From positions 62,001 through 126,000 of the forward strand of contig DAIDGQ010000035.1 of assembly GCA_027452215.1 (NCBI GenBank): 64,000 nucleotides of DNA, in the 5' to 3' direction. Positions 1-64,000 of this stretch are shown here, piece after piece. Position 1 is the first letter of the stretch, and each line of letters opens with the position of its first letter. Source of the stretch: Granulicella sp. (GTDB lineage Bacteria > Acidobacteriota > Terriglobia > Terriglobales > Acidobacteriaceae). The notes below the pieces were generated by a model, which ran no database searches, was not told the DNA's origin, and worked only from the letters and a program-made list of their open reading frames with translations. The position numbers and the translations under genes are program-made.

Positions 1-218
1 ATGGCTACCCCTCCGACTTCCTCGAGCGCTACCGCACCGGCATCGAAAAGGTCACCTCCGCTGACATCTCCCGCGTAGCCCAGAAGTACGTCCAGCCCGA
101 AAAGCTAGCCATCGTAGTCGTAGGCAACAACCCCGAAATCACCCCACCCCTCTCCGCGCTAGGCAAAGTAACCACCCTCGACACCACCATCCCCGGAGCC
201 CCACCCCAGCAGCAATAG
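1..218 (+). CDS. M16 (insulinase-like) peptidase, C-terminal end only
   Basis: The window opens inside a reading frame (frame 3) that ends at a TAG at 216-218 and gives the last ~71 residues of a protein. The visible part runs GYPSDFLERYRTGIEKV, then SADISRVAQKYVQPEKLAIVVVG. That pattern (a helix with an R/Y-T-G-I motif, then 'yv.P.kl.ivvvG') is typical of the C-terminal domain of M16 zinc peptidases of the processing-peptidase/PqqL type. The catalytic HxxEH region would lie outside the window, so whether this is an active or inactive paralogue cannot be told. The tail ends in a Pro/Gln-rich stretch (APPQQQ). Family assignment is from the short tail only. Confidence 0.6.
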   Translation, partial: GYPSDFLERYRTGIEKVTSADISRVAQKYVQPEKLAIVVVGNNPEITPPLSALGKVTTLDTTIPGAPPQQQ

Positions 219-236
219 CCCTCAACCATCCAACCC

Positions 237-1115
237 ATGCCTACGACGCAGCCCACCTCCACCTACGACTGCACTCCTCCCCCTCTGCTCTTTGCCTACA
301 AGTTCACCGGCAAAGAAAGAGACATAGAATCCGGGCTCGACTACTTCGGAGCAAGGTACTACGGTTCGTCGGTGGGCCGCTGGATGTCCCCAGACTGGAG
401 CGCGAAGGAAGAGCCAGTCCCCTATGCCAAACTCGACAATCCGCAATCGCTTAATCTCTACGCTTACGTAGGGAATAATCCACTATCGAACTCTGACACC
501 GATGGGCATGTTTGCATCAGTCATGTAAACGCAAATAGCGGTTTCTGCACCAGGGCTGCTGAATACTCACAATTCAATGCCAATCCCGCCATCAACTCGA
601 AGACGGTCTTCTTCGATGCCGCAGCCGAGGTCTCAACTGCTCTCAACAATGTGAGCACCAACGCAGGCCGACTGTTCTTTAGTTCGGAAACTGTCGCCGT
701 CCTCAACGACATCGGTGAAAGCCTACTTTCGATAAACGAGACAAACGCACAGAGAATTGCGAGCGGAACCTTCAGCGGAGGTTCTGATATAGATCACGCG
801 ATGGTGGTTATCGAACAAACACAGGTACAGAGTGTGCTCAATGCTCTCAGCCAAGCCCACCCAGACGGGTATGCGGAGGTTATATCCCAAGTGAACTCTG
901 CCATGAACTCAGTAGCAGGAAGAGCAAGCGGGTTTTTTGCAGACCGCGACTACAACGAAGTGTTGCAAGGCGTAATAAAGTCTCTGGGCCGCCCTCTTGA
1001 TTTCTCAAGCTATAACGATCGTGTGCGCTTGGGTAATGCAATGGTCGAGCATAAACGCAAGCAAAAAGCGCTAGTACCCGGAGGATGTCCTGCTGAATTT
1101 TCCCGCTGTAACTAA
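237..1115 (+). CDS. Orphan Rhs core fragment with variable C-terminal tip (putative toxin)
   Basis: The first ~90 residues carry the Rhs-repeat-associated core signature: FTGKERDIESGLDYFGARYYG, then GRWMSPDW and NLYAYVGNNPLSN, closing with DTDGH. After the core the sequence changes abruptly to ~200 residues I do not recognise, containing a Ser/Asn/Ala-rich helical region and a basic end (VEHKRKQK). In Rhs systems this position is the polymorphic toxin tip. The base composition of the tip is visibly more AT-rich than the flanks. There is no upstream Rhs body, no signal sequence and no clear ribosome binding site at 237, so this is probably an orphan cassette rather than an independently secreted toxin. 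The next gene, 40 bp downstream, is a candidate immunity protein. The toxin role is inferred from position, not from a recognised domain. Confidence 0.7.
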   Translation: MPTTQPTSTYDCTPPPLLFAYKFTGKERDIESGLDYFGARYYGSSVGRWMSPDWSAKEEPVPYAKLDNPQSLNLYAYVGNNPLSNSDTDGHVCISHVNANSGFCTRAAEYSQFNANPAINSKTVFFDAAAEVSTALNNVSTNAGRLFFSSETVAVLNDIGESLLSINETNAQRIASGTFSGGSDIDHAMVVIEQTQVQSVLNALSQAHPDGYAEVISQVNSAMNSVAGRASGFFADRDYNEVLQGVIKSLGRPLDFSSYNDRVRLGNAMVEHKRKQKALVPGGCPAEFSRCN

Positions 1116-1155
1116 TAGGCCACACTGGCCACGTACGTTTTACCGTGAGGGAAAT

Positions 1156-1578
1156 ATGTCATATGGGTATAGGTTCGGTGCATGGTTGGTGGAGATGTTC
1201 GCCGAAGCGCTGTCGTTTTCCATTCTGGCTATAGTCATTAGCCATGCTGGCTTTCCCACGGTAAGAGATATCGCTGCCCTTACAGTCGCCGCATTCACTT
1301 GCTTCGGTATATCCGGTTATGTGATAACCACGTTGGTGATGCGCCTCGCTCTTCATGGGAGTTGGTCGCATAGGTATCCAGTCATCGCGCCGATACTGTT
1401 CCTGGCGCATTTTGAGGTAATGAATGTACTTGTGCCTGGTGGCCTTCTGGACACTCGTAATCGCCTTGTGTTTAGAGTGATTGGTTTTGGCGTAGTACTT
1501 GTCGTCGCAACTGCAATATCTCTAGTGCTAGAACGTATAGAGAAAGGGGGTTTACCATCGAGAGCCGATAACGCATAA
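1156..1578 (+). CDS. Small multi-pass membrane protein, putative Rhs immunity protein
   Basis: A 140-residue protein with about four hydrophobic segments (near residues 13-35, 38-65, 74-98 and 108-130) and a short basic tail. I do not recognise a family. The start ATG has a GAGGG ribosome binding site 5 bases upstream. It lies 40 bp after the Rhs tip and directly before a second, broken Rhs core, which is the standard place for the cognate immunity gene in Rhs orphan arrays. Membrane immunity proteins usually accompany membrane-acting or periplasmic toxins, so the pairing would suggest a tip active at the inner membrane. This is inference from gene order only. Confidence 0.55.
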   Translation: MSYGYRFGAWLVEMFAEALSFSILAIVISHAGFPTVRDIAALTVAAFTCFGISGYVITTLVMRLALHGSWSHRYPVIAPILFLAHFEVMNVLVPGGLLDTRNRLVFRVIGFGVVLVVATAISLVLERIEKGGLPSRADNA

Positions 1579-1679
1579 CCGGCAAAGAAAGAGACGCCGA
1601 ATCAGGAAACGACTACTTCGGCGCCAGGTATTACGGATCTACGATGGGGAGATTTATGAGGCGGGTGGCCCACATCTAA
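1578..1679 (+). pseudogene. Second Rhs core remnant
   Basis: Overlapping the stop codon of the preceding gene, the frame beginning at 1578 encodes TGKERDAESGNDYFGARYYG, then STMGRFM, a near copy of the Rhs core motif at residues 24-50 of the 237-1115 gene. It breaks off after GRFM and reaches a TAA at 1677-1679. It has no start codon of its own and no tip. Duplicate core motifs flanking a tip/immunity pair are what recombination-driven exchange of Rhs C-termini leaves behind. Confidence 0.75.
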
Positions 1680-1731
1680 CCTCCATCCTCCTCCACGATG
1701 GGTGCCCCATATCTCGATTTTGAGATGTGGG
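1669..1731. repeat. Inverted repeat at the Rhs/RAYT junction
   Basis: A 9-bp arm CCCACATCT at 1669-1677 is repeated in inverted orientation as AGATGTGGG at 1723-1731, separated by 45 bp. It lies over the end of the RAYT remnant and the end of the second Rhs core. Palindromes next to RAYT genes are often REP/BIME elements. With one copy here I cannot say whether it belongs to such a family. Confidence 0.35.
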
Positions 1732-2089
1732 TTTCCAGAATGCCCGACTCAGCCAACAATCTCTGTGCAAGCTCCGTCCTCCGCGCAAAAATCCACGGAG
1801 ACTCAATCTCCACCGCTCCATCGACCCCCGTATCCCAGTGCCGATAGCTCGACCACGCCCAATCCTTCGGGTGTGCCACCAGGCCCCTCACCATAGGGTT
1901 GCGATGCATATAACGGCGTTTCCCCAACCGCTTCTCATCGCTGAATACATTAAAGTCATAAAACCTCCGCTGCCAGAACGGTCGCGGCAATGACCGTCGT
2001 GCCACTGATATCTTCAGCGCCTGCACCGCAACCGAAAGCGTGACATCCTTCGGCTCACTCCCCCACACCCACCCCTCCGAAAATCCCTG
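1676..2089 (-). pseudogene. REP-associated tyrosine transposase (RAYT, Y1/IS200-like), 5' truncated
   Basis: The frame encodes SEPKDVTLSVAVQALKISV, then RPFWQRRFYDFNVFSDEKR, YMHRNPMVRGLVAHPKDWAWSSYRHW and a tail ending SRYGAPIVEEDGG. These are the C-terminal blocks of RAYT/Y1 single-strand transposases, including the MHRNPV..GLV and W.WSSYRHY motifs. The N-terminal part with the HUH metal-binding motif is missing: the frame meets a stop just upstream of 2089 and the only start would be an internal GTG at 2068. It is therefore a truncated, presumably inactive remnant beside the broken Rhs core. Confidence 0.8.
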
Positions 2090-2567
2090 TCAAGCCCCCT
2101 TCCACCCAAAATCTCCCCCAACCCCAACAAACCAAACCAGATAATAATTCCAAAAGCCCGGCATAATCACCCCGTCCCACTCTCTATAATTGAAGTAGAC
2201 CCCCAAAACCCCAGCACCGTGGCACGACGAGACTGATCTAACCCTCATCGAATGAATATCTTGCCCGTAACCCCTTTAGAATGAACCGAGTGAAAGCAGG
2301 CCTTCACCCACATCTTACTCATTCCAAACAAATTGACTACGGAAAAGTGAAAGCAAGGGGGGAGGGGGGGTACGCCACTCCCAAACCTTTCGCGCCGCAC
2401 CCTCTCGACCCATTGAAGCCACCTCACCACCCACACCCCGCAACCTCCATCCCGCCACAAATCCCACGCCACACCACTCCCCAGACCGCTATCCTCCACT
2501 CGCCAAACTGCTAAACTCGTCTAGTCGAGGCACGGCTCCGAACCCCCGTGTCCCCAAGGAGCACATC
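2090..2567. other. Intergenic stretch before pdxS
   Basis: About 480 bp with no convincing gene. It contains dispersed repeat copy A (2252-2368) and a following C-rich, low-complexity region of CCACC/CACCC runs (2400-2500). Short frames here have biased Pro/His/Thr composition and no homology I can recognise. Confidence 0.6.
2252..2368 (+). repeat. Dispersed ~117-bp intergenic repeat, copy A
   Basis: This stretch starts with ATGAATATCTTG and ends with GTGAAAGCAAGG followed by a G-rich run. It aligns along its length, with scattered substitutions and very few gaps, to the reverse complement of 20305-20421. The two ends are the best conserved parts: the first 12 bases, and the last ~28 bases including AAAAGTGAAAGCAAGGGGGG. 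No coding potential is shared. See copy B, which overlaps the start of ribBA. Confidence 0.8.
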
Positions 2568-3542
2568 ATGGCACACAACGGAAACGGCACCCACAATAAC
2601 CCCACCAGCCTCCGCCTCAAGACCGGCCTCGCCGAGATGCTCAAAGGTGGCGTCATCATGGACGTCATGGACGTCGACCAGGCCATCATCGCCGAGCAGG
2701 CCGGTGCCGTCGCCGTCATGGCCCTCGAGCGAGTTCCAGCCATGATCCGCGCCCAGGGAGGAGTCGCCCGCATGTCCCATCCAGGCATGATCAAGGCCAT
2801 CCAGAAGGCCGTCAGCATCCCCGTCATGGCCAAGGCACGCATCGGACACTTCGTCGAAGCCCAGGTCCTCGAAACCCTCTCAGTAGACTTCATCGACGAG
2901 TCCGAAGTCCTCACCCCAGCCGACGAGCTCCACCACATCGACAAGCACGCCTTCAAGACCCCCTTCGTCTGCGGAGCCAAGGACCTCGGCGAAGCTCTCC
3001 GCCGCATCGCCGAAGGAGCAGCCCTCATCCGCACCAAGGGCGAACCCGGCACCGGCGACGTCATCCACGCCGTCCGCCACATGCGCCAGATCACCTCCGA
3101 GATCAAGGCCCTCACCGTCCTCTCCGACCAGGAACTCTACGCCGCCGCCAAGAACCTCCGCGCTCCCTACGAACTCGTCGTCTCGGTCGCGCGCACCGGC
3201 AAGCTCCCCGTCCCCAACTTCTCCGCCGGCGGCATCGCCACCCCGGCCGACGCGGCCCTCATGATGCAGCTCGGTGCAGAAACCGTCTTCGTCGGCTCAG
3301 GAATCTTCATGAAGGAAGGCAACATCCGCCTCGAAGTAGGTCTCGCTCCCGACGGCACACCGCTCGCTCCCGAAGAGCGCGCCGAGGCCGAATCCCGCGC
3401 CAAAGCCATCGTCCGCGCAGCCACTCACTTCGACAATCCCGCCATCGTAGCCGAAGCCTCCGAAGACTGCCTCGGAGCCATGAAGGGCCTCGCCGTCGGA
3501 ACCATCGAAGAAGCCGACATGATGCAGAACCGCGGCTGGTAA
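2568..3542 (+). CDS. pdxS: Pyridoxal 5'-phosphate synthase, PdxS lyase subunit
   Basis: PdxS condenses ribose 5-phosphate, glyceraldehyde 3-phosphate and ammonia from PdxT into PLP (the deoxyxylulose-independent route). The 324-residue protein shows the expected order: [14 protein letters not shown], the [12 protein letters not shown] segment, [10 protein letters not shown] carrying the first catalytic lysine (K89), and [10 protein letters not shown] carrying the second (K157). The 68-residue spacing equals that of K81/K149 in the Bacillus enzyme. The ATG at 2568 follows an AAGGAG site. The N-terminus is a little long, with a low-complexity HNGNGTHNN lead. The glutaminase partner pdxT lies 1.7 kb downstream, separated by two unrelated genes, instead of directly next to pdxS. 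Confidence 0.97.
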
Positions 3543-3651
3543 TCTTCCACATCATCACTGAAGCTCGAATCTGCCAAACAACACCGATTCCCCGCGAGGC
3601 ATCGTAATAAGTGGCGCAGTATGCGTTACATTGCACCTCAAAGGATATCTG

Positions 3652-4344
3652 ATGAAAAAGCTGATTCAGCTTGCACTTCTCGCCGCGTTCGTCACCACCA
3701 CTGCCCACGCGGCGGACAAAGCCAAACTTGACGAGCGCATCGAAGCCGCTCACGAAGTTCTACACGCCCTAATGGCAACTCCTGATCGCGGCATCCCGGA
3801 CAACATTGCCGAGAAGGCCACCTGTGTCGCCGTGATCCCCAGCTTCAAGAAGGCCGCATTCGTTGTCGGCGCGCAGTACGGCCAGGGAGTAGTCTCCTGC
3901 CGCACCCCTCATGGCTGGAGCGCTCCTGCATTCATCCAGCTCACCGGAGCAAGCTTCGGCTTCCAGATCGGCGGCCAAGCCACCGACCTCGTTCTCGTCG
4001 CTATGACCCACGATGGCTTCCAACGCCTGCTTCATGACAAGGTCAAACTCGGCGGAGATGCCTCCGTCGCCGCTGGTCCCGTCGGTCGCAGCTCGCAAGC
4101 CTCCACCACCGAGCTAGCCAACGCTGGCTTCCTCTCCTACTCCCGAAATAAGGGCATCTTCGCCGGCATCGACCTTTCTGGCGATGTAGTGAACCAGAAC
4201 CAGGAAGACACTGCAACTTACTACGGCCACGACGTTCCCTACCAGAAAATTCTGGAAGGCGGCGTGACCCCACACCCCTCCTCCATGCGCTTCGTCCGCA
4301 CGGTAAACGAGCTCTTCCACGCCGAAGCTCGCAACACCAACTAA
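3652..4344 (+). CDS. SYLF/YSC84-domain lipid-binding protein (paralogue 1)
   Basis: A 230-residue exported protein. It has an N-terminal signal peptide (MKKLIQLALLAAFVTTTAHA, cleavage likely after AHA) and then a SYLF domain: repeated R..A.EVLH.LM, GIP..I..KA.CVAVIPS..KAAFVVG, WSAPAFIQLTGASFGFQIGGQ, TDLVLV, and VAAGPVGR. SYLF proteins bind phosphoinositides in eukaryotes. In bacteria they are periplasmic or secreted proteins of unclear function. I place the start at 3652 because AAAGGA lies 9 bases upstream and this gives a clean signal peptide. An in-frame start 21 bases upstream would spoil it. A paralogue is at 27747-28466. Confidence 0.88.
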   Translation: MKKLIQLALLAAFVTTTAHAADKAKLDERIEAAHEVLHALMATPDRGIPDNIAEKATCVAVIPSFKKAAFVVGAQYGQGVVSCRTPHGWSAPAFIQLTGASFGFQIGGQATDLVLVAMTHDGFQRLLHDKVKLGGDASVAAGPVGRSSQASTTELANAGFLSYSRNKGIFAGIDLSGDVVNQNQEDTATYYGHDVPYQKILEGGVTPHPSSMRFVRTVNELFHAEARNTN

Positions 4345-4363
4345 TAGCCCAGCATTGACACCC

Positions 4364-4394
4364 AAGGCCCGGCCCTGATCAGGAGCCGGGCCTT
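4364..4394 (+). terminator. Bidirectional intrinsic terminator
   Basis: A 10-bp perfect stem AAGGCCCGGC / GCCGGGCCTT with an 11-base loop lies between the convergent SYLF gene and SDR gene. T/A-rich flanks are weak on both sides, but the position between two convergent stops fits a shared terminator. Confidence 0.75.
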
Positions 4395-4419
4395 TCCGCG
4401 TCCTTCTCAAATCAAAACT

Positions 4420-5196
4420 CTACACCCAACCCCCATCCACCACATAGCTCTGGCTCGTAATAGCAGAGCTATCGTCGGCAGCAAGAAACAAGACCAGCCG
4501 CGCCACCTCGTCCGGCAGAATCATTCGCTTCAACGCCTGATTCGCGAGCACCTCCGCCTTGTACTGCTCCGTAAACCAAAGCCGCTTCTGCCTTTCGGTT
4601 ACGATCGCTCCGGGCATCACGCAATTCACCCTCACCTCGTCACCGCCAAACTCATGCGCCAGCGTGCGAGTCATGCCCACAACCGCAGCCTTCGCCGCAA
4701 CATACACAGGAACATTCGTCGACGGTATCACCCACGCGATCGACCCCATGTTGATGATCGATCCGCGCCTTGCCGTCCGCATCGACGGAGCAACAGCTTG
4801 CACCATGAAGAACTGCTGCTTCAGGTTGATCGCCATTGTTCGGTCCCACGACTCCGGCGTAACCGACTCCACCGAATGCCGGGTATCGTTGCCAGCATTG
4901 TTGACCAGCACATCCACGGCACCAAACCGATCCACAATCTCCAACACAGTCCTCTGCAATACTAAGACTTCCGTCAGATCGCACGGATAATATGCAGGAG
5001 CACGAAGCCCTTCCGCGACCAGCCTCGAGATCAAGCGCTCCGCAGCAGCATCCTGAATATCCAGGAACACCACCCGGGCCTGCTGTCGCACAAACGCCTC
5101 GACAACTGCCTCGCCAATCCCGCTCGCGCCTCCAGTCACCACCACCACACGCTCTTCAAGGCTCGGGTACACCGCAGCTTTGCTCATCCTCTTCAT
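4420..5196 (-). CDS. SDR-family NAD(P)-dependent oxidoreductase
   Basis: A 258-residue classical short-chain dehydrogenase/reductase. The Rossmann motif TGGASGIG is near residues 19-26, NNAG follows near 90, the catalytic Ser is in NMGSIAW, and the YxxxK motif appears as YVAAK. The C-terminus has the usual SQSYVVDGGW. The substrate cannot be read from sequence. The start is placed at 5196 (MKRMSK). A longer frame extends into pdxT's upstream region and would add ~115 residues of non-homologous sequence. There is no strong Shine-Dalgarno. The gene is divergent from pdxT with 63 bp between the starts. Confidence 0.9.
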   Translation of the reverse strand: MKRMSKAAVYPSLEERVVVVTGGASGIGEAVVEAFVRQQARVVFLDIQDAAAERLISRLVAEGLRAPAYYPCDLTEVLVLQRTVLEIVDRFGAVDVLVNNAGNDTRHSVESVTPESWDRTMAINLKQQFFMVQAVAPSMRTARRGSIINMGSIAWVIPSTNVPVYVAAKAAVVGMTRTLAHEFGGDEVRVNCVMPGAIVTERQKRLWFTEQYKAEVLANQALKRMILPDEVARLVLFLAADDSSAITSQSYVVDGGWV

Positions 5197-5259
5197 CGGA
5201 GCATTATCGCCCGAGAGCAGACTTTCAGTCTTCACTCGTCCATGCACTAAAATTGAAGA

Positions 5260-5844
5260 GTGCCACATATCCCAACCATCGGTGTCCTGGCCCTCCAGGG
5301 CGCCTTCGAAGTCCATGCCCGCCGTCTGGCCTCGCTTGGCGCCAACACGCTTCTCGTCCGCCGCCCGAACCAACTCACCAACCTCGACGCCCTTGTAATC
5401 CCCGGCGGCGAATCCACCACGTTCCTCAAGCATCTCGAGCGCGAAGGCTTCTACGACACTCTGAACACCTTCGTCCACACCAAGCCAATCTTCGGCACCT
5501 GCGCCGGCTGCATCCTCCTCGCGAAGGAAGTAACCAATCCCCCACAACCCTCTTTCGGCGTTCTCGACATATCAGTCGAGCGCAACGCCTACGGACGCCA
5601 GAACGACTCCGCCATCATCACCGCCGATACCTCCCTCCCCGGTGGCCCCCTCGAGATGGTCTTCATCCGAGCCCCACGCATCACCCGCCTCGGCTCCGCC
5701 ATCGAAACCCTCGCCACCCGCGACGGCTCCCCCACCCTCATTCGTCAGGGCCGCTTGCTAGCAGCCACCTTCCACCCCGAACTTACCGACGACTTCCGCG
5801 TCCACCAACTCTTCCTCGACATCGTCCAGAAGGCAACGACTTAG
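5260..5844 (+). CDS. pdxT: Pyridoxal 5'-phosphate synthase, PdxT glutaminase subunit
   Basis: PdxT hydrolyses glutamine and channels ammonia to PdxS. The 194-residue protein is full length for the family. It shows IGVLALQGAFEVH at the start, PGGEST (residues 48-53), the nucleophile cysteine C81 in GTCAGC, and the His/Glu of the triad (H172, E174) in FHPEL. The start is GTG at 5260, with only AAGAG immediately before it, so initiation may be weak. A TAAAAT-like -10 element lies about 10 bases upstream. The gene is divergent from the SDR gene and not in the same transcription unit as pdxS. Confidence 0.95.
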   Translation: MPHIPTIGVLALQGAFEVHARRLASLGANTLLVRRPNQLTNLDALVIPGGESTTFLKHLEREGFYDTLNTFVHTKPIFGTCAGCILLAKEVTNPPQPSFGVLDISVERNAYGRQNDSAIITADTSLPGGPLEMVFIRAPRITRLGSAIETLATRDGSPTLIRQGRLLAATFHPELTDDFRVHQLFLDIVQKATT

Positions 5845-6117
5845 CCAAGGAGCTTCGACGTCGCCTTGGCCGTTACTCTCGTCGGCTCCGTCGCAACACT
5901 CGTCAACGGATTATTTGGGATACCGCTCCCAGATGCGCGGCAAGAGCTAGGCATTCTGGATCACGCGAGTGCATTCAGGAAGGGAGGGTCTGTCATCGGG
6001 AAAACAGCGGCACTTAAGACCGTCCAGCGAAGACCTGGAATAGCAACTTCGTCAATTTAATTACTTGCAGACAAGCTCGACCCTCATCTGCAAGGGATGT
6101 TTACTGACGTCAACTCT
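5845..6117. other. Intergenic stretch between pdxT and the ECF gene
   Basis: About 270 bp between two convergent genes. A 64-residue frame from a TTG is present but has no ribosome binding site and no family resemblance. I see no terminator hairpin with a T-run and no RNA gene. Confidence 0.5.
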
Positions 6118-6993
6118 CTAGATCTCTGCACTAGCGAGGGCACGGCTATAGGCCGCCAACAGCTGCCTTCGAAGTTCGGCAGCTTTAGTCTGGTTTGGAT
6201 GGTCAGCAGAAGTATTTCGACAACTAGAGATCGTAGTTTCAAAACTATGCAGGAGCTGCTTGCATGGTTCGCAAGCATTCAAGTGAGTTTCCATTTCCGA
6301 ACAGGAAAAATCATCCAACTGCCCGTCAAGGTAATCCAGAAGACCGGAGAACATCTTTCTACAGTGGCCGGGGACATTTGGCGACCTCCGCTTTCGCTTC
6401 TTGACGCCGCCAGTTGTAGTGGCGCCTGGCTTCGCGAGTTCTTTGCGCATGAATAGGCGTGCCCTATGCAAGCGCATATGCACCGTTGCAGGCCTCAGAC
6501 CCGTAATATCTGCAACCTCATCGTCGCTCAGACCTTCCATGTCGCGGAGCACAATCACTATGCGGTAGTGTGGGGGCAACTTTCGGATCGCTTCACGAAC
6601 TCGCTCGTCCCGTTGTCCACGAATAGCGGCCCACTCTGGACTGCTGTTAGGACCCAGACTGAAGGCCTCCAACTCTTCGCCGTTCGGCATTAACTCTTCT
6701 AGTGACATCTCTACTTTTGGAGCGAACTTACTCTTGCGCCGACTTAGGAGACAACTGTTCCGCGCTACCTTATAAAGCCAGACGGCTAAAGCTTTGGAAC
6801 TTGTAAATGTAGGCAGATATGGAAGCGACTTGATGAGAACTTCCTGCATCGTGTCTTCGGCATCCTCCTGTTGCCCACATACGCGCATACTGAAGGAAAA
6901 GATTGACGTTTGCAGGAGTTCCAGAGCTTTCTCCAGAGCATCGACATCACCACGCTTTAGGAGTTGAACCGCTTGTTCAACATCAGACCGCAT
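6118..6993 (-). CDS. ECF RNA polymerase sigma factor with C-terminal zinc-finger anti-sigma-like domain
   Basis: The first ~190 residues form an ECF sigma-70 factor. Region 2 is seen in QEDAEDTMQEVLIKSL and WLYKVARNSCL, and region 4 in LPPHYRIVIVLRDMEGLSDDEV with an HTH helix TVHMRLHRARLFMRKEL. After a basic linker (VKKRKRRS), the last ~95 residues contain HCRKMFSGLLDYLDGQ followed by EMETHLNACEPCKQL. That is the zf-HC2 pattern (Cys...HxxxCxxC) normally found at the N-terminus of ECF anti-sigma factors. No separate transmembrane anti-sigma gene is adjacent. The start at 6993 is chosen for a GGAG site 8 bases upstream. An ATG at 7023 is possible but lacks one. Confidence 0.85.
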   Translation of the reverse strand: MRSDVEQAVQLLKRGDVDALEKALELLQTSIFSFSMRVCGQQEDAEDTMQEVLIKSLPYLPTFTSSKALAVWLYKVARNSCLLSRRKSKFAPKVEMSLEELMPNGEELEAFSLGPNSSPEWAAIRGQRDERVREAIRKLPPHYRIVIVLRDMEGLSDDEVADITGLRPATVHMRLHRARLFMRKELAKPGATTTGGVKKRKRRSPNVPGHCRKMFSGLLDYLDGQLDDFSCSEMETHLNACEPCKQLLHSFETTISSCRNTSADHPNQTKAAELRRQLLAAYSRALASAEI

Positions 6994-7283
6994 CTTTGCA
7001 ACTCCAGCCCAATGTCCATTCATCGGAACGTAATACCATGCCGCAACCAATCACTAGAGTTGGGTAACATGGCTATGAACCATAAGAACAGAAAATTCCA
7101 ATCAAGGCTAGGAGTAGCTACTCAACAACTTCGGACGCAGAGTTCGAGCAAAAGCGATTACCTTTTCTTCAGTGATCGAGATACGTGACTCCTTTCGATC
7201 GACGAGTCAAGCTTTCCGATTTTTGAGAAATGACCGCGAGGTATCGTGAGCGAGATGAAATCGTCCGACCGATCATGGCTCTC

Positions 7284-7862
7284 TCACATGTCCGCCTCTA
7301 CGAGCCATGAATACAACCCAATGTTGGTTGATTTCACATTGCCGAAGCCCGACTCATTCAATTCCGTTTCAACGCCCGCTGACGCAATCCGATGATCAGT
7401 GGGTGGGCCCGCGATGCGCTCTACATCAGGTCTCCAGTCAAGGATAGCAATCCTGCCCGTTGGCTTCAGCACACGCTTTGCTTCCAAAAGAACTGCTTCT
7501 CGATCCTCCAACTCGTGCCACACATTGGCCGTAAGATAGAGGTCACAAACTGCTGCAGGAAGTGTCGTAGAAGATGCTTCAGCATGCACCACAATGATGT
7601 TCTTTAGCCCTTCCTTCACCATCTTGGCTGAAATCCATTCGAGCATCTGTTCCTGGGCATCAACCGCGTAAACAAGGCCGTTGGAACCAACTATTTGAGC
7701 AAGAGGTACGGCAAAGTACCCTGTGCCCGCGCCAACGTCTGCCACAGTCTGCCCTGACTTCAAGGCAAGCGCGGCTAAGACGACTGTCGGCGGGAGCCAA
7801 ACGAGCCGCTCAGGGTCTTCCAGACGCTGGGCCTGTGATGCAGGGAATCGCTTCTCATTCAT
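7284..7862 (-). CDS. Class I SAM-dependent methyltransferase
   Basis: A 192-residue methyltransferase. SAM-binding motif I is VADVGAGTGYFAVPLA, with the acidic ribose-binding residue in YAVDAQEQML. The post-motif region DLYLTANVWHELEDREAVL and RVLKPTGRIAILDW match the UbiE/Methyltransf_11 group. It is the last gene of the efflux operon. Its ATG at 7862 overlaps the stop of the DUF2892 gene by 4 bases (ATGA), which fixes the start and argues for translational coupling. A longer frame with a 39-residue extension inside the neighbour is not supported. The substrate is unknown. Position suggests a small molecule or metalloid linked to the exporter, which is inference. Confidence 0.88.
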   Translation of the reverse strand: MNEKRFPASQAQRLEDPERLVWLPPTVVLAALALKSGQTVADVGAGTGYFAVPLAQIVGSNGLVYAVDAQEQMLEWISAKMVKEGLKNIIVVHAEASSTTLPAAVCDLYLTANVWHELEDREAVLLEAKRVLKPTGRIAILDWRPDVERIAGPPTDHRIASAGVETELNESGFGNVKSTNIGLYSWLVEADM

Positions 7863-8068
7863 GCCCGCTTCACCGAACCCGTCTCGGGCAGTTTCATCAT
7901 CCGAAAAATGGCCATGGCTGGGCACCAATTGGTAAAGCCAGACTGAAATAGATTGAGGCCGACTAGTGCCGTTAGCCAAAGCCAGTTAAGGGACACCCAA
8001 TGTCCGAGGGCTAGTGAGATCAGGATAACGGCACCGGCAAGCAAGCGAAGAGCGCGATCAACTGTCAT
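7859..8068 (-). CDS. DUF2892 (YgaP-type transmembrane domain) membrane protein
   Basis: A 69-residue protein with two hydrophobic segments (about residues 8-24 and 28-45). It follows the DUF2892 pattern: an N-terminal TVDRALRLLAGAVIL, then GLNLFQSGFTNWCPAMAIFRMMKL with the conserved C-P before the second helix's end. In YgaP this module anchors a rhodanese domain, but here it stands alone. It starts 2 bases after the RND gene stop and overlaps the methyltransferase start, so it belongs to the same operon. Confidence 0.85.
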   Translation of the reverse strand: MTVDRALRLLAGAVILISLALGHWVSLNWLWLTALVGLNLFQSGFTNWCPAMAIFRMMKLPETGSVKRA

Positions 8069-8070
8069 GG

Positions 8071-11000
8071 TTATTCTCCTTCTGATTCAAGCGGAATTGT
8101 TCTATTTTCATCCTCGGCTTTGCCAGCATTCATCATGTAGTACAGCACTGGCACAGCAGGCCATGATAGGAAGGTGGAAGCCACTCCACCGGCAATCAGA
8201 GACAGGCCGAGCCCCTGAAAGATTGGGTCGCTAAGGATTACGCTAGCGCCCACAACTACGCCTGCGGCGGTGAGCAGCACCGGTCGCAGGCGAACCGCCC
8301 CGGCATCGATCACTGCCTCTGCAAGCGGAACGCCTTGATTCCTTCGCAACTCAATGAAGTCAACTACGATAATAGAGTTGCGAACAATAATCCCCGCCCC
8401 CGCAATAAAGCCAATCATCGAAGTGGCGGTGAAGAATGCGCCGAGCATGGCATGCGCGGGAAGGATGCCTATCAGCGTGAGTGGAATTGGCGCCATGATC
8501 GCGAGAGGTATAGTGAAAGACCTAAACCATCCCACCACAAGCACATAAATAAGGATTAGAACGGCTGCGAACGCGAGTCCCAAGTCGCGAAAGACTTCGA
8601 TTGTTATTTGCCATTCGCCGTCCCACTTCATCGAATAGTGGTCAGTCGATCCAGGTTGCACCGCGTTGTAGCGGACCAGGTGGTCACCATCGGGTAACTT
8701 CAGTTTGTCCAGAGACTTATTCATCTTCAAAATTGCATAGACCGGACTCTCTTCCGCTCCTGCCAAATCACCTGTTACGTAAACCACGCGCATCAGATTC
8801 TTGTGATAGATGCTCGGCTGGAGAGTCGTTTGTTCCACATCCACCAGCTCGCGCAGCGATACCATGCTGCCGTCCGCTCCCCGCATCTTGATGTTCTCCA
8901 GAGCTTGCTCGGATGAACGCTCTGAGCGCTCAAGTTCCACAGTCGTCGGCACTACCTCTCTCGAATGCTGCGAGTGAAGCAAGCCAGCTTCCATACCGGA
9001 GCTTGCCAATTGCAGAGTCTGCGCTACCTCCGCGACCGCTATGCCATGCAGCGATGCTTTCGCTCCATCGACATGGATCTCCAGTTGCTTCTGCGGATAT
9101 TCCATATACCAATCCGTATCCACCACGCCACTGGTCTGCTTGAAGATCTGCCTAATCTGCCGAGCCACATTAACTTGTCCCGCAAGATTCGGACCATAGA
9201 CTTCAGCCACTAATGTCTGAAGAACAGGGGGACCCGGGGGCACCTCTGAGACCTGAATGCGTGCACCATATTTATTCGCAATATTCACCAACTCAGGGCG
9301 CAATCGCTTAGCGATGTCGTGGCTCTGCACCCTGCGCTCGTTCGGGGGCAGAAGATTAACTTGGATATCCGCCTGATTCGGCTGCTGTCGAAGGTAATAG
9401 TGGCGCACAAGGCCATTGAAGTTGTAAGGCCCCGATGTCCCCGCGTAAATCTGGAAGTTCAGCACCTCATTCTGATGGCTTAGATACCCACCCATCGCTT
9501 GCGCGACCCGAGTTGTTTGCTCCAGAGGAGTTCCATCCGGCATGTTGATAATGACCTGAAACTCACTCTTATTATCGAAGGGCAGCATCTTTACGAGCAC
9601 GAGGCCAAGGGGCACTAGCGCTGCGGACCCTAACAATAACAACACCACCGTTCCCAGAAACATCCAACGGTTTCGAGCCCTGTTTAATAGTGGCCACATC
9701 AATCGTCGGTAGAACCTTATAAGCCAGCTTTCCTTCTCGGGAGTCAGCGTGTGCGCTCCACTCAGATGTCCGCTGAGAAGCCGCAATGCAGCCCATGGAG
9801 AGACGACAAACGCCACGATGAGCGAGAACATCATTGCCACGGATGCGCCCACCGGGATCGGTCGCATGTAAGGGCCCATGAGTCCGCGCACTAGGGCCAT
9901 CGGAAGAATCGCAGCAATCACGGTAAACGTTGCGAGGATTGTTGGATTCCCAACCTCAGCAACCGCCTCAATAGCTACGTCACCAAGCGGACGGCCGCGA
10001 CTCTCCGGGAGTCGGAAATGCCGAACCATATTCTCCACCACTACGATCGCATCGTCCACCAAGATACCGATACTGAAGATGAGCGCGAACAGAGTTACCC
10101 GGTTCAACGTATACCCAAGCAGATAGAAAATCACCAGTGTCAGAGCCAGCGTTACCGGGATCGCTAGCAGCACTACACCTGATTCCCTCCACCCCAGGAA
10201 CAACGCGACGAGAAACGTCACCGAGAGCGTCGCCAGCAGCAGATGCTCCAGCAAGGCGTCAGACTTGTCCTTCGCCGTCACCCCGTAGTTACGTGTGGAC
10301 GTAATATTCAGATCGGCCGGCAACGTCACGCCCCGCATGTCCGCAACGCGCTTTAGAACCGCGTTCGCAATGTCTGTCGCATTGGTGCCCTTGCGCTTCG
10401 CGATAGTAATTGTGACAGCAGGATAGTCCTTTGGAACCGCACCTTTATCGCCCGCTTGGGTTGTGCCAAACAGAACGTAGTCCGTTGCTTCCGCCGGGCC
10501 ATCCACAATCTTGTCGGCCACGTCTCGTAAGTACATCGGATGTCCATTGGCGACGCCGAGAACCACTCCTTCAAGGTCCGCTGCGTCGCGAAACAGATTA
10601 CCAGCATCAACCAATATCTCTTGGTTGCCCTCCGCAAACTCACCCGCCTGTGTCCTGGCATTAGCCGCCCTAAGCTGCTGTACGACAGTTTCTGGAGCAA
10701 TCCCGAATGCGGCGAGCTTCGCACTGCTCAGTATCACTCGCATCGCGCGCGTTTGACCGCCAATCACCGTGGTCTCAGAGACATCAGGAATCTGCCGGAT
10801 GGTATTTTGCACTTCATTCGCCATCTGCCGCAGTTGATACCCGTCGTAATGCTCGCCCCAAAGCGTCACCGCAAGGATAGGAACATCGTCGATGGAGTGA
10901 ACTTTGACCAACGGTTGCGATGTGCCGACTGGCATCCGATCTGCATTCGAATAGAGTTTGCTGTACGCCTTGACCAGTGCATCCTCTTCAGATGTCCCAA

Positions 11001-11310
11001 CGAGGAACCGCACGATGACCAGGCTCTTCCCCGGGCTTGAGATCGAGTAGACATACTGCACACCCGGAATCTCATGCATCAGGGACTCTACAGGGTTGGT
11101 AACGCGCTGCTCCACCTCTGCTGGCGATGCGCCCGGCATCGCTGTCATCACATCGAGCATTGGGACCTGGATCTGCGGGTCTTCCTCGCGAGGAATCGCC
11201 ATCACCGCAAAAGCGCCGAGCACCAAAGAGCCCACCACGATCAGCGGGGTCAACTTCGAATTCAAAAATGCGCGCGCTAACTTGCCTGCTATGCCAAGAG
11301 GTTGATTCAT
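8071..11310 (-). CDS. RND-family efflux permease
   Basis: A 1079-residue inner-membrane pump subunit, full length for the family. The N-terminal helix is followed by [27 protein letters not shown] and the porter subdomains. Large periplasmic loops are split by two sets of membrane helices. The [14 protein letters not shown] stretch contains the paired aspartates of the TM4 proton relay, as in AcrB. It should form a tripartite exporter with the adaptor and TolC protein encoded just upstream, and the start overlaps the adaptor's stop by 4 bases. The EEDPQI type resembles RND pumps distinct from the classical AcrB drug pumps. The substrate is not readable. Confidence 0.95.
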
Positions 11311-12419
11311 GGCTGGGCCTCGATACGCTTTCCTGCCAGGTCACGGTCGCCCGGATTGTTGACCAAAGTCTCGCCATCACCAAGCCCGGAGAGAACTTCT
11401 ATCTGCTCTCCATGCTGGTTGCCAAGGGTCACATAGCGCAGTTGGGCGAGACCCCCAGTGTCGATAGCGTATACGCAGGCCAGCGACCCACGCATCACCA
11501 CCGCCGAATGCGGCACACTAATCATGGCTCGCGTTCCACCCTGAAACGCAGCTGTCCCGTACGTTCCTGCGCGCAGTCCCCTCTGAGCCGACAGATCCAG
11601 TTTTACTTGAAAGCTGCGGCTTGCAGGATCAGCCTCCGGAATAATCTGCGCTACCGTACCGGTCATTTCACTGTGCCCCACTCCGTCGATCTTCACTGGA
11701 ATCTTCATTCCCTGCCGGATCGTGCTTATCAGAGATTCGTCGACCATCGTATTAAGCTGAAGCGGACCGTCACGATCAATCTGGAGCAGTGGAACTCCTG
11801 GCGAAGCCAGCGTCCCAGGGTCGGCCGTGCGCGCCGTCACGATGCCGTTAAAAGGAGCTCGTATTTGCGTGTACGACAGCTGTGTGCGTGTAGCTGCTAC
11901 CTCTGCCTTCGCCGCTTCACTCTGCGCAGCAAGCGATTCGAGCCTCAACTGCGCAGCTTCCGATCTTTTCTCAACCTCGTCGAACTCCTGCGGACTCACA
12001 CTCTTTTGATCCTTCAACATCTGGTAGCGTGCCAGGGTGCTTGCAGCCAACGAGGCGTCTGTGCGTCCAGCCATCTGCTGCTTCTCGACTGCCTCTCCGG
12101 CCGCACTTGCCTGATTCAACGCCGAACGCAGAGCGGCATCATCGAGTACCACTAGTAGCTGTCCGGAATGCACCCTGTCGCCAGCCTGGACCAATACTTG
12201 GCGGATACGCTCCGACACCTGCGAGGAAATGACAGCAGACTCCTTTGCATGAATGGTGCCCGTCGTCCAGATCGACTGCTGCCCCTGCTGTTCTACGCTT
12301 TTGACAAGCTGACCCTGCGCTGTCGCCGGTGCTTGCGGATTTGGTTTGCTTCCGTCGTTACAACCCAGGATCAGGAAGACAGGTGTGACAATTAGTAGAG
12401 AGAAAAAAGTTAGCTTCAT
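11307..12419 (-). CDS. RND efflux periplasmic adaptor (membrane fusion protein)
   Basis: A 370-residue lipoprotein-type adaptor: the N-terminus [16 protein letters not shown] carries a lipobox-like LGC. The order is barrel-sandwich half ([21 protein letters not shown]), coiled-coil hairpin (residues ~95-180, Ala/Gln/Glu-rich), second lipoyl half ([19 protein letters not shown]), then beta-barrel and membrane-proximal domains ending in [14 protein letters not shown]. It bridges the RND pump and TolC. It overlaps the TolC stop upstream and the pump start downstream by 4 bases each, so the three are translationally coupled. Confidence 0.94.
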
Positions 12420-13774
12420 TGCAGGGTCTCCGCTGAATCGGGGGTAAGTGTTCCAGTCGCATAAAGGAGGTTTGCATAGGCAACGGTATTTCCATACACT
12501 GCGCGCCAGTAGTCGTCTTGACTGAGCCGCTGTGCGTCTTCTGCTCGCAACAATTCAGTCATCGTAGATAACCCAGCCTTGTAGCGATTCTGCACAATCC
12601 GGAGACTCTCCGCCGCCTGCTCCGTAGATGCCTCGGCCGTTTTTACAATCTGTTCGGCAGTCTGATGCTGACTGTAGGCACTTCGAACGGCGAGGCGAAT
12701 CTGCTGCTCTGTCGACTGCTCCTGGGCATCGGCCTTTTGGCGCGCCGCCTGTTGCTGTGCGAGTTGTTGACGTTTAGTAAGAGGAAGGAGATCCAACCGA
12801 AGCTGAACACCGGCGACCCAATTGTTCCCTCCGTTGCCAGCGAACGAGTCGCGATCCATCTCCCAGTTACCGTATGCACTGACCTGGGGACCAAAAGCTG
12901 ATTTCGCAGCCCTCACTCCGGCGACCTGTGCAGACTTCATCTGCTGAAGCGCTTTCAGATCAGGTCGAGTCTTTAAGGCACTGGAAATTTCGTCTGTGAG
13001 AACTCCATCCGGGTAGCTTCGTGGTTCGATCGGCTTTAACGTTGCTCGCGATTGCATCTCGGTTCCCATAGCTGACTCCAACTGGGCCCATCCAACATCA
13101 AGATCACCCTGCGCCGCAAGGAGTTCCTGCTGTCGCTCCGAAAGATTCACCTGCGCCGCGAGCATGTCTGAATCCACCGCCAACCCAGCAGCAACCTTGG
13201 TCTTCGAGTCCGAAGACAGCATCTCTGCCGTCGCTTCCTGGTGTTGTGCTACATCGACCCGCCGTTCTGCGAACAGCACCGACTGATAGGCTTCCACAAC
13301 CCGCATGACAATGCCCTGCTTCACCTGTTCACTCATGGAAGAAGCACCTTCTGCTCCCAGTCGTGCTCCCTTGATCTGTTGCTGGGTGCCAAACCAGTTG
13401 AAGATCATCCACGACCCGTCAAATCGCGTCGCAAAGTTGCCAATCGGCGAAGGACGATTCAGGGAGTTCAGAGCAAAGTCGCTCTGGGCAAACTGCTGCT
13501 GGCGTAACCGCGTACCGAACACATAGACTGGATCGTTGCCACGTGAGATGTCTTCTGTAAAATTCAAGCGAGGCCATAGCCCCGTGCGCGCAAGCCCGAC
13601 TCCGGCCTTGGCTGCGTTTACATCCGCCTGCGCCACTGCTGCATCTGGATTTCTTCCCAATGCTTGGTCAATCGCTTGCCGTAACGTTAGGGATGGCCCC
13701 TGTGCATCCGCAGCGAGCCACGTTATACCCAGCAGCAACAACATCCAATTGCCAGCACGAATCCCGTTCCGCAT
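12416..13774 (-). CDS. TolC-family outer membrane efflux protein
   Basis: A 452-residue outer membrane factor with a signal peptide (WMLLLLGITWLAADAQG). Two repeats of the OMF helical-barrel pattern follow: LTLRQAIDQALGRNPDAAVAQ at residues 29-49 and LKTRPDLKALQQMKSAQ near 285. There are long Gln/Ala-rich amphipathic helices and a closing block NRYKAGLSTMTELLRAEDAQ. It is the first gene of a five-gene leftward operon (TolC, adaptor, RND, DUF2892, methyltransferase). Palindromes in the ~70 bp upstream may be operators. Confidence 0.94.
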   Translation of the reverse strand: MRNGIRAGNWMLLLLGITWLAADAQGPSLTLRQAIDQALGRNPDAAVAQADVNAAKAGVGLARTGLWPRLNFTEDISRGNDPVYVFGTRLRQQQFAQSDFALNSLNRPSPIGNFATRFDGSWMIFNWFGTQQQIKGARLGAEGASSMSEQVKQGIVMRVVEAYQSVLFAERRVDVAQHQEATAEMLSSDSKTKVAAGLAVDSDMLAAQVNLSERQQELLAAQGDLDVGWAQLESAMGTEMQSRATLKPIEPRSYPDGVLTDEISSALKTRPDLKALQQMKSAQVAGVRAAKSAFGPQVSAYGNWEMDRDSFAGNGGNNWVAGVQLRLDLLPLTKRQQLAQQQAARQKADAQEQSTEQQIRLAVRSAYSQHQTAEQIVKTAEASTEQAAESLRIVQNRYKAGLSTMTELLRAEDAQRLSQDDYWRAVYGNTVAYANLLYATGTLTPDSAETLQ

Positions 13775-13794
13775 AGCCTGAAACCTCGTCTCCC

Positions 13795-13820
13795 AATGTA
13801 TTCACCTCAATAAATACATT
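13795..13820. promoter_or_regulatory. Palindromic operator candidate, AATGTATT-N10-AATACATT
   Basis: Perfect 8-bp arms at 13795-13802 and 13813-13820 lie 21-46 bases upstream of the TolC start. The arrangement resembles sites bound by dimeric HTH repressors that commonly control RND operons. No regulator gene is adjacent, so any controlling protein must be encoded elsewhere. Confidence 0.45.
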
Positions 13821-13845
13821 TGGTACGGAAATCGTTACACCAAAT
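13818..13845. promoter_or_regulatory. Second palindrome, ATTTGGT-N14-ACCAAAT
   Basis: Perfect 7-bp arms at 13818-13824 and 13839-13845 overlap the first palindrome by three bases. Two abutting dyads of this size in front of an efflux operon suggest two bound dimers or two regulators. No experimental or homologue support is visible here. Confidence 0.4.
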
Positions 13846-14095
13846 CGAAAGTTTTTTTGTGATTAACCGCACTAAGCCTGAGGAAGCAGGAGCGTCCTCC
13901 GCCGAGTCGACAATTGTCATCGGCGATCAATCGTTCGGCGATACTTCGATGCGACCGATTCAAAAGGCTACGCGCCTCAGGTCCGTCTATTCGCGACTCG
14001 AAATACAACTAATCCATTACCAAGTACGCTTATACGAGGCTCGCGGCCCTCCATACCCGCCTCTTGCCCGGAGAATCGGCCTCACCCCTGAAATA

Positions 14096-14122
14096 AAAAG
14101 GGCCAACCAGGTTGGTTGGCCT
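14096..14122 (-). terminator. Intrinsic terminator of the GH28 gene
   Basis: Perfect 9-bp stem GGCCAACCA / TGGTTGGCC (14101-14109 and 14113-14121) with a 3-base loop. Read on the minus strand it is followed by a C-T-rich tail from the AAAAAG at 14095-14100. It lies 25 bp downstream of the GH28 stop. Confidence 0.85.
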
Positions 14123-14145
14123 TTGTCCAGCCCTCGCAGATTGCG

Positions 14146-15831
14146 CTAACGCGCTTCCGGACTGATATTGCATTTGGACGACCCAATCTGGGTGTCGAAC
14201 CGCTGGCCAACGGGTGCTATCACTCTCGCTGCGCCGCATAGGTCGTAATTCACAAACACTCGGCGCCCGCTCACCTTGTCCAACTGTAGAAAAGTCCTCG
14301 TCCCTGGAGTAGCGCGGGAATTAGTAATCGCCACCCCGGCCCCCGTTTGAAGATAGATTGCAGCGCCGGTCGCGTCCTGTGCTTGACGTCCTGCAAAGTC
14401 ATCGAGTGTGAGATCGCTGAAGTCTTCGATATGCAAACCATTTGAGAAATAGCTGGGCATGGAGTCCGCCCAGTCGATCTGGACATCCCTCAGGCGCAAG
14501 CCGACCACGTGCCTTGCATAAAGGGCCGGTATATCACTCTTGATGATGCCAAAACGGGGACTCGTTGCCGTCCAACGCAGGTCCAGATTGCCGCCAACGT
14601 TCTCGCTCAGAGGCGCGGCCGGCGGAATCAAATGCAACCGAACGCCGTTGAGTTCGACCCCGGTAATCGGCGTTCCTTCGCCACCCCATAGCAACGCTCC
14701 ACTCTCGGCTTCAGCCGTAATGTCATTGAAGACAACATTGCGCACCCTTACGCCGCATGGAATAGCCCTTACGCAGGGCTGGACCGCGATATAGATCGGC
14801 TCCGCTTTGCCCCACCAGTCACCGGCAATTAAGTGCGTACGGATGACGATGTCCGAGAACGTAACATCTTCAGTCGGTCGATTTTCCTGTCCCACATACC
14901 CGTTCGCGAAGATTGCGATGCCGCGGTTGGTATCCATCGTCAGCGATGTAAACGTGCTCAGATTTGTGCTTTCAAGACGAATCGCTGCAGACCGGGATGC
15001 GATGGAACAGTTGCTGACGTTAACATGCTCGCTACCAACAATAGCGAAGCCGTCATCACCGGTATCGATAGTGCAGTTCGTGATCTCGACATTACGACAC
15101 TTCATGCAGTCGATGCCGTCATTGTTAGGCACCTTTGGATCATTGAGTATCTGGATATCGGAAATCTTGGCACCTTCCACATCTTGTAAGTGCAATGTCC
15201 AGTTCGGAGATTGCCGCAGTGTGATGCCGTGAAGTCTCACATTCTTGCAGTGGAAGAAGACGATCATCGTTCCGGGACGATTCACGGGCTCGACTGGACC
15301 ATAGTCGAGAGAAGTCATCGCAGCCTCATACGCTGCCGGGTTGCGCACATAGTGTGCGTCGTAATCCTGGCCACCATGGGAGGTCTGCATCCCCATGAAC
15401 GTATCGCCCTCTCCATCGATCTCGCCTTGCCCTTCGATAGAGATATCCTCTGCATTCTTCGCAATCAGCATGCCAAGGACAGTTCCCTCACCCGTGATAT
15501 CAACACCGTAATGCCGTGCAAATCCAAACGGAGGGCTGTCAAGATACTGATGGATATCATGACTGCCAACAAGGGCCGCGCCACTCTCAAGGAATAGATG
15601 GATGTGGCTGTAGAGTTGCACCGTCCCAATCACGTAGCGACCTGGGCCAAAATATACGGTCCCTCCTCCCTGCTGCACACAAGCTGCGATCGCGGCAGAA
15701 ATGGCCTTGGTATCGAGGGTCGTACCATCACCCTTAGCTCCATAAGCGCGCACATTACAGACCGGAAGGGACTGCGCTAATACGCGAACACTAAGCAACA
15801 AAAGCAAGAGTGGCAGGTAGAGTCTTTTCAA
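14146..15831 (-). CDS. Glycoside hydrolase family 28 (polygalacturonase-like), exported
   Basis: A 561-residue right-handed beta-helix enzyme. The signal peptide (KRLYLPLLLLLLSVRVLAQ) is followed by the pectin-lyase-fold opening NVRAYGAKGDGTTLDTKAI. GH28 active-site blocks are NNDGIDC (for the usual NTD) and TGDDGFAIVGS with the catalytic Asp pair. The canonical GHG and RIK blocks are not present in standard form: SRSAAIRLES stands where GHGxSIGS would be. It may therefore be a divergent GH28, such as a rhamnogalacturonan- or exo-acting type. I chose a TTG start at 15831, with GAGGTC 6 bases upstream, because it gives a compact signal peptide. An ATG at 15879 would add 16 residues. Confidence 0.88.
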   Translation of the reverse strand: MKRLYLPLLLLLLSVRVLAQSLPVCNVRAYGAKGDGTTLDTKAISAAIAACVQQGGGTVYFGPGRYVIGTVQLYSHIHLFLESGAALVGSHDIHQYLDSPPFGFARHYGVDITGEGTVLGMLIAKNAEDISIEGQGEIDGEGDTFMGMQTSHGGQDYDAHYVRNPAAYEAAMTSLDYGPVEPVNRPGTMIVFFHCKNVRLHGITLRQSPNWTLHLQDVEGAKISDIQILNDPKVPNNDGIDCMKCRNVEITNCTIDTGDDGFAIVGSEHVNVSNCSIASRSAAIRLESTNLSTFTSLTMDTNRGIAIFANGYVGQENRPTEDVTFSDIVIRTHLIAGDWWGKAEPIYIAVQPCVRAIPCGVRVRNVVFNDITAEAESGALLWGGEGTPITGVELNGVRLHLIPPAAPLSENVGGNLDLRWTATSPRFGIIKSDIPALYARHVVGLRLRDVQIDWADSMPSYFSNGLHIEDFSDLTLDDFAGRQAQDATGAAIYLQTGAGVAITNSRATPGTRTFLQLDKVSGRRVFVNYDLCGAARVIAPVGQRFDTQIGSSKCNISPEAR

Positions 15832-16195
15832 CGAAGTGACCTCATGAATTCGAAACTGTGCCCCGATCGCATCGTCCATCTAAACCACATCGTCCTGGAG
15901 CGCTGTCCATGATACCGATAACAAGAGGAGTTGTCGCTTAGTTTCTCTTGGCAGCTCTAACGTTGGCGTATCGCTGAGTCGCCAAATCCTGCCCTCTGAT
16001 GACGCAAGCATCGGGAGCAACCCCGGCCGCTACGTCGCAGATAGATAGCGCCACGCATCGCCAGATAGCTTATGGAACTGGTACACTCGTGGTGGGACCT
16101 AGGTACTGTTACCGCAGTGCGAAGGGGCGAACCCGATCACTGCGCCAGTCCAACTATTTCACCGCTCCTGCGGCATTCAAGGCAATGTTCCAACC
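15832..16195. other. Intergenic region between divergent GH28 and secG
   Basis: About 360 bp with no convincing gene. A 7-bp inverted repeat CGCAGTG...CACTGCG (16112-16144) may form a hairpin in the secG leader. It superficially resembles a tRNA T-arm (GGGGCGAACCCGATC) but no acceptor stem or anticodon arm can be built around it. No sigma-70 promoter stands out. Confidence 0.45.
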
Positions 16196-16489
16196 ATGTT
16201 GATACTTCTCGTTATTCTGCACGTCATCGTCTGTTTCTTCCTTATCGGCGTCGTTCTGATCCAGCAAGGCAAGTCAGCCGACCTGGCTGGCGCCTTCGGC
16301 GGACAGGGTTCACAGACTGCCTTTGGACCCCGCGGTGCAGCCAATCTGTTAACCCGCTTAACCACTTGGTCGGCAATCATCTTCATGATTACATCGATCG
16401 CCCTTACGGTAGTCCTGTCGCGTAGCAGCAGCAATCGCTCAGTGCTCTCGGATGTGCCGAGCAGTCAAAGCACTCCTGCTAAGAAGTAG
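16196..16489 (+). CDS. secG: Preprotein translocase subunit SecG
   Basis: A 97-residue inner-membrane protein with two hydrophobic helices (residues 2-23 and 56-75) separated by the conserved cytoplasmic loop GVVLIQQGKSADLAGAFGGQ, then SQTAFGPRGAANLLTR. The VLIQ.GK...GAFGG signature is diagnostic. SecG aids SecYEG/SecA export. The Ser-rich hydrophilic tail (NRSVLSDVPSSQSTPAKK) is longer than in E. coli but usual in other phyla. It ends just before a strong terminator, so it is probably transcribed alone. Confidence 0.95.
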   Translation: MLILLVILHVIVCFFLIGVVLIQQGKSADLAGAFGGQGSQTAFGPRGAANLLTRLTTWSAIIFMITSIALTVVLSRSSSNRSVLSDVPSSQSTPAKK

Positions 16490-16510
16490 AGCAACCTTCC
16501 GTTGCTATAG

Positions 16511-16540
16511 AAAAGCGCAGGCCCATCGCCTGCGCTTTTT
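16511..16540 (+). terminator. Intrinsic terminator after secG
   Basis: Stem AAAAGCGCAGGC / GCCTGCGCTTTTT with a short CCATC loop and a T-run. It is a textbook Rho-independent terminator 22 bp after the secG stop. Confidence 0.92.
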
Positions 16541-16568
16541 CTCGTGCGTCTTATCTTGAGGCCTATCC

Positions 16569-17195
16569 ATGATCCGTGAAACATTTCCGGTCGGACTGCT
16601 CGGCTGCAACTGCACCATCCTCGGCGATGAAGCCTCTCATGAGGCTATCCTAGTCGATCCTGGTTACGATATTCCGCGCATTCTGGCGCTGCTAACAAAG
16701 CATCGTCTGAAGGTCAAGAAGATCGTCGTGACTCACGCTCACATCGACCATATTGCCAGCGCTCAAAGTCTCAAAGAGATCACCGGAGCACCAATTTTAT
16801 ACAGCCAGGTCGACCTGCCCCTGGTGGCCATGATGGATGTTCAGGCCGGATGGCTCGGTCTGCCGGTGTCTACGGTCCTCCCTCCCGACCACTCGCCTCT
16901 GGATCACGAGGTGGTCGACGTCTCGGGGATCAACTGCGAGGTGATCTACACTCCAGGGCACACGGAGGGAAGCCTATGCCTCTACCTTCCTGCTGAGCAT
17001 CTGCTGCTGTCTGGCGATACGCATTTCGCTGGCGGAGTAGGGCGTACCGACTTACCTGGAGGCAGCTCCAGGAAATTGATTACAAGCATTCGCGAGCGAC
17101 TCCTTCCCTTGCCTGACGCAACGCTCGTCATTCCAGGCCATGGACCGACAACGAGCATCGGCGTCGAGCGCGAGCACAATCCATTCCTGGGCTGA
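16569..17195 (+). CDS. Metallo-beta-lactamase-fold hydrolase (glyoxalase II-like)
   Basis: A 208-residue single-domain MBL-fold enzyme. Metal ligands appear in the standard order: THAHIDH (residues 55-61), YTPGHTEGS, SGDTHFAGGVGRTDLPGG, and the late PGHGPTTSIGVEREHNPFL. The FAGGVGRTDLPGG and T...E...NPFL elements are typical of the YcbL/GloB-like thioesterase subgroup that hydrolyses S-D-lactoylglutathione or related thioesters. The physiological substrate is uncertain. The start ATG at 16569 has only weak GAGG upstream (TTGAGGCCTATCC). Confidence 0.92.
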   Translation: MIRETFPVGLLGCNCTILGDEASHEAILVDPGYDIPRILALLTKHRLKVKKIVVTHAHIDHIASAQSLKEITGAPILYSQVDLPLVAMMDVQAGWLGLPVSTVLPPDHSPLDHEVVDVSGINCEVIYTPGHTEGSLCLYLPAEHLLLSGDTHFAGGVGRTDLPGGSSRKLITSIRERLLPLPDATLVIPGHGPTTSIGVEREHNPFLG

Positions 17196-17199
17196 AGCC

Positions 17200-18372
17200 T
17201 CAGTCAACCGGCAGCAACTTTAGACCGGCAATCCATATCTCTGGCGGAGTCAACAGGCTCACAACAGCTCTGCCGTCATCGAGGCCATAGAACTCGCCGG
17301 GCTGAACCAGAACTCCGCGATCCAACGCAGCTTCAGCGAACTCCTTGCCGTCGATCGTCCGAGGAACTCGCAGTACAGCAGTCCAACCTCCCTGCATCGC
17401 GAGTCGCTGCGCTGCCGTACCGCCAATGCGGTCGTCAAGCAGCATCAGGTTCGAGGACATTCGGCTGCGCACTTGCTGTTGAAATTCCTGTCGGGCGGCC
17501 AGCCAAGTTGGCAGCGCAAACTGTACTGGAGCATTCATCGAAAGGAATGTATCGGCGATGATCTCGAGGCGCTGCATCGTCTCGCGCACGACCGGTTGAG
17601 GTCCACATGCGGCAATCCACGAGGCCTTCATTTGAGGAAGACCGCAAATTTTACTGATGCCACTAAGAACGAAGGTGAGGCATTGCAGTTCGTCTGTGGC
17701 GAATCCCGGTTGCGAGACTTCGAGGTAGTAATCAAGGAAGACCTCGTCTACGATCAAGGCGAGGCTGTGCTTCGAGCACATGCTCCCGAGCGCTTCACGC
17801 TCCGAGGGAGAAATGAAGTTCCCTGTTGGGTTGTTGGGATGCACCACGATGATTGCGCGCGTTCTAGGCGTGATCAACTCCTCTAACATATGGAGATCGA
17901 TCGACCAGCCTTGACCTGAGGCGATGTCCGCATTGGGATCGTACAGCAGCGGATACTCGCGCAAGCGCACATGGTCAAGCTTAGCGATGAAGTCGAAGAG
18001 CGGATAGCTTGGGCGTGCGACCAATACTTCGTCGCCTGCGTTGCAGAGGAGTCGGAAGAGGAAGCTATAGGCTTCGCTGGTGCTGGTGGTGAGACAGAGG
18101 TGATCGAGAGAAACTATAGCTCCTACGTCCCTGTAGTAGCGCGCAACAGCCTCGCGCGCAGAGGTCATTCCAAGCGGATCGGGCTCGTAGTGCAGTGCTG
18201 CGCCGTTGGATAGCGGAGCTAGGAGCGCTGCGACGTCGTAGTCGAATCCGCAGCTAGTCGGGTTCGAAACGGTGAGGTCGAGCAGCGGTTGCCCTGCTGC
18301 TCTCCGCGCTCGGACGGCGGCGGTGAGGGCGTTCTCGGTGAGGTTCCAGTTGGTACGCTGGGAGAAGTTCAT
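17200..18372 (-). CDS. Class I/II PLP-dependent aminotransferase
   Basis: A 390-residue fold-type I aminotransferase. Landmarks are the substrate-gating LTVSNPTSCGF near residue 35, the TSTSEAYSFLFRLL cofactor-contact region, VHPNNPTGNFIS, the DEVFLDYY aspartate/tyrosine pair, and SGISKICGLPQMKASWI with the Schiff-base lysine. The sequence resembles the aspartate/alanine-type aminotransferases often annotated as histidinol-phosphate-like in this phylum. The substrate is not readable. It is convergent with the MBL gene (only 4 bp between stops) and divergent from the HAD gene. Confidence 0.92.
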   Translation of the reverse strand: MNFSQRTNWNLTENALTAAVRARRAAGQPLLDLTVSNPTSCGFDYDVAALLAPLSNGAALHYEPDPLGMTSAREAVARYYRDVGAIVSLDHLCLTTSTSEAYSFLFRLLCNAGDEVLVARPSYPLFDFIAKLDHVRLREYPLLYDPNADIASGQGWSIDLHMLEELITPRTRAIIVVHPNNPTGNFISPSEREALGSMCSKHSLALIVDEVFLDYYLEVSQPGFATDELQCLTFVLSGISKICGLPQMKASWIAACGPQPVVRETMQRLEIIADTFLSMNAPVQFALPTWLAARQEFQQQVRSRMSSNLMLLDDRIGGTAAQRLAMQGGWTAVLRVPRTIDGKEFAEAALDRGVLVQPGEFYGLDDGRAVVSLLTPPEIWIAGLKLLPVD

Positions 18373-18441
18373 GAGGTTCTTTCGGACTCTCTCATGGTAC
18401 GTTGATCAGGCACGTTCCAGACCACATACAATGGTGGGAAT

Positions 18442-19089
18442 ATGACGAACGAACCTAAGATCAGTGCTGTCCTCTTTGACTACGGAATGGTTCTCAGCGG
18501 TCCTCCTGATCCAGCTGCGCGGCGTGAAATGGAGAACGTTCTCGGCGTTGATGAAGAGAAATTTCAAGCTGCATATTGGAAGCATCGTGACTCCTACGAT
18601 CGCGGCACATTGGGAGGTTTGACTTACTGGAGCAGCGTCGCTCATGAGCTCCGCAGGTCGCTTGATGCTGCGAGTCTGGATGCACTCATTGACGCAGACA
18701 ATGCCCTTTGGACGCAACCCAATCATGCAATGATCGAATGGGCTGCGAGCCTGCAACGTGCCGGAGTTAAGACTGGCATTCTTTCGAATATCGGCGATGC
18801 GATGGAAGCTGGAATTCGGGCGCGCTTTCCGTGGCTTGAGGAGTTCTCGCACCATACGTTTTCACATCGTCTTGGAATCGCAAAACCAGATCATGCGATC
18901 TATCAGCATGCAGTGGAGGGGCTGGGTGTTCCCGCTGACGAGATTCTGTTTGTCGATGATAAGGAGGAAAACATCGAGGCGGCGCGGGCCGTTGGAATGA
19001 TTGCGGTCCAGTACAGCAGCCATGACGCATTTGTGGACGAGATGCGACGGCTTGGGCTTGGAGGGCTGCTCACCCCGGCTGCGAGGTAG
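18442..19089 (+). CDS. HAD-superfamily hydrolase (HAD-IA)
   Basis: A 215-residue phosphatase-like protein. Motif I is SAVLFDYGMVLSG; here the second catalytic Asp is replaced by Gly (DYG), as is common in haloacid dehalogenase/epoxide-hydrolase-N-like members. Motif II is GILSNIGD, motif III RLGIAKPDHAIYQ, and motif IV FVDDKEENIEAARAVGM. Loss of the motif I general acid leaves the exact reaction open. Its 3' end overlaps the convergent ribBA gene by 20 bp. Confidence 0.88.
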   Translation: MTNEPKISAVLFDYGMVLSGPPDPAARREMENVLGVDEEKFQAAYWKHRDSYDRGTLGGLTYWSSVAHELRRSLDAASLDALIDADNALWTQPNHAMIEWAASLQRAGVKTGILSNIGDAMEAGIRARFPWLEEFSHHTFSHRLGIAKPDHAIYQHAVEGLGVPADEILFVDDKEENIEAARAVGMIAVQYSSHDAFVDEMRRLGLGGLLTPAAR

Positions 19090-20326
19090 TGAGCGGTTGC
19101 GACTCAAGAGCAATGGGTACACGCTCGACGATCTCGATACCGAAGCCCTGGAGCGCCGGAACGTGTCGGGGCATGTTGGTGAGCAGCCGTATCTTGCGAA
19201 TGCCCAGGTCGGAGAGTATCTGTCCTCCCAGACCGATATTGCGAAGGATGCGCTGGTCGGGAGCTCCGAGGTTTTCGGTGCGGGTGCGATCGGTTCGGTG
19301 GATACAGAGATTGGCTGGCTGCGTGGAGCGGTCGATAGCGAAGCCGCGCTGGGTGTGATGGAGGTAGATGAGCGCTCCACGACCAGCTTTCGCAATCTCC
19401 CGGAGAGAGGCGTCGACGGTTGCGCGGCAGTCGCAGTTGGTTGAGCCGAAGATGGTGCCAGCCAGGCAGTGGGTGTGGACCCGGACGAGAATCGGCGCGT
19501 CCTCTGTTGCCGCGGTACTAAGATCGCCGAACGTGAGCGCTACGTGCGACTCGCCGCCAGCGCCAAGGTCGTGCTCGATTGTCTTGATGTCGCTCTCGTA
19601 GGAGATCATGCGGAACTCACCATATTCGGTGGGCAGAAGGCCTTCGGCTACGCGATGGATGTAGCGTTCGTTGGCCATGCGGTAGCGGATGAGATCGGCT
19701 ACGGTGACCATTTTGAGGCCGTGAGTTTTGCAGAACTCGATGAGGTCAGGAACGCGGGCCATCGTGCCGTCGTCGTTCATGATTTCGCAGATGACGCCTG
19801 CTGGAATTAGACCAGCCATACGGGCGAGGTCGACGGAGGCTTCGGTCTGGCCAGCGCGGACGAGCACTCCTCCCTTGCGGGCGCGGAGGGGGAAGACGTG
19901 GCCGGGCCGAGCGAGGTCGTTAGGGGAGGAGTTGGGACTGATGGCGACCTGGATGGTATGGGCGCGATCGGCTGCCGATATTCCGGTGGTTACGCCTTCG
20001 CGGGCTTCGATGGTCTCCGTGAAGGCGGTGCCGAAGCGCGAAGTATTGTCCTGGGTCATGGGGCCGAGGCGCATGTAGTCTGCGCGCTCTTCGGTGAGGG
20101 TGAGGCAGATGAGACCACGGCCGAAGCGGGCCATGAAGTTGATCGCCTCCGGCGTGCAAAACTCGGCTGCGAGGGTGAGATCTCCCTCGTTCTCGCGATC
20201 CTCATCGTCAACGACGACGATCATGCGGCCGGCTTTGAACTCGGCCACTGCTTCCAGTACATCGACGAATCCTGTGCTCTTATCGCGCATCGCCTGGAGG
20301 GATACCCCCTCCCCCCTTGCTTTCAC
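19070..20326 (-). CDS. ribBA: Bifunctional RibBA: DHBP synthase / GTP cyclohydrolase II
   Basis: The N-terminal half (to ~residue 215) is a standard 3,4-dihydroxy-2-butanone-4-phosphate synthase: [30 protein letters not shown], and [31 protein letters not shown]. The C-terminal half is GTP cyclohydrolase II: zinc ligands are kept in [14 protein letters not shown], and [20 protein letters not shown] is present. The usual RQEGRGIGL loop and following LRAYALQ segment are replaced by [11 protein letters not shown] and an unrelated stretch. Both halves act in riboflavin synthesis. The start is uncertain: a GTG at 20326 lies inside the dispersed repeat, while the ATG of [15 protein letters not shown] 14 codons later gives a conventional N-terminus. 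Confidence 0.92.
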
Positions 20327-20421
20327 TTTTGCGTAGCGAAGTATATTGAAATGAATTACTTAGCTAGTGACACCAGGTTTCAACTCACTCATTTCAAAGC
20401 GCTTACACCCAAGATATTCAT
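20305..20421 (-). repeat. Dispersed ~117-bp intergenic repeat, copy B
   Basis: The reverse complement of this stretch begins ATGAATATCTTG and ends GTGAAAGCAAGG plus a G-rich run, matching copy A at 2252-2368. It runs into the 5' end of ribBA, so the repeat's purine-rich end may serve as the ribBA ribosome-binding region, or the first codons may be repeat-derived. Divergence between the copies is concentrated in the middle. Confidence 0.8.
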
Positions 20422-20508
20422 AATAAGCGACTTACGGTCCAGTTTTCCGCCCTGTCGGTCCGCAGGAATGAACATCTTGATCTTTTAATTGTACGGTACG
20501 TGTCAAGC

Positions 20509-20516
20509 GATCCCAG
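20509..20516. repeat. Target-site duplication, left (GATCCCAG)
   Basis: The 8 bases GATCCCAG directly abut the left inverted repeat of the insertion element and are repeated exactly at 22722-22729. An 8-bp duplication is characteristic of the IS1595 family. Confidence 0.93.
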
Positions 20517-20541
20517 GGTATTTATCCCTTTGACAAACCCA
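20517..20541 (+). repeat. IS left terminal inverted repeat
   Basis: Reads GGTATTTATCCCTTTGACAA followed by ACCCA. It matches the right end in 24 of 25 positions. The difference is T versus A at position 5. Confidence 0.93.
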
Positions 20542-20570
20542 ACTCTCTTATCTCATACTAAGCAATAGAA

Positions 20571-20597
20571 AAAGCCTTCCAACACGCGGAAGGCTTT
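20571..20597 (-). terminator. Hairpin near IS left end
   Basis: A perfect 10-bp stem AAAGCCTTCC / GGAAGGCTTT with a 7-base loop. On the minus strand the stem ends in CTTT followed by TTC, so it could stop transcripts leaving the element leftwards or shield flanking DNA. On the plus strand it lies immediately before the first small gene and could limit read-in translation of the transposase unit. Confidence 0.55.
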
Positions 20598-20608
20598 GGG
20601 AGATGGAT

Positions 20609-20860
20609 ATGACGAACGCCGATATCGAAACAGTTCTGTCTAAGCTGGTTGCTGTGACCAACGCGCTGTCCAAAGAAGTCGCGGAGTTGGTGAGAGACAC
20701 AAAGGGCAATGTTCTTCAGCAATATCGGCAAGAGGTGCTGAAACGGGCAGACGGGCTTGTCGCAGCGTCTCTTGAGCTGCGTCAAGCGTTTGACAAAGCT
20801 CAAGGCACAGCGGGGACGGAATCGGTTCGGTCTGTGGATCAGAACAAGGGGAAGCCATGA
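20609..20860 (+). CDS. IS1595-associated small protein upstream of transposase
   Basis: An 83-residue, mostly helical acidic/amphipathic protein (TNADIETVLSKLVAVTNALS, then VAELVRDTKGNVLQQYRQEV). I do not recognise a domain. It overlaps the transposase start by 4 bases (ATGA), indicating translational coupling. Of two nearby ATGs, 20609 is preferred because GGGAG sits 6 bases upstream. The other, at 20603, touches the Shine-Dalgarno. It may modulate transposase expression or activity, which is inference. Confidence 0.65.
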   Translation: MTNADIETVLSKLVAVTNALSKEVAELVRDTKGNVLQQYRQEVLKRADGLVAASLELRQAFDKAQGTAGTESVRSVDQNKGKP

Positions 20861-21837
20861 ATTTAAACTCCATTGCAGAAAAGTATTCCGACCCAAACGC
20901 GGCGCGCGAGTTCTTTGAGAAACAGTGCTGGCCGAATGGGACGGTTTGTCCATTTTGTGGACTGGTAGGCGAGTCGTACCGCCTCAAAGCTAAGCCCGAT
21001 TCAAAAGCACCCGTTCGGGCTGGGGTTTGGAAGTGTGGCGGATGCCGTAAGCAATTCACCGTTACCAAAGGCACGATATTCGAGGATTCACACATTCCCC
21101 TGAGTACGTGGCTTATGGCGATTCATCTGATATGCGCCAGTAAGAAAGGCATGAGCGCGCATCAGCTACACCGCATGTTAGGCGTCACGTATAAATCCGC
21201 TTGGTTCATGGTTCACCGCTTGCGGTATGCCGTTGCCCACAGTCCGCTGGCCGAACAACTCACAGGCATCGTGGAGATGGACGAAACATACATCGGCGGC
21301 AAGCGCACCAAAAAGCAGCGGTTAGCCCTGAAACCCAAAACTGGCGAACGTGATATCGACCAGCCGATGACAACGGACAATAAGCAGCCGGTGTTAGCGA
21401 TGGTCCAGCGCGGCGGGGAAGTTCGGTCGCATCATGTCCAGCGTGTAAACTCCGCTAACCTTCGCCCTATCATCTGGCATGACGTTGAATATGGGGCGCG
21501 CATCATGACGGATAGCGGTACTGTTCTGCATGGTGCGATCCACCCGCGCAAACACGATCAGGTGAACCATAAAAGAGAAGAATACGGACGCTATGAAGGC
21601 GGGCTCTGCATCTCGACCAACACGGTTGAGGGTTTCTTTTCCCTGCTAAAGCGCGGCATCATCGGAACGTATCACCATGTCGGAAGCCAGCACTTGCACC
21701 GCTATCTATCAGAGTTTGATTTTCGGTACAACACGCGAAAGATTACCGATGGTGAGCGTTCTTGCCGATTGATTGCAAAGACTTCTGGCAAGCGGCTTAT
21801 GTATAAAGACATCGTGCCGGAGAAACAAGCGTTCTAG
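20857..21837 (+). CDS. IS1595-family (ISXO2-like) transposase
   Basis: A 326-residue transposase with the family's two-part build. First comes an N-terminal zinc ribbon (CPFCG at residues 31-35, CGGCRKQF at 60-67) and a helix-turn-helix-like block MSAHQLHRMLGVTYKSAW. The DDE-type catalytic core follows: D142 in VEMDETYIGGKR, D219 in IMTDSGTVLHG, and E258 in NTVEGFFSLLKRG, ending in FDFRYNTRK. All three acidic residues are present and the frame is intact, so the enzyme is probably active. Confidence 0.96.
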   Translation: MNLNSIAEKYSDPNAAREFFEKQCWPNGTVCPFCGLVGESYRLKAKPDSKAPVRAGVWKCGGCRKQFTVTKGTIFEDSHIPLSTWLMAIHLICASKKGMSAHQLHRMLGVTYKSAWFMVHRLRYAVAHSPLAEQLTGIVEMDETYIGGKRTKKQRLALKPKTGERDIDQPMTTDNKQPVLAMVQRGGEVRSHHVQRVNSANLRPIIWHDVEYGARIMTDSGTVLHGAIHPRKHDQVNHKREEYGRYEGGLCISTNTVEGFFSLLKRGIIGTYHHVGSQHLHRYLSEFDFRYNTRKITDGERSCRLIAKTSGKRLMYKDIVPEKQAF

Positions 21838-22006
21838 AATTGCTTGTGGCGAGTGCAAAAGGCCTACATGCCATTCCTTCGGAACCCACGGAAGCGTCGG
21901 AAGGCGCAAGTGGCCGATGGGGAGTGGAACAACATGCCGCTCGCTGAGCTACGATGTAGCGAAGCCTCACTCGCCACAAATTCCATTATCCGGAAAAGGT
22001 ACGACA

Positions 22007-22165
22007 TTGAGCGATTCGAATGGTTGGAAGGGGAGTGACTTTCTAAAGCTCCTCATAGGGATAGGTGTGATTATCGCTATCATCGCTCTTATTGAAGCAC
22101 TAGGCCGTGCGGACGGTAGCTCGGAAACCCGCTTGCGCGCTCCACACGTCTCTATTTCTTCTTAG
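22007..22165 (+). CDS. Small single-pass membrane protein in IS1595 element
   Basis: A 52-residue frame from a TTG start with GGAAAAGG 7 bases upstream. It encodes SDSNGWKGSDFLKLLIGIGV and then IIAIIALIEAL, one clear transmembrane helix, with a polar tail. It is shorter than most annotated genes. The support is the ribosome binding site, the clean hydrophobic profile and the position within the element. Confidence 0.4.
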   Translation: MSDSNGWKGSDFLKLLIGIGVIIAIIALIEALGRADGSSETRLRAPHVSISS

Positions 22166-22265
22166 CTTTTGGTTTCTTCGGTGGTGGCGGAACCTTAAGC
22201 AGCGCCGAAACCGCCTGTCTTACAGACAGCGGGGCAAGAGATATGGGTTTTGCGGTGTTTGCCAT
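22152..22265 (-). CDS. 37-residue Pro/Lys-tailed protein in IS1595 element
   Basis: A very short frame, MANTAKPISLAPLSVRQAVS, then ALLKVPPPPKKPKAKKK, starting 5 bases after the stop of the next upstream minus-strand gene. The N-terminal amphipathic segment plus strongly basic Pro/Lys tail is non-random and looks like a nucleic-acid- or partner-binding peptide. No family is recognised. The tight spacing to the 22271-22585 gene is the main evidence for a two-gene passenger operon. Confidence 0.5.
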   Translation of the reverse strand: MANTAKPISLAPLSVRQAVSALLKVPPPPKKPKAKKK

Positions 22266-22270
22266 TAGGT

Positions 22271-22585
22271 TTATTCAAGCATAAATTTATCCCGCAACGC
22301 TACGATTTCAGCGTCTTGGGCGAGCAAATCCCGGCACCGTTTAGCCTTTCGCACCGCTTCGCGCACATCGGAAACCAACCACTCTTCATCTAGGTTCCAC
22401 ATCGAAGCGTCCTCTTTGATGATTTTGGCGTTGGCTGCCAAGGTCTGCCCAAACGTCCTTAAAAAGGACAGTGATGCCGCGATCTCCCGTTGCGTCGCAG
22501 CGTGGTCTCGGCAGAGTTTTAAATACTCCCCACCTTGCTCGTTTAAATTCATAGCGCCGCCAGTGGCGGGATCGTGGTTTGTCAT
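22271..22585 (-). CDS. Hypothetical IS1595 passenger protein
   Basis: About 104 residues, mostly helical, with the sequence EYLKLCRDHAATQREIAASL in the middle and KAKRCRDLLAQDAEIVALRD near the end. No domain is recognised. Coiled-coil-like heptads are visible. Start choice is weak: MTNHDPATGG at 22585 is taken, with alternatives at 22633 (longer) and at MNLNEQGG. It reads opposite to the transposase and is followed at 5 bp by the 37-residue gene. Confidence 0.55.
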   Translation of the reverse strand: MTNHDPATGGAMNLNEQGGEYLKLCRDHAATQREIAASLSFLRTFGQTLAANAKIIKEDASMWNLDEEWLVSDVREAVRKAKRCRDLLAQDAEIVALRDKFMLE

Positions 22586-22696
22586 GGGAAGGGTATAGGT
22601 TCTAAAAAACCCTACATAGTATTTGACGTTCAAATCGTCCAGATTTCACAACGGAAGATGAAAAATAGTTCCGAAATTCTCAAATTGAGAAAAATG

Positions 22697-22721
22697 TGGG
22701 TTTGTCAAAGGGATAATTACC
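22697..22721 (-). repeat. IS right terminal inverted repeat
   Basis: The reverse complement reads GGTAATTATCCCTTTGACAA followed by ACCCA, matching the left end with one mismatch. Confidence 0.93.
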
Positions 22722-22729
22722 GATCCCAG
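22722..22729. repeat. Target-site duplication, right (GATCCCAG)
   Basis: Exact copy of 20509-20516, directly abutting the right inverted repeat. Confidence 0.93.
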
Positions 22730-22757
22730 ACAATTCACTGGGGGGCTGAGCCGAGGT

Positions 22758-22985
22758 TTAGAGGGTGGATTCGATCTCGAATCCCCATGCCTCGAGGAGC
22801 GCCTCGGGGATGTACTTGGAGTTCTTGTTGCGGCGTGCCCACTCGCGAAGGCGGGTAGAGCGGATGTACTGATCCGGGGTGAGCTTGTATTCCTTGACGA
22901 CCATCTCGAAGGAGGTGATGGTGGGGACTACGGGGCCGATCGGCTCCGGCTTGCCCCAGTTGGGATTGCCGCGGCGTTTTGCCAT
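22758..22985 (-). CDS. Conserved small basic protein of unknown function
   Basis: A 75-residue protein beginning AKRRGNPNWGKPEPIGPVVP and continuing with a helical region that includes TPDQYIRSTRLREWARRNKN. It has GAGGAA 9 bases before the ATG. It looks like a small single-domain protein, possibly nucleic-acid binding (basic, R/W-rich). I recall similar short proteins in acidobacterial genomes but cannot name a family. The IS inserted just beyond its stop codon. Confidence 0.7.
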   Translation of the reverse strand: MAKRRGNPNWGKPEPIGPVVPTITSFEMVVKEYKLTPDQYIRSTRLREWARRNKNSKYIPEALLEAWGFEIESTL

Positions 22986-23304
22986 GGATGCTGTTCCTCG
23001 CTTTTCAGGCGGCTTTTGGGACGCAACACTTCATTTTACCACTTTTGGCGAAGGCATGGGTGGTTGAGAACGTTTGACGTCCGGGGCAGCAACGGAGGCC
23101 TCCGTTGCTTGGGAGGATGGGTTGGGATTCTAAATCGAGACCCAGATTCCCTGCGGGAATGACAGAAAGAACGACAAGGTCAGAGGTGGAGGAGGCAGAG
23201 GGATTCGCGAATGGAAGCGGAGTGGGGAGTGCAGCACTCTCGACCAGCCTGATGAGACTCAACGGCCGCACCCGTGCTTGGGGTACGGCCGTAGGAGTCC
23301 GCAG
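22986..23304. other. Intergenic region with palindrome and repeat-like sequence
   Basis: No gene seen. It contains a perfect 22-bp palindrome at 23088-23109. A stretch around 23130-23180 (GATTCCCTGCGGGAATGACA and flanks) resembles a dispersed acidobacterial intergenic repeat, although only one copy is present in this window. Confidence 0.5.
23088..23109. repeat. Perfect 22-bp palindrome
   Basis: AGCAACGGAGG followed by its exact reverse complement, without a loop. There is no T-run on either side, so it is not a classical terminator. It could be a transcript-end cruciform or part of a dispersed repeat. Confidence 0.6.
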
Positions 23305-25428
23305 TTACATGGCCGGCGGAGGGGGTGGGGTGCTGGTCAGAGGCTTGGGCGCAGCCTGAGGTTTGGGAGCGGTAAGGCCGGGGATGACCGGCGCCTGGGT
23401 GATAGTACCGGACGCGGCTGCGACGATGTTGATGTTGTAGCGATCAAGGGTCGTGGAGAGGAGTTGAAGGAGTGCGGCACGATCCTTGGCATAGGCGGCG
23501 GTGGCAGAGATCAGGGTATTGTCCGCAACTGCGAGGCTTCTTCCCTGCTGCAGTACGAGGGCCGTGGTTGAGGCGCCGAGCTTGTACTTCTTCTGCTCAG
23601 CTTCGAAGCTCTGCGCTGCGTAGTCGTGTGCGGCCTGGGCGGAGGCTACCTGGGCGCGATCGTTGGTTAGTGCGAACTGACCGTTGATAACCTGAATGCG
23701 AATCTGGGTGTAAAGCTGCTGGAGACGCATCTGAGATTGGCGGAGCTCCATCTCGGAGCGAGCCTGGTCGGCCTGGGCAGTGCGATTGCGAAGGGGGATG
23801 GTGACGTTGAGACCGATGCCCTTGTCGGGTGAACTGCTGTTGAACAGGTTACTGAAGGTGGTTCCGTAACTGACCGAGGGAAAGGACCCGGGGGGATACG
23901 GCTGGCCGGTCGCAAAGTCGAGAGCGCCGGGATTCTGTGCACCACCGAGGGCGCTGGCGCCATAGAAGGCGTAGGCGTCGACGACGGGAAGGAGCCCATT
24001 CTTTTCTGCACGGATGGTGATGCGATTGTTCTTCATGTTGAGGACGGCCTGCTCGATCTGCGGGTTATTGGCGTAGGCTTCGCGGACGAGGTCTTCGACG
24101 GGCATGTCCTCTTCGGGGATACGATCAAGGGCGACGCGGTCGGTGGGAATGACGGGAGCAGCTGAAAGCTGGGGATCATTGAGATTGCGGGCGATGGCCT
24201 GCTTCATGATGAGCTGCTGATATTCGAGATTCGTCTGCGCGACGATGAGGGCCTGCTTGTCGCTGGCAACCGAAGCGTCGGAGTTGACGACGTCCAGAGG
24301 AGCGAGCGTTCCGATTTCGAGCTGCCGGCGGTTGTCGGCGGTGAGTTGCGTGGATTGGGCGAGGGCACGCTCTTTAGCTTGCTCATCCTCGTAAGCGCTG
24401 ACCAGACCCCAGTAGATATTTTCAACCTGGTTGACGGTGTAGAGGAGCTGCTGACGGAAGGAAGAGTCGGTGATGCGGCGATCGTTTTTGGCCTGGAGAA
24501 TGAAGCGGTCCTGGATACCGGGACCGAATCCCTGAAGCAGATGCTGGGTGAGGGTTGCGGTGAAGTTGGCAGTGAGGATGGGGCTGAAATCGTTGAAGGG
24601 GTTGTTTGTGGTCACGCGGGTGTTACCAAAGGCAAGATTGAAGAGAGTTCCGGTGCCGAAGCCCTGGGCGTAGGTGAAGTTGTAAGTGGAGGTATTGGTA
24701 TAGAGCGAGGGGAGGCCGCCGCTGAAGAGGAGGTTGGACTGCTCCTGATCCTGAGCCTGGTATTCGAGCGCACCGGTCAAGACGGGATCCATGCTGTAGG
24801 GTATGGGTCCTCCTCCGCTGGTACTGAGGACGATGCCGTTGAGGCCGGCGCCGCCTCCGCCAGCGCCGCTGGAGGTTCCACCAGGGCCACCGCCGCTGGT
24901 CACTGTGGAGCTGGCGCCACCTAGAGTGTTGGTGACGAGGCCGGTGGAGACTCCGCGCAGACTGGAACCCGCTTTTGCGCGGAGAAGATCGGTGTCCGCG
25001 ATGTCGAGATTGATGCGGGCGATGGCGATGTCGTAGTTATTTTCGAGGGCGAGGGTGACGGCGTCGGAGAGGCTGAGATAGATTTTGCCGTCCTGGAGAA
25101 GCTCGTCGAGACGCGGCGAGTTGGAGAGCCGCGGCGCCGGGTAATAGCGCGGGGTGTACCAGTTGAAAGGGTTAGGCAAACCGGACTTGCCGCGGCCGTA
25201 GTCCTTGGGGGTGGAGCGAAGGAAGAGGGGCTCGGTGAGCTTGGGATCGGGAGCCTGGGGCAGGCCGGGAGTTCCTGTGGTGTCGTTCTGCACCTGCTGG
25301 GGGGAGGCTGGGGCGGTCGGGCTCACTTGCTGGGCGGCAAGAACGGTTTGCTGCGCCATGCCCTGCTGGGCGGCGCTCATCAGCGTTAGGGTGATGCAGA
25401 CGCTCGCCTGCCAATGCCTCAATTTCAC
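23305..25428 (-). CDS. Large TolC-family outer membrane protein
   Basis: A 707-residue protein with a signal peptide (KLRHWQASVCITLTLMSAAQ). A Pro/Gln-rich linker and the first OMF repeat (YLSLSDAVTLALENNYDIAIARINLD near 120) follow. Then come a Gly/Ser-rich insert of about 50 residues (around 170-220) and long helical blocks (LYTVNQVENIYWGLVSAYED; NRRQLEIGTLAPLDVVNSDA). The second repeat has LVREAYANNPQIEQAVLNMK, and the end is FEAEQKKYKLGASTTALVLQ with a Pro-rich tail. It is much longer than typical TolC (~450-500). The start is GTG at 25428, chosen for GGAGAAGAG 6 bases upstream. No pump or adaptor genes are adjacent. Confidence 0.9.
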   Translation of the reverse strand: MKLRHWQASVCITLTLMSAAQQGMAQQTVLAAQQVSPTAPASPQQVQNDTTGTPGLPQAPDPKLTEPLFLRSTPKDYGRGKSGLPNPFNWYTPRYYPAPRLSNSPRLDELLQDGKIYLSLSDAVTLALENNYDIAIARINLDIADTDLLRAKAGSSLRGVSTGLVTNTLGGASSTVTSGGGPGGTSSGAGGGGAGLNGIVLSTSGGGPIPYSMDPVLTGALEYQAQDQEQSNLLFSGGLPSLYTNTSTYNFTYAQGFGTGTLFNLAFGNTRVTTNNPFNDFSPILTANFTATLTQHLLQGFGPGIQDRFILQAKNDRRITDSSFRQQLLYTVNQVENIYWGLVSAYEDEQAKERALAQSTQLTADNRRQLEIGTLAPLDVVNSDASVASDKQALIVAQTNLEYQQLIMKQAIARNLNDPQLSAAPVIPTDRVALDRIPEEDMPVEDLVREAYANNPQIEQAVLNMKNNRITIRAEKNGLLPVVDAYAFYGASALGGAQNPGALDFATGQPYPPGSFPSVSYGTTFSNLFNSSSPDKGIGLNVTIPLRNRTAQADQARSEMELRQSQMRLQQLYTQIRIQVINGQFALTNDRAQVASAQAAHDYAAQSFEAEQKKYKLGASTTALVLQQGRSLAVADNTLISATAAYAKDRAALLQLLSTTLDRYNINIVAAASGTITQAPVIPGLTAPKPQAAPKPLTSTPPPPPAM

Positions 25429-25617
25429 GGTTCTCTTCTCCAGCGTGCAGCTTGGTTGAGTGTTAAATGCTGTCCGGCACCAGTACATACGACGGGAGCG
25501 GCAGGTTGGTTCCAGCCAAATGATAGGAACAGACCAAGTATATGGGTGGGGTGACTGTCAGAGGGTTGGATTGAGTAGAGGGGTCTCTACAATGGGGAGG
25601 ATGCAGACCGGGAACCG

Positions 25618-26430
25618 ATGACAAACTGGAAGATGACGCTCAGCTACGACGGTACCGGCTTCCATGGATGGCAGGTGCAACCTGGCCGGTTGACCGTCCA
25701 GGGTGTGCTGGCAGCGGCGATTGAACAGACGACGGGAGAGCGGGTGTTGCCGCAGGGGTCAGGACGCACGGACGCGGGGGTGCATGCTCTGGGACAGGTG
25801 GCGAGCTTTGGGATGGAGTCGCCGATCCCTGCGGAGAATTTGATGAGGGCGCTGAATCGAGTACTGCCTGCGAGTGTCCGGGTGCTGCGGGCGGAGATGG
25901 TGTCTGCGGGGTTCCATGCGCGTCATAGTGCAGTGCGGAAGACCTATGAGTACAGAATCTTTGAGCGCAGGGGAAAGGGGGGCGAGGGGAGCTTGCGCGG
26001 TGAGAGGATTTGTTCTCCGTTTGTGGCGCCGTACGCCTGGGACTGTCGTTGGGAGCTTGAGTTAGAGGCTATGGAGACAGCGGCGGCGATGCTGTGCGGG
26101 ACGCACGACTTCAGCTCATTTGCGGCTAGTGATCCGGATCGGGCGCAGCGCGAGGGGGCATCTGCGGCGAGGCCGAATCCGGTGAAGACGATTGACGTTT
26201 CCGAGGTGCGGCGCGAGGGCGAGCTGCTGGTGTATCGGGTGAGAGGGAGTGGGTTTCTGCACCATATGGTGAGGAATATTGTGGGGACGCTGGTGGAGGT
26301 CGGCCGCGGGAGTCTTGGGGTGGAGGAGATGGGGACGATCCTGGCGGCGAAGGATCGCGCGGTGGCGGGGCCGACAGCTCCGGCCCAAGGGCTGTTCCTG
26401 GTGGGCGTGGAGTACGGGGACCTGGTATGA
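25618..26430 (+). CDS. truA: tRNA pseudouridine(38-40) synthase
   Basis: TruA isomerises uridines 38-40 in the anticodon arm of tRNAs. The 270-residue protein starts WKMTLSYDGTGFHGWQVQPG. It contains the catalytic aspartate D52 in GSGRTDAGVHALGQVA, the RHSAVRKTYEYRI block, FLHHMVRNIVGTLVEVGRG, and ends APAQGLFLVGVEYG, all family hallmarks. Full length for bacteria. The next gene's ATG overlaps its stop by 4 bases. Confidence 0.96.
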   Translation: MTNWKMTLSYDGTGFHGWQVQPGRLTVQGVLAAAIEQTTGERVLPQGSGRTDAGVHALGQVASFGMESPIPAENLMRALNRVLPASVRVLRAEMVSAGFHARHSAVRKTYEYRIFERRGKGGEGSLRGERICSPFVAPYAWDCRWELELEAMETAAAMLCGTHDFSSFAASDPDRAQREGASAARPNPVKTIDVSEVRREGELLVYRVRGSGFLHHMVRNIVGTLVEVGRGSLGVEEMGTILAAKDRAVAGPTAPAQGLFLVGVEYGDLV

Positions 26431-27653
26431 CGGCTGCGGATAATCGCCGGATTGCTGCACTGGCGGGGGATCGCGCGGTGCATCGAGCATTCGGCTGGGT
26501 GCATTTACATGAGCCTCAGATGCGGCGGTGGCAGATGGAGTTTCTGGCGATTCCGGCGCCGCCTTTTGGAGAGGCTGTGCGGGCGGCATGGTTCTGCGAA
26601 CGGTTTCGGGAGATCGGACTGGAGGACGCTCGGATCGACGCTGAGGGAAATGCGGTCGCGGAGCTTCGGGCACACAAGGCCGCGGCGGATGGGCCGGTGG
26701 TGCTGCTGTCGGCGCATCTGGATACGGTCTTCCCTGCTGGGACGGACTGTGCACCGAGAGAGGAGGAGGCGACGATTCTGGGGCCGGGGGCTTGCGACAA
26801 TGGGGCCGGGTTGACGGCGCTGTTGGGACTGGCTGCGGCCTTGCGGTATGCAAAGATCTCTCCGGCGTGCACGATTGTCTTCGCGGCCAATGTGGGCGAG
26901 GAGGGCGAGGGAGATTTGCGCGGGATGCGTGCATTATTTTCGGATGCGTCGCCGTATGCGTGGAGGGTGAGGTCGGCGATTGCGCTGGAGGGGAGTGGAG
27001 ACGCGACGGTGGTCGACCGGGCGCTGGGGAGCCGGAGGCTGAGGGTGACGATCGGTGGGCCCGGCGGACACTCGTGGGCGGACGCGGGGAGAGCAAATCC
27101 GATTATGGGGCTGGCTGCGGCGCTGGTGGAGCTGGGAAAGATACGGCTGCCGTTGAAGCCTCGGACGACGCTGAACTGTGGGGTGATTCGCGGGGGGACG
27201 TCGGTGAATTCGATTCCAGAGCTGGCTATGGCTGATCTGGATTTGCGCTCGGTGTCGGCGCTGGAGCTGGACCGGACAGAATTGGCGGTGCTGCACTCGT
27301 TGACTCGCACGATCGATGCGGAGAACCAAAAGGTCGGTTCGGTGGCATTGACTTTGCAGGTGGAGCGGATTGGCGACCGCGCGACGGGAGCACTGGCGAC
27401 GAGTTCTGTACTGTATGGGAGTCTGCGCGCGGTGGATCGGCACCTGGGACTGGCGACAGAATCTCGGATTGGGTCGACGGACGCGAACCTGCCGCTGTCA
27501 CTCGGGGTTCCTGCGCTTGCGATCGGAGCTGGCGGGAGGGGCTGGGGGATTCATACGCTGCAGGAAGGGTACGATCCGACGGGACGTGAGCTTGCCCTAC
27601 GGAGAGCTCTGTTACTGCTGCTGGATGCATGTGGGTTGGCTGTGAGTGGGTGA
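26427..27653 (+). CDS. M20-family metallopeptidase
   Basis: A 408-residue zinc peptidase of the M20 (peptidase T/ArgE/carboxypeptidase) group. Metal and catalytic motifs in order: VVLLSAHLDTVFPAG, GACDNGAGLTALLGLA, and FAANVGEEGEGDLRGMRALF with the catalytic and metal-binding glutamates. A dimerisation lid domain follows (RRLRVTIGGPGGHSWADAGR), and the last metal site is GWGIHTLQEGYDPTGRELA. It is translationally coupled to truA by an ATGA overlap, though no functional link is evident. It has no signal peptide, so it is cytoplasmic. Confidence 0.92.
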   Translation: MTAADNRRIAALAGDRAVHRAFGWVHLHEPQMRRWQMEFLAIPAPPFGEAVRAAWFCERFREIGLEDARIDAEGNAVAELRAHKAAADGPVVLLSAHLDTVFPAGTDCAPREEEATILGPGACDNGAGLTALLGLAAALRYAKISPACTIVFAANVGEEGEGDLRGMRALFSDASPYAWRVRSAIALEGSGDATVVDRALGSRRLRVTIGGPGGHSWADAGRANPIMGLAAALVELGKIRLPLKPRTTLNCGVIRGGTSVNSIPELAMADLDLRSVSALELDRTELAVLHSLTRTIDAENQKVGSVALTLQVERIGDRATGALATSSVLYGSLRAVDRHLGLATESRIGSTDANLPLSLGVPALAIGAGGRGWGIHTLQEGYDPTGRELALRRALLLLLDACGLAVSG

Positions 27654-27746
27654 GTCTTCAAAGTACCCCCAGAGATTCTCTCCCGCTGACGACTTTCGCG
27701 GCAGAGGCTCATTTTCGCCTGCGCTACGGCACTGGAGATTTCGCAC

Positions 27747-28466
27747 TCATTTACGTCGCCGATGCTTCGGCTTCTTCGCCGTCTGAAGGATGGCCTGGGA
27801 CTTTGCTCCTCTCACTGCGGAAAGGAACGACCTTGATGCAGCTGGCGGCGGCACTCGCCCGAGCAGCAAAGCCCGCGTGGTAACCCTTGGTCCATAGAAT
27901 GCTCGCCGGGAGCCATTGTCTTCGCGGACGACTGCGCCATCGAAGGTCATCCCCAGGAAGGCACCTTGAGCGCGCGAGTAGGTCAGGATCAGCGCGTTGA
28001 AGTTCACGTCGGTATTTTCAGACGAATGCCGTCCCAGGGGACCCACTGCTACGGATGCATCCCTGCCAATTTCGAATTTGCTCGACAGGAGCTTCTGCAT
28101 ACCTCGGGTGCCCTTGATCACCATGACGAGGTCAACGGCTTCCCCGCCAATCTGTGTTCCCCAGCTGCCACCACCCATCTCGATGAAGGCCGGAGCACTC
28201 CAGCCCGTTCCGGTGCGGCATGTGGCTACTCCCTTTCCTTCTTCTGCTCCAAAGACGAACCCTCCTTTGATCAAATGAGGTATGACGGCTACGCACCTTG
28301 CCCGTCTCATGATTCCGTCAGGAATGCGCTTATCGCCAGCGTCCATGAGCTCGTGCAAGACTTTAGTCGCTCGATCGAGGCGATTAACAGCATCCTGACG
28401 GTCTGGCGCGGCACGGCAGAGCGAAGGACAACACAACAAGGCTAGCAAGCATATAGATTTTTTCAT
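27747..28466 (-). CDS. SYLF/YSC84-domain lipid-binding protein (paralogue 2)
   Basis: A 239-residue exported protein. The signal peptide is KKSICLLALLCCPSLCRAA. The SYLF domain has LDRATKVLHELMDAGDKRIP, ARCVAVIPHLIKGGFVFGAE, WSAPAFIEMGGGSWGTQIGG, DLVMVI and SVAVGPLGRH. The C-terminal tail is strongly basic (AKKPKHRRRK), unlike paralogue 1 at 3652-4344, which otherwise has the same plan. The start is taken at 28466 (MKKS) because it gives a good signal peptide and has GAGG upstream. The reading frame is open further upstream without homology. Confidence 0.87.
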   Translation of the reverse strand: MKKSICLLALLCCPSLCRAAPDRQDAVNRLDRATKVLHELMDAGDKRIPDGIMRRARCVAVIPHLIKGGFVFGAEEGKGVATCRTGTGWSAPAFIEMGGGSWGTQIGGEAVDLVMVIKGTRGMQKLLSSKFEIGRDASVAVGPLGRHSSENTDVNFNALILTYSRAQGAFLGMTFDGAVVREDNGSRRAFYGPRVTTRALLLGRVPPPAASRSFLSAVRGAKSQAILQTAKKPKHRRRK

Positions 28467-28651
28467 TGGGAGGACCTCATTCCCCTGCCGGTGCACGGCG
28501 TCCCCCCATATCGAGGTCTCGCCCGTTGGATGCAAGAACCTCCCTCCTACATCACGCTGCTTGAAAATATCCTGCAAAGCGTTCAGAGAAACTTCATCGT
28601 CACGGATTGATTCGCGACGTAGAAGCTGGATTGGCTTGATAGACTCAGGGC

Positions 28652-30421
28652 GTGAACTTTCTACTGTGTAAGCGTGAAAGCAGAATTGCGGCGTTCGTTG
28701 GGCTGGCGATAGTTGTGTGTGGCCTGCAGGCGCAGGCGCCAGATACGATCTTTTTTCACGGCAACATTCTTACCGGCACGAGACTGAAGGCAGGCGATGC
28801 TTCGCCGACGCCGGGTAGGGTGACGGCGGTGGCGGTGCTTGCGGGGAAGATTGTCGGAGTGGGTAGCGATAAGGACATGCTGGCGCTCAAGGACGAACAT
28901 ACGGCGACCGTCGATCTACAGGGCGCGTTTGCGATGCCCGGGTTCAACGATGCGCATACGCATATTGCCAGCGCGGGACAGCAGCGGCTGACGCTGGATC
29001 TGGACAATGTGCCGTCGTTGGCGGCGATGCTGGCGAAAGTGAAGGCTTATGCTGCGACGCTGGCACCGGGAGAGTGGATTCTGGGCGGTGGATGGGACCA
29101 TACGAAGTGGCCGGGGGCGAAGCTGCCTACGCGGCAGGAACTCGATGCGGTAAGTGCCGGGCATCCGGCGTTTTTGGAGCGCACGGATGGGCATATTGCA
29201 ATTGCCAATACTGCAGCACTGGCGGCGGCGGGGATTACGGATGCGACGATAGATCCGCAGGGCGGCAAGATCGACCGCGACGCGGAGGGACGTGCGACCG
29301 GGATTATTCGCGAGGGGCCAGCGCTGGCGTTGGTGCAGCAGCATATTCCTCCGCCGGGCTTCGCGGCGCGACGCAAGGCACTGGAGTTGTCGATTGAGGA
29401 TGCGCTGGCGCATGGGGTGACGTCGGTGCAGGATTTTTCTAGCTGGGACGACTTTATGGTGATGGGGGCGATGGAGTTTGAGGGCAAACTGTCGCTGCGG
29501 ATTTCTGAGTGGATCGCCTTTGATTTGCCGTTGGCGGTGCTGGATGAGCGGCGGGCGAGCCACGCTGCGGACGATCCCCTGCTCCATCTTGCCATGCTCA
29601 AGGCGTTCATGGATGGGTCGCTGGGTTCGCGGACAGCGGCGATGAACGACGCCTATGCGGACGATGCCGGGAACTCCGGGATCGCACGCTATGGACAGCA
29701 AAAGCTAAACGATCTGGCGGCGGAACGCGCGGCGGATGGGTTTCAGTTGGGGTTCCATGCGATTGGGGACCTCGCGAATGATATGGCGCTGAACGCGTTT
29801 GCCGCAGCGGAACAGGCAGGACGTCTAGCGAATGCTGCGGCACCTCCGAAGGATGCGGACGCAGCCGTTGTTACTTCGGCTCCGCCGGTGGTAAAGCCGG
29901 GAGATTTTCGGTTTCGAATTGAGCATGCGCAGGTGGTTTCAGCGGGCGCATTCGACCGGTTTGCGCAGCTTGGAGTGATCGCAAGCATGCAGCCGTCGCA
30001 CCTGCTGACGGACATGGCGTGGGCGCCGGCACGACTGGGACCGGAGCGGTCGAAGCGGGCTTATGCGTGGAAGTCGTTCCTCGATCATGGGGTGACGTTG
30101 GCGTTCGGGACAGATTATCCGGTGGAGGGCATTTCACCGTTTCGCGGGCTGTACTCGGCGATCACTCGGCAGAATGAGGCGGGGACGCAGACGTTCGAGC
30201 CGGAGGAAAGACTGACGATCGAGCAAGCAATTTATGCGTATACGCAGGCGTCTGCGTTTGCGGAGTTTCGGGAGAAGATCAAGGGGCGGCTGGAGCCGGG
30301 CTATCTCGCGGACATGGTCGTGCTGGACCGCGATATTACGAAGGCGACCCCGCAGGATGTGCTGCATACGAAGGTGCTGCGGACGGTAGTGGGTGGCAAG
30401 ACGGTGTACCAGGCACGATGA
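28652..30421 (+). CDS. Exported amidohydrolase (YtcJ-like, Amidohydro_3)
   Basis: A 589-residue metal-dependent hydrolase with an N-terminal hydrophobic export signal (residues ~10-28, ending GLQAQA). The TIM-barrel metal sites are FNDAHTHIASAG (first HxH), LKAFMDGSLGSRTAAM with the D-G-S-L-G-S block typical of YtcJ, FHAIGDLANDMAL, IEHAQVVS, and TDYPVEGISPFRGL. The C-terminal strand closes with YLADMVVLDRDI and TVVGGKTVYQ. Such enzymes often hydrolyse N-acyl amides or formamides. The substrate is unknown. The start is GTG at 28652. The EamA gene overlaps its stop by 4 bases. Confidence 0.92.
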   Translation: MNFLLCKRESRIAAFVGLAIVVCGLQAQAPDTIFFHGNILTGTRLKAGDASPTPGRVTAVAVLAGKIVGVGSDKDMLALKDEHTATVDLQGAFAMPGFNDAHTHIASAGQQRLTLDLDNVPSLAAMLAKVKAYAATLAPGEWILGGGWDHTKWPGAKLPTRQELDAVSAGHPAFLERTDGHIAIANTAALAAAGITDATIDPQGGKIDRDAEGRATGIIREGPALALVQQHIPPPGFAARRKALELSIEDALAHGVTSVQDFSSWDDFMVMGAMEFEGKLSLRISEWIAFDLPLAVLDERRASHAADDPLLHLAMLKAFMDGSLGSRTAAMNDAYADDAGNSGIARYGQQKLNDLAAERAADGFQLGFHAIGDLANDMALNAFAAAEQAGRLANAAAPPKDADAAVVTSAPPVVKPGDFRFRIEHAQVVSAGAFDRFAQLGVIASMQPSHLLTDMAWAPARLGPERSKRAYAWKSFLDHGVTLAFGTDYPVEGISPFRGLYSAITRQNEAGTQTFEPEERLTIEQAIYAYTQASAFAEFREKIKGRLEPGYLADMVVLDRDITKATPQDVLHTKVLRTVVGGKTVYQAR

Positions 30422-31389
30422 GGGCTGGCGGCACGATAGAGGCAAGAAACGCGATGAGTGCTTTGCGATCCCGGACACTGGTCGCGCATGGCCTGCTGCT
30501 GGCTGTCGTGCTGGTGTGGGGAGCGACATTTTCGCTGGTCAAGGCAGCCCTGGCTGAGACGACACCTTTGGTCTTCAATTTGCTGCGGATGGTGCTGGCA
30601 TTTGCAGTGCTGGCTGCGGTGAACTGGCCGAGCCTGCGTGGGCTTTCACGCAATGATTTGAGGCTGGGAGCCGCAGCGGGAATTTTTCTGGCGCTGGGAT
30701 ATCAGTTTCAGACGTTGGGGCTGAATCATACGACGGCGTCGAAGGCGGCTTTTATAACTGGGCTGGTGGTCGTGATTGTGCCCCTGCTGAGTGCTATGCC
30801 GGGGGTTGCGCCTTCTGGATCGTTGAAGCCGACGTATGACACCTATGCAGGAGCGCTGCTGGCGTTCGTCGGGCTGGTGCTGTTGACGACTCCGCCGGGG
30901 CCGCGAGCGGCTTTGTTTTCGGGGATAGGGCTGGGCGAGTGGCTTTGCCTTGCGTGCGCTGTCGCGTTTGCAGCGCACCTGCTGATGCTCGCACGGGCCG
31001 CTCCGAGGGTTACGGCGCGGCGGCTGGGCACGCTACAGATCGGCTTTGCAGCGCTGGTGATGCTGGTAACGCTGCCATTGGGCGGACGGATCCGCCTCCA
31101 TGGAGCGCCGATCCTGTGGATCGCGCTGGGAGTGACCGCTGTTCTGGCAACGGCGGCCGCATTCACGATCCAGAGCTGGGCGCAGCAGCACCTGCCGGCG
31201 TCTCATACGGCGCTGATTTTCACGCTGGAGCCGGTGTTTGCGTGGCTGACGTCGCTGCTATTCTTCGGTGAGCAACTGGGGAGGAGGGCGCTGCTGGGAG
31301 CCGGATTGATCCTCGGAGGAATTGTTCTTGCGGAGGTGCGGCCAACCTCTCGGGGCAAGAGTCAACTCCTACCTGTTGCGGGAGCTTAG
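30418..31389 (+). CDS. EamA/DMT-superfamily transporter
   Basis: A 323-residue inner-membrane protein with about ten transmembrane helices in two EamA repeats. The first repeat has HGLLLAVVLVWGATFSLVKA and FNLLRMVLAFAVLA. The second has GEWLCLACAVAFAAHLLMLAR and closes with SHTALIFTLEPVFAWLTSLL and GAGLILGGIVLAEV, a characteristic DMT end. It is coupled to the amidohydrolase by an ATGA overlap, so it may export or import a product of that enzyme, which is inference. A start at residue 13 (MSALRS) is also possible. Confidence 0.9.
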   Translation: MRAGGTIEARNAMSALRSRTLVAHGLLLAVVLVWGATFSLVKAALAETTPLVFNLLRMVLAFAVLAAVNWPSLRGLSRNDLRLGAAAGIFLALGYQFQTLGLNHTTASKAAFITGLVVVIVPLLSAMPGVAPSGSLKPTYDTYAGALLAFVGLVLLTTPPGPRAALFSGIGLGEWLCLACAVAFAAHLLMLARAAPRVTARRLGTLQIGFAALVMLVTLPLGGRIRLHGAPILWIALGVTAVLATAAAFTIQSWAQQHLPASHTALIFTLEPVFAWLTSLLFFGEQLGRRALLGAGLILGGIVLAEVRPTSRGKSQLLPVAGA

Positions 31390-31564
31390 GGTTTGAGGTG
31401 CATACTTAAGAGATGTTGACGGAGCCAATATGGCGACGCCACGTACCGCGACCTTTCGCCAGCGGTCGCGTCTATCCTAGTGGCGAATGAACTACGCAAG
31501 TCGCGGACGACCTGGTGTTTCCGCGATTCGATTTTCAAGAATTCAGAACGAGGAAAATACAGCA

Positions 31565-33208
31565 ATGGACTCATCGAATCGTATCGGTCAGGGCTTATGG
31601 AATAAGATCCGGAGCGGCCGCCTAACTACCACCTTTACTCTTCTTGCAACTCTGTCCGCCGGCATACTTGCTGGATCTATGCTAACGGGGAACGTCAGCG
31701 CGAAGCAGCAGAAGGTCGACAGCAGCGATGCTAAGCCGATTGTCATTCCCAATCCGGTGACGCTCTCGAATGGCTTCTCGGCCATCGTGAAACAGGTTGG
31801 TCCCGCGGTGGTGAACATCAACACAGAGTCATTGCCGAAAGAGTCTACGTCGAAGGGACGGCGGGGACAACTACAGGGTCCACCGGATGGAAATGGCGAT
31901 CAGGGCGACCAGGGCGATATGCAAGACTTCTTCAACCACTTTTTCGGTGGTCAGGGAGGAGCTGCTCCTGAGGCTCAGGGGCCGCAGCACGCGCTGGGAT
32001 CAGGCTATATTGTCGATCCGCGCGGCTACATTATCACCAATAACCATGTTGTAGATCATGCAGACCACATCTATGTGAAACTTTCGACCGATCCAGATGA
32101 TCCGACGGACCCAGGCCGCCCGGCAACAGTGGTAGGAACGGACAAGGATACGGACATAGCGGTAATCAAGATTGATTCGAAGACACCGCTTCCGATCGTC
32201 AAGCTCGGCAACTCGGACGGGGCACAGGTCGGAGATTGGGTGCTTGCAATTGGCACACCGTTCGGCCAGCGCAATACGGTTTCGGCGGGAATTATCTCTG
32301 CGAAGAATCGCTCCATTGATGAAGGTGGAGATGCCAATGGCGTCGCGCTGAATGAGTTCCAAAAGTTCATTCAGACGGATGCAGCGATCAACCCGGGTAA
32401 TTCGGGTGGGCCGCTGGTGGACATGGCGGGGCAGGTGATAGGCATGAATACGGCTATCTTCACGCAATCGGGTGCAACCGAAGGCATTGGTTTCGCGATG
32501 CCGTCGAACACGATCGCAAGCGTGTATAACATGCTGATCGGGCCGGACCACAAGGTGATTCGCGGATCGATCGGAGTTCAGTTCCAGGCGGAGGCAAACT
32601 CGGCCGTGGGGCGGATGTATGGCTTTGCGAATGGAGGCGTCATCGTCGGCCAGGTTGTGCCGAATGGACCAGCAGCGAAGGCCGGTGTGCTACCTCAGGA
32701 CGTGATCGTGTCTGTGGATGGAACGCCGATCAAGAATGGTGATGAGCTAATTGCCATTGTGTCGGCGAAAAAGCCAGGGTCCACTGTGAAACTAGGGATA
32801 CTGCGCGGAGGCAAGAACATCAGTCTGGACGTAGGGATTACAGACCGTGCGAAGCTTTATGCCGATCGTGATAAGGCCAGCGACGAGTCCACCGGACCGG
32901 ACGTACCTGATGCGGGACAGAGCAAGCTTGGCATCACCGTGCAGCCAACTTCAGCAGCAACCCAGGGCAAGCTACATATCACGGGCGGAGTCACAGTAAC
33001 GGCAGTCAAGCCGGGGTCTTTTGCCGACACCATCAATCTGTTCCAAGGCGCGGTGATTGTTGAGATCAATCGCAAGCCTGTGACGGATATGGCGAGCTAT
33101 CGCGCGGTCGTGAACGGCCTCAAGTCTGGTGATGACGTGGTCTTCGTGGTTCGCAGTCCGCAACAGCCGAACAGCGGTAACACGTACATCGGAGGAACAC
33201 TGCAGTAG
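31565..33208 (+). CDS. DegP/HtrA (Do-like) periplasmic serine protease
   Basis: A 547-residue protein with an N-terminal membrane-spanning or signal segment (TTTFTLLATLSAGILAGSML). A trypsin-like domain follows: catalytic His in IITNNHVVDHADHI (~H161), Asp in DTDIAVIKID (~D196) and Ser in INPGNSGGPLVD (~S280). Two PDZ domains come next (GSIGVQFQ... and KLGITVQP...). A Gly/Asp/Gln-rich linker (residues ~95-130, GDQGDQGDMQDFFNHFFGG) is the LA-loop region. It acts in envelope protein quality control. The start at 31565 has GAGGAAAA 8 bases upstream. The frame is open 78 bases further without a signal. Confidence 0.95.
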   Translation: MDSSNRIGQGLWNKIRSGRLTTTFTLLATLSAGILAGSMLTGNVSAKQQKVDSSDAKPIVIPNPVTLSNGFSAIVKQVGPAVVNINTESLPKESTSKGRRGQLQGPPDGNGDQGDQGDMQDFFNHFFGGQGGAAPEAQGPQHALGSGYIVDPRGYIITNNHVVDHADHIYVKLSTDPDDPTDPGRPATVVGTDKDTDIAVIKIDSKTPLPIVKLGNSDGAQVGDWVLAIGTPFGQRNTVSAGIISAKNRSIDEGGDANGVALNEFQKFIQTDAAINPGNSGGPLVDMAGQVIGMNTAIFTQSGATEGIGFAMPSNTIASVYNMLIGPDHKVIRGSIGVQFQAEANSAVGRMYGFANGGVIVGQVVPNGPAAKAGVLPQDVIVSVDGTPIKNGDELIAIVSAKKPGSTVKLGILRGGKNISLDVGITDRAKLYADRDKASDESTGPDVPDAGQSKLGITVQPTSAATQGKLHITGGVTVTAVKPGSFADTINLFQGAVIVEINRKPVTDMASYRAVVNGLKSGDDVVFVVRSPQQPNSGNTYIGGTLQ

Positions 33209-33419
33209 CCCGAATGAAGAATGGCGCAGATCCCGATATATTCGTGGTCTGCGCCGTTCCTCGGTAGTTACGAATGGTGTGAGGGCGGAAGTTACGGCGG
33301 TTATAGGTGCGCCGCGCGAAAGGGACGGGCGCTTGCTTCTCCCTGGTGATTTGATTAGGCTGGAGGGCACGCTTGAAGAACGACCAACGTGCACACTGCC
33401 ATCGGAGGACAATAAGACG
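33209..33419. other. Intergenic region after DegP
   Basis: Contains an 8-bp stem GGCGCAGA...TCTGCGCC around 33224-33257 with a long loop and no T-run, a weak candidate for transcript-end structure. Nothing else is supported. Confidence 0.35.
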
Positions 33420-33851
33420 ATGCGTGTTTCCCGCAAACAACTCATATCGGCATGCATGCTGCTGGGGCTGCCTGGACTAGCGGTGGCAGGACCGAAAAAG
33501 ACGTCGTCGAAGGTCCAACCACACGCAACGTTGAAGCACGCGTCCGCCAAAACGACCAAAAAGTCGCGTAGCACGTCGCACCACATGCCAGCCGCGGTGG
33601 CTATGCCAGCGGAACGTGCGACACAGATTCAAGCGGCTCTGATCAAGCAGGGATATCTGACGGGCGAACCCACAGGCACGTGGGATGCGCAGAGTATTTC
33701 AGCTATGCAAAAGCTACAGGCAGACAATGGGTGGCAGAGCAAGATCACTCCAGATTCTCGGGCGCTGATCAAGTTGGGGCTCGGGCCGGAGACGCCGACT
33801 GGTGGGACGGCGGCGGCGAACACAATCGCAACAACTCAGACGCAAAAGTGA
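33420..33851 (+). CDS. Exported peptidoglycan-binding (PG_binding_1) domain protein
   Basis: A 143-residue protein with an N-terminal signal (RVSRKQLISACMLLGLPGLA, cleavage near AVAG). A Lys/Ser/Thr-rich linker follows, then one peptidoglycan-binding repeat, AERATQIQAALIKQGYLTGE with PTGTWDAQSISAMQKLQADN and a closing ALIKLGLG. The start at 33420 has GGAGGA 9 bases upstream. A longer frame reaches back into degP but has no signal and no homology. It probably anchors at the cell wall. No catalytic domain is present. Confidence 0.85.
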   Translation: MRVSRKQLISACMLLGLPGLAVAGPKKTSSKVQPHATLKHASAKTTKKSRSTSHHMPAAVAMPAERATQIQAALIKQGYLTGEPTGTWDAQSISAMQKLQADNGWQSKITPDSRALIKLGLGPETPTGGTAAANTIATTQTQK

Positions 33852-33952
33852 TCGGCATATGCTTGACGCATAAGGCGCATTCGATGCAAGTGAGCATGGC
33901 TGCGCTGGTGGTGGACTTCGACGGGTATCTGTCGGTGCACTGAGTAGAGTGG

Positions 33953-34363
33953 TCACCGCCAACTTACGGCAAGGTGCCAGCGCAGGTTGCGTTCGGCTGT
34001 CTTGCGGAGGACGGCCTCGTACTCTCGCAGCTCACTGAGGACTTCAGGACCTTCGCTGCCAAACTGGTGAGGGTCAGCGTCGAGCGCCGTGATCAGGGCG
34101 GCCAGGGTACGGAGCCCATCCCTTGCTGGGTACCACTGCGGAGGTGGAAGCCGCTTGAGGAGGTCGGGATTGCCGCCACCCTCTTCGATCAACAGGGCCA
34201 TAGAGTTCTCGTCAGCTGAGAAGAACTCGAGCAAGGGCTTGACTCCGAGTTCCAGGGCGAGCTTTTCTATGGCGCTCTCGTAGCGCGCAAGGAGGCGACC
34301 ATTTACATAAATGTTGTAGCCGGGATCATCGCCCTCGACCACGATGTACATCGACGCAGCCAT
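33953..34363 (-). CDS. Conserved hypothetical protein
   Basis: A 136-residue soluble protein beginning MYIVVEGDDPGYNIYVNGRL after a short lead and continuing LARYESAIEKLALELGVKPL and LEFFSADENSM. A C-terminal helical part ends in ALITALDADPHQFGSEGPEV and then LRKTAERN. I do not recognise a named domain. The regular pattern of charged helices and lack of signal peptide suggest a cytoplasmic protein. It is separated by 70 bp from the next minus-strand gene. Confidence 0.65.
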   Translation of the reverse strand: MAASMYIVVEGDDPGYNIYVNGRLLARYESAIEKLALELGVKPLLEFFSADENSMALLIEEGGGNPDLLKRLPPPQWYPARDGLRTLAALITALDADPHQFGSEGPEVLSELREYEAVLRKTAERNLRWHLAVSWR

Positions 34364-34433
34364 TGAGAAGAGTGTAGCGCTGGTTGGGTTGTGGATTGAA
34401 GCTGCCGGGGAAGAATCACCGCGGATTCGGGGT

Positions 34434-35369
34434 TCAACCGAGACGAGAAGGTATGGCTGGAGTTGGCTCGTCGGGCTGCGGCAGAAGGAGATAGACGCTG
34501 GCTAGGGCCAGCAGAACCAAGCCGGCAATCCAGTACGCCGTGAGTTGGGGACGCACGAGCACGATGCCCTCGAGGACGATGAGTAAGGGGATCCAGGTGA
34601 ATTGTGAGGACCAGCGCGTGGCCCCAAGTTGTTCGAGGGCGATGACGCCGAGAAGCGCAAGCAGGCCATCGCACGCGACTGCCAGGAGCGAGATCGAGGG
34701 CCGGACGCCTGCGATGACGTAGTTCGCTGCGAGTGCGAGCGTGAACAGTAGAGATGCACCGAGTAGCGTCGAGGTGATGCGCATTGGCGAGGCGGGCACA
34801 TCGACGCCGAAAAGAGCGGCGCCTACGCCAGTCAGGGTGGGAGCGAGGAACAGCGCCAGATCGCTGCGCAGATCTCCCAGACTCGGCTGCGCGAGTAGGA
34901 GGAGCAGACCGGCAACCGCTGCGAGACCTGGCCAAATCCGGCCGGCAACGCCATCCGTGCGTTCCGTTCCGAGCGCAGGCGCTGCAATGGCGATGATGAC
35001 CGGGGTTAGAGCGAGGCCGATAGTGAGGCTCGATGCTTCGAGCTCGTGGCTGCGGATCAGGAGGTAGATAGCAGGACCGCCAAAGAGCATCGCACCAGCG
35101 AGCAGGTGGCGGATTGCGACTGCCGGCGAGCGCATGTACCGGGCCCTGGGTCTTGAGGGCTGGCGCATCAGGAAGAGGAGCGCGAGGAACGCTGCCCAGG
35201 CACAACCGATTGCCTCCGATGCAAGCGTCGATTCGGCCTCTGCATGGGCAGCCGTGACGATCCAACGGGCCGCTCCTGCAAAGAGGAGCAGAACGAAGGG
35301 CCACCAGTGATACGTCGTTACTTGAGCCGGTTGAGACAGTGCGATTGTTCCCCTCACAATACAACCCAT
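34434..35369 (-). CDS. EamA-like multi-pass membrane protein
   Basis: A 311-residue hydrophobic protein with about nine to ten transmembrane helices, including GATRWSSQFTWIPLLIVLEG and a closing GLVLLALASVYLLLP. The two-fold pattern (AIYLLIRSHELEASSLTIGL, then TPVIIAIAAPALG) looks like DMT/EamA transporters but is weaker than in the 30418-31389 gene. No clear ribosome binding site precedes the ATG at 35369, so the start may lie a few codons downstream. Substrate unknown. Confidence 0.7.
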   Translation of the reverse strand: MGCIVRGTIALSQPAQVTTYHWWPFVLLLFAGAARWIVTAAHAEAESTLASEAIGCAWAAFLALLFLMRQPSRPRARYMRSPAVAIRHLLAGAMLFGGPAIYLLIRSHELEASSLTIGLALTPVIIAIAAPALGTERTDGVAGRIWPGLAAVAGLLLLLAQPSLGDLRSDLALFLAPTLTGVGAALFGVDVPASPMRITSTLLGASLLFTLALAANYVIAGVRPSISLLAVACDGLLALLGVIALEQLGATRWSSQFTWIPLLIVLEGIVLVRPQLTAYWIAGLVLLALASVYLLLPQPDEPTPAIPSRLG

Positions 35370-35402
35370 GACGTCTTGAAATGTCGCTCAGATTTGCAAA
35401 TA

Positions 35403-35433
35403 AGTGAAGCCGCGCTGAGGGCGCGGCTTCACT
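35403..35433 (-). terminator. Intrinsic terminator of pnp
   Basis: A perfect 13-bp stem AGTGAAGCCGCGC / GCGCGGCTTCACT with a 5-base loop. On the minus strand it is followed by TTATTTGC. It lies 18 bp past the pnp stop. Confidence 0.88.
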
Positions 35434-35451
35434 GGTTGGATAGGTGCTCGA

Positions 35452-37965
35452 TTAGTTGTTGCTGCCACCCTGGGGAGCAGTACCTGCGCCGGGTCCGCCG
35501 GGACGACGACTGCGACGGCGGCGGCCACGACGCTGACCGTCTGGACGCGTTCCTGTCTGCGGGGTTGCGCCCTCCTGGGGCTGTCCGGTCGTCGCTGCAA
35601 CCTCATCTACACCCTCGTCATCGCCGTCGAAGTCTTCGTCATCGAAGTCTTCGCCGCCATCAAGAACGATGGTGTCCCGGTGAGTGGGCTCGGGTGCTCT
35701 TTCGACTGGAGCAGAACGCTCAGGACGGGGAGAGCGCTCGCCGCGGTCGCGATCACGGCCTCCGCGATCTCCGCGGTCACCCCGCTCTCCACGATCAGAA
35801 CGCTCGCCGCGGTCGGAACGCTCACCGCGCTCGCCGCCGCCGGATTGCTCAGGAACCGGTGGGAGACCGAGCTTCTCACGCTGCTCGCGGAGGACGGCCT
35901 TGCGGGAGAGCTTGATGCGATTACCCTCGATGGAGAGCACCTTGACCAGAATCTGATCGCCCTCGCGGAGCTCGTCCTTGACCTCCTTGACGCGATGCTC
36001 GGCGATCTCGGAGACGTGGAGGAGGCCGTCGGTACCAGGGAAGATCTCGACGAACGCGCCGAACTCGGCAAGCCGCACGACCTTGCCGAGGTAGGTCTTG
36101 CCTACTTCGGGGACGGCCGTGATGTCGGAGATCATCTGGATGGCGCGGGCTAGACCGTCTGCGTCGGACGAGGCTACATTGACGCGGCCCGTGTCGTCGA
36201 CATCGATCTTGACTCCGGTGGCATCGACGATGCCGCGGATGATCTTACCGCCGGGTCCGATGAGATCGCGGATCTTGTCGGTGGGGATCTGGATGGTGTG
36301 AATGCGCGGAGCATAGGCGCTCTTTTCTTCCGCGGCCTTGGAGATGACGGCATCCATGGTGTCGAGGAGGAAGAGACGGCCCTGACGCGCCTGCTCGAGG
36401 GCTTCACGCATGATCTGGGTCGTGATGCCCATGATCTTGATGTCCATCTGCAGGGCGGTAATGCCATTACGAGTTCCGGCTACTTTGAAGTCCATGTCGC
36501 CGTAGTGATCTTCTGCGCCTGCGATGTCGGTGAGGATGGCGTACTTGTCGCCCTCCTTCACCAGGCCCATCGCGACGCCGGCGACCGAGCCCTTGAGGGG
36601 AATGCCGGCTTGCATGAGGGACAAAGAGGCTCCGCAGACGGTTGCCATGGAGCTGGAACCATTGGACTCCAGGATGTCGGAGACGACGCGGAGGGTGTAC
36701 GGTGACTCATCCTCAGCAGGGAGCACGGCCTCAATGGCGCGCCAGGCGAGAGCTCCGTGGCCGATTTCGCGACGACCGACGCCGGTCATACGTCCAACCT
36801 CACCAACGGAGAACGGGGGGAAGTTATAGTGCAACATGAACTTCCGCTTCTGCTCGCCTTCGTAGCTTTCCATGCGCTGGGCGTCGTCGGTGGTGCCGAG
36901 GGTGGCGCTGACCAGGGCCTGGGTTTCGCCACGGGTGAAGAGGGCCGAACCGTGCACGCGGGGGAGAACGCCGGTCTCGATGGTGATCTTGCGGATCTCG
37001 TCGAAGGCGCGATGGTCGGGGCGGATGCGGTCGTTGAGGACCTGCTCGCGGAAGATGGTCTCGCGCAGACCCTCGAAGTACTTCGAGAGCTTCTTACCAG
37101 CGTTGGGATCATCGGCTGGAAGTTCCTTCTTGAGCTCATCCTTGATCTCTTTCACCAAGGCGTAGCTGTCGAATTTGGGGTGCTTCTGAGTGTCGAGAGC
37201 ATCCTTGAGACGATCGCCCACCTTGGCCTTGAGAGCGGCGGCGTATTCGGTGTCATTCTCCAACTCGGGGACGGACCGCTTGGTCTTGCCGGCGAGAGAG
37301 ACGAGGTGCTCGATACCGGCGACGATCTTCTTGATCTCTTCATGGGCGAACTCGATCGCACCGACCACGACTTCTTCGGGGATCTCCTTGGCTCCGGATT
37401 CGACCATCACGATGCCGTCCTTGGTGCCGACGACCATAATGTTGAGCTTGCTGACGAGACGCTCGGCATACGTCGGATTGACCAGATACTGGCCGTCAAC
37501 GTAGCCGACTCGGACCGCGCCAACGGGGCCGTGGAAGGGGATGTCCGAGAGGGCAAGAGCACAGCTTGCGCCGTTGATGCCGAGGACGTCGGGATCGTTT
37601 TCCTTGTCGGCCGAGTAGACGAACGCTACGACCTGAGTCTCGTTGCGGAAGGCCTCCGGGAAGAGCGGACGGATGGGGCGATCAATCTGGCGCGAGGTGA
37701 GGATCTCCTTCTCGCTGGGACGGCCTTCACGCTTGATGAAGCCGCCGGGGATGCGTCCTCCGGCGTAGGTGAACTCACGGTATTCGACGGTGAGAGGGAA
37801 AAAATCGATACCCTCTTTTGGATCGGGGGAGGCGACGGCGGTCGCAAGCACTGCGTTGTCGCCGCTGGTGGTAAAGGCAGCGCCTGAAGCCTGCTTGGCG
37901 ATGCGTCCTGTCTCGAATTTAATATGCTTGCCACCGGCAAGCTCAACGGTTACGTCCTGCTTCAT
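35452..37965 (-). CDS. pnp: Polyribonucleotide nucleotidyltransferase (PNPase)
   Basis: PNPase degrades RNA 3'-5' by phosphorolysis. The 837-residue protein has two RNase PH cores: the first with [20 protein letters not shown], the second with [20 protein letters not shown] and [17 protein letters not shown] ([19 protein letters not shown]) and S1 ([20 protein letters not shown]) domains follow. After S1 comes a ~120-residue tail of RGE/RGD/RSD repeats ([20 protein letters not shown]) and then a very acidic [14 protein letters not shown] segment and a basic [13 protein letters not shown] end. This is longer than in E. coli. The start at 37965 is preferred over 37971 because GAGGA is then 6 bases away. 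It is downstream of rpsO, the conserved rpsO-pnp order. Confidence 0.97.
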
Positions 37966-38277
37966 AAGCATTCCTCTTTTTCTGTTTTTCTCGAAGCTTG
38001 TTGGGTGGTCCTACACCACTCGGTTTGGAGGGAGCGGTATTAAGACGAAAGCCCCGCCGAAGCATCTTCGGTCGGGGCTCGATACAGTCCGGTTGCGGAT
38101 GCAGGGGAAGGCGCATGCCAGCGCGACAAGGCGCCGCAATATGCGTTGAGTCGAGCGGCGCGAACAGCAGCAACTCCTGTTGCTCCCATCCCGTCGATGG
38201 CTCCGGGCAGATTCAATCTTCCTACACTCCTGGTGAGGCCGCCTTGGTCGAACGTGGCCGAAGCAGCCCTGAATGGG
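37966..38277. other. rpsO-pnp intergenic region
   Basis: About 310 bp holding the rpsO terminator (38049-38080) and GC-rich palindromic sequence, including AGCAAC TCCT GTTGCT at 38168-38183. The region may contain the pnp promoter and an autoregulatory leader, as known from rpsO-pnp operons. I see no coding frame with support. Confidence 0.5.
38049..38080 (-). terminator. Intrinsic terminator after rpsO
   Basis: Stem AGCCCCG.CCGAAG / CTTCGG.CGGGGCT with one internal mismatch and a 3-base loop. On the minus strand it is followed by TTTCGTCTTAA. It would attenuate read-through from rpsO into pnp. Confidence 0.8.
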
Positions 38278-38544
38278 CTACTTGCGGATACCCAGCTTGC
38301 CAATGACGTCACGGTAGCGATCGGAATCCGTCTTCTTAAGATAATCCAGAAGACGACGGCGCTTGCTCACCAGCATCAACAGACCACGGCGGGAACCATG
38401 ATCCTTTTTGTGGGTTTTAAAGTGCTCGGTCAGCTCGCCAATACGCTCGCTAAGGATCGCAATCTGCACCTCAGGACTTCCAGTGTCCGAGTCATGCGTG
38501 CGGAACTTCGTAATAATGTCTGTCTTCTTCGCTGTTGCCAACAC
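38278..38544 (-). CDS. rpsO: 30S ribosomal protein S15
   Basis: An 88-residue protein matching S15 over its whole length: [59 protein letters not shown] and a terminal [12 protein letters not shown]. The usual size is 88-89 residues. The GTG at 38544 is taken as start, with a GGAG about 12 bases upstream. The longer upstream frame has no homology. S15 binds 16S rRNA and in many bacteria its own mRNA leader. Confidence 0.96.
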
Positions 38545-38604
38545 GGCGGGTCTTACTCCTGATTCTCTATGCGCTAGTCCACTTCTTCTAGTGTCCAATT
38601 AAAG

Positions 38605-38645
38605 ATACCACGCTGGGGCCTCAGAATTGGACCCCAGCGTGGTAT
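38605..38645 (-). terminator. Intrinsic terminator of the dienelactone hydrolase gene
   Basis: A perfect 14-bp stem ATACCACGCTGGGG / CCCCAGCGTGGTAT around a 13-base loop. On the minus strand it is followed by CTTTAATT. It lies between the hydrolase stop and rpsO. Confidence 0.87.
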
Positions 38646-38682
38646 TCGCATCGCAGATACCACCCTTCTGCGACTGATTCTG

Positions 38683-39369
38683 CTACGCAATGTGGGTCTT
38701 GAGGAATTCAAGCGAGCGGAGACGAGCCAGCTTCGCAGATTCAGCGTTATAGCTTCCACGTGCGTCACAGTTGAAACCATGCCCCGCACCCGCATATACG
38801 AAGATTTCAACCTCGGGATGAGCCTGGCGAACGGCATCAATCTGATCCGTCCCGATGTGATCGTCGTCCGCACCAAAGTGCAGCAGAACCGGGCAGGAGG
38901 GCTCTTCCGCGGCGACGCTGCCGATTCCCCCGGCGTAGTAACCGACGCAGCAGGAAGGCTGCATCTTGAGAGATTCCCCGCGAGTGGCGCTGAGCCAACT
39001 CATGAAGCCCCCATAACAATAACCAATGACTCCTATTCCCTTGCCTTCCAATTGAATGTGATGATAAGCGGCTGCTACATCCATCAGTGCCGTCGAGGGA
39101 TTCAGCTTCTGGTAGAGCTCATAGGCCTTCTTCAAGTCTTCCCCCTCATACTTCAGCTCAACTGCCTTCTCGTAGCGATCAAACAGTGCTGGAGCTATGA
39201 CGACGAAGCCATCTCTGGCGTAACCGTCGGCTATGCTGCGGATGTGAGAGTTCACACCGAAGATCTCCTGGATGACGACGAGAGCTCCGATCGCCTCGCC
39301 CTCAGGCTTGGCTACGTATGCGGTTAGTTCATGGCCATCGGCCGCCGTCAGGTTTACCCACTCACTCAT
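38683..39369 (-). CDS. Dienelactone hydrolase family protein
   Basis: A 228-residue alpha/beta-hydrolase of the dienelactone hydrolase group. ALVVIQEIFGVNSHIRSIAD contains the conserved Glu. The nucleophile Cys is in GVIGYCYGGFMSWLSA. The acid is in HFGADDDHIG and the His in VYAGAGHGFNCDARGSY. The fold and motifs are complete. The substrate could be a lactone or another ester. The start at 39369 has GGAGGAACTAAGC directly upstream. A long upstream frame has no homology. Confidence 0.92.
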   Translation of the reverse strand: MSEWVNLTAADGHELTAYVAKPEGEAIGALVVIQEIFGVNSHIRSIADGYARDGFVVIAPALFDRYEKAVELKYEGEDLKKAYELYQKLNPSTALMDVAAAYHHIQLEGKGIGVIGYCYGGFMSWLSATRGESLKMQPSCCVGYYAGGIGSVAAEEPSCPVLLHFGADDDHIGTDQIDAVRQAHPEVEIFVYAGAGHGFNCDARGSYNAESAKLARLRSLEFLKTHIA

Positions 39370-39543
39370 GCTTAGTTCCTCCGTTGATTCAGACGCGGCG
39401 TGCTGACCAAAGGTCGCACCGCGCCACCTTCCATTCTCTACGAGATCGGAGGAACTCTGGCGCCGCGCAAGATCGAAGAGGAACGATGTGTTCGTGCCAT
39501 CAAACGAAACCGGCACGTACATCTGAAGATCCGAAGACCCACG

Positions 39544-39900
39544 CTATCGGTACTTGTCGCCCATAACGCGCATAAGTTTTTCGGCAAGATCAGCTGCAGA
39601 GACAGTGTATGAGCCGTCGTCTAGGGCCGCCTTAATGTCTGCAATCTTTTTCCGCCTCAGTGGAGAGTGGCGCATTGCAACATCAAGCGACTTACTCCTC
39701 CAGGCAGAAGGGATCTCCGGTCCGTTAGCAGACTTTGAACGGCCGCTAACGGACACCTTTCTCACCGTTCCCTGGCGGAAGAGCGGATCATCGTCCTCCC
39801 AGACGGTGATCCGGCCGACATTCGATACACTCCAGGAGTCCCAAATATTCATTAGGCATATAACCCTCATGGGTTCTATCGGCGCATCCGGAAAATACAT
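39544..39900 (-). CDS. FlgM-like anti-sigma-28 factor
   Basis: The last ~45 residues, SPLRRKKIADIKAALDDGSY then TVSAADLAEKLMRVM, match the sigma-28-binding end of FlgM (R..KV..IK..I..G.Y.V....IA.KM). It directly follows the sigma-28-type gene (17 bp), which supports the call. FlgM holds sigma-28 inactive until it is exported by the hook-basal body. The N-terminal ~70 residues are unlike usual FlgM, and the start is unclear: ATGs exist at 39900, 39870 and 39852 and none has a good ribosome binding site. Confidence 0.7.
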   Translation of the reverse strand: MYFPDAPIEPMRVICLMNIWDSWSVSNVGRITVWEDDDPLFRQGTVRKVSVSGRSKSANGPEIPSAWRSKSLDVAMRHSPLRRKKIADIKAALDDGSYTVSAADLAEKLMRVMGDKYR

Positions 39901-39917
39901 TAGGGTTCACTAAGAAT

Positions 39918-40856
39918 TTATCTGGATGCAGCCGCCTGGAGCGGACGACCCATTGAGGCGGTGGGATTGGCCCGAACTGCCTGAAAACCCTCGAGGGAAC
40001 AGCGGAGATGAAGTACAGCCGACGAATGGATTTGTGACACGCGCGACTCAACGACCCCAAGGGTCAGGCCAATCTCCCGCATGGTCAGCTCCTCGTAGTA
40101 ATAGAGCGTGAGGACCATGCGCTCCTTTTCCGGAAGACTTTCGATCGCATCGATCATGTGCTGACGCATTTCGCCCTGTAAGCAGCGGAAGAGCGGGTCG
40201 TCCTCTGGAGAGCCTGCCACGTAGGCGAGTTCGTCTTCGGTTGAGTCTTCCGTGCGCTCAGGGTTGAGGCTGCCGATCTCCAGACCCTTAAGATCTCCTA
40301 AGAGAATCTGGTATTCGTTCAGGTCAAGCTTCATCTGCTTGGCGATCTCCGGCTCGGTCGGAGTCCGGCGCAATGTCTGCGTCAAGACTTGAATCGCGTC
40401 CTGCACGGCGCGGCCCTTGCGGCGGAGCTCGCGGGGACTCCAGTCGAGAATGCGGAGCGAATCGAGGATAGACCCGCGAATGCGAAACTGGGCGTAGCTC
40501 TTGAACTGCACCTGCTTGGTGTGATCGAACTTACTGAAGGCATCGATCAGGCCGACAACGCCTGCTGAGACGAGGTCTTCAAGCTCAACGTGCTGGGGCA
40601 GCCTCTCGTGGATGCGGCGAGCCAGATAGCGCACCGTGGGGAGATGCTCAAGCAGAAGCCGATCACGTTCCGGGCCGGCAAGCGACTTGGGAACCGATCG
40701 CTTCGCCGCGGGCGTTCCTTTACGCGGAGCAACATAGTCATATTGAGCCAGATCAGACTTCGGAAGCGTCTGATCCATCATTATGCTCAACGCAGCCTGC
40801 TGTGCTTCATGAATGGGTGTTGCGGATCGCACATCGCTCTTCGGGGTCATGGCCAC
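39918..40856 (-). CDS. fliA: RNA polymerase sigma factor FliA/WhiG type (sigma-28)
   Basis: A 312-residue sigma-70 family factor without region 1.1. Region 2 is HLPTVRYLARRIHERLPQHV then LEDLVSAGVVGLIDAFSKFD and FKSYAQFRIRGSILDSLR. The DWSPRELRRKGR block after region 2 is the FliA/WhiG hallmark. Region 3 has PTEPEIAKQMKLDLNEYQ, and region 4 has SLPEKERMVLTLYYYEELTM plus an HTH. The N-terminal ~65 residues are an extra, poorly conserved extension. FliA directs late flagellar genes. The start is GTG at 40856 (GAGGA 5 bases upstream) or ATG at 40850. It has its own candidate sigma-54 promoter. Confidence 0.93.
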   Translation of the reverse strand: MAMTPKSDVRSATPIHEAQQAALSIMMDQTLPKSDLAQYDYVAPRKGTPAAKRSVPKSLAGPERDRLLLEHLPTVRYLARRIHERLPQHVELEDLVSAGVVGLIDAFSKFDHTKQVQFKSYAQFRIRGSILDSLRILDWSPRELRRKGRAVQDAIQVLTQTLRRTPTEPEIAKQMKLDLNEYQILLGDLKGLEIGSLNPERTEDSTEDELAYVAGSPEDDPLFRCLQGEMRQHMIDAIESLPEKERMVLTLYYYEELTMREIGLTLGVVESRVSQIHSSAVLHLRCSLEGFQAVRANPTASMGRPLQAAASR

Positions 40857-40914
40857 TGGGTCCTCGCAATTGTTGATTCCACCGCTCAGTCGTTCTGTGT
40901 CGGCGACTTGGTAA

Positions 40915-40932
40915 GGGCACGAGGAAGGCCAA
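40915..40932 (-). promoter_or_regulatory. Sigma-54 (RpoN) promoter candidate for fliA
   Basis: On the minus strand the sequence TTGGCCTTCCTCGTGCCC has GG and GC dinucleotides separated by exactly 10 bases, as at -24/-12 of RpoN promoters (consensus TTGGCAC-N5-TTGC). It matches the TTGGC and TGC parts and is ~60 bp from the fliA start. The adjacent upstream gene encodes a GAFTGA-type sigma-54 activator. Confidence 0.55.
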
Positions 40933-40985
40933 ACTTTGGTGTACGTTTCTGAGCTAATTCAAAGATTCAGAGATTACTGTTGGGC

Positions 40986-41012
40986 AAAAAAATGGCCCTC
41001 CAACGGAGGGCC
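40986..41012 (-). terminator. Intrinsic terminator between the sigma-54 activator and fliA
   Basis: A perfect 8-bp stem GGCCCTCC / GGAGGGCC with a 3-base loop, followed on the minus strand by ATTTTTTTG. It separates the regulator operon from fliA, so fliA needs its own promoter. Confidence 0.92.
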
Positions 41013-41042
41013 TTCCTGGAGAACCTGATTACGAGACGAAAT

Positions 41043-42320
41043 CTACTTTCGGACTGCGCGACGCAGGCGAATATCTTCGGCTCGAATCGTCGGAGAATCC
41101 TCGGCGAGGATAGAGGCACGCTCGAGGACGTGAGCCAACTCGCGAACATTGCCAGGCCAATCGTGAACGCATAGCTTGTCGAGAGCTGCGCCGGAGAGCA
41201 TCTTGCGGGGCGAGGATTTTCCCATAAGTGCGAGGAAGTATTCACACAACAGGGCGATATCCTCGGTACGCTCGCGCAGTGGCGGCACGTCGATGGGAAA
41301 CACCGCCAGGCGGTGATAGAGATCAAGGCGGAAGCTGCCCTCGGTAGCGCGCTTCTCCAACTGCTGATGCGTTGCAGCGATCACGCGTACATCGACTTTC
41401 AGGGTGTCGTTATCGCCAACGCGCTGCAGTTCCCCGCTCTCCAAAAAGCGCAGCATCTTGGCCTGCAATGCGATGGGCATCTCGCCGATTTCGTCGAGGA
41501 AGAGGGTTCCACCGTGCGCAGCTTCGATGCGGCCGGTGCGGGACTGGACGGCACCCGTGAAGGCGCCGCGGGTGTGTCCGAACAGCTCTGCTTCAAGTAG
41601 GGCCTCTGGGATGGCTGCGCAGTTGAGCACAACGAATGGCTTAGAGGACCGAGTGCTGAGGCGATGCAAGGCACGAGCCACGACCTCTTTACCAGTTCCT
41701 GTCTCGCCTTCGATCAACACGGTCGCCTTACGCGGCGCAACCAACCGGATGATGCGTGCCAGTTCAAGCATGCTGGCGCTCTCACCCACCATCTCATCAA
41801 TCAAAAGCGACGGCACGATTACGGAGGGCGGTTGGGGGGAGATGCGCGGCGACTCGAATTGCACAGCGTCGAGCACTGGCAACGGATATAGGGACTGTCG
41901 CACCGTGCCGGCTGTCGGCTCAGAGGCCGTTGTGACGTCCCCAGAGACCTCGTCCGGGGACGGGGTTGTTCTTTTGGCCGCACCGACGGCCTCCCGAAGA
42001 GCATGCAGCAGTTCATGGCGGCGCGGGCTGCGAGTGCCACCGACAATGGGGTCGCCATCGACACGCAACACATCCATTCCTGGATACATGGCGCCGATCT
42101 GCTCCGCAAACTCCATCACCTCAAGATCGGGAAGCCAGTGATCGAGGAGGAGAGCTTCCGTAGGATGGTCTTCAAGCTGTGCGATGGCCTCAGCACCGCC
42201 GCGCGCCTCACGCACATGCCAGCGGAGTCCGCTCAAGCTGTGATGAAGTCGCTGGCGCAATGCAGGATCCGCGCTGGCCAACACTACCGTTCTGTCGTAG
42301 CTCATCGTTTGCGATGCCAT
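41043..42320 (-). CDS. Sigma-54-dependent activator with degenerate receiver and no DNA-binding domain
   Basis: A 425-residue bacterial enhancer-binding-type protein. The N-terminal receiver-like domain keeps the acceptor aspartate (D60, EALLLDHWLPD). It has lost the first acidic pair (VVLASADPAL instead of V.DDDPAL) and the conserved lysine near the end. The AAA+ domain is complete: GETGTGKE (205-212), GAFTGA (252-257) for sigma-54 contact, GGTLFLDEIGE, and FRLDLYHRL. The protein ends at RAEDIRLRRAVRK, right after the AAA+ lid, where other NtrC-type proteins continue into a Fis-type helix-turn-helix. It resembles Helicobacter FlgR in plan. Start ATG with AGGAAC 8 bases upstream. Confidence 0.93.
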   Translation of the reverse strand: MASQTMSYDRTVVLASADPALRQRLHHSLSGLRWHVREARGGAEAIAQLEDHPTEALLLDHWLPDLEVMEFAEQIGAMYPGMDVLRVDGDPIVGGTRSPRRHELLHALREAVGAAKRTTPSPDEVSGDVTTASEPTAGTVRQSLYPLPVLDAVQFESPRISPQPPSVIVPSLLIDEMVGESASMLELARIIRLVAPRKATVLIEGETGTGKEVVARALHRLSTRSSKPFVVLNCAAIPEALLEAELFGHTRGAFTGAVQSRTGRIEAAHGGTLFLDEIGEMPIALQAKMLRFLESGELQRVGDNDTLKVDVRVIAATHQQLEKRATEGSFRLDLYHRLAVFPIDVPPLRERTEDIALLCEYFLALMGKSSPRKMLSGAALDKLCVHDWPGNVRELAHVLERASILAEDSPTIRAEDIRLRRAVRK

Positions 42321-42351
42321 TCTTTGTTCCTGCTTCCTATGGTTCGGCTGG

Positions 42352-42582
42352 TTACTTAACGACGGCGTCTTCGCAAATCAGGCGCTGACGCATGCGGTCA
42401 ATCACCGCAAACATTCTCAGTGTCTCCTCGAGGCCGCCGTCCACGGCCTCGAGCAACGCCTCTTCATTGCCCATCATCCGCCCGATTTCAAGGCGGCATT
42501 GCAGGGCCGTGAGCGGCTGACAAAGCTCGTGGAGATCTGCATGTAACTGATTCAAAACATCGTCCCGTTCCGGTAAGCTCAT
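42352..42582 (-). CDS. Stand-alone histidine phosphoacceptor (DHp/HisKA-like) protein
   Basis: A 76-residue protein consisting of little more than a two-helix hairpin. The first helix holds an H-box, ADLHELCQPLTALQCRLEIG, with the candidate phosphorylated histidine H18. The second helix is AVDGGLEETLRMFAVIDRMR, matching the end of HisKA. There is no sensor region and no HATPase domain. GGAG lies 6 bases before the ATG. It sits 9 bp after the response regulator and 31 bp before the sigma-54 activator, so all three likely share an mRNA. It could be a phosphotransfer protein, a kinase scaffold or a degenerate kinase fragment. Confidence 0.75.
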   Translation of the reverse strand: MSLPERDDVLNQLHADLHELCQPLTALQCRLEIGRMMGNEEALLEAVDGGLEETLRMFAVIDRMRQRLICEDAVVK

Positions 42583-42591
42583 GTCCGTCTC

Positions 42592-43380
42592 CTAGGCTCC
42601 ACGGGCAAGTTCAAGCGCATCCGGAGGATCCTGCTGAGCAGACTGGGATGTCGTTTTGCTGTGGAGTGAGGGCTGTTCGAAGCGTGGTATCCGGCGCTTA
42701 TCGCGAAGCCGATAGCCTGATCCCCGAACGGTCTCGATGACCGAACTCGCCAACTCGTCCTCGGGATGTGCGGCGGCGAGCTTCTTGCGCAAATACGTAA
42801 TATAAACATCGATGATGTTGGTGCCGCACTCCGGGGTCGAGTGCCAGACCTGGGTAAGCAACTCCGCCCGAGAAGAACAAACGCCGCGCCGCAGCATCAG
42901 AGATTCCATCAAAGTGAACTCCTTGGCGGTGAGGTCGATAGGTACCCCTTCGTAGCTCACCGTGCGTTCCATGCGATTCATTTCGACACCGCCGAAACGC
43001 AGAACCGGATCGGCGAAGCGCTCTCGGCGCCGGAGGAGAGCACGGCAGCGGGCCATCAACTCATGGAAGCTGAAAGGCTTGAGCACGAAGTCGTCGGCGC
43101 CCAGATCAAGACAGCGGACGCGTTCCTGAACCAGGCTCCGACCGGTGAGCACCAGAACGCCCGTTCCCGGGAAATCCGTCCTCATCGCCACTAGGACGGA
43201 TGTGCCATCGCGACGGGGTAGTCCCAAATCCAATACCATCAAATCTGGCGGCTGTAGGGCGGCCATCTCGAGGGCGGTATCGCCATCGACCGCCCACTCC
43301 ACGTCGTGCCCCTCAAGCATCAGGCCCTTCCGGAGAAATACCCCTAACGAGGGATCATCTTCAACAACCAAGACACGCAT
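42592..43380 (-). CDS. OmpR-family DNA-binding response regulator
   Basis: A 262-residue two-domain regulator. The receiver has the acidic pair in VLVVEDDPSLG, the phosphorylatable Asp in LMVLDLGLPRRDGTSVL, the Thr/Ser in VLVLTGRS and the Lys in FVLKPFSFHEL. The OmpR winged helix has TVSYEGVPIDLTAKEFTLME and NIIDVYITYLRKKL, then VRGSGYRL. A ~35-residue polar tail follows. It is the first gene of an operon with the stand-alone histidine protein and the sigma-54 activator. No full-length cognate kinase is nearby. Confidence 0.95.
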   Translation of the reverse strand: MRVLVVEDDPSLGVFLRKGLMLEGHDVEWAVDGDTALEMAALQPPDLMVLDLGLPRRDGTSVLVAMRTDFPGTGVLVLTGRSLVQERVRCLDLGADDFVLKPFSFHELMARCRALLRRRERFADPVLRFGGVEMNRMERTVSYEGVPIDLTAKEFTLMESLMLRRGVCSSRAELLTQVWHSTPECGTNIIDVYITYLRKKLAAAHPEDELASSVIETVRGSGYRLRDKRRIPRFEQPSLHSKTTSQSAQQDPPDALELARGA

Positions 43381-43633
43381 AGCACTCCTTCCACTTAGCT
43401 GAGACTCATTTCTATGAATCTCATCGGCGCTGACATCGATGCACTCTCCATCGCTGTCCTATAACCATCCACTGCCCGGTGGCGCGGGACAACGAATACC
43501 TATGCGGATCTAATGATTGGTTCTCCCACTTTGGGACGCTCCTGCCGAGTTCCATTTTGGAGCTTGATGTTAGCGACGAGGATTCCTCCAAAATTTCGCT
43601 GCAAATTCGCCTTTTATTCGCTACACTATCGGC
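43381..43633. other. Divergent promoter region between the response regulator and lexA
   Basis: About 250 bp between two divergent starts. It contains the three TTCGC repeats in front of lexA. No additional gene is supported. Confidence 0.5.
43595..43621 (+). promoter_or_regulatory. Candidate LexA-binding region: three TTCGC repeats at 11-bp period
   Basis: TTCGC occurs at 43595, 43606 and 43617, exactly one helical turn apart, ending 12 bp before the lexA start. Direct repeats at an 11-bp period are also the geometry of the alphaproteobacterial LexA box (GTTC-N7-GTTC). LexA usually regulates its own promoter, so this is the most likely SOS operator here. No CTGT-N8-ACAG or GAAC-N4-GTTC site was seen in this region. 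Confidence 0.55.
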
Positions 43634-44239
43634 ATGGCAATGACGCGGCGTCAAAAAGAAGTCATCGACTTTCTCTCCAGCTTCACGACCAGGAATGGCT
43701 ACTCTCCGTCTTACGAAGAGATTGCAGCCGGACTTGGACTCAATTCATTGGCCACCGTGCACAAGCACGTTACGAATTTGCAGAGCAAGGGGCTGTTGCA
43801 AAGGGAGCATAACCGGAGCCGGTCCATTGATGTGATTCCACAGCGACCGACCCGCAAGATTACGGACCGTTTGCCGCTACTTGGCCGCATCGCCGCCGGT
43901 CGGCCGGTCGAAGCGATTGAAACGGCAGAGACAATCTCACTGGGCGACATTATTGGGAATCGCGAGGTGTATGCATTGGAAGTTCGGGGCGACTCCATGC
44001 GAGACGAGCACATCGTGTCGGGCGATTATGTACTGGTGGAGCGGACCAACATGGCGAACGAAGGGGAGATCGTGGTTGCGCTAGTCAACGGAAGCGATGC
44101 AACCCTCAAGAGGTTCTATCGTGAGGGAAACCTGATACGACTGCAGCCTTCGAATACCGAAATGCAACCGATCTATGCTCCTGCAGGCAATGTCAGCATC
44201 CAGGGCAAGGTGTTAGGGATGCTTCGTAAGTACGCCTGA
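43634..44239 (+). CDS. lexA: SOS repressor LexA
   Basis: A 201-residue repressor/protease. The N-terminal winged helix starts TRRQKEVIDFLSSFTTRNGY and has the recognition region LGLNSLATVHKHVTNLQSKG. The self-cleavage site is A88-G89 in GRIAAGRPVEA. The Ser-Lys dyad is S121 (VRGDSMRDEHI) and K159 (DATLKRFY). All residues for RecA-stimulated autocleavage are present. Full length for the family. The start ATG at 43634 has a second ATG two codons later. No strong Shine-Dalgarno is visible. Confidence 0.96.
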   Translation: MAMTRRQKEVIDFLSSFTTRNGYSPSYEEIAAGLGLNSLATVHKHVTNLQSKGLLQREHNRSRSIDVIPQRPTRKITDRLPLLGRIAAGRPVEAIETAETISLGDIIGNREVYALEVRGDSMRDEHIVSGDYVLVERTNMANEGEIVVALVNGSDATLKRFYREGNLIRLQPSNTEMQPIYAPAGNVSIQGKVLGMLRKYA

Positions 44240-44331
44240 ATCTCCGCCAGACGGCTGCTGGATGGAACCGCCGCGCCAATTACTGCGTAACTGCACTCCG
44301 AAGAGCAAATTTTCATTGCTTCGGAGGCCTC

Positions 44332-45558
44332 TTGAACACGTCCACTAGAACGAAGTCGAGATCGCGGAAACGGCTTTGGATCATCCTCGCCGTCATATTC
44401 TGTCTCCTTGGAGGCGGAGGGTTTGTCGCAGCTAAGAGCCTCAATAGCTCTCCCCCACTGGATCCATCACAATTGGGGACAGTGGAGACCGGAGACATCG
44501 CTCGTTCGGTAGTGGCAACGGGCAAGGTCCAGCCGATCACCGAAGTTGAGGTGAAATCGAAGGCCAGCGGCATTGTCACCAAACTCGATACCGATATCAA
44601 CCAGACCGTTCATACGGGCCAGGTGCTGGCGCAGTTGGACCAGGAAGAGATACTTGACCAAGTAGCGGCGCAGAAGGCTCAGCTAGCTGCAGCGCAGGCG
44701 AGTGCGCGATCAGCTTCAGCAGCCGTGGCCTACGATCAGGTTGCGGCAGAGGCTCCGGACCTGCCGATGTTTGAACACTCGTATCATCGGGCGTTGGAGA
44801 TGCAAAAGGACGGCGTGGTGTCGCAGCAGACGCTGGACGATGCGCAGCAAAAGTACTTTGCGGCTCTGAATATGCGCGACAAGGCTGTGGCACAGATTGC
44901 CGTGGACAAGGCGAAGGAACATCAGACAGCGTCGCAGGTTCAGCAGGCTCAGGCGTCCCTGAATCAGTTGGAGGAGCAGCTTTCGTACACTACTGTTACG
45001 TCACCAATCGATGGGGTAGTGTTGTCGCGCGATGTACAGGTAGGCGATGCAGTGAGCTCGATCCTGGTACTCGGTTCGACGGCAACGCTGGTAATGACGC
45101 TGGGGGATATTCATCAAGTGTATGTAAAGGGCAAGGTCGACGAATCCGATATCGCCAAGGTCTATCTCGGACAGGGGGCCCGTATCAAAGTACAGAGCTT
45201 TCCTGGGAAGACATTCGCGGGCCGGGTAACAAAGATTGCTCCATTGGGTGTCGAGAAGGACAATGTCACGACGTTTGAGGTACAGATTTCGATCGATAAT
45301 CCGGGTGGAGAGCTAAAGGCCAACATGACGGCGAATGCTGAGATCGTGCTCGAGGAGCATAAGAATGTGCTGAGCGTTCCAGAGCAGGCAGTGATTTACG
45401 ACAAGGACCGGAATGCGTCAGTGTGGGTACCGGACGCACATGGCAAGGATGGCCATCGGGTCGTGAGCATCAAGACTGGTATTTCAAATGGCAGTCGCAT
45501 CGAGGTGCTGTCTGGGCTGAAGTCAGGCGACAAGGTTGTCCTGCAGCAGACATCGTAA
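44332..45558 (+). CDS. Periplasmic adaptor (HlyD/MacA-type membrane fusion protein)
   Basis: A 408-residue adaptor with an N-terminal membrane anchor (RLWIILAVIFCLLGGGGFVAA). The barrel-sandwich half is VVATGKVQPITEVEVKSKAS, followed by a coiled-coil hairpin (~residues 105-220, Ala/Gln-rich), the second half YTTVTSPIDGVVLSRDVQVG and a beta-barrel. The end is IEVLSGLKSGDKVV. MacA-type adaptors usually precede an ABC transporter (MacB), but here the next gene is a DUF4097 protein and no pump is nearby. The start is TTG at 44332 with GGAGG 4-5 bases upstream. Confidence 0.9.
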   Translation: MNTSTRTKSRSRKRLWIILAVIFCLLGGGGFVAAKSLNSSPPLDPSQLGTVETGDIARSVVATGKVQPITEVEVKSKASGIVTKLDTDINQTVHTGQVLAQLDQEEILDQVAAQKAQLAAAQASARSASAAVAYDQVAAEAPDLPMFEHSYHRALEMQKDGVVSQQTLDDAQQKYFAALNMRDKAVAQIAVDKAKEHQTASQVQQAQASLNQLEEQLSYTTVTSPIDGVVLSRDVQVGDAVSSILVLGSTATLVMTLGDIHQVYVKGKVDESDIAKVYLGQGARIKVQSFPGKTFAGRVTKIAPLGVEKDNVTTFEVQISIDNPGGELKANMTANAEIVLEEHKNVLSVPEQAVIYDKDRNASVWVPDAHGKDGHRVVSIKTGISNGSRIEVLSGLKSGDKVVLQQTS

Positions 45559-45583
45559 ATTCAATTGAGAGAAGGTGAACTCC

Positions 45584-46459
45584 ATGAAATTTGAACTCAT
45601 CGCAGGCGCAGCACTACTGATGGCTTCGTCGGCAGCAATTGCTGCGGATAACCAGTTCGAACGAACACTGAATGTTTCCGGACAGGCCAATCTTTTCGTG
45701 TCGACGGGAGCGGGAAACATCAGAATTCATCCGGGGACGGACACCCAGATACACGTGGTCGGCCATGTGCATGCGGGATGGAACATGTTTGGTATCAGTG
45801 GCTCGGTCGGCAGCATCAAAGCACGCATGGATCGCATCGTTGCAAATCCTCCGATTGCGCAAGACGGGAACACGGTACATGTAGGCGAATCGAACGATCG
45901 GGAACTCTTCAACAATATCAACATCGACTATGACATCTCGGCCCCAGCGGGGGTAGCGCTCAACCTTCGAAGCGGCTCTGGCGATATTGAGAGCGATCAT
46001 TTGGGCCGCTATCTTTCTGCATCAAGCGGTTCAGGCGATGTGCGAGCGCATGGCGTTCATGGCCCCGCAGACCTTGGCACAGGATCGGGCGATATTGAGT
46101 TGGAAGAAGAGGGGCCTGGAGACATCAAGGCAAAGACAGGGTCGGGGAATATCAAGGTTCATGGCTTGAACGGCGGCTTCACGGCACGCAGCGGCTCTGG
46201 TGATATTGACGCAGATGGCCGACTTATTGGCCCTGCGAATCTTGCATCGGGATCGGGCAACATCAAGCTGCATCTCACGCCGGATGCGCGCTTCAACCTG
46301 GAGGCATCGACAGGCTCGGGGGATATTCACGTTCGCTTTCCGGGGGCTCCCGAACAAGGCGATAACTCGCGGCATCACATGACGGCGCCGATCAACGGCG
46401 GTGGAACGCCACTGGAGGTACGCACCGGCTCGGGCAACATCGAGATCGATAGCCACTAG
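45584..46459 (+). CDS. Exported DUF4097-type beta-repeat protein
   Basis: A 291-residue exported protein. The signal peptide is KFELIAGAALLMASSAAIAA. The body is a run of short beta-strand repeats built on S-G-S-G-D/N-I/V (RSGSGDIE, SSGSGDVR, GTGSGDIE, KTGSGNIK, RSGSGDID, ASGSGNIK, STGSGDIH, RTGSGNIE), about eight copies from residue ~130 to the end. This is the DUF4097 pattern of surface beta-solenoid proteins. Function is unknown. The start at 45584 has AGAAGG 6-8 bases upstream. It follows the adaptor gene by 25 bp. Confidence 0.88.
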   Translation: MKFELIAGAALLMASSAAIAADNQFERTLNVSGQANLFVSTGAGNIRIHPGTDTQIHVVGHVHAGWNMFGISGSVGSIKARMDRIVANPPIAQDGNTVHVGESNDRELFNNINIDYDISAPAGVALNLRSGSGDIESDHLGRYLSASSGSGDVRAHGVHGPADLGTGSGDIELEEEGPGDIKAKTGSGNIKVHGLNGGFTARSGSGDIDADGRLIGPANLASGSGNIKLHLTPDARFNLEASTGSGDIHVRFPGAPEQGDNSRHHMTAPINGGGTPLEVRTGSGNIEIDSH

Positions 46460-46509
46460 CTGTTTACATCAGGCTTCGCGAGAACCGCCTGGGCCGATAC
46501 ACTGCAGAC

Positions 46510-47235
46510 ATGGTCACTAGCAAACCCCGCTTGCTGGTCTTCGATCTCGATGGCACACTCATCGATTCGTCGCTCGACTTATGCAACTCGGTGAATGCGG
46601 CGCTGCAACACGTCCGTAAACCAACGCTGCCCAATGCTCTGATCGCGAGCTATATCGGTGACGGAGCGGCTATGCTGGTTCGACGTGCGATGGGCGATCC
46701 CGGGGATCTGGACGCGATGCACCCTAGCGATGGGGATGACCTGTTCCGCCGCGCATTTGATTTTTTTCTCCACTACTATCGTGAGCATAAACTCGACAAC
46801 ACGCGCTGCTACGACGGCGTGATTGAAGCCCTGACGCAGATAAGGACGCGCCACCCGGACCTTCCGATGGCGGTGCTGACCAATAAGCCAGTTGATCCGT
46901 CGCGCGCCATTTGCAGCGCTCTGGGACTGGAGCCATTCTTCTTTCAGAACTATGGCGGCAACTCATTTGAAACCAAGAAGCCTGACCCGATGGGGCTACT
47001 CACGCTGATGGAGGAAGCGGCTTCCCTGCTCATTGGCAGCTCCGATACGGCACCGCTGATGCCCGAAGAGGTGGTAATGATTGGGGACTCTGATGTGGAC
47101 GTGCTCACGGCGCGCCGATGTGGGGCCCGCTCCCTGGGGTGCACGTTTGGCCTTGCCCCGGCTGCGCTGGCGACGTCAGTACCAGACGGGACGGTCGATC
47201 ATCCCTCGGAGTGGCCCGCAGCGCTGGGACTTTAG
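46510..47235 (+). CDS. Phosphoglycolate phosphatase-like HAD hydrolase
   Basis: A 241-residue HAD phosphatase of the Gph/PGP type. Motif I is LLVFDLDGTLIDSSLDL with both catalytic Asp, motif II MAVLTNKP, motif III FETKKPDPMGLL, and motif IV VVMIGDSDVDVLTARRCGA. The cap helix region (residues 20-95) and length fit phosphoglycolate phosphatase, which salvages 2-phosphoglycolate from DNA repair or photorespiration. Substrate assignment is by similarity of motifs only. Confidence 0.9.
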   Translation: MVTSKPRLLVFDLDGTLIDSSLDLCNSVNAALQHVRKPTLPNALIASYIGDGAAMLVRRAMGDPGDLDAMHPSDGDDLFRRAFDFFLHYYREHKLDNTRCYDGVIEALTQIRTRHPDLPMAVLTNKPVDPSRAICSALGLEPFFFQNYGGNSFETKKPDPMGLLTLMEEAASLLIGSSDTAPLMPEEVVMIGDSDVDVLTARRCGARSLGCTFGLAPAALATSVPDGTVDHPSEWPAALGL

Positions 47236-47236
47236 G

Positions 47237-47749
47237 CTATTTCTTCCATGCGCCAAGCAGGCGCCGCAGCACGATGAGTTCGCCCGTGTGATAGGCCGCG
47301 TGATCCGCGATCAGCAATGCCTCTCGCAGCAGTGACTGGCCGTCTCCCCAGGCAAACGGAGCGATGAGCGCCGCATCGTCAGTAGCATTGAGCAGCCTTT
47401 CAAAAGCAACGCGGTCTTCTTTGATGTGATGGATAGCTTGCTCCCACGCATCCGCGCTGGGGGGCTGAGGATTCTTTGGCCAGTAGGCCTCAGGCCACGA
47501 GCGCGGCTTATAGCTGCCGTCGGAGTTATTGCTGAAGTCGAGAATATCGCGCTGCGCGATACGGATGTGTTCAAGAATCTGCCACGCGGAGTAGGGGAGG
47601 TTTTCGGGGATAGCGCCACGGAGGTGCTCGGGGAAATTAGTCACTGCGTCCTCAAAGGTAGCGTGGGCCTGCCCGCCGTCCAGCAGTGTCTGCAATTGCT
47701 CTCTGAGAGCCCGTCCAAGTTTTGCTTCTGCCGTTGCTAGATTTGTCAT
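47237..47749 (-). CDS. DinB-family protein
   Basis: A 170-residue four-helix-bundle protein of the DinB/YfiT superfamily. The metal-binding histidines are recognisable in PYSAWQILEHIRIAQRDILD and in LIADHAAYHTGELIVLRRLL near the C-terminus, the latter being the family's YHxGE signature. Members are metal-dependent thiol transferases or of unknown function. It is the last gene of a leftward set with the ROK kinase (15 bp gap) and the ZIP transporter. Confidence 0.88.
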   Translation of the reverse strand: MTNLATAEAKLGRALREQLQTLLDGGQAHATFEDAVTNFPEHLRGAIPENLPYSAWQILEHIRIAQRDILDFSNNSDGSYKPRSWPEAYWPKNPQPPSADAWEQAIHHIKEDRVAFERLLNATDDAALIAPFAWGDGQSLLREALLIADHAAYHTGELIVLRRLLGAWKK

Positions 47750-47764
47750 GAACGATGAGATGCT

Positions 47765-48688
47765 CTAGAGTTCGCCAACGTCGCGTCGTCGCGAAGGCCA
47801 GAGCCACGCAGCACCACGGACACCGCTGGAATCGCCATGCACATTGCGCAGGATTGGGGTCTTGATACCTCCGCCAAAGCCATAGTCTCGAAGTCGGGAG
47901 GACAGGCCCCCCTCATACAGACGGCTGAGATTTGACAGACCGCCTCCGATGACGATCGCGTCGGGATCGAGCACGTTGACGACAGTGGACAGGCCCCGTG
48001 CCATTCGTTCCACAAGGCGGTCAAGGGCTTCGTTGGCCTCGATGTCGCCAGCTTCGGCGGCCGCCACGATCTCAACTCCGCGAAGATTGCGGCTGGTAAC
48101 ACGGGCGAAATCCCACTCAAAACCGGTGCCCGAGATCCAGGTTTCAAGGCAGCCGTGATGCCCGCAATAGCATAGCGGGCCAGGTGATTCTTCGGCCGTC
48201 GCCCAGGGGAGCTGCGTATGCCCCCACTCCCCGCCCACACCGTTCGGGCCCGCATGCACACGGCCGTTGATGGAGACTCCGCCCCCGCATCCGGTACCGA
48301 AGATGACACCGAAGACTACCTCGAAATCGCGCGCAGCACCATCGGTTGCCTCGCTGACCGCAAAGCAGTTTGCATCGTTGGCGCAGCGAACCTCGCGGCT
48401 GAGAGCCACGCTTAGGTCCCTCTGCAACGGCTGCCCATTGAGCCATGTCGAATTTGCATTCTTTACGAGCCCAGTCGATGCGACAACCGTTCCCGGAATC
48501 CCTACGCCAACAGTGCCCGTCTGCCCAGTCTCCGTCTCCAACTCACGCACCAGGTTGACCACCGCAGCAATGGTCCCGGCGTAATCACCCTTCGGTGTCG
48601 CAACGCGAATTCGCTGCAGTTCCAGACCCGCGGGGTCGAGAGCAATCGCCTCAATTTTCGTACCGCCCATATCCACGCCAATTCGCAT
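47765..48688 (-). CDS. ROK-family sugar kinase
   Basis: A 307-residue ROK protein. The ATP-binding opening is RIGVDMGGTKIEAIALD. The sugar-binding/catalytic block CANDANCFAVSEATDGAARD contains the D of the DN motif. ROK zinc ligands appear in VGGEWGHTQLPWA and CYCGHHGCLETWISGTGFE (H, C, C, C). A second ATP motif is DAIVIGGGLSN. The zinc-containing type without an HTH matches fructokinase/glucokinase (Mak-like). The exact sugar is uncertain. Confidence 0.92.
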   Translation of the reverse strand: MRIGVDMGGTKIEAIALDPAGLELQRIRVATPKGDYAGTIAAVVNLVRELETETGQTGTVGVGIPGTVVASTGLVKNANSTWLNGQPLQRDLSVALSREVRCANDANCFAVSEATDGAARDFEVVFGVIFGTGCGGGVSINGRVHAGPNGVGGEWGHTQLPWATAEESPGPLCYCGHHGCLETWISGTGFEWDFARVTSRNLRGVEIVAAAEAGDIEANEALDRLVERMARGLSTVVNVLDPDAIVIGGGLSNLSRLYEGGLSSRLRDYGFGGGIKTPILRNVHGDSSGVRGAAWLWPSRRRDVGEL

Positions 48689-48734
48689 TCGGTCCTTGCT
48701 GCTCCTATATCGATGTTGCTTATCTTGTTCTATC

Positions 48735-49541
48735 CTAAACGCCCGGAAGATGGGTCAAGCTTAGCGCGAGAGCAATACCGCTGGCCAGACACACGATCTG
48801 CCAAAAGACGGCCCAGGGTCTGCGCTCCGTCTGCAACTCGGGCATCAGATCGACCAACGATATATACAGAAAGCTCCCTGCGCTCACGGGCAATAGCCAT
48901 GCCACCTGATGCGAACCCTGCTCTCCAACCGCAACGACTATAGCCCAGCCAAGCACACTCGATAGACCCGCACCGATAGCAAGTAAAGCTGCGCGACCTC
49001 GCGCCAGTCCCATGTGAACAAGGAGGGCGAAGTCTCCCAGGCGGTGTGGAATTTCATGCAGTCCAACTGCGAGGGCCGTCACCCACCCAACGCGAGGGTC
49101 AATCGCGAAGGCAGCGGCCACGCTGGTTCCATCGACTAGGCTGTGGGTCACGGCACCGAGCAATAAAGTAGCAGGCTTGGAGGAGTGATGGTGATCATGA
49201 TGCCCCTGATCGTGGGCTTCTTCCGCATCCGTTGCCGGCTCGGCACTGACGCCGGATACGACATGGAAGACTCGCTCAAAGCTGTACAGCGCGAGCATCG
49301 TCAGCACCACCGTGATCCACACGGCGCTCCGATTTCCCAGGACTCCGACGGCTTCTGGCAGTAGATGGGCGGCGCCCGTCGCGAGCAGAACTCCTACGGC
49401 GATGCTGATCACATAAGGGAGAGCACGGCGCAGCCAGGCGTCCGACCGGCGCAGAGATAGAACAGCAATGGCGGCGAGCGCCTGCACACCTATCACTGCG
49501 ATCAACGATTCGAGTACTCTGCTTTGCACTGCGCCTCCCAC
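48735..49541 (-). CDS. ZIP-family metal transporter
   Basis: A 268-residue membrane protein with about eight transmembrane helices. The metal sites are on TM4 (THSLVDGTSVAAAFA) and TM5 (VGLHEIPHRLGDFALL), the H...D / HEIPH pattern of ZIP zinc transporters. A His-rich cytoplasmic loop (HDQGHHDHHHSS) near residue 115 is the usual variable metal-binding loop. It probably imports zinc or another divalent cation. Confidence 0.92.
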   Translation of the reverse strand: MGGAVQSRVLESLIAVIGVQALAAIAVLSLRRSDAWLRRALPYVISIAVGVLLATGAAHLLPEAVGVLGNRSAVWITVVLTMLALYSFERVFHVVSGVSAEPATDAEEAHDQGHHDHHHSSKPATLLLGAVTHSLVDGTSVAAAFAIDPRVGWVTALAVGLHEIPHRLGDFALLVHMGLARGRAALLAIGAGLSSVLGWAIVVAVGEQGSHQVAWLLPVSAGSFLYISLVDLMPELQTERRPWAVFWQIVCLASGIALALSLTHLPGV

Positions 49542-49637
49542 ACAATCCTACCGTGCGGGCTCTTTGCGGCGGACTCAAGCGCTCCGATACATAGCTACAC
49601 CTCCCCGTTGGCATACCGGAGAAAGTCGATGTAAGGG

Positions 49638-50039
49638 CTACTTCGTAGTGGGTTTGGCAGAGGTACTGTCCGTCGGCAGGGTGTAAATCACCTCACCGGC
49701 TCGGGTGTAGTGCAGCTCCTCCCGGGCCTCGTGCTCGATTGCGCTAGGGTCGTTCTGCAACCGGTCCACGTGCTCGTGGAGTTGCTGATTTTCCTTCTGC
49801 AACTGCTGCATCTGGAGTTGCAGAGACTTTGCCTCTTCGCGCTTATGCGCAAAGGCGGTGAGCCCGTTATGGCCAAAGATGACGCCGTAGGCCATTACCA
49901 GCGTCAGGGATCCAATGGCGATCGTCGCAGCTCGTCGCCGCCAGAGATAGACGCGTTCCTTCGCAGCTCCGGCGAGTGCCGGTAGCTGAGTGGTCAGCCT
50001 CGATTTGCTCTGAAGGGGTCCCAAAGGTGGTGGCCTCAC
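49638..50039 (-). CDS. FtsB/DivIC-type septum formation initiator
   Basis: A 133-residue bitopic protein. After a short cytoplasmic N-terminus, one transmembrane helix (TIAIGSLTLVMAYGVIFGHN) is followed by a coiled coil (KREEAKSLQLQMQQLQKENQ, then LHEHVDRLQNDP). The conserved IEHEAREELHYTRAGEVIYT closes the domain and is the DivIC/FtsB signature. It joins FtsL and FtsQ in the divisome. The start is GTG at 50039. Confidence 0.92.
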   Translation of the reverse strand: MRPPPLGPLQSKSRLTTQLPALAGAAKERVYLWRRRAATIAIGSLTLVMAYGVIFGHNGLTAFAHKREEAKSLQLQMQQLQKENQQLHEHVDRLQNDPSAIEHEAREELHYTRAGEVIYTLPTDSTSAKPTTK

Positions 50040-50212
50040 ATGCCAACTTCCAGTTTGATGCTCGTTCTGTCAAAGTATCGCTCATTCTCTTGTGGAGAGA
50101 GCCACTATGAGCAAGAGGGAATCAGACTTGTCGATAGCCAGGTTCGATTTTGGTTATCTGTGGGACGATGCCTGTTTGCACCGCGAGCTTTGCTATTCTT
50201 GAACATGTCCGC

Positions 50213-50365
50213 ATGCGTGTCCTTTTTGGCATCTCGATTTTGGCCCTGATCGCTCTTCTTTGGGCCTCAATCGCGATTGCGCGGCACGTCTACCAGGCAC
50301 GGCAGCGCCATCAACGCGAGTTGCACAATGAAGCAGTCGCAGAATCGGATGGGCGCCGTTTGTGA
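50213..50365 (+). CDS. Small single-pass membrane protein
   Basis: A 50-residue frame, RVLFGISILALIALLWASIA then IARHVYQARQRHQRELHNE, with one transmembrane helix and a basic/acidic cytoplasmic tail. It lies in the space between the divergent divIC and bioY genes. An in-frame start exists 63 bases upstream but the extra residues are not hydrophobic in the same way. There is no clear Shine-Dalgarno. Confidence 0.5.
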   Translation: MRVLFGISILALIALLWASIAIARHVYQARQRHQRELHNEAVAESDGRRL

Positions 50366-50415
50366 CGCAAAAACATGAGTACACGCTGAGATAAACTTAA
50401 TTCCGAGAGCCCACT

Positions 50416-51009
50416 ATGCAAACAGTCATCGCGAACTCGTCCCCCACCGCAGGCCTTAAGGGCTTTGCCGCGACCCTTCCCGGAAGAATCCTGATCGGCC
50501 TGGCTGCCACGGTTGTTGTCGCGGTGGCCGCTCATGTGGCGATTCCGTTGCCGTTCACGCCGGTTCCGCTCACCCTCCAGCCGCTGGCAGTCCTGGGGGT
50601 GGGTCTCGCCCTCGGGCCAGTAGCTGGTTTCCTGACCATGCTCGCCTACCTGGCTGAGGGAGCAATGGGATTCCCCGTATTCAGCCCCACGGGGCCGGGT
50701 GGAATGGCGCAACTCCTTGGCCCGACCGGTGGCTTTCTCATGGCCTATCCGCTCGTTGCCGCCATCGTCGGTGGCCTTACCCGGGGACTCGCCCGCCACA
50801 CCCCACGATTCCTGGCGGCATTCGTTGCGGGGAATATTGCCATGAGCGTCCTGTTTTTGTCGGGAGCTGGCTGGTTTATGCTGTACACCCACCACTCCCT
50901 GTATTTCACATGGATCGGCGCCGTTGCTCCTTTTCTGCCCGGGGAATTCGTCAAAGTTCTGATTGCGTCCGGGATCTACAGCACCTTGGCACGCGGCCAG
51001 CGCATCTAA
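50416..51009 (+). CDS. bioY: Biotin transporter BioY
   Basis: A 197-residue S-component of an ECF-type vitamin transporter with about six transmembrane helices. The family motifs are AHVAIPLPFTPVPLTLQPLA (substrate-binding loop), GPVAGFLTMLAYLAEGAMGF, PVFSPTGPGGMAQLLGPTGG and FLPGEFVKVLIAS. It mediates high-affinity biotin uptake. No bioM/bioN genes are adjacent, so it may act alone or with a shared ECF module. No biotin-repressor operator was recognised upstream. Confidence 0.95.
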   Translation: MQTVIANSSPTAGLKGFAATLPGRILIGLAATVVVAVAAHVAIPLPFTPVPLTLQPLAVLGVGLALGPVAGFLTMLAYLAEGAMGFPVFSPTGPGGMAQLLGPTGGFLMAYPLVAAIVGGLTRGLARHTPRFLAAFVAGNIAMSVLFLSGAGWFMLYTHHSLYFTWIGAVAPFLPGEFVKVLIASGIYSTLARGQRI

Positions 51010-51091
51010 ACTGCGTTCCCCCAAGGGAACGGCACGAGAGGCCCAACCAATACGACGCTTCTCGCAACCATGAAGAGCTATAAAAGGACCC

Positions 51092-51946
51092 ATGACTACT
51101 GCAGCATCAGATGTTCGCGAGATTAAGATCGCCCATAGCCCAGACTCCGACGACGCGTTTATGTTTTATGGCCTCGCCACAAACAAGGTGCGCGTGCCCG
51201 GCTATAAGTTCTCCCACACGTTGACCGACATTGAGGCGTTGAACCACCGCGCCATGACCGATCAGTATTACGACGTCACAGCCATCAGCTTCCACGCTTA
51301 CCCGTACATCCAGGAAAACTATACCCTGATGGCCTGCGGCGGCTCCGTGGGAGACAACTATGGGCCCATGATCGTCGCAGCCAAAAACTACTCGCTCGAC
51401 GAAGTCAAGAAGCTCCGCATCGCTGTCCCCGGAACGCTCACGACCGCTTATCTAACGCTCAAGCTCTTCGCCCCGGAAATTGAGACCGTTACAGTGGATT
51501 TCGACAAAATCATCCCTGCAGTGATTGCGGGCGAATTTGACGCCGGCCTGATCATCCACGAGGGGCAGCTTACGTACGGTCGCGATGGCCTTACAAAGAT
51601 TCTCGACCTCGGCGTCTGGTGGCATGAACAGACGGGTCTTCCGCTCCCTCTTGGCGGTAATGCCATTCGCCGCTCACTGGGCCATGAAGTGCAACTCATT
51701 ACCACCAATGCTCTGCGCGAAAGCATTCAGCACGCACTCGATCACCGCGAGGCAGCGCTCGAGTATGCCATGCAGTTCGCTCGCGATCTCGACCCCTCGA
51801 TGGCCAACCGCTTCGTCGGCATGTATGTCAACGAACGCACGCTCAACTATGGCGACGATGGGAGGGTAGCTATTCGGAGGCTATTAGATATGGGCTACGA
51901 ACGCGGCATCATTCCACATAAAGCGAACGTGGACTTTGTCGGCTAG
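51092..51946 (+). CDS. mqnD: 1,4-dihydroxy-6-naphthoate synthase (futalosine pathway)
   Basis: A 284-residue periplasmic-binding-protein-fold enzyme. The N-terminal HSPDSDDAFMFYGLATNKV motif is the MqnD signature. Further blocks are DIEALNHRAMTDQYYDVTAI, GPMIVAAKNYSLDEVKKLRI and AGLIIHEGQLTYGRDGLTKI. MqnD converts cyclic dehypoxanthinyl futalosine to 1,4-dihydroxy-6-naphthoate in menaquinone synthesis, so the organism probably uses the futalosine route. No other mqn genes are in the window. Confidence 0.93.
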   Translation: MTTAASDVREIKIAHSPDSDDAFMFYGLATNKVRVPGYKFSHTLTDIEALNHRAMTDQYYDVTAISFHAYPYIQENYTLMACGGSVGDNYGPMIVAAKNYSLDEVKKLRIAVPGTLTTAYLTLKLFAPEIETVTVDFDKIIPAVIAGEFDAGLIIHEGQLTYGRDGLTKILDLGVWWHEQTGLPLPLGGNAIRRSLGHEVQLITTNALRESIQHALDHREAALEYAMQFARDLDPSMANRFVGMYVNERTLNYGDDGRVAIRRLLDMGYERGIIPHKANVDFVG

Positions 51947-51998
51947 CGTCCCTTCCCTGCCTCATTCCTATCGAATGGATGCCCAGCGATTTCCTCAA

Positions 51999-52027
51999 GA
52001 TCCGGCACTGCGCTTGGGCGCCGGATC
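51999..52027 (+). terminator. Hairpin after mqnD
   Basis: An 8-bp stem GATCCGGC / GCCGGATC with a 13-base loop, 52 bp past the mqnD stop. No T-run follows, so terminator function is uncertain. Confidence 0.45.
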
Positions 52028-52122
52028 ATGATATCCTCTTCAAGTGCGGTGAAGTTCTCCCACACATCCCTTAGCGACCTACATGTAGTTCGCTCTTTGC
52101 CTCCCGGCAAGGTTCAAGGAAT

Positions 52123-52198
52123 GGACGCGTAGCTCAGCTGGTAGAGCATTCGACTCTTAATCGACTGGTCGTAGGTTCGATCCCTACCGCGTCCACCA
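52123..52198 (+). tRNA. tRNA-Lys (anticodon CTT)
   Basis: A 76-nt cloverleaf: acceptor GGACGCG paired with CGCGTCC, D-arm GCTCAGCTGGTAGAGC, anticodon loop CTCTTAA with CTT at positions 34-36, T-arm GTAGG-TTCGATC-CCTAC, discriminator A and an encoded CCA. The 27-43 pair of the anticodon stem is a T-C mismatch. The rest pairs well. Confidence 0.96.
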
Positions 52199-52581
52199 TT
52201 TTTATTCAGATTACAAATAGCTTACGGTCTAACATAAGCGACCTGCGGGTAGCCCTATTTTCTCTAATCCTTGCCCTTGCAAGGATTGGTATCTTCTCGC
52301 CGACCACGCCACCCCCAGGCAGGCCACCAATTGAGGATCCGCTTGCCGGGCCCTAAGTCTTGCTCGTCCATTCGTGGACGCTACGCCCAGTATCCGGCGG
52401 TGTCCATGAGCTTCGACAGGATCGAAAGCCTATTCATACAGAAAGTCGCCTCCAATACTTCTTGTGACAGCGCTCACATACTCTCCTATGTTCATTGCCT
52501 ATGAATGGATCAGCTTTTAATTGAGCTCCGCTCAAAGACCCAGCTCAACTTTTCAATAGAAGTACCGGAAAGGATTTAGCT
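52199..52581. other. Intergenic and regulatory region upstream of the respiratory operon
   Basis: About 380 bp with no gene. It holds a hairpin AATCCTTG...CAAGGATT (52265-52286) that may mark the tRNA transcript end, and a CRP/FNR-like palindrome (52463-52478) upstream of the cytochrome gene. A short AT-rich stretch near 52515-52560 could contain the promoter. Confidence 0.55.
52463..52478. promoter_or_regulatory. CRP/FNR-family binding site candidate TGTGA-N6-TCACA
   Basis: A perfect TGTGACAGCGCTCACA palindrome, identical in both half-sites to the E. coli CRP consensus, 104 bp upstream of the tetraheme cytochrome start. CRP/FNR-type regulators commonly control respiratory operons. Which family member binds here is unknown. 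Confidence 0.6.
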
Positions 52582-53055
52582 GTGAGTTACTTCAAGGATG
52601 CAGGACATCTTTTCCGGTTTGCTCTTCTATTCGTCGTCGGCTTCGTAATCTTTCTGGTCGTCCGTCACTTCGTTGTTCCGAAGAGCTTCGGCGAATATGG
52701 CCACTACCGTGGAGCCGCCATTGCTGAGATTGCCGCCCGTCCCATCCACTTTGCAGGTCATCAGACGTGTGAAGCCTGCCATGCCGACGTTCTCGAGATA
52801 AAGAAGAAAGGCAAGCATGCCAATGTCCATTGCGAAGCCTGCCATGGACCGCTCGCCAATCATGCCAGCGACCCAAGCTCGGTCGATCCGCCAAAGCTCG
52901 AGACCGCTACACTCTGCATCCGCTGTCATGCGGCCAGCGCTGCTCGACCAAAGGCCTTCCCGCAAGTGGAGGCAGATCAACACTCCGGCGGCCTTGCGTG
53001 TGAGACCTGCCACCAGCCGCATAACCCGGTCGTTCAAGCTGGAGATGCGAAATGA
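52582..53055 (+). CDS. Membrane-anchored tetraheme cytochrome c
   Basis: A 157-residue cytochrome with an N-terminal transmembrane anchor (FRFALLFVVGFVIFLVVRHF) and four CxxCH heme sites: CEACH at ~62, CEACH at ~84, CIRCH at ~112 and CETCH at ~139, plus several free histidines for axial ligation. It is smaller than NapC/NrfH and resembles the periplasmic cytochrome subunits of NrfD-type complexes. The start is GTG (AAAGGA upstream). The ferredoxin gene overlaps its stop by 4 bases, so it is the first gene of a respiratory operon. Confidence 0.92.
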   Translation: MSYFKDAGHLFRFALLFVVGFVIFLVVRHFVVPKSFGEYGHYRGAAIAEIAARPIHFAGHQTCEACHADVLEIKKKGKHANVHCEACHGPLANHASDPSSVDPPKLETATLCIRCHAASAARPKAFPQVEADQHSGGLACETCHQPHNPVVQAGDAK

Positions 53056-53786
53056 ATATCAATCGACGTCACTTTCTTGTCATGATGCCGGCTGCTGCGA
53101 TCGCGTGGAAGTATGTCCTCGCTGGTGCTCCAGAAGATGCTCCCAACTATACGATGAGCGAACACTGGTGGGGCATGCTCCTTGATATCCCAAAGTGCAT
53201 CGGCTGTGGCAACTGCGTTCGCGCCTGCCAGGCAGAAAACGACGTGCCGAACGGCTACTTCCGCACTTGGGTGGAACGCTACCTCGTGACCGACTGGCAT
53301 CTTGAACACCCCGAGGTGATCTCGCCCGATGGAGGCAAAGAAGGCTTCCCGGTTGCGCAAGAAGAAGCCAACGGCAAGTATTTCTTCGTTCCCAAAATGT
53401 GCAACCACTGTGCAGATTCACCCTGCACGCAGGTATGTCCCGTGGGCGCGACGTTCATCGGTCCGGATGGCGTCGTGCTGATCGACCCGAACTACTGCCT
53501 CGGGTGCGCGTATTGCGTGCAGGCGTGCCCCTACGGCTGCCGGTACATTCATCCGGAAAAGCGAGTTGCCGACAAGTGCACCCTCTGCTACCACCGGATT
53601 ACCAAGGGTTTGACAACGGCATGCTGCGAAGCCTGTCCGACCGGCGCGCGCCAACTCGTCGACTTGAAGAATCCCAACGACTCGATCCACGCATTCCTAA
53701 AGACCCATGACGTGCAGGTATTGAAACCACAGATGGCCACCAGCGCAAAGGCTTTCTACAACGGTTTGGATGGCTCAGTGCGATAA
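53052..53786 (+). CDS. Four-cluster 4Fe-4S ferredoxin (DmsB/NrfC/HybA-like)
   Basis: A 244-residue iron-sulfur subunit with a twin-arginine-like N-terminus (NINRRHFLVMMPAAAIAW). Four [4Fe-4S] motifs follow: CIGCGNCVRAC, CNHCADSPCTQVC, CLGCAYCVQAC and CTLCYHRITKG, with a closing CCEACPTGAR. It should pass electrons between the NrfD-type membrane subunit and a periplasmic partner, here most simply the tetraheme cytochrome. No molybdopterin catalytic subunit is in this operon. Confidence 0.94.
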   Translation: MNINRRHFLVMMPAAAIAWKYVLAGAPEDAPNYTMSEHWWGMLLDIPKCIGCGNCVRACQAENDVPNGYFRTWVERYLVTDWHLEHPEVISPDGGKEGFPVAQEEANGKYFFVPKMCNHCADSPCTQVCPVGATFIGPDGVVLIDPNYCLGCAYCVQACPYGCRYIHPEKRVADKCTLCYHRITKGLTTACCEACPTGARQLVDLKNPNDSIHAFLKTHDVQVLKPQMATSAKAFYNGLDGSVR

Positions 53787-55044
53787 AACTTCCCTGGCTG
53801 AGAGCGACACGAATTTTCAAACGATTTGGTGCGACGAGGAGACGGTGAGTGCGATGAACGGTGTTGAAGGCTACATGTATCCCAACGAAGTTAGACTCTA
53901 TTGGAGCGTGCTGATCGTCCTTTATCCGTACATCACTGGGCTCGTCGCAGGCGCGTTCATTCTGGCCTCTCTGGTACGAATCTTCCACGTCAAGGCGGTA
54001 GCGCCGACTTACAGGCTCGCGCTGCTAACGGCCCTGTCCTTCCTGATCGTTGCTCCGTTGCCTCTCACCTTGCATCTCGGCCAGCCCCAGCGAGCGCCCG
54101 AGATGTACTTCACACCACACGCCACCTCGGCGATGGCAATGTTCGGATATGTGTATCTGTGGTATCTGATGGCCGTTCTCGTATTCGAGATTTGGCTGGA
54201 CTACAGGCGTGAAATCGTCCTCCTGTCAGAGTCCGCAACAGGGTGGAGGCGCATGCTCTACCGCATCATGACGCTGGGCTCTAACAACATCAGCGAGCGC
54301 TCTCTGGCCATTGACGAGCGGGCAGGCTGGATCATCACTCTGGTTGGTATCCCGTCTGCCTTCATCCTGCACGGGTACGTCGGCTTCATCTTTGGTTCGC
54401 TCAAGGCGAACCCCTGGTGGAACTCCCCATTGATGCCAGTTGTCTTCATCTTCTCGGCGATGGTCTCAGGCATCGCTGCCGTGATGCTACTGTACATGCT
54501 CACCACAAAACTCCGCCGGCTGCGGATCGATATGCCGTGCGTCGACACGATTGCGAAATACCTTTTCTACATCTTCATTATCGACTTCAGTCTGGAGATG
54601 CTTGACCTGGTCCATCGTATCTATGAAGCAGATGAGTCCTTTCGTTCGATCAGCTTCATGGTCCACACCAAGCTCTATTTCTCCCAGATCATCCTGCAGA
54701 TCTACATCGGTACGTTTATCCCACTCTTCCTCCTAGCTCTGGTTCAGGTTAAGAAGCTCTCTGAGGCAGCGCGGAAGACAATCTACGTTGTATCAGGATG
54801 CTTGATCGAAGTAGCCATCATCTCCATGCGTTGGAATGTGGTGATCGGAGGACAACTTTTCTCCAAGAGCTTTCTAGGATTCACGACCTACAAGATGAGT
54901 CTCGTCACGCGTGAAGGTTTACTCATGTCGATCGCGTTGTTGATTCTCCCGCTATTTATCCTGTGGCTCTTGGTGAAGCTGCTTCCCCCCTGGCCCGACC
55001 AGGAATCCGGCAAGATTCATGCTTTGCCTACGCCTGTGTCCTAA
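53770..55044 (+). CDS. NrfD/PsrC-family integral membrane subunit
   Basis: A polytopic membrane protein of about 400 residues with nine to ten transmembrane helices. It shows the NrfD/PsrC pattern: YWSVLIVLYPYITGLVAGAF, APLPLTLHLGQPQRAPEMYF, and SPLMPVVFIFSAMVSGIAAV. It provides the quinone site of NrfD-type redox complexes. The frame opens at 53770, overlapping the ferredoxin gene by 17 bases without a ribosome binding site. A GTG at 53845 or an ATG at 53854 behind AGGAG may be the real start and would shorten it by 25-28 residues. Confidence 0.9.
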   Translation: MAQCDKTSLAESDTNFQTIWCDEETVSAMNGVEGYMYPNEVRLYWSVLIVLYPYITGLVAGAFILASLVRIFHVKAVAPTYRLALLTALSFLIVAPLPLTLHLGQPQRAPEMYFTPHATSAMAMFGYVYLWYLMAVLVFEIWLDYRREIVLLSESATGWRRMLYRIMTLGSNNISERSLAIDERAGWIITLVGIPSAFILHGYVGFIFGSLKANPWWNSPLMPVVFIFSAMVSGIAAVMLLYMLTTKLRRLRIDMPCVDTIAKYLFYIFIIDFSLEMLDLVHRIYEADESFRSISFMVHTKLYFSQIILQIYIGTFIPLFLLALVQVKKLSEAARKTIYVVSGCLIEVAIISMRWNVVIGGQLFSKSFLGFTTYKMSLVTREGLLMSIALLILPLFILWLLVKLLPPWPDQESGKIHALPTPVS

Positions 55045-55081
55045 AGCAGTTGGTACTGAGCTCCGCAAATGGGTATGGACG

Positions 55082-56809
55082 ATGAGCGAAATTCCCGACT
55101 TGATCGCACAGTTCAACAAGCGACTGGATACACTGGAACATCGCGTCTTTACCCTTGAACATGCGGCGGTAGAGTCCTCCCTTAAACCTGTACCCGCAGT
55201 CGACGCAATCAACATCCCTCCGCATCAGCACGCTGAAACTTTGTCCTTCGCACAGGCAAGCGGCATCGTTCCCATGCTCGGGAAAGCGCTGCTCGGCATT
55301 GCAGGCGCTTATCTGCTTCGCGCCGTAGCAGAGTCTGGCTCGTTTCCAAAGCTCGCCGTCGTTGTGCTTGCAATCACGTATGCCGGGATGTGGCTGGTAT
55401 TTGCGGTGCGAGTCCGCACCATGGCGTGGTACACAGGCATCACCTACGCCACCACCTCTAGCCTGATTCTCACTCCCATGGTTTGGGAGCTCACCCTGCG
55501 ATTCAAAGTCCTGCCTGCTTTGATCAGCGCACTCGTATTGGCATCGTTCGCCATTGCAGCTCTCACCCTTACCTGGAAGCGTAGTCTCGTGTCGGTCTTC
55601 TGGGTTGCTTATGGAACTGCTGTCTTCACCTCCCTGGCCTTGATGATCGTCACCCACGATCTGGCACCCTTCCTCGGCGCACTTCTGCTCATCCTTGTTG
55701 CGAGCGAGTTCGCCGCCTGCCGCGGTCATCGTCTCAATGGAAAGGTTCTAGCGGGGGTTGTCGTCGATATCGCCGTCGCATTGTCGATCTTCATCTACTC
55801 TGGTCCAGCAAATACCCGCGCCGAGTACAGCAGCGTCAGCATGCCAACATTACTAACGCTGGTTTCAATCCCCTTCCTCGTTTACGCGGTTAGCGTCGCC
55901 TTCCAGACCATTCTTCGCCGTCAGCGAATCAGCCTCTTCGAAATGATGCAGACAATGATTGCATTTTCACTCGCTCTCTACGGAGTGATCAGTGTCGCTT
56001 CAGGCGAGCACTACGGCACGATTGGAATCGCTTGCCTCGCCCTATCTGCCGCAGGATATGCCGTCTCCTTCAAGCTCTTCGACGCTTCAACTGTCCTAAT
56101 GAACTACCGCGTTTATAGTGCATGGAGCGCGGCACTCTTCCTCCTTGGCAGCTTCTTCTGTCTCCCTCGGATATGGCTCTCAATCTGGCTCGGAGTCGCA
56201 GCAATCGCAGCCACCTCTATCGGTGCCCAACGATCTCGTCTTACGTTGGAGTACCATGGCGCACTCTATCTGTTGACTGCTGCCTTCGCCGCTGGACTGC
56301 CAAGATTCACAGCTCAAGCCCTCATCGGATCACCGCCCAACCCGCCTGCGTGGATCTTCGGTGCCATCTTCGCAATTTCATTTCTTTGTTATCTGCTGGG
56401 CGGCAGCCCTCCTAAAGCTAAGCGTGCACAATGGCGACCAAACATCGTTACGGCCGTACTAGCCGCCACTTCGGGAGCAGCACTCTTGGTATCCGTGCTG
56501 GCGCTCTTCACGGTTCACCTCAACTCGCTCAAGACCAACCCCCTAGAATTTATCCAGACACTCGCCGCTTGCTCGACTGCCCTTGTCCTCGCTTACAGTG
56601 GCTCACGCTGGCACAGGATCGAACTCAATTGGATCGCCTACGGCGCGCTAGTATTTGTTGCCGCAAAGCTATTGATTGAAGACCTGCGACACGGTCATCT
56701 GGTACTGATCGCCGCTTCCTTCTTTCTATATGCCGCCACTTTGATCCTGCTTCCGCGCCTCGCAAGCAGAGGCCAACCGGAACAATCCCCCACGGCGATC
56801 GCTCCCTAG
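55082..56809 (+). CDS. Large polytopic membrane protein (DUF2339-like)
   Basis: A 575-residue protein with an N-terminal coiled-coil stretch (LIAQFNKRLDTLEHRVFTLE) followed by about 14 hydrophobic helices and almost no large soluble domain. The coiled coil plus many-helix plan resembles DUF2339 proteins of unknown function. I am not certain of the family. It starts 37 bp after the NrfD-type gene and is probably in the same operon. The start at 55082 is preferred over an upstream one that overlaps the NrfD gene. Confidence 0.7.
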   Translation: MSEIPDLIAQFNKRLDTLEHRVFTLEHAAVESSLKPVPAVDAINIPPHQHAETLSFAQASGIVPMLGKALLGIAGAYLLRAVAESGSFPKLAVVVLAITYAGMWLVFAVRVRTMAWYTGITYATTSSLILTPMVWELTLRFKVLPALISALVLASFAIAALTLTWKRSLVSVFWVAYGTAVFTSLALMIVTHDLAPFLGALLLILVASEFAACRGHRLNGKVLAGVVVDIAVALSIFIYSGPANTRAEYSSVSMPTLLTLVSIPFLVYAVSVAFQTILRRQRISLFEMMQTMIAFSLALYGVISVASGEHYGTIGIACLALSAAGYAVSFKLFDASTVLMNYRVYSAWSAALFLLGSFFCLPRIWLSIWLGVAAIAATSIGAQRSRLTLEYHGALYLLTAAFAAGLPRFTAQALIGSPPNPPAWIFGAIFAISFLCYLLGGSPPKAKRAQWRPNIVTAVLAATSGAALLVSVLALFTVHLNSLKTNPLEFIQTLAACSTALVLAYSGSRWHRIELNWIAYGALVFVAAKLLIEDLRHGHLVLIAASFFLYAATLILLPRLASRGQPEQSPTAIAP

Positions 56810-56980
56810 CCTTTGCAATCACCCCCACCGCCCTCGCGCCTCAGATACAGTATTCCGCCAATTTGATTTCCAGCCCAGTTCGAAGCCGACGGGCTCCCAA
56901 TCGGGATCATCCACAAAACGACTGCATTAGAGTTTAGTCATCAGCAGCTTCGTCCCCTCGGAGAAGCGAACTCGGTGATT

Positions 56981-58105
56981 TCACAAACCCGCATACCAGT
57001 CATAACCAAGCTTGGTCCAGTAGTCGTCTGGCCTGCTGTTGGTGTAGCTGATGAGACCGATCCGCTTGATCTGCTTGTACCCATACTTCGTGGGCATGTG
57101 CAATCGCAGCGGAGCACCATGGTATTGGGTTAGCGGCTGCCCCATCATCTCGGTTACGAGAAGGGTCTGAGGATGACGACATACCTCGAGGTCGTATCCC
57201 GTGTAATAGTCTCCATCCGGCGTCTCCATATACACATACTTCGGCTCCTTACCGTCAACGCGCGCAGGAGGATACGCATCAAGAAGATCTGCCATACGTA
57301 TACCAGCCCAATGGACAATCTGACTCCAGCCCTCGATGCACTTGAACTGAGTCACCAGTTCATGCCGCGGGAAACTGACGATGTCTTCCATAGTCAGAAG
57401 CAATCCCGGGGTACCCTTAGCCAGCGTAGAGTCACTCTCACCAGCCTCCTCTGTGCCGCGAGGCATTCGACCGCTTCGGTTCTCTTTCTGTCTCTCCTCT
57501 TCCACCATCGATGCGGGCGCCATCTTCTCGGAAGTGCTGGCAGAAGGTGGCGGCGTCTTGGTGTCGTGCCCTTGATCTTCCATCGCTTTCTCGTCGACAT
57601 AGACATACTCCCACGAGGTCACATCTCGGCTGTACCTCGGGTGAGAAGTGGATGCATCGGAGCCAACCAACTGCAGCCGATAGCTCGCTGGAGCGAGCAT
57701 TTTCTTAAGGCCATAGACGCCATTGACCCTCAGATTCTCAGCCTTGGAGAGAGCGTAAGTGGGAGCAAGCGCTCGGTCATCGAAGATCGCACGCGAGATC
57801 GCCGCGTTCGTTTGGAAGGCCTTCCTATAGCCAAGGGGCTGCATCTCTTCCGATGGCAGGTGATCGAGCCAGTTGTAAAGGCCATATCCCGCAGCTGCTG
57901 CTATGGCTGCCATCGCGAAGGACCGTCGTGTGTGTCGCCTCGAATCTGCAAGCACGGCTGCGTTCGCGTCGCTCGCAAACTCGGCGCTGTCACTCGAACT
58001 CGCAGCCACAGGCACGTCCTCAATCGCTCCCCTCTCAGTCTTCTGAACCTCAGGACTCCCGTCAAGCATGGGTGGCTTCTTCTGTTCTGGATCGGGCGTC
58101 ACCAT
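56981..58105 (-). CDS. Tat-exported molybdopterin-dependent oxidoreductase (sulfite oxidase fold)
   Basis: A 374-residue protein. A ~58-residue leader precedes a twin-arginine signal (SRRHTRRSFAMAAIAAAAGY). The oxidoreductase core has QFKCIEGWSQIVHWAGIRMA with the molybdenum-ligating Cys (C256), YMETPDGDYYTGYDLEVCRH and a terminal DDYWTKLGYDWYAGL, as in the sulfite-oxidase/YedY group. Between residues ~175 and ~233 lies an insert of low-complexity polar sequence (TKTPPPSAST..., then EEERQKENRSGRMP) just before the catalytic Cys. The cytochrome b partner precedes it, overlapping by 7 bp. Confidence 0.92.
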   Translation of the reverse strand: MVTPDPEQKKPPMLDGSPEVQKTERGAIEDVPVAASSSDSAEFASDANAAVLADSRRHTRRSFAMAAIAAAAGYGLYNWLDHLPSEEMQPLGYRKAFQTNAAISRAIFDDRALAPTYALSKAENLRVNGVYGLKKMLAPASYRLQLVGSDASTSHPRYSRDVTSWEYVYVDEKAMEDQGHDTKTPPPSASTSEKMAPASMVEEERQKENRSGRMPRGTEEAGESDSTLAKGTPGLLLTMEDIVSFPRHELVTQFKCIEGWSQIVHWAGIRMADLLDAYPPARVDGKEPKYVYMETPDGDYYTGYDLEVCRHPQTLLVTEMMGQPLTQYHGAPLRLHMPTKYGYKQIKRIGLISYTNSRPDDYWTKLGYDWYAGL

Positions 58106-58854
58106 GATCTCCTCTCCGCCTCAACTGACACGTCTTCTTCACTCTTAATCTCGAGCCCGCTCACCATACTTCTAAAATTGTCCCATCCCGCCAAAATGAC
58201 CTGCATTACATGGACCCCAAAGAAACCAACAAACCCCATCGTGATCCAGAAGTGTTCCCATCGGGCCATCTCGTATCCACCGAGGACTGTAGTCAGCCAG
58301 TGCAGTTGAGTCGGTTTGTAAATCGCCAGGCCGGTGACCAGCATGCCAAAACCCATCAGTATCACTGCGCTATATGCGATGCGTTGGGCCCCGTTGTATT
58401 TGGTCTGCGGCGGCAGGCCTTTTCGAAGATGAAGATCCACCAGCGTGACCTGGATGGCATCCTCTACACTGCGTTTCTGCGGGATAAGAAACCGCCATTC
58501 CCCCGAAATCGCAAGGTAGATAACATATGCGACCCCATTGGCCGCGAAGATCCACATAAAAAAGAAGTGGTGCCCAAGTCCTTGCGTAACGTGGTATGGA
58601 GCATTGATTCCCTTCCAGAACCAATCTGGAAAGAATCGAAACAACGTGATCTTTCCTATACCAATGCGATAAATCGCATGCGGATGCCGGTAGGCATTGT
58701 CAGAGTCATTCCAATAGATCAACAGACCGCTCCATATCATGATGAAGAGCACAGGAAAGTTGATCCAATGCATCCACCTGATCGCAAGGGGATGCTTTCG
58801 ATCGAGCCGAATCAAGTTGGACGGATATGCAGACTTTTTAATCATCGCCATCAC
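58099..58854 (-). CDS. Cytochrome b561-type membrane subunit
   Basis: A 251-residue membrane protein with four to five transmembrane helices. Conserved heme-binding histidines lie in HPLAIRWMHWINFPVLFIMI, in YHVTQGLGHHFFFMWIFAAN and in RWEHFWITMGFVGFFGVHVM. The pattern fits the cytochrome b of thiosulfate reductase and YedZ-like partners, which deliver quinol electrons to a periplasmic molybdoenzyme. It overlaps the molybdopterin protein gene by 7 bases, so the two form one unit. Confidence 0.92.
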   Translation of the reverse strand: MMAMIKKSAYPSNLIRLDRKHPLAIRWMHWINFPVLFIMIWSGLLIYWNDSDNAYRHPHAIYRIGIGKITLFRFFPDWFWKGINAPYHVTQGLGHHFFFMWIFAANGVAYVIYLAISGEWRFLIPQKRSVEDAIQVTLVDLHLRKGLPPQTKYNGAQRIAYSAVILMGFGMLVTGLAIYKPTQLHWLTTVLGGYEMARWEHFWITMGFVGFFGVHVMQVILAGWDNFRSMVSGLEIKSEEDVSVEAERRSW

Positions 58855-59050
58855 TTTTGGAAGTTCACTCTACTGTAGTTGATCGTTAGAGTCTGATCGC
58901 ACCCAAAGGTTACATCGAGAAAATAGCATCTTCGCGCTCCTTCAGCTTTCACCAGAAACCAGGCTTGAATGCCTATTCACAGGATCGTAGCGAGTTTTCG
59001 CAGTATCGCACATCTCTCATACCGCAAAAGCTACCCCGCGTACAGTTTCG

Positions 59051-59830
59051 TTAGAGTTGCAGGATCGCAGCGCCAACAATCGGGCCTTGGTTTGGCTCCT
59101 GCGCGAATAGAACCAGGTGATGCCCCCCAACCTTTTTCTGCAGAAAATCTTCTGGAAGCGATAAATGCACGGTTTGCTCGCTATCCCTATCAAGGGTAAT
59201 TACCCGCGATAGGCTTCGCACTACTGAAACGTGTTGGAGATTCCTACCAGCGTTTTCTCCGCGAAGAACGTTTGAATGATCCATGTCATCGGTAAGAACG
59301 GCGACAATATCCAGCCGCTTCGATTCAGATCCTGCCAAAGAAAATTTTAGATCTGCGCTGTCCGCCTGCGGCACGAAGGATTCAATCTTCAGATCTGAGT
59401 GCTTTCGGTGCGCATCGTTGCGAAGGGCCTGTTGCAACGCGGAACCATCGCTTCCGACGAACTGATCGCGTCCATTCAAAACGATCTGCGGGGTATAAGC
59501 ACCATCGGGAGAGAGCCTCGATGCATAGACTTCCTGCCGATCCGTGAAGCTCTCCTCAGAATATGGATCTTTCCACCCAAGGTTATTCCAATACGTGACA
59601 TGCTCGCTGAGCCCCACGATCAACTGACCCGCGGACGTTCTTTTGAGATGAACTTGCTGCAGAAGTGCGTCGGCTGGAGGACAACTGGAACAGCCTTCAG
59701 ATGTAAACAATTCGACGATCACGACAGAATCGAGCTGCTTCCCTGATGTGTCGACCTGTGCCGCAGCCCGCCAATGCAGTTCGGTCACCAGAAATCCAAT
59801 AAACAGTGCAAATAGATAGCGAAGTCGCAT
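59051..59830 (-). CDS. Exported DUF1223 (thioredoxin-like) protein
   Basis: A 259-residue exported protein with the signal peptide RLRYLFALFIGFLVTELHW. The DUF1223 block VVIVELFTSEGCSSCPPADA contains a CxxC pair in a thioredoxin-like position, and LSEHVTYWNNLGWKDPYSEE and YTPQIVLNGRDQFVGSDG follow. DUF1223 proteins are periplasmic with unknown substrate. The start at 59830 is preferred because GGAGGT is 6 bases upstream. An ATG at 59836 is too close to it. Confidence 0.9.
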   Translation of the reverse strand: MRLRYLFALFIGFLVTELHWRAAAQVDTSGKQLDSVVIVELFTSEGCSSCPPADALLQQVHLKRTSAGQLIVGLSEHVTYWNNLGWKDPYSEESFTDRQEVYASRLSPDGAYTPQIVLNGRDQFVGSDGSALQQALRNDAHRKHSDLKIESFVPQADSADLKFSLAGSESKRLDIVAVLTDDMDHSNVLRGENAGRNLQHVSVVRSLSRVITLDRDSEQTVHLSLPEDFLQKKVGGHHLVLFAQEPNQGPIVGAAILQL

Positions 59831-60248
59831 GAACATACCTCCAGTCAAATGGTCCTCATCTGACGGCTCAACCGCGGCCGGGTTACAGACAATTTTCACA
59901 ATTGCCTCCAACTCACTGCACCACAATCCAACGGTACGCATCGGGAGTCTACGTCGGATCCTATTTCATAGAGCTAATTGATGGCCATCCGGATTTGCTG
60001 AAAATCGGCCTCGCGATCCCGCCTCCGCGCCCTCAGATTGAAACCGATCCCCCTCCACTGCGACTGGAATCCCGGCTCGCGTCGGCGCTATGATGGACGC
60101 GAATCTACAAGGCGTATTGATCGTCGTTGCTTTTTCCAGTGTTACTCTGCACAGTGTGCGAACCTCAGGATGACTCCTGCAATGAACGAGGCTTCGTTGC
60201 CGCGCAATCCAGCCAATGCAATGGAGATGTCACCGCTTGACTTCCAAC
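59831..60248. other. Divergent intergenic region before the sensor kinase
   Basis: About 420 bp between the DUF1223 and sensor kinase genes. Several short frames exist without ribosome binding sites or recognisable domains. No terminator or RNA gene is apparent. Confidence 0.45.
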
Positions 60249-63200
60249 ATGGCAAGACACTCCTTCAATAAGTCGAAGCCTCTCCATCGTAGGTGGTGCA
60301 GCATCGCGATTGTGTGGAGCAGCTGTCTTCTCGCATGCGTACCGCTGCTGGCGAACTCGGCCTACGCTCTCGATCCAAGCAAATATTTGACTCAATATAT
60401 GCACACGTCCTGGCGCATGCAGGACGGCTCCGCACCAGCCGGCATGTGGGCTATCACCCAAACATCGGACGGGTTCCTGTGGTTTTCCTCCCATGCAGGC
60501 GATATCTACCGCTTTGACGGGATAAAGTTTGAACCGTCATTTCAGCCTGCCGACCGCAATGCAGTCGATGTGCCCTCTGCCAAGATCACGGGCGTCGTCG
60601 TAAATATCTACGGGGATCACGGCGGGGGTCTCTGGGTGCTCTCCAGAGCAGAGATCGTTCATGTACGGGGCGGCGTGGTGGTAGCGCGATTCGCATTGAA
60701 GGGGATGACACAGGGCCGAAACGTTAGCGAGGCCCCCGATGGCACGCTATGGGTGACTCGCGGCTTCAATACCGATTCAGATGAACCCCTATGCCATGTT
60801 ACCGACCATGATGTTAAGTGCTTCGGCAAGGCAGATGGCATCCCCATTTCGCCGATCGACTCCTTGCTGGCTGATGGAGAAGGCGGCTTTTGGCTGGGCG
60901 GACAAACCACCCTCGTGCACTGGAAGAACGGCATTTCCATCACCTACGCAATCGAGGGGCTGAACAAGAATGTGGGACAAGACGGCATCACAAGTCTTGC
61001 CCGTGGGCCTGACGGTACTCTTTGGCTGGGTATGCTCGCGCAAGGACCCGGCTTGGGTGTTGCGCGATTGATAGGCGACAAAGTCAGGTCGTTCTCCGTG
61101 CCCGGCTTTGATGGAAGCAATCTCCAGGTCAACGGATTGGACTTTGACCGGGATGGCAATCTTTGGGTAGCCACCTCTGGCCAAGGACTCTTTCGGATTC
61201 ATGGTCGATCTGCGGATCATTACGGCATGACAAATGGTCTGTCGAGCAATACCGTTCTGGCGGTGGACGAGGATCGGGAGGGGAACGTCTGGGCAACGAC
61301 TACCAATGGCGTCGACAGTTTTCGAGATCCCCTCGTCACAACATACTCATCGCAGCAAGGTCTTGGCGGCGACCTTGCGGGCGGCGTACTCGCCCGTAAC
61401 GACGGCACAATCTGGGTCGCAAACGCAGGTTCGCTCGATCATATTGTGCATGGCAAAGTCACCTCGCTTCGCACCGGGCGCGGACTGCCGGGCAACCAGG
61501 TTGGTGCCATGCTCGAAGATCGTGCAGGAAATATGTGGTTGGGAATCGATGACGGTCTCTATCTGTTCGATAAGGGGACGTTTCATCGCCTTCCCGAACC
61601 AGACCATAAGCCGCTCGGCCTGGTGGTTGGACTGACCGAAGACAGCAATGGAGATATCTGGGCCGAATGCTCTGGCAGTTCTCGAAAGCTCCTGCGCATT
61701 CGAGATTTCCAGGTCCGCGAAGAGTTCACCTCATCCCAGGTTCCGGCTGGCCACGCCTTGTCGCCTGATCCAGATGGCGGAATTTGGATAGGAAGCATCA
61801 AGGGCAACACACTCTTGCGTCTTCGTAACGGCAACCTCAAATCGTTCATGGTGGATCCCACCGAGACTATCTTCAGCAGCAAGATTCTGGCTCAGACCGA
61901 CGGCTCGGTGCTTGCCTCCTCAGTGAATGGGCTGGTCGGATTGCGCAACGGCAAGGTGCAGCAGATGGCAATGAACAATGGGCTCCCCTGCAACTCCGTT
62001 ATCTCGTTTCAAGAGGACAGAAACAAGATCTGGTGGCTCTATACGGGGTGCGGCATTGTGGAGCTTCCTGATTCTGAACTGCAGCGATGGTGGGCAGATC
62101 CACAGTTAGTGGTGCACTTCAGGTTTCTCGATGTGACAGATGGCGCCCAACCCGGTCAGCCTTCTTTTAATTCGGCGGCATCTTCCTCCGACGGCCGCGT
62201 GTGGTTCGCCAATGGCGTTGGCGTGCAGATGCTGGATTCATCAACTCGTAATCTGAATGAGCAGCCTCCGGCAACCTATGTTGAATCGGTCCTCTCGGAT
62301 CGCAAGCTTTTCCCGGCGATCGCCAACCTCAGCCTCGCACCGAATGTCCACGACCTGCAAATCGATTACACTTCACCGACGTTTGCCTCTCCCCAGAAAG
62401 TTAAGTTCCGCTATCGACTTGTGGGCTACGACCATGATTGGCAGGACGCGGGTACCCGGAGGCAAGCGTTCTACAACGACCTGCCCCCAGGAAAGTATTC
62501 CTTTCTCGTCATCGCAAGCAACAGCCAAGGAATGTGGAACTCAACACCAACCAGGTTTGCGTTCTCCGTCGCCCCTGCGTATTACCAGATGAGCTGGTTC
62601 CGCATCCTCATCGTGGGCGCATTGCTGGCTTTGCTATGGGCTGCTTATCAACTGCGGATGATTCAAATGCAACAGCAGTTTGCCATCATGTCGGAGGCGC
62701 GCATCAATGAACGCACCCGAATTGCGCGTGAACTTCACGACACACTTCTACAAAGTGCCCATGGTCTCCTGCTCAGCTTTGAGACGGTCGCACAGCTATT
62801 GCCCAATCGCCCAACAGAAGCCAAGCAAAAGCTGGACGAAGCCATCCAGCAGACGGCCAATATGGTTACAGAAGCGCGAGACGAAGTGCAGGGCTTGCGC
62901 GACTCAGCAGCAAATACAAGCGATATCGGAGTGGCCATTTGCTCCCTGGGTCGAGAATTGGCAAACGGTACATCCTCTCCTCCGAGTCCAGAATTTCAGG
63001 TCACGGTGGAAGGATCGATAAACTCTCTCCACCCCCTGCTCTACGACGAAATCCATAAGATCGCCACCGAAGCTCTACGTAATGCATTCCGCCACGCGAA
63101 GGCGCGAAAGATCGAAGTGGAAATCCGCTATGACCTTGACCAATTCCGTTTGCGAATTCGAGACGATGGTAGAGGAATTGATCCGCATAAGCTCACGAAC

Positions 63201-63383
63201 AAAAGCAATGAGGGGCACTTCGGCTTGCGTGGCATGCAAGAACGAGCCGCTCTGATAGGTGGCGAACTCGTCGTGTGGAGCGAGGGGAATGAAGGCACGG
63301 AGATAGATCTGCACGTCCCCGCTGCTGCTGCCTATGTAACGCGGCAGAAACGTCGTTGGTTTACGTTGTTGTCCAAAGCTTGA
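60249..63383 (+). CDS. Two-component sensor histidine kinase with periplasmic propeller
   Basis: A 1044-residue sensor. A signal anchor (IAIVWSSCLLACVPLLANSA) leads into a large periplasmic region of Reg_prop repeats (W/I.A.T..DGFLWFSS, GLSSNTVLAVDEDREGNVWA, GLPGNQVGAMLEDRAGNMWL), then a Y_Y_Y domain (KFRYRLVGYDHDWQDAG) and one transmembrane helix (WFRILIVGALLALLWAAYQL). The kinase is of the HisKA_3 type: H-box RIARELHDTLLQSAHGLLLS (His ~829), HATPase NAFRHAKARKIEVEIRY and IRDDGRGID. Such sensors usually detect carbohydrates. An upstream ATG at 60216 is also possible. The NarL-type regulator follows at 15 bp. Confidence 0.93.
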   Translation: MARHSFNKSKPLHRRWCSIAIVWSSCLLACVPLLANSAYALDPSKYLTQYMHTSWRMQDGSAPAGMWAITQTSDGFLWFSSHAGDIYRFDGIKFEPSFQPADRNAVDVPSAKITGVVVNIYGDHGGGLWVLSRAEIVHVRGGVVVARFALKGMTQGRNVSEAPDGTLWVTRGFNTDSDEPLCHVTDHDVKCFGKADGIPISPIDSLLADGEGGFWLGGQTTLVHWKNGISITYAIEGLNKNVGQDGITSLARGPDGTLWLGMLAQGPGLGVARLIGDKVRSFSVPGFDGSNLQVNGLDFDRDGNLWVATSGQGLFRIHGRSADHYGMTNGLSSNTVLAVDEDREGNVWATTTNGVDSFRDPLVTTYSSQQGLGGDLAGGVLARNDGTIWVANAGSLDHIVHGKVTSLRTGRGLPGNQVGAMLEDRAGNMWLGIDDGLYLFDKGTFHRLPEPDHKPLGLVVGLTEDSNGDIWAECSGSSRKLLRIRDFQVREEFTSSQVPAGHALSPDPDGGIWIGSIKGNTLLRLRNGNLKSFMVDPTETIFSSKILAQTDGSVLASSVNGLVGLRNGKVQQMAMNNGLPCNSVISFQEDRNKIWWLYTGCGIVELPDSELQRWWADPQLVVHFRFLDVTDGAQPGQPSFNSAASSSDGRVWFANGVGVQMLDSSTRNLNEQPPATYVESVLSDRKLFPAIANLSLAPNVHDLQIDYTSPTFASPQKVKFRYRLVGYDHDWQDAGTRRQAFYNDLPPGKYSFLVIASNSQGMWNSTPTRFAFSVAPAYYQMSWFRILIVGALLALLWAAYQLRMIQMQQQFAIMSEARINERTRIARELHDTLLQSAHGLLLSFETVAQLLPNRPTEAKQKLDEAIQQTANMVTEARDEVQGLRDSAANTSDIGVAICSLGRELANGTSSPPSPEFQVTVEGSINSLHPLLYDEIHKIATEALRNAFRHAKARKIEVEIRYDLDQFRLRIRDDGRGIDPHKLTNKSNEGHFGLRGMQERAALIGGELVVWSEGNEGTEIDLHVPAAAAYVTRQKRRWFTLLSKA

Positions 63384-63398
63384 AGCAGAAGATCAGTT

Positions 63399-64000
63399 AT
63401 GAGCGTCGAACCATACCAAATTCGGGTCCTCGCAGTCGACGATCATCCCATCGTGCGTCAGGGCATTGCCAGCCTCGTCGGAATTCAAACCGATATGGTC
63501 TTGGTTGGAGAGGCGTCGAACGGCCGCGACGCGGTTCAGCAGTTTCGCAACCTCATGCCAGATGTAACACTCCTGGATTTGCGTATGCCTGAGATGACTG
63601 GACTCGACGCTCTGATTGCGATTCGCAAGGACATTCCCAACGCCAGAATCATCGTTCTCACGACCTACGCCGGCGATATGCAAATCCTGCGTGCACTCAA
63701 AGCCGGTGCCCAAGCCTACCTTCTCAAGAATACTTTGCATACAGATTTGATGCAGACAATCCGGGCTGTCCATGCGGGAAGGAAAGCACTATCGCCCGAA
63801 GCCACCTATGAGATCGCGGAGCATGCAACGGACGATGTCTTGTCGCCCGCTGAGGTCCTTGTACTGCGACTCATAGCCGCAGGAAACGCAAACAAAGATA
63901 TTGCCGACTCCTTGTCGATTGCTGAAGAGACCGTGAAGAGTCGAGTGAAAAGCATTCTTTCAAAGCTAGGTGCAAATGATCGGACCCATGCTGCGATGAT
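63399..64000 (+). CDS. NarL/FixJ-family response regulator, partial at window end
   Basis: About 200 residues are visible and the frame is open to the end of the window. The receiver shows VLAVDDHPIVRQGIASL, the phosphoacceptor in TLLDLRMPEMTGLDAL, IIVLTTYAGD and AYLLKNT. The LuxR-type helix-turn-helix is DDVLSPAEVLVLRLIAAGNA then IADSLSIAEETVKSRVKSIL. Only the last few residues should be missing. It follows the sensor kinase by 15 bp and is its likely cognate regulator. Confidence 0.95.
   Translation, partial: MSVEPYQIRVLAVDDHPIVRQGIASLVGIQTDMVLVGEASNGRDAVQQFRNLMPDVTLLDLRMPEMTGLDALIAIRKDIPNARIIVLTTYAGDMQILRALKAGAQAYLLKNTLHTDLMQTIRAVHAGRKALSPEATYEIAEHATDDVLSPAEVLVLRLIAAGNANKDIADSLSIAEETVKSRVKSILSKLGANDRTHAAM

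Follow-up and report, generated by a model that had tools for sequence, protein, structure and literature searches.

Histidine kinases need an ATP-binding (CA) domain for autophosphorylation, and Spo0B retains an ATPase-like domain. Together with ChpT and PhyT, which likewise keep such a domain, Spo0B is a precedent for degenerate kinases that act as phosphotransferases, and an origin by kinase degeneration was suspected for PhyT by its authors, according to excerpts of these reports (PMC5898713, PMC3433190). In archaea, a 'possible incomplete histidine kinase' type of protein has been described, histidine kinase-like and with a conserved His in a HisKA domain that is not accompanied by HATPase; in the available part of that source, these HisKA-only proteins carry PAS/GAF or other sensors (PMC5847659). 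Other relevant groups are the Hpt proteins (HPt, YPD1), which are monomeric four-helix bundles, and the FixL-type kinases, which have sensor and ATPase domains and an HELNQPL H-box with Q–P at H+4/+5. With regard to flagellar control, FleSR and FlrBC are two-component systems with a sigma-54 activator. The FlgR protein of H. pylori is an enhancer-independent sigma-54 activator, going by a title cited in PMC9449129.

Here we analyse a 76-residue protein encoded in a 64,000-nucleotide stretch of DNA from Granulicella sp., referred to below as the window. The protein resembles Spo0B, ChpT and PhyT in carrying a phosphoacceptor His on a kinase-type dimerisation/histidine-phosphotransfer (DHp) domain and in lacking a functional ATPase, the lack of autokinase activity being predicted from its sequence. 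Unlike ChpT and PhyT, it has lost the ATPase-like domain altogether, while its longer relatives still have a C-terminal region. It is similar to Hpt proteins in size and in its presumed role as a phosphotransfer node, but it is a two-helix hairpin that would have to dimerise. The FixL-type box is shared, whereas the FixL sensor and ATPase domains are both missing, and in contrast to the archaeal proteins the DHp domain stands alone, in an operon with a response regulator (RR) and a sigma-54 activator. As with FlgS/FlgR and FleSR/FlrBC, the activator is encoded beside flagellar genes, but its receiver is degenerate and an OmpR-type RR and the DHp protein take the place of the kinase. Neither a DHp-only phosphotransfer protein nor an RR–DHp–sigma-54 operon turned up as described in our search of the open-access literature, which is weak evidence of absence. 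The protein is related to the degenerate-kinase phosphotransferases without being a member of that group, as it has no ATPase-like domain and its phosphotransfer activity is putative.

A protein consisting of a DHp hairpin

The open reading frame begins with ATG, and the predicted phosphoacceptor H18 lies inside the motif HELCQPLTAL. HisKA (PF00512) was the sole Pfam match at E ≤ 10 (18.8 bits, E = 0.0017, residues 18–66); the score is below the curated cut-off of 26.9, and the assignment is made firmer by the relatives, since 20 of 30 aligned members of the DHp family match HisKA at E ≤ 0.01. Neither a HATPase nor a sensor domain was found in the protein with Pfam at E ≤ 10, and the N, G1 and G2 boxes of the CA domain are absent, as judged from sequence and Pfam. 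The reading frame, the HisKA match and the relatives bear out an earlier sequence-only reading, which had proposed a 76-residue DHp protein with an H-box and without sensor or ATPase domain, DHp-like rather than Hpt, situated between an OmpR-type regulator and a sigma-54 activator; this position is confirmed by the Pfam assignments of both flanks. A normal Hpt identity was rejected, as Pfam gave no Hpt match up to E = 10, a search in which HMMER filters drop most matches above about 0.1.

An AlphaFold2 model, calculated from a 3-sequence alignment (mean pLDDT 89, pTM 0.65), is a two-helix hairpin with helices at residues 3–20, 22–37 and 40–75 and a break at residue 21, beside Q22–P23. In the alignment and the model, the H-box phosphoacceptor His, the Pro kink and the second helix are all present. 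Foldseek comparison of the model with the PDB returned nothing at E ≤ 0.001, with HK853 complexes among the top weak matches, which is not unexpected for a short hairpin. The solved structures closest in sequence are FixL chimeras (E = 1.5e-4).

On the minus strand, the gene order is OmpR-type RR, DHp protein, sigma-54 activator, FliA-type sigma factor and FlgM-like protein (Table 1). Only 9 nt separate the RR stop from the DHp start, and 31 nt lie between the DHp and sigma-54 genes; because of this short spacing, the three genes are likely on one transcript. The FliA-type and FlgM-like genes that follow on the same strand were absent from the sequence-only reading, as were the degenerate receiver and missing DNA-binding domain of the activator.

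Table 1. Features of the locus, with positions counted from the first letter of the window.
Feature	Position	Strand	Basis
OmpR-family response regulator (Response_reg + Trans_reg_C), winged-helix output	42592..43380	(-)	Pfam
Stand-alone DHp (HisKA-type) hairpin protein, 76 aa, putative phosphoacceptor H18	42352..42582	(-)	ORF, Pfam, relatives, AlphaFold2
Sigma-54 AAA+ activator, degenerate receiver	41043..42320	(-)	Pfam, alignment
Sigma-54 type -24/-12 element TTGG-N9-TGC, between activator gene and fliA	40917..40932	(-)	motif scan
FliA/WhiG-family sigma factor (sigma-28 type)	39918..40856	(-)	Pfam, profile
FlgM-like anti-sigma-28 factor	39544..39900	(-)	PF04316 above cut-off; TIGR03824 below cut-off
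LexA, divergent neighbour upstream, marker of syntenic locus	43634..44239	(+)	Pfam, synteny

The slot behind the response regulator in related genomes

When 200 genomes of the family were searched with the DHp protein, 50 were matched at E ≤ 0.01, and 40 of the 52 matches listed were taken as loci. The RR was matched in at least 196 of the 200 at E ≤ 1e-30. A further 80 loci were taken at RR matches down to approximately 1e-50, leaving out some of comparable strength (in G024, G037, G056, G063, G100 and G169, and second copies such as G045:C13). With two others, this gives 122 loci, the window excluded.

The slot after the RR gene was found in four states. In 40 of the 122 loci, the DHp domain is followed by a C-terminal region of 130–177 residues past the DHp match (the long form), and a sigma-54 gene was recognised alongside in 21. 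The DHp domain stands alone (the short form) in 22 loci, 21 of them with the sigma-54 gene; the remaining one, L066, is a contig-end artefact. No DHp protein is present in 57, of which 48 have the sigma-54 gene, and three have an ordinary kinase, behind more distant RRs of 39–41% identity. The 80 RR-anchored loci split into 57 without DHp, 21 long, one short (L142) and one kinase. All short rows other than L142 were recruited through similarity to the DHp protein of the window, which biases them towards a kept H-box, and the RR-anchored loci offset this in part.

No H motif was found within 900 nt after the RR in any of the 57 loci lacking DHp. Where these have a sigma-54 gene (48 loci), at most 224 nt separate it from the RR gene; in the other nine, what comes after the RR is fliA (4) or unrelated-looking reading frames (5), and this group may include RRs that are different paralogues. 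The four loci with FliA directly after the RR, and neither a DHp nor a sigma-54 gene between, are L111, L121, L133 and L146. Conservation of the operon in Acidobacteriota, a point raised by the sequence-only reading, was upheld by the same gene order in other genomes. Profile searches for the DHp domain at E ≤ 1e-4 matched 149 of 250 genomes class-wide and 92 of 297 phylum-wide, many of these being ordinary kinases by length.

Conserved residues and selection

A non-conserved H18 had been named beforehand as a possible refutation, and the residue proved to be conserved: all 62 DHp rows next to an RR (22 short, 40 long) have the His together with Gln at H+4 and Pro at H+5, the latter two corresponding to Q22 and P23 of the window protein. 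Thr at H+7 is found in 22/22 short and 35/40 long rows, and the invariant residues of a 30-row alignment are H18, Q22, P23, T25 and R65. An acidic residue at H+1 (E19 in the window) occurs in 14/22 short and 6/40 long rows, the non-acidic residues in short rows being G (4), A (2), M (1) and R (1). Excerpts of one study of CrdS and three further HisKA kinases state that kinase activity depended on the H+1 acid and phosphatase activity on the H+4 Asn/Thr, each residue being dispensable for the other activity, and that CrdS N375Q gave no measurable phosphatase activity (PMC3510030). With the His kept, the H+1 acid variable and Gln at H+4, the residues specific to the kinase and phosphatase reactions are therefore not kept in this family.

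It could be argued that the hairpin dephosphorylates the OmpR RR. FixL-type kinases naturally carry Gln at H+4 and are reported as phosphatases, so the H+4 residue is not decisive against such an activity. HisKA DHp domains do have phosphatase activity, without need of the kinase acid in the case of CrdS, but the kinases tested need Asn or Thr at H+4, where all 62 rows have the residue that left CrdS with no measurable phosphatase activity, and from the part of that work available we hold a phosphatase role to be quite improbable (PMC3510030).

Selection was assessed by dN/dS (Nei–Gojobori) for the DHp gene, with the RR of the same pair for comparison. Against its nearest relative, L031 (71% identity), the window gene has dN 0.19 and dS 1.8, which is near saturation, giving a ratio of 0.11. 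Values for DHp and RR, respectively, were 0.11 and 0.05 in L036–L039, 0.095 and 0.14 in L064–L065, 0.13 and 0.18 in L058–L064, 0.23 and 0.16 in L042–L043, 0.35 and 0.18 in L042–L045, and 0.55 and 0.07 in L035–L043. The L037–L038 pair shows zero amino-acid changes in DHp at dS 0.29, and the window–L032 and L031–L032 pairs have saturated dS and thus no ratio. In short, the ratio is at most 0.13 in five of the eight pairs that give one and above 0.2 in three, indicating that the DHp gene is under purifying selection, though with uneven constraint across pairs. As the ratio of 0.11 is joined by the same gene order in other genomes, the reading frame is more than a chance one, and we conclude on these comparative grounds that it is a real gene. 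A truncation artefact or frameshift was rejected, given that the DHp-only form recurs and is under selection.

We see very little likelihood that the protein is a vestige on the way to loss. The gene is absent from 48 RR–sigma-54 operons, the series of forms resembles decay, and the three higher ratios point the same way. However, the five low ratios do not, no H-less form was seen among the loci examined, and all 22 short rows have the H, Q, P and T residues.

Probable erosion of the ATPase region

A home-made profile, derived from the ordinary kinases L062 and L069, gave weak ATPase-like matches in the C-terminal region of the long form in 10 of 40 rows; the remaining 30 are assigned by the position and length of the region. 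A regular expression for the ATP boxes detected the N-box in none of the 40 long rows, G1 in two, G2 in none and all three in none, compared to two, three, three and two, respectively, of three ordinary kinases, although this test is crude and misses some real boxes, such as the G2 visible in L206/L207. A Pfam scan of eight long forms recognised HATPase_c only in L053 (33.2 bits, above cut-off). Elsewhere in the class, L203 keeps the N and G1 boxes and matches the home-made profile at 2e-25. The sequence-only reading had considered that homologues with an intact ATPase domain in the same position would make the short protein a truncation. A C-terminal region is indeed present there and in part ATPase-like, but an intact ATPase was not detected by the crude box test. 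As no long form showed all three boxes in this test, the 76-residue form seems to derive from a pseudokinase by reduction, and not from an active kinase by recent truncation.

In an RR tree made by a quick method, 21 DHp-only rows including the window form a group with L054 and L056, both long, with support of 94 (unstarred) for these 23 rows; the inner fork is open, so the region may have been lost in this group once or more often. The row of L142 (genome G032) falls among long rows, at an open fork with support of 80, and is a probable separate loss of the C-terminal region. Slot states are strongly clustered on the tree, requiring 13 changes against a mean of 54.3 for shuffled labels. The ATPase-like region may have been lost more than once, in the main group and separately in G032. 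The series of forms suggests that a kinase lost first its catalytic activity and afterwards the domain itself, with selection continuing to act on the phosphoacceptor.

The partner regulators

The RR has an intact active site in the window (E7, D8, D9, D51, T79 and K101), as it does in nearly all rows of every slot class; its acidic pair is partly lost in 2 of 42 rows of the main no-DHp clade. The sigma-54 activator of the window has intact Walker A/B and GAFTGA motifs, with GAFTGA kept in the inspected rows and one row, L122, gapped at Walker A. Its receiver is degenerate: the Pfam match stops at profile position 74 of 111, and in all 88 rows of this protein the receiver lacks the acidic pair but retains the Asp. 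By a crude test, 8 of 88 have a Lys-Pro or Lys-Ala string after the Asp, and the lysine has likely been lost. Pfam found no C-terminal DNA-binding domain in the window protein, and since no row extends more than 40 residues past its end, these proteins lack the usual one.

Without an acidic pair in any of the 88 rows, the sigma-54 protein should be a poor phosphoryl acceptor, which did not support the idea in the sequence-only reading of phosphotransfer to both receivers, notwithstanding the conserved Asp. Given also the missing DNA-binding domain, the DHp protein is more likely to have the OmpR RR as its phosphate partner, and the latter is a credible one. This class of sigma-54 activator, in which the receiver is degenerate and a DNA-binding domain is missing, is itself conserved (41043–42320 in the window and loci L031–L153), and the OmpR neighbour is one candidate for the tether that brings it to promoters.

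The main alternative, which we consider possible though rather unlikely, is that H18 remains unphosphorylated and is part of a docking surface, the hairpin dimer binding the OmpR RR and perhaps also the degenerate receiver of the activator. The RR would then be held inactive, or a DNA-bound RR would be bridged to an activator unable to bind DNA. A bridge is sensible for a protein that keeps a receiver-like domain with its Asp and has neither acidic pair nor DNA-binding domain. Moreover, PhyT both sequesters PhyR and transfers phosphate, and its H341A variant no longer kept PhyR at the membrane, making a docking His possible, as far as the excerpted text describes (PMC5898713). On the other hand, pure docking needs no invariant His by itself, and here an unchanging His stands next to a residue that varies; operons without DHp also keep an activator of this kind. 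Docking or folding alone could account for the conservation of the His and Gln–Pro, and phosphotransfer and docking roles may coexist.

We also considered whether the RR docking surface is relaxed where DHp has been lost, and rejected this: entropy at six alpha-1 positions, assumed to be suitable after the HK853–RR468 complex, was lower, not higher, in the no-DHp clade (0.22, 42 rows) than in short rows (0.44, 20 rows).

Flagellar context and a sigma-54-type element

Behind the operon in G150 come flgB, fliF, fliG and other flagellar genes as far as flhB, with names read from translations except for FlhA and FliF, which were assigned by profile. FlhA was found by profile in 93 of the 200 family genomes. 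Among the 19 genomes with a DHp-only locus (excluding those of the window and L066), FlhA shares a contig with the RR at a distance of no more than 20 kb in 14 and is located elsewhere in two (G064, G182), while profiles found neither FlhA nor FliF in three (G116, G188, G095). The flagellar cluster of the window genome is on another contig. Two FliA-type sigma factors score above the family cut-off in that genome, at 39918–40856 of the window and at G000:C45:162371-163030, the second of which sits in the flagellar cluster; G174, of the same genus, also has two.

The motif TTGG-N9-TGC was present in the sense orientation within 400 nt after the sigma-54 gene in 16/22 DHp-only (window included), 9/47 no-DHp and 3/19 long loci, a post hoc count because the motif was picked after viewing the aligned intergenic stretches. 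The controls gave 1, 1 and 0 for antisense and means of 0.65, 0.95 and 0.45 for shuffled sequence, respectively. In the 16 DHp-only loci that have it, this sigma-54-type element precedes fliA or flgB. The window copy is weak alone, with 7 of 12 consensus positions, but its position is conserved, and G188 has a perfect element before fliA.

Three genomes depart from the flagellar pattern. G116 (L034) and G188 (L219), both given as 100% complete, lack FlhA and FliF yet keep RR–DHp–sigma-54–FliA, and G188 also has FlgM. G095 (L064) lacks FlhA and FliF, keeps RR–DHp–sigma-54, and has no FliA above the family cut-off. In these three, the module may drive something other than flagella.

A proposed phosphotransfer role

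Without a CA domain, the 76-residue protein cannot be expected to autophosphorylate, by inference from histidine kinases. The kept His, the loss of kinase- and phosphatase-specific residues, the intact RR and the degenerate partner receiver together fit phosphotransfer or phosphoryl buffering with the OmpR RR, the analogy being with PhyT, Spo0B and ChpT (PMC5898713, PMC3433190). Our best overall explanation, to which we assign a probability of roughly 0.5, is that the protein is a remnant of a FixL-type kinase serving as a minimal dimeric histidine phosphotransferase, of the type of Spo0B, ChpT and PhyT, for the OmpR RR in flagellar control. The gene, its conservation, the series of forms, the kept His, the state of both regulators, the sigma-54-type element and the flagellar context are read from sequence; the steps that follow are suggested by them. 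A FixL-type (HELNQP box) kinase once paired with the OmpR regulator would have lost its sensor, then ATPase activity and then the entire ATPase-like domain, probably in this order, retaining the DHp hairpin as a separate and presumably dimeric protein. The hairpin would dock on the OmpR RR, and H18 would take a phosphoryl group and exchange it with D51, the transfer and its direction being predictions. It might either import phosphate from a putative donor kinase encoded elsewhere or hold and buffer phosphate. The result would set how the RR acts with the sigma-54 activator on the next flagellar gene, which is fliA here and flgB in relatives. Some findings weigh against this explanation: the 57 of 122 loci that have the RR without DHp (48 with the sigma-54 gene) indicate that it is dispensable in sister lineages, where the alpha-1 surface of the RR is no less conserved, and DHp is under weaker constraint than the RR in the L042–L043, L042–L045 and L035–L043 pairs.

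With respect to the source of phosphate, G032 has a kinase gene with its own H-box and, as read from sequence, a PAS-like start, directly upstream of RR–DHp–sigma-54–flgB, and its product is a candidate phosphodonor. The same gene lends something to the idea of a split kinase, in which a separate CA-bearing kinase phosphorylates H18 in trans. Split kinases exist (PMC3591291), among them Hik36–Hik43, where the His-bearing half has an HPt domain (PMC7656254), both as given in partial views of these sources. The H+1 acid needed for autophosphorylation is not conserved in the DHp rows, however (PMC3510030, in excerpt). In G150, an H-box was seen upstream of the ATPase box in 23 of 30 HATPase loci examined, out of 48 matches, by a crude inspection by eye that left seven unassigned; no clear CA-only partner emerged from this regular-expression search of 30 of the 48 matches. 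We therefore judge a split kinase to be improbable. In the long-form operons L118, L123, L124, L132, L052, L060, L061, L138, L201, L204 and L205, two further genes come after the sigma-54 gene. The first is matched by the home-made kinase ATPase profile, and the second encodes another sigma-54 regulator, in which a receiver was matched; these two are a possible phosphodonor pair.

Significance

Degenerate kinases such as ChpT and PhyT indicate that erosion of a kinase can give rise to a phosphotransfer protein, but both retain a dead ATPase domain. In the present case, a series of forms across related genomes surrounds one conserved RR and ends in a protein of about 75 residues. We regard it as slightly short of an even chance that evolution has here reduced a kinase to nothing but its phosphoacceptor hairpin, which persists on its own as a dimeric phosphotransfer protein of two helices, and that the intermediates (near-intact ATPase, degenerate ATPase, none, and gene lost) are still living in one bacterial class. 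The function of a lone DHp domain is directly testable here, as long, DHp-only and no-DHp forms offer natural comparisons for the same RR. For the Acidobacteriota, the locus points to an unusual flagellar switch, in which an OmpR RR is combined with a sigma-54 activator that has neither a normal receiver nor a DNA-binding domain.
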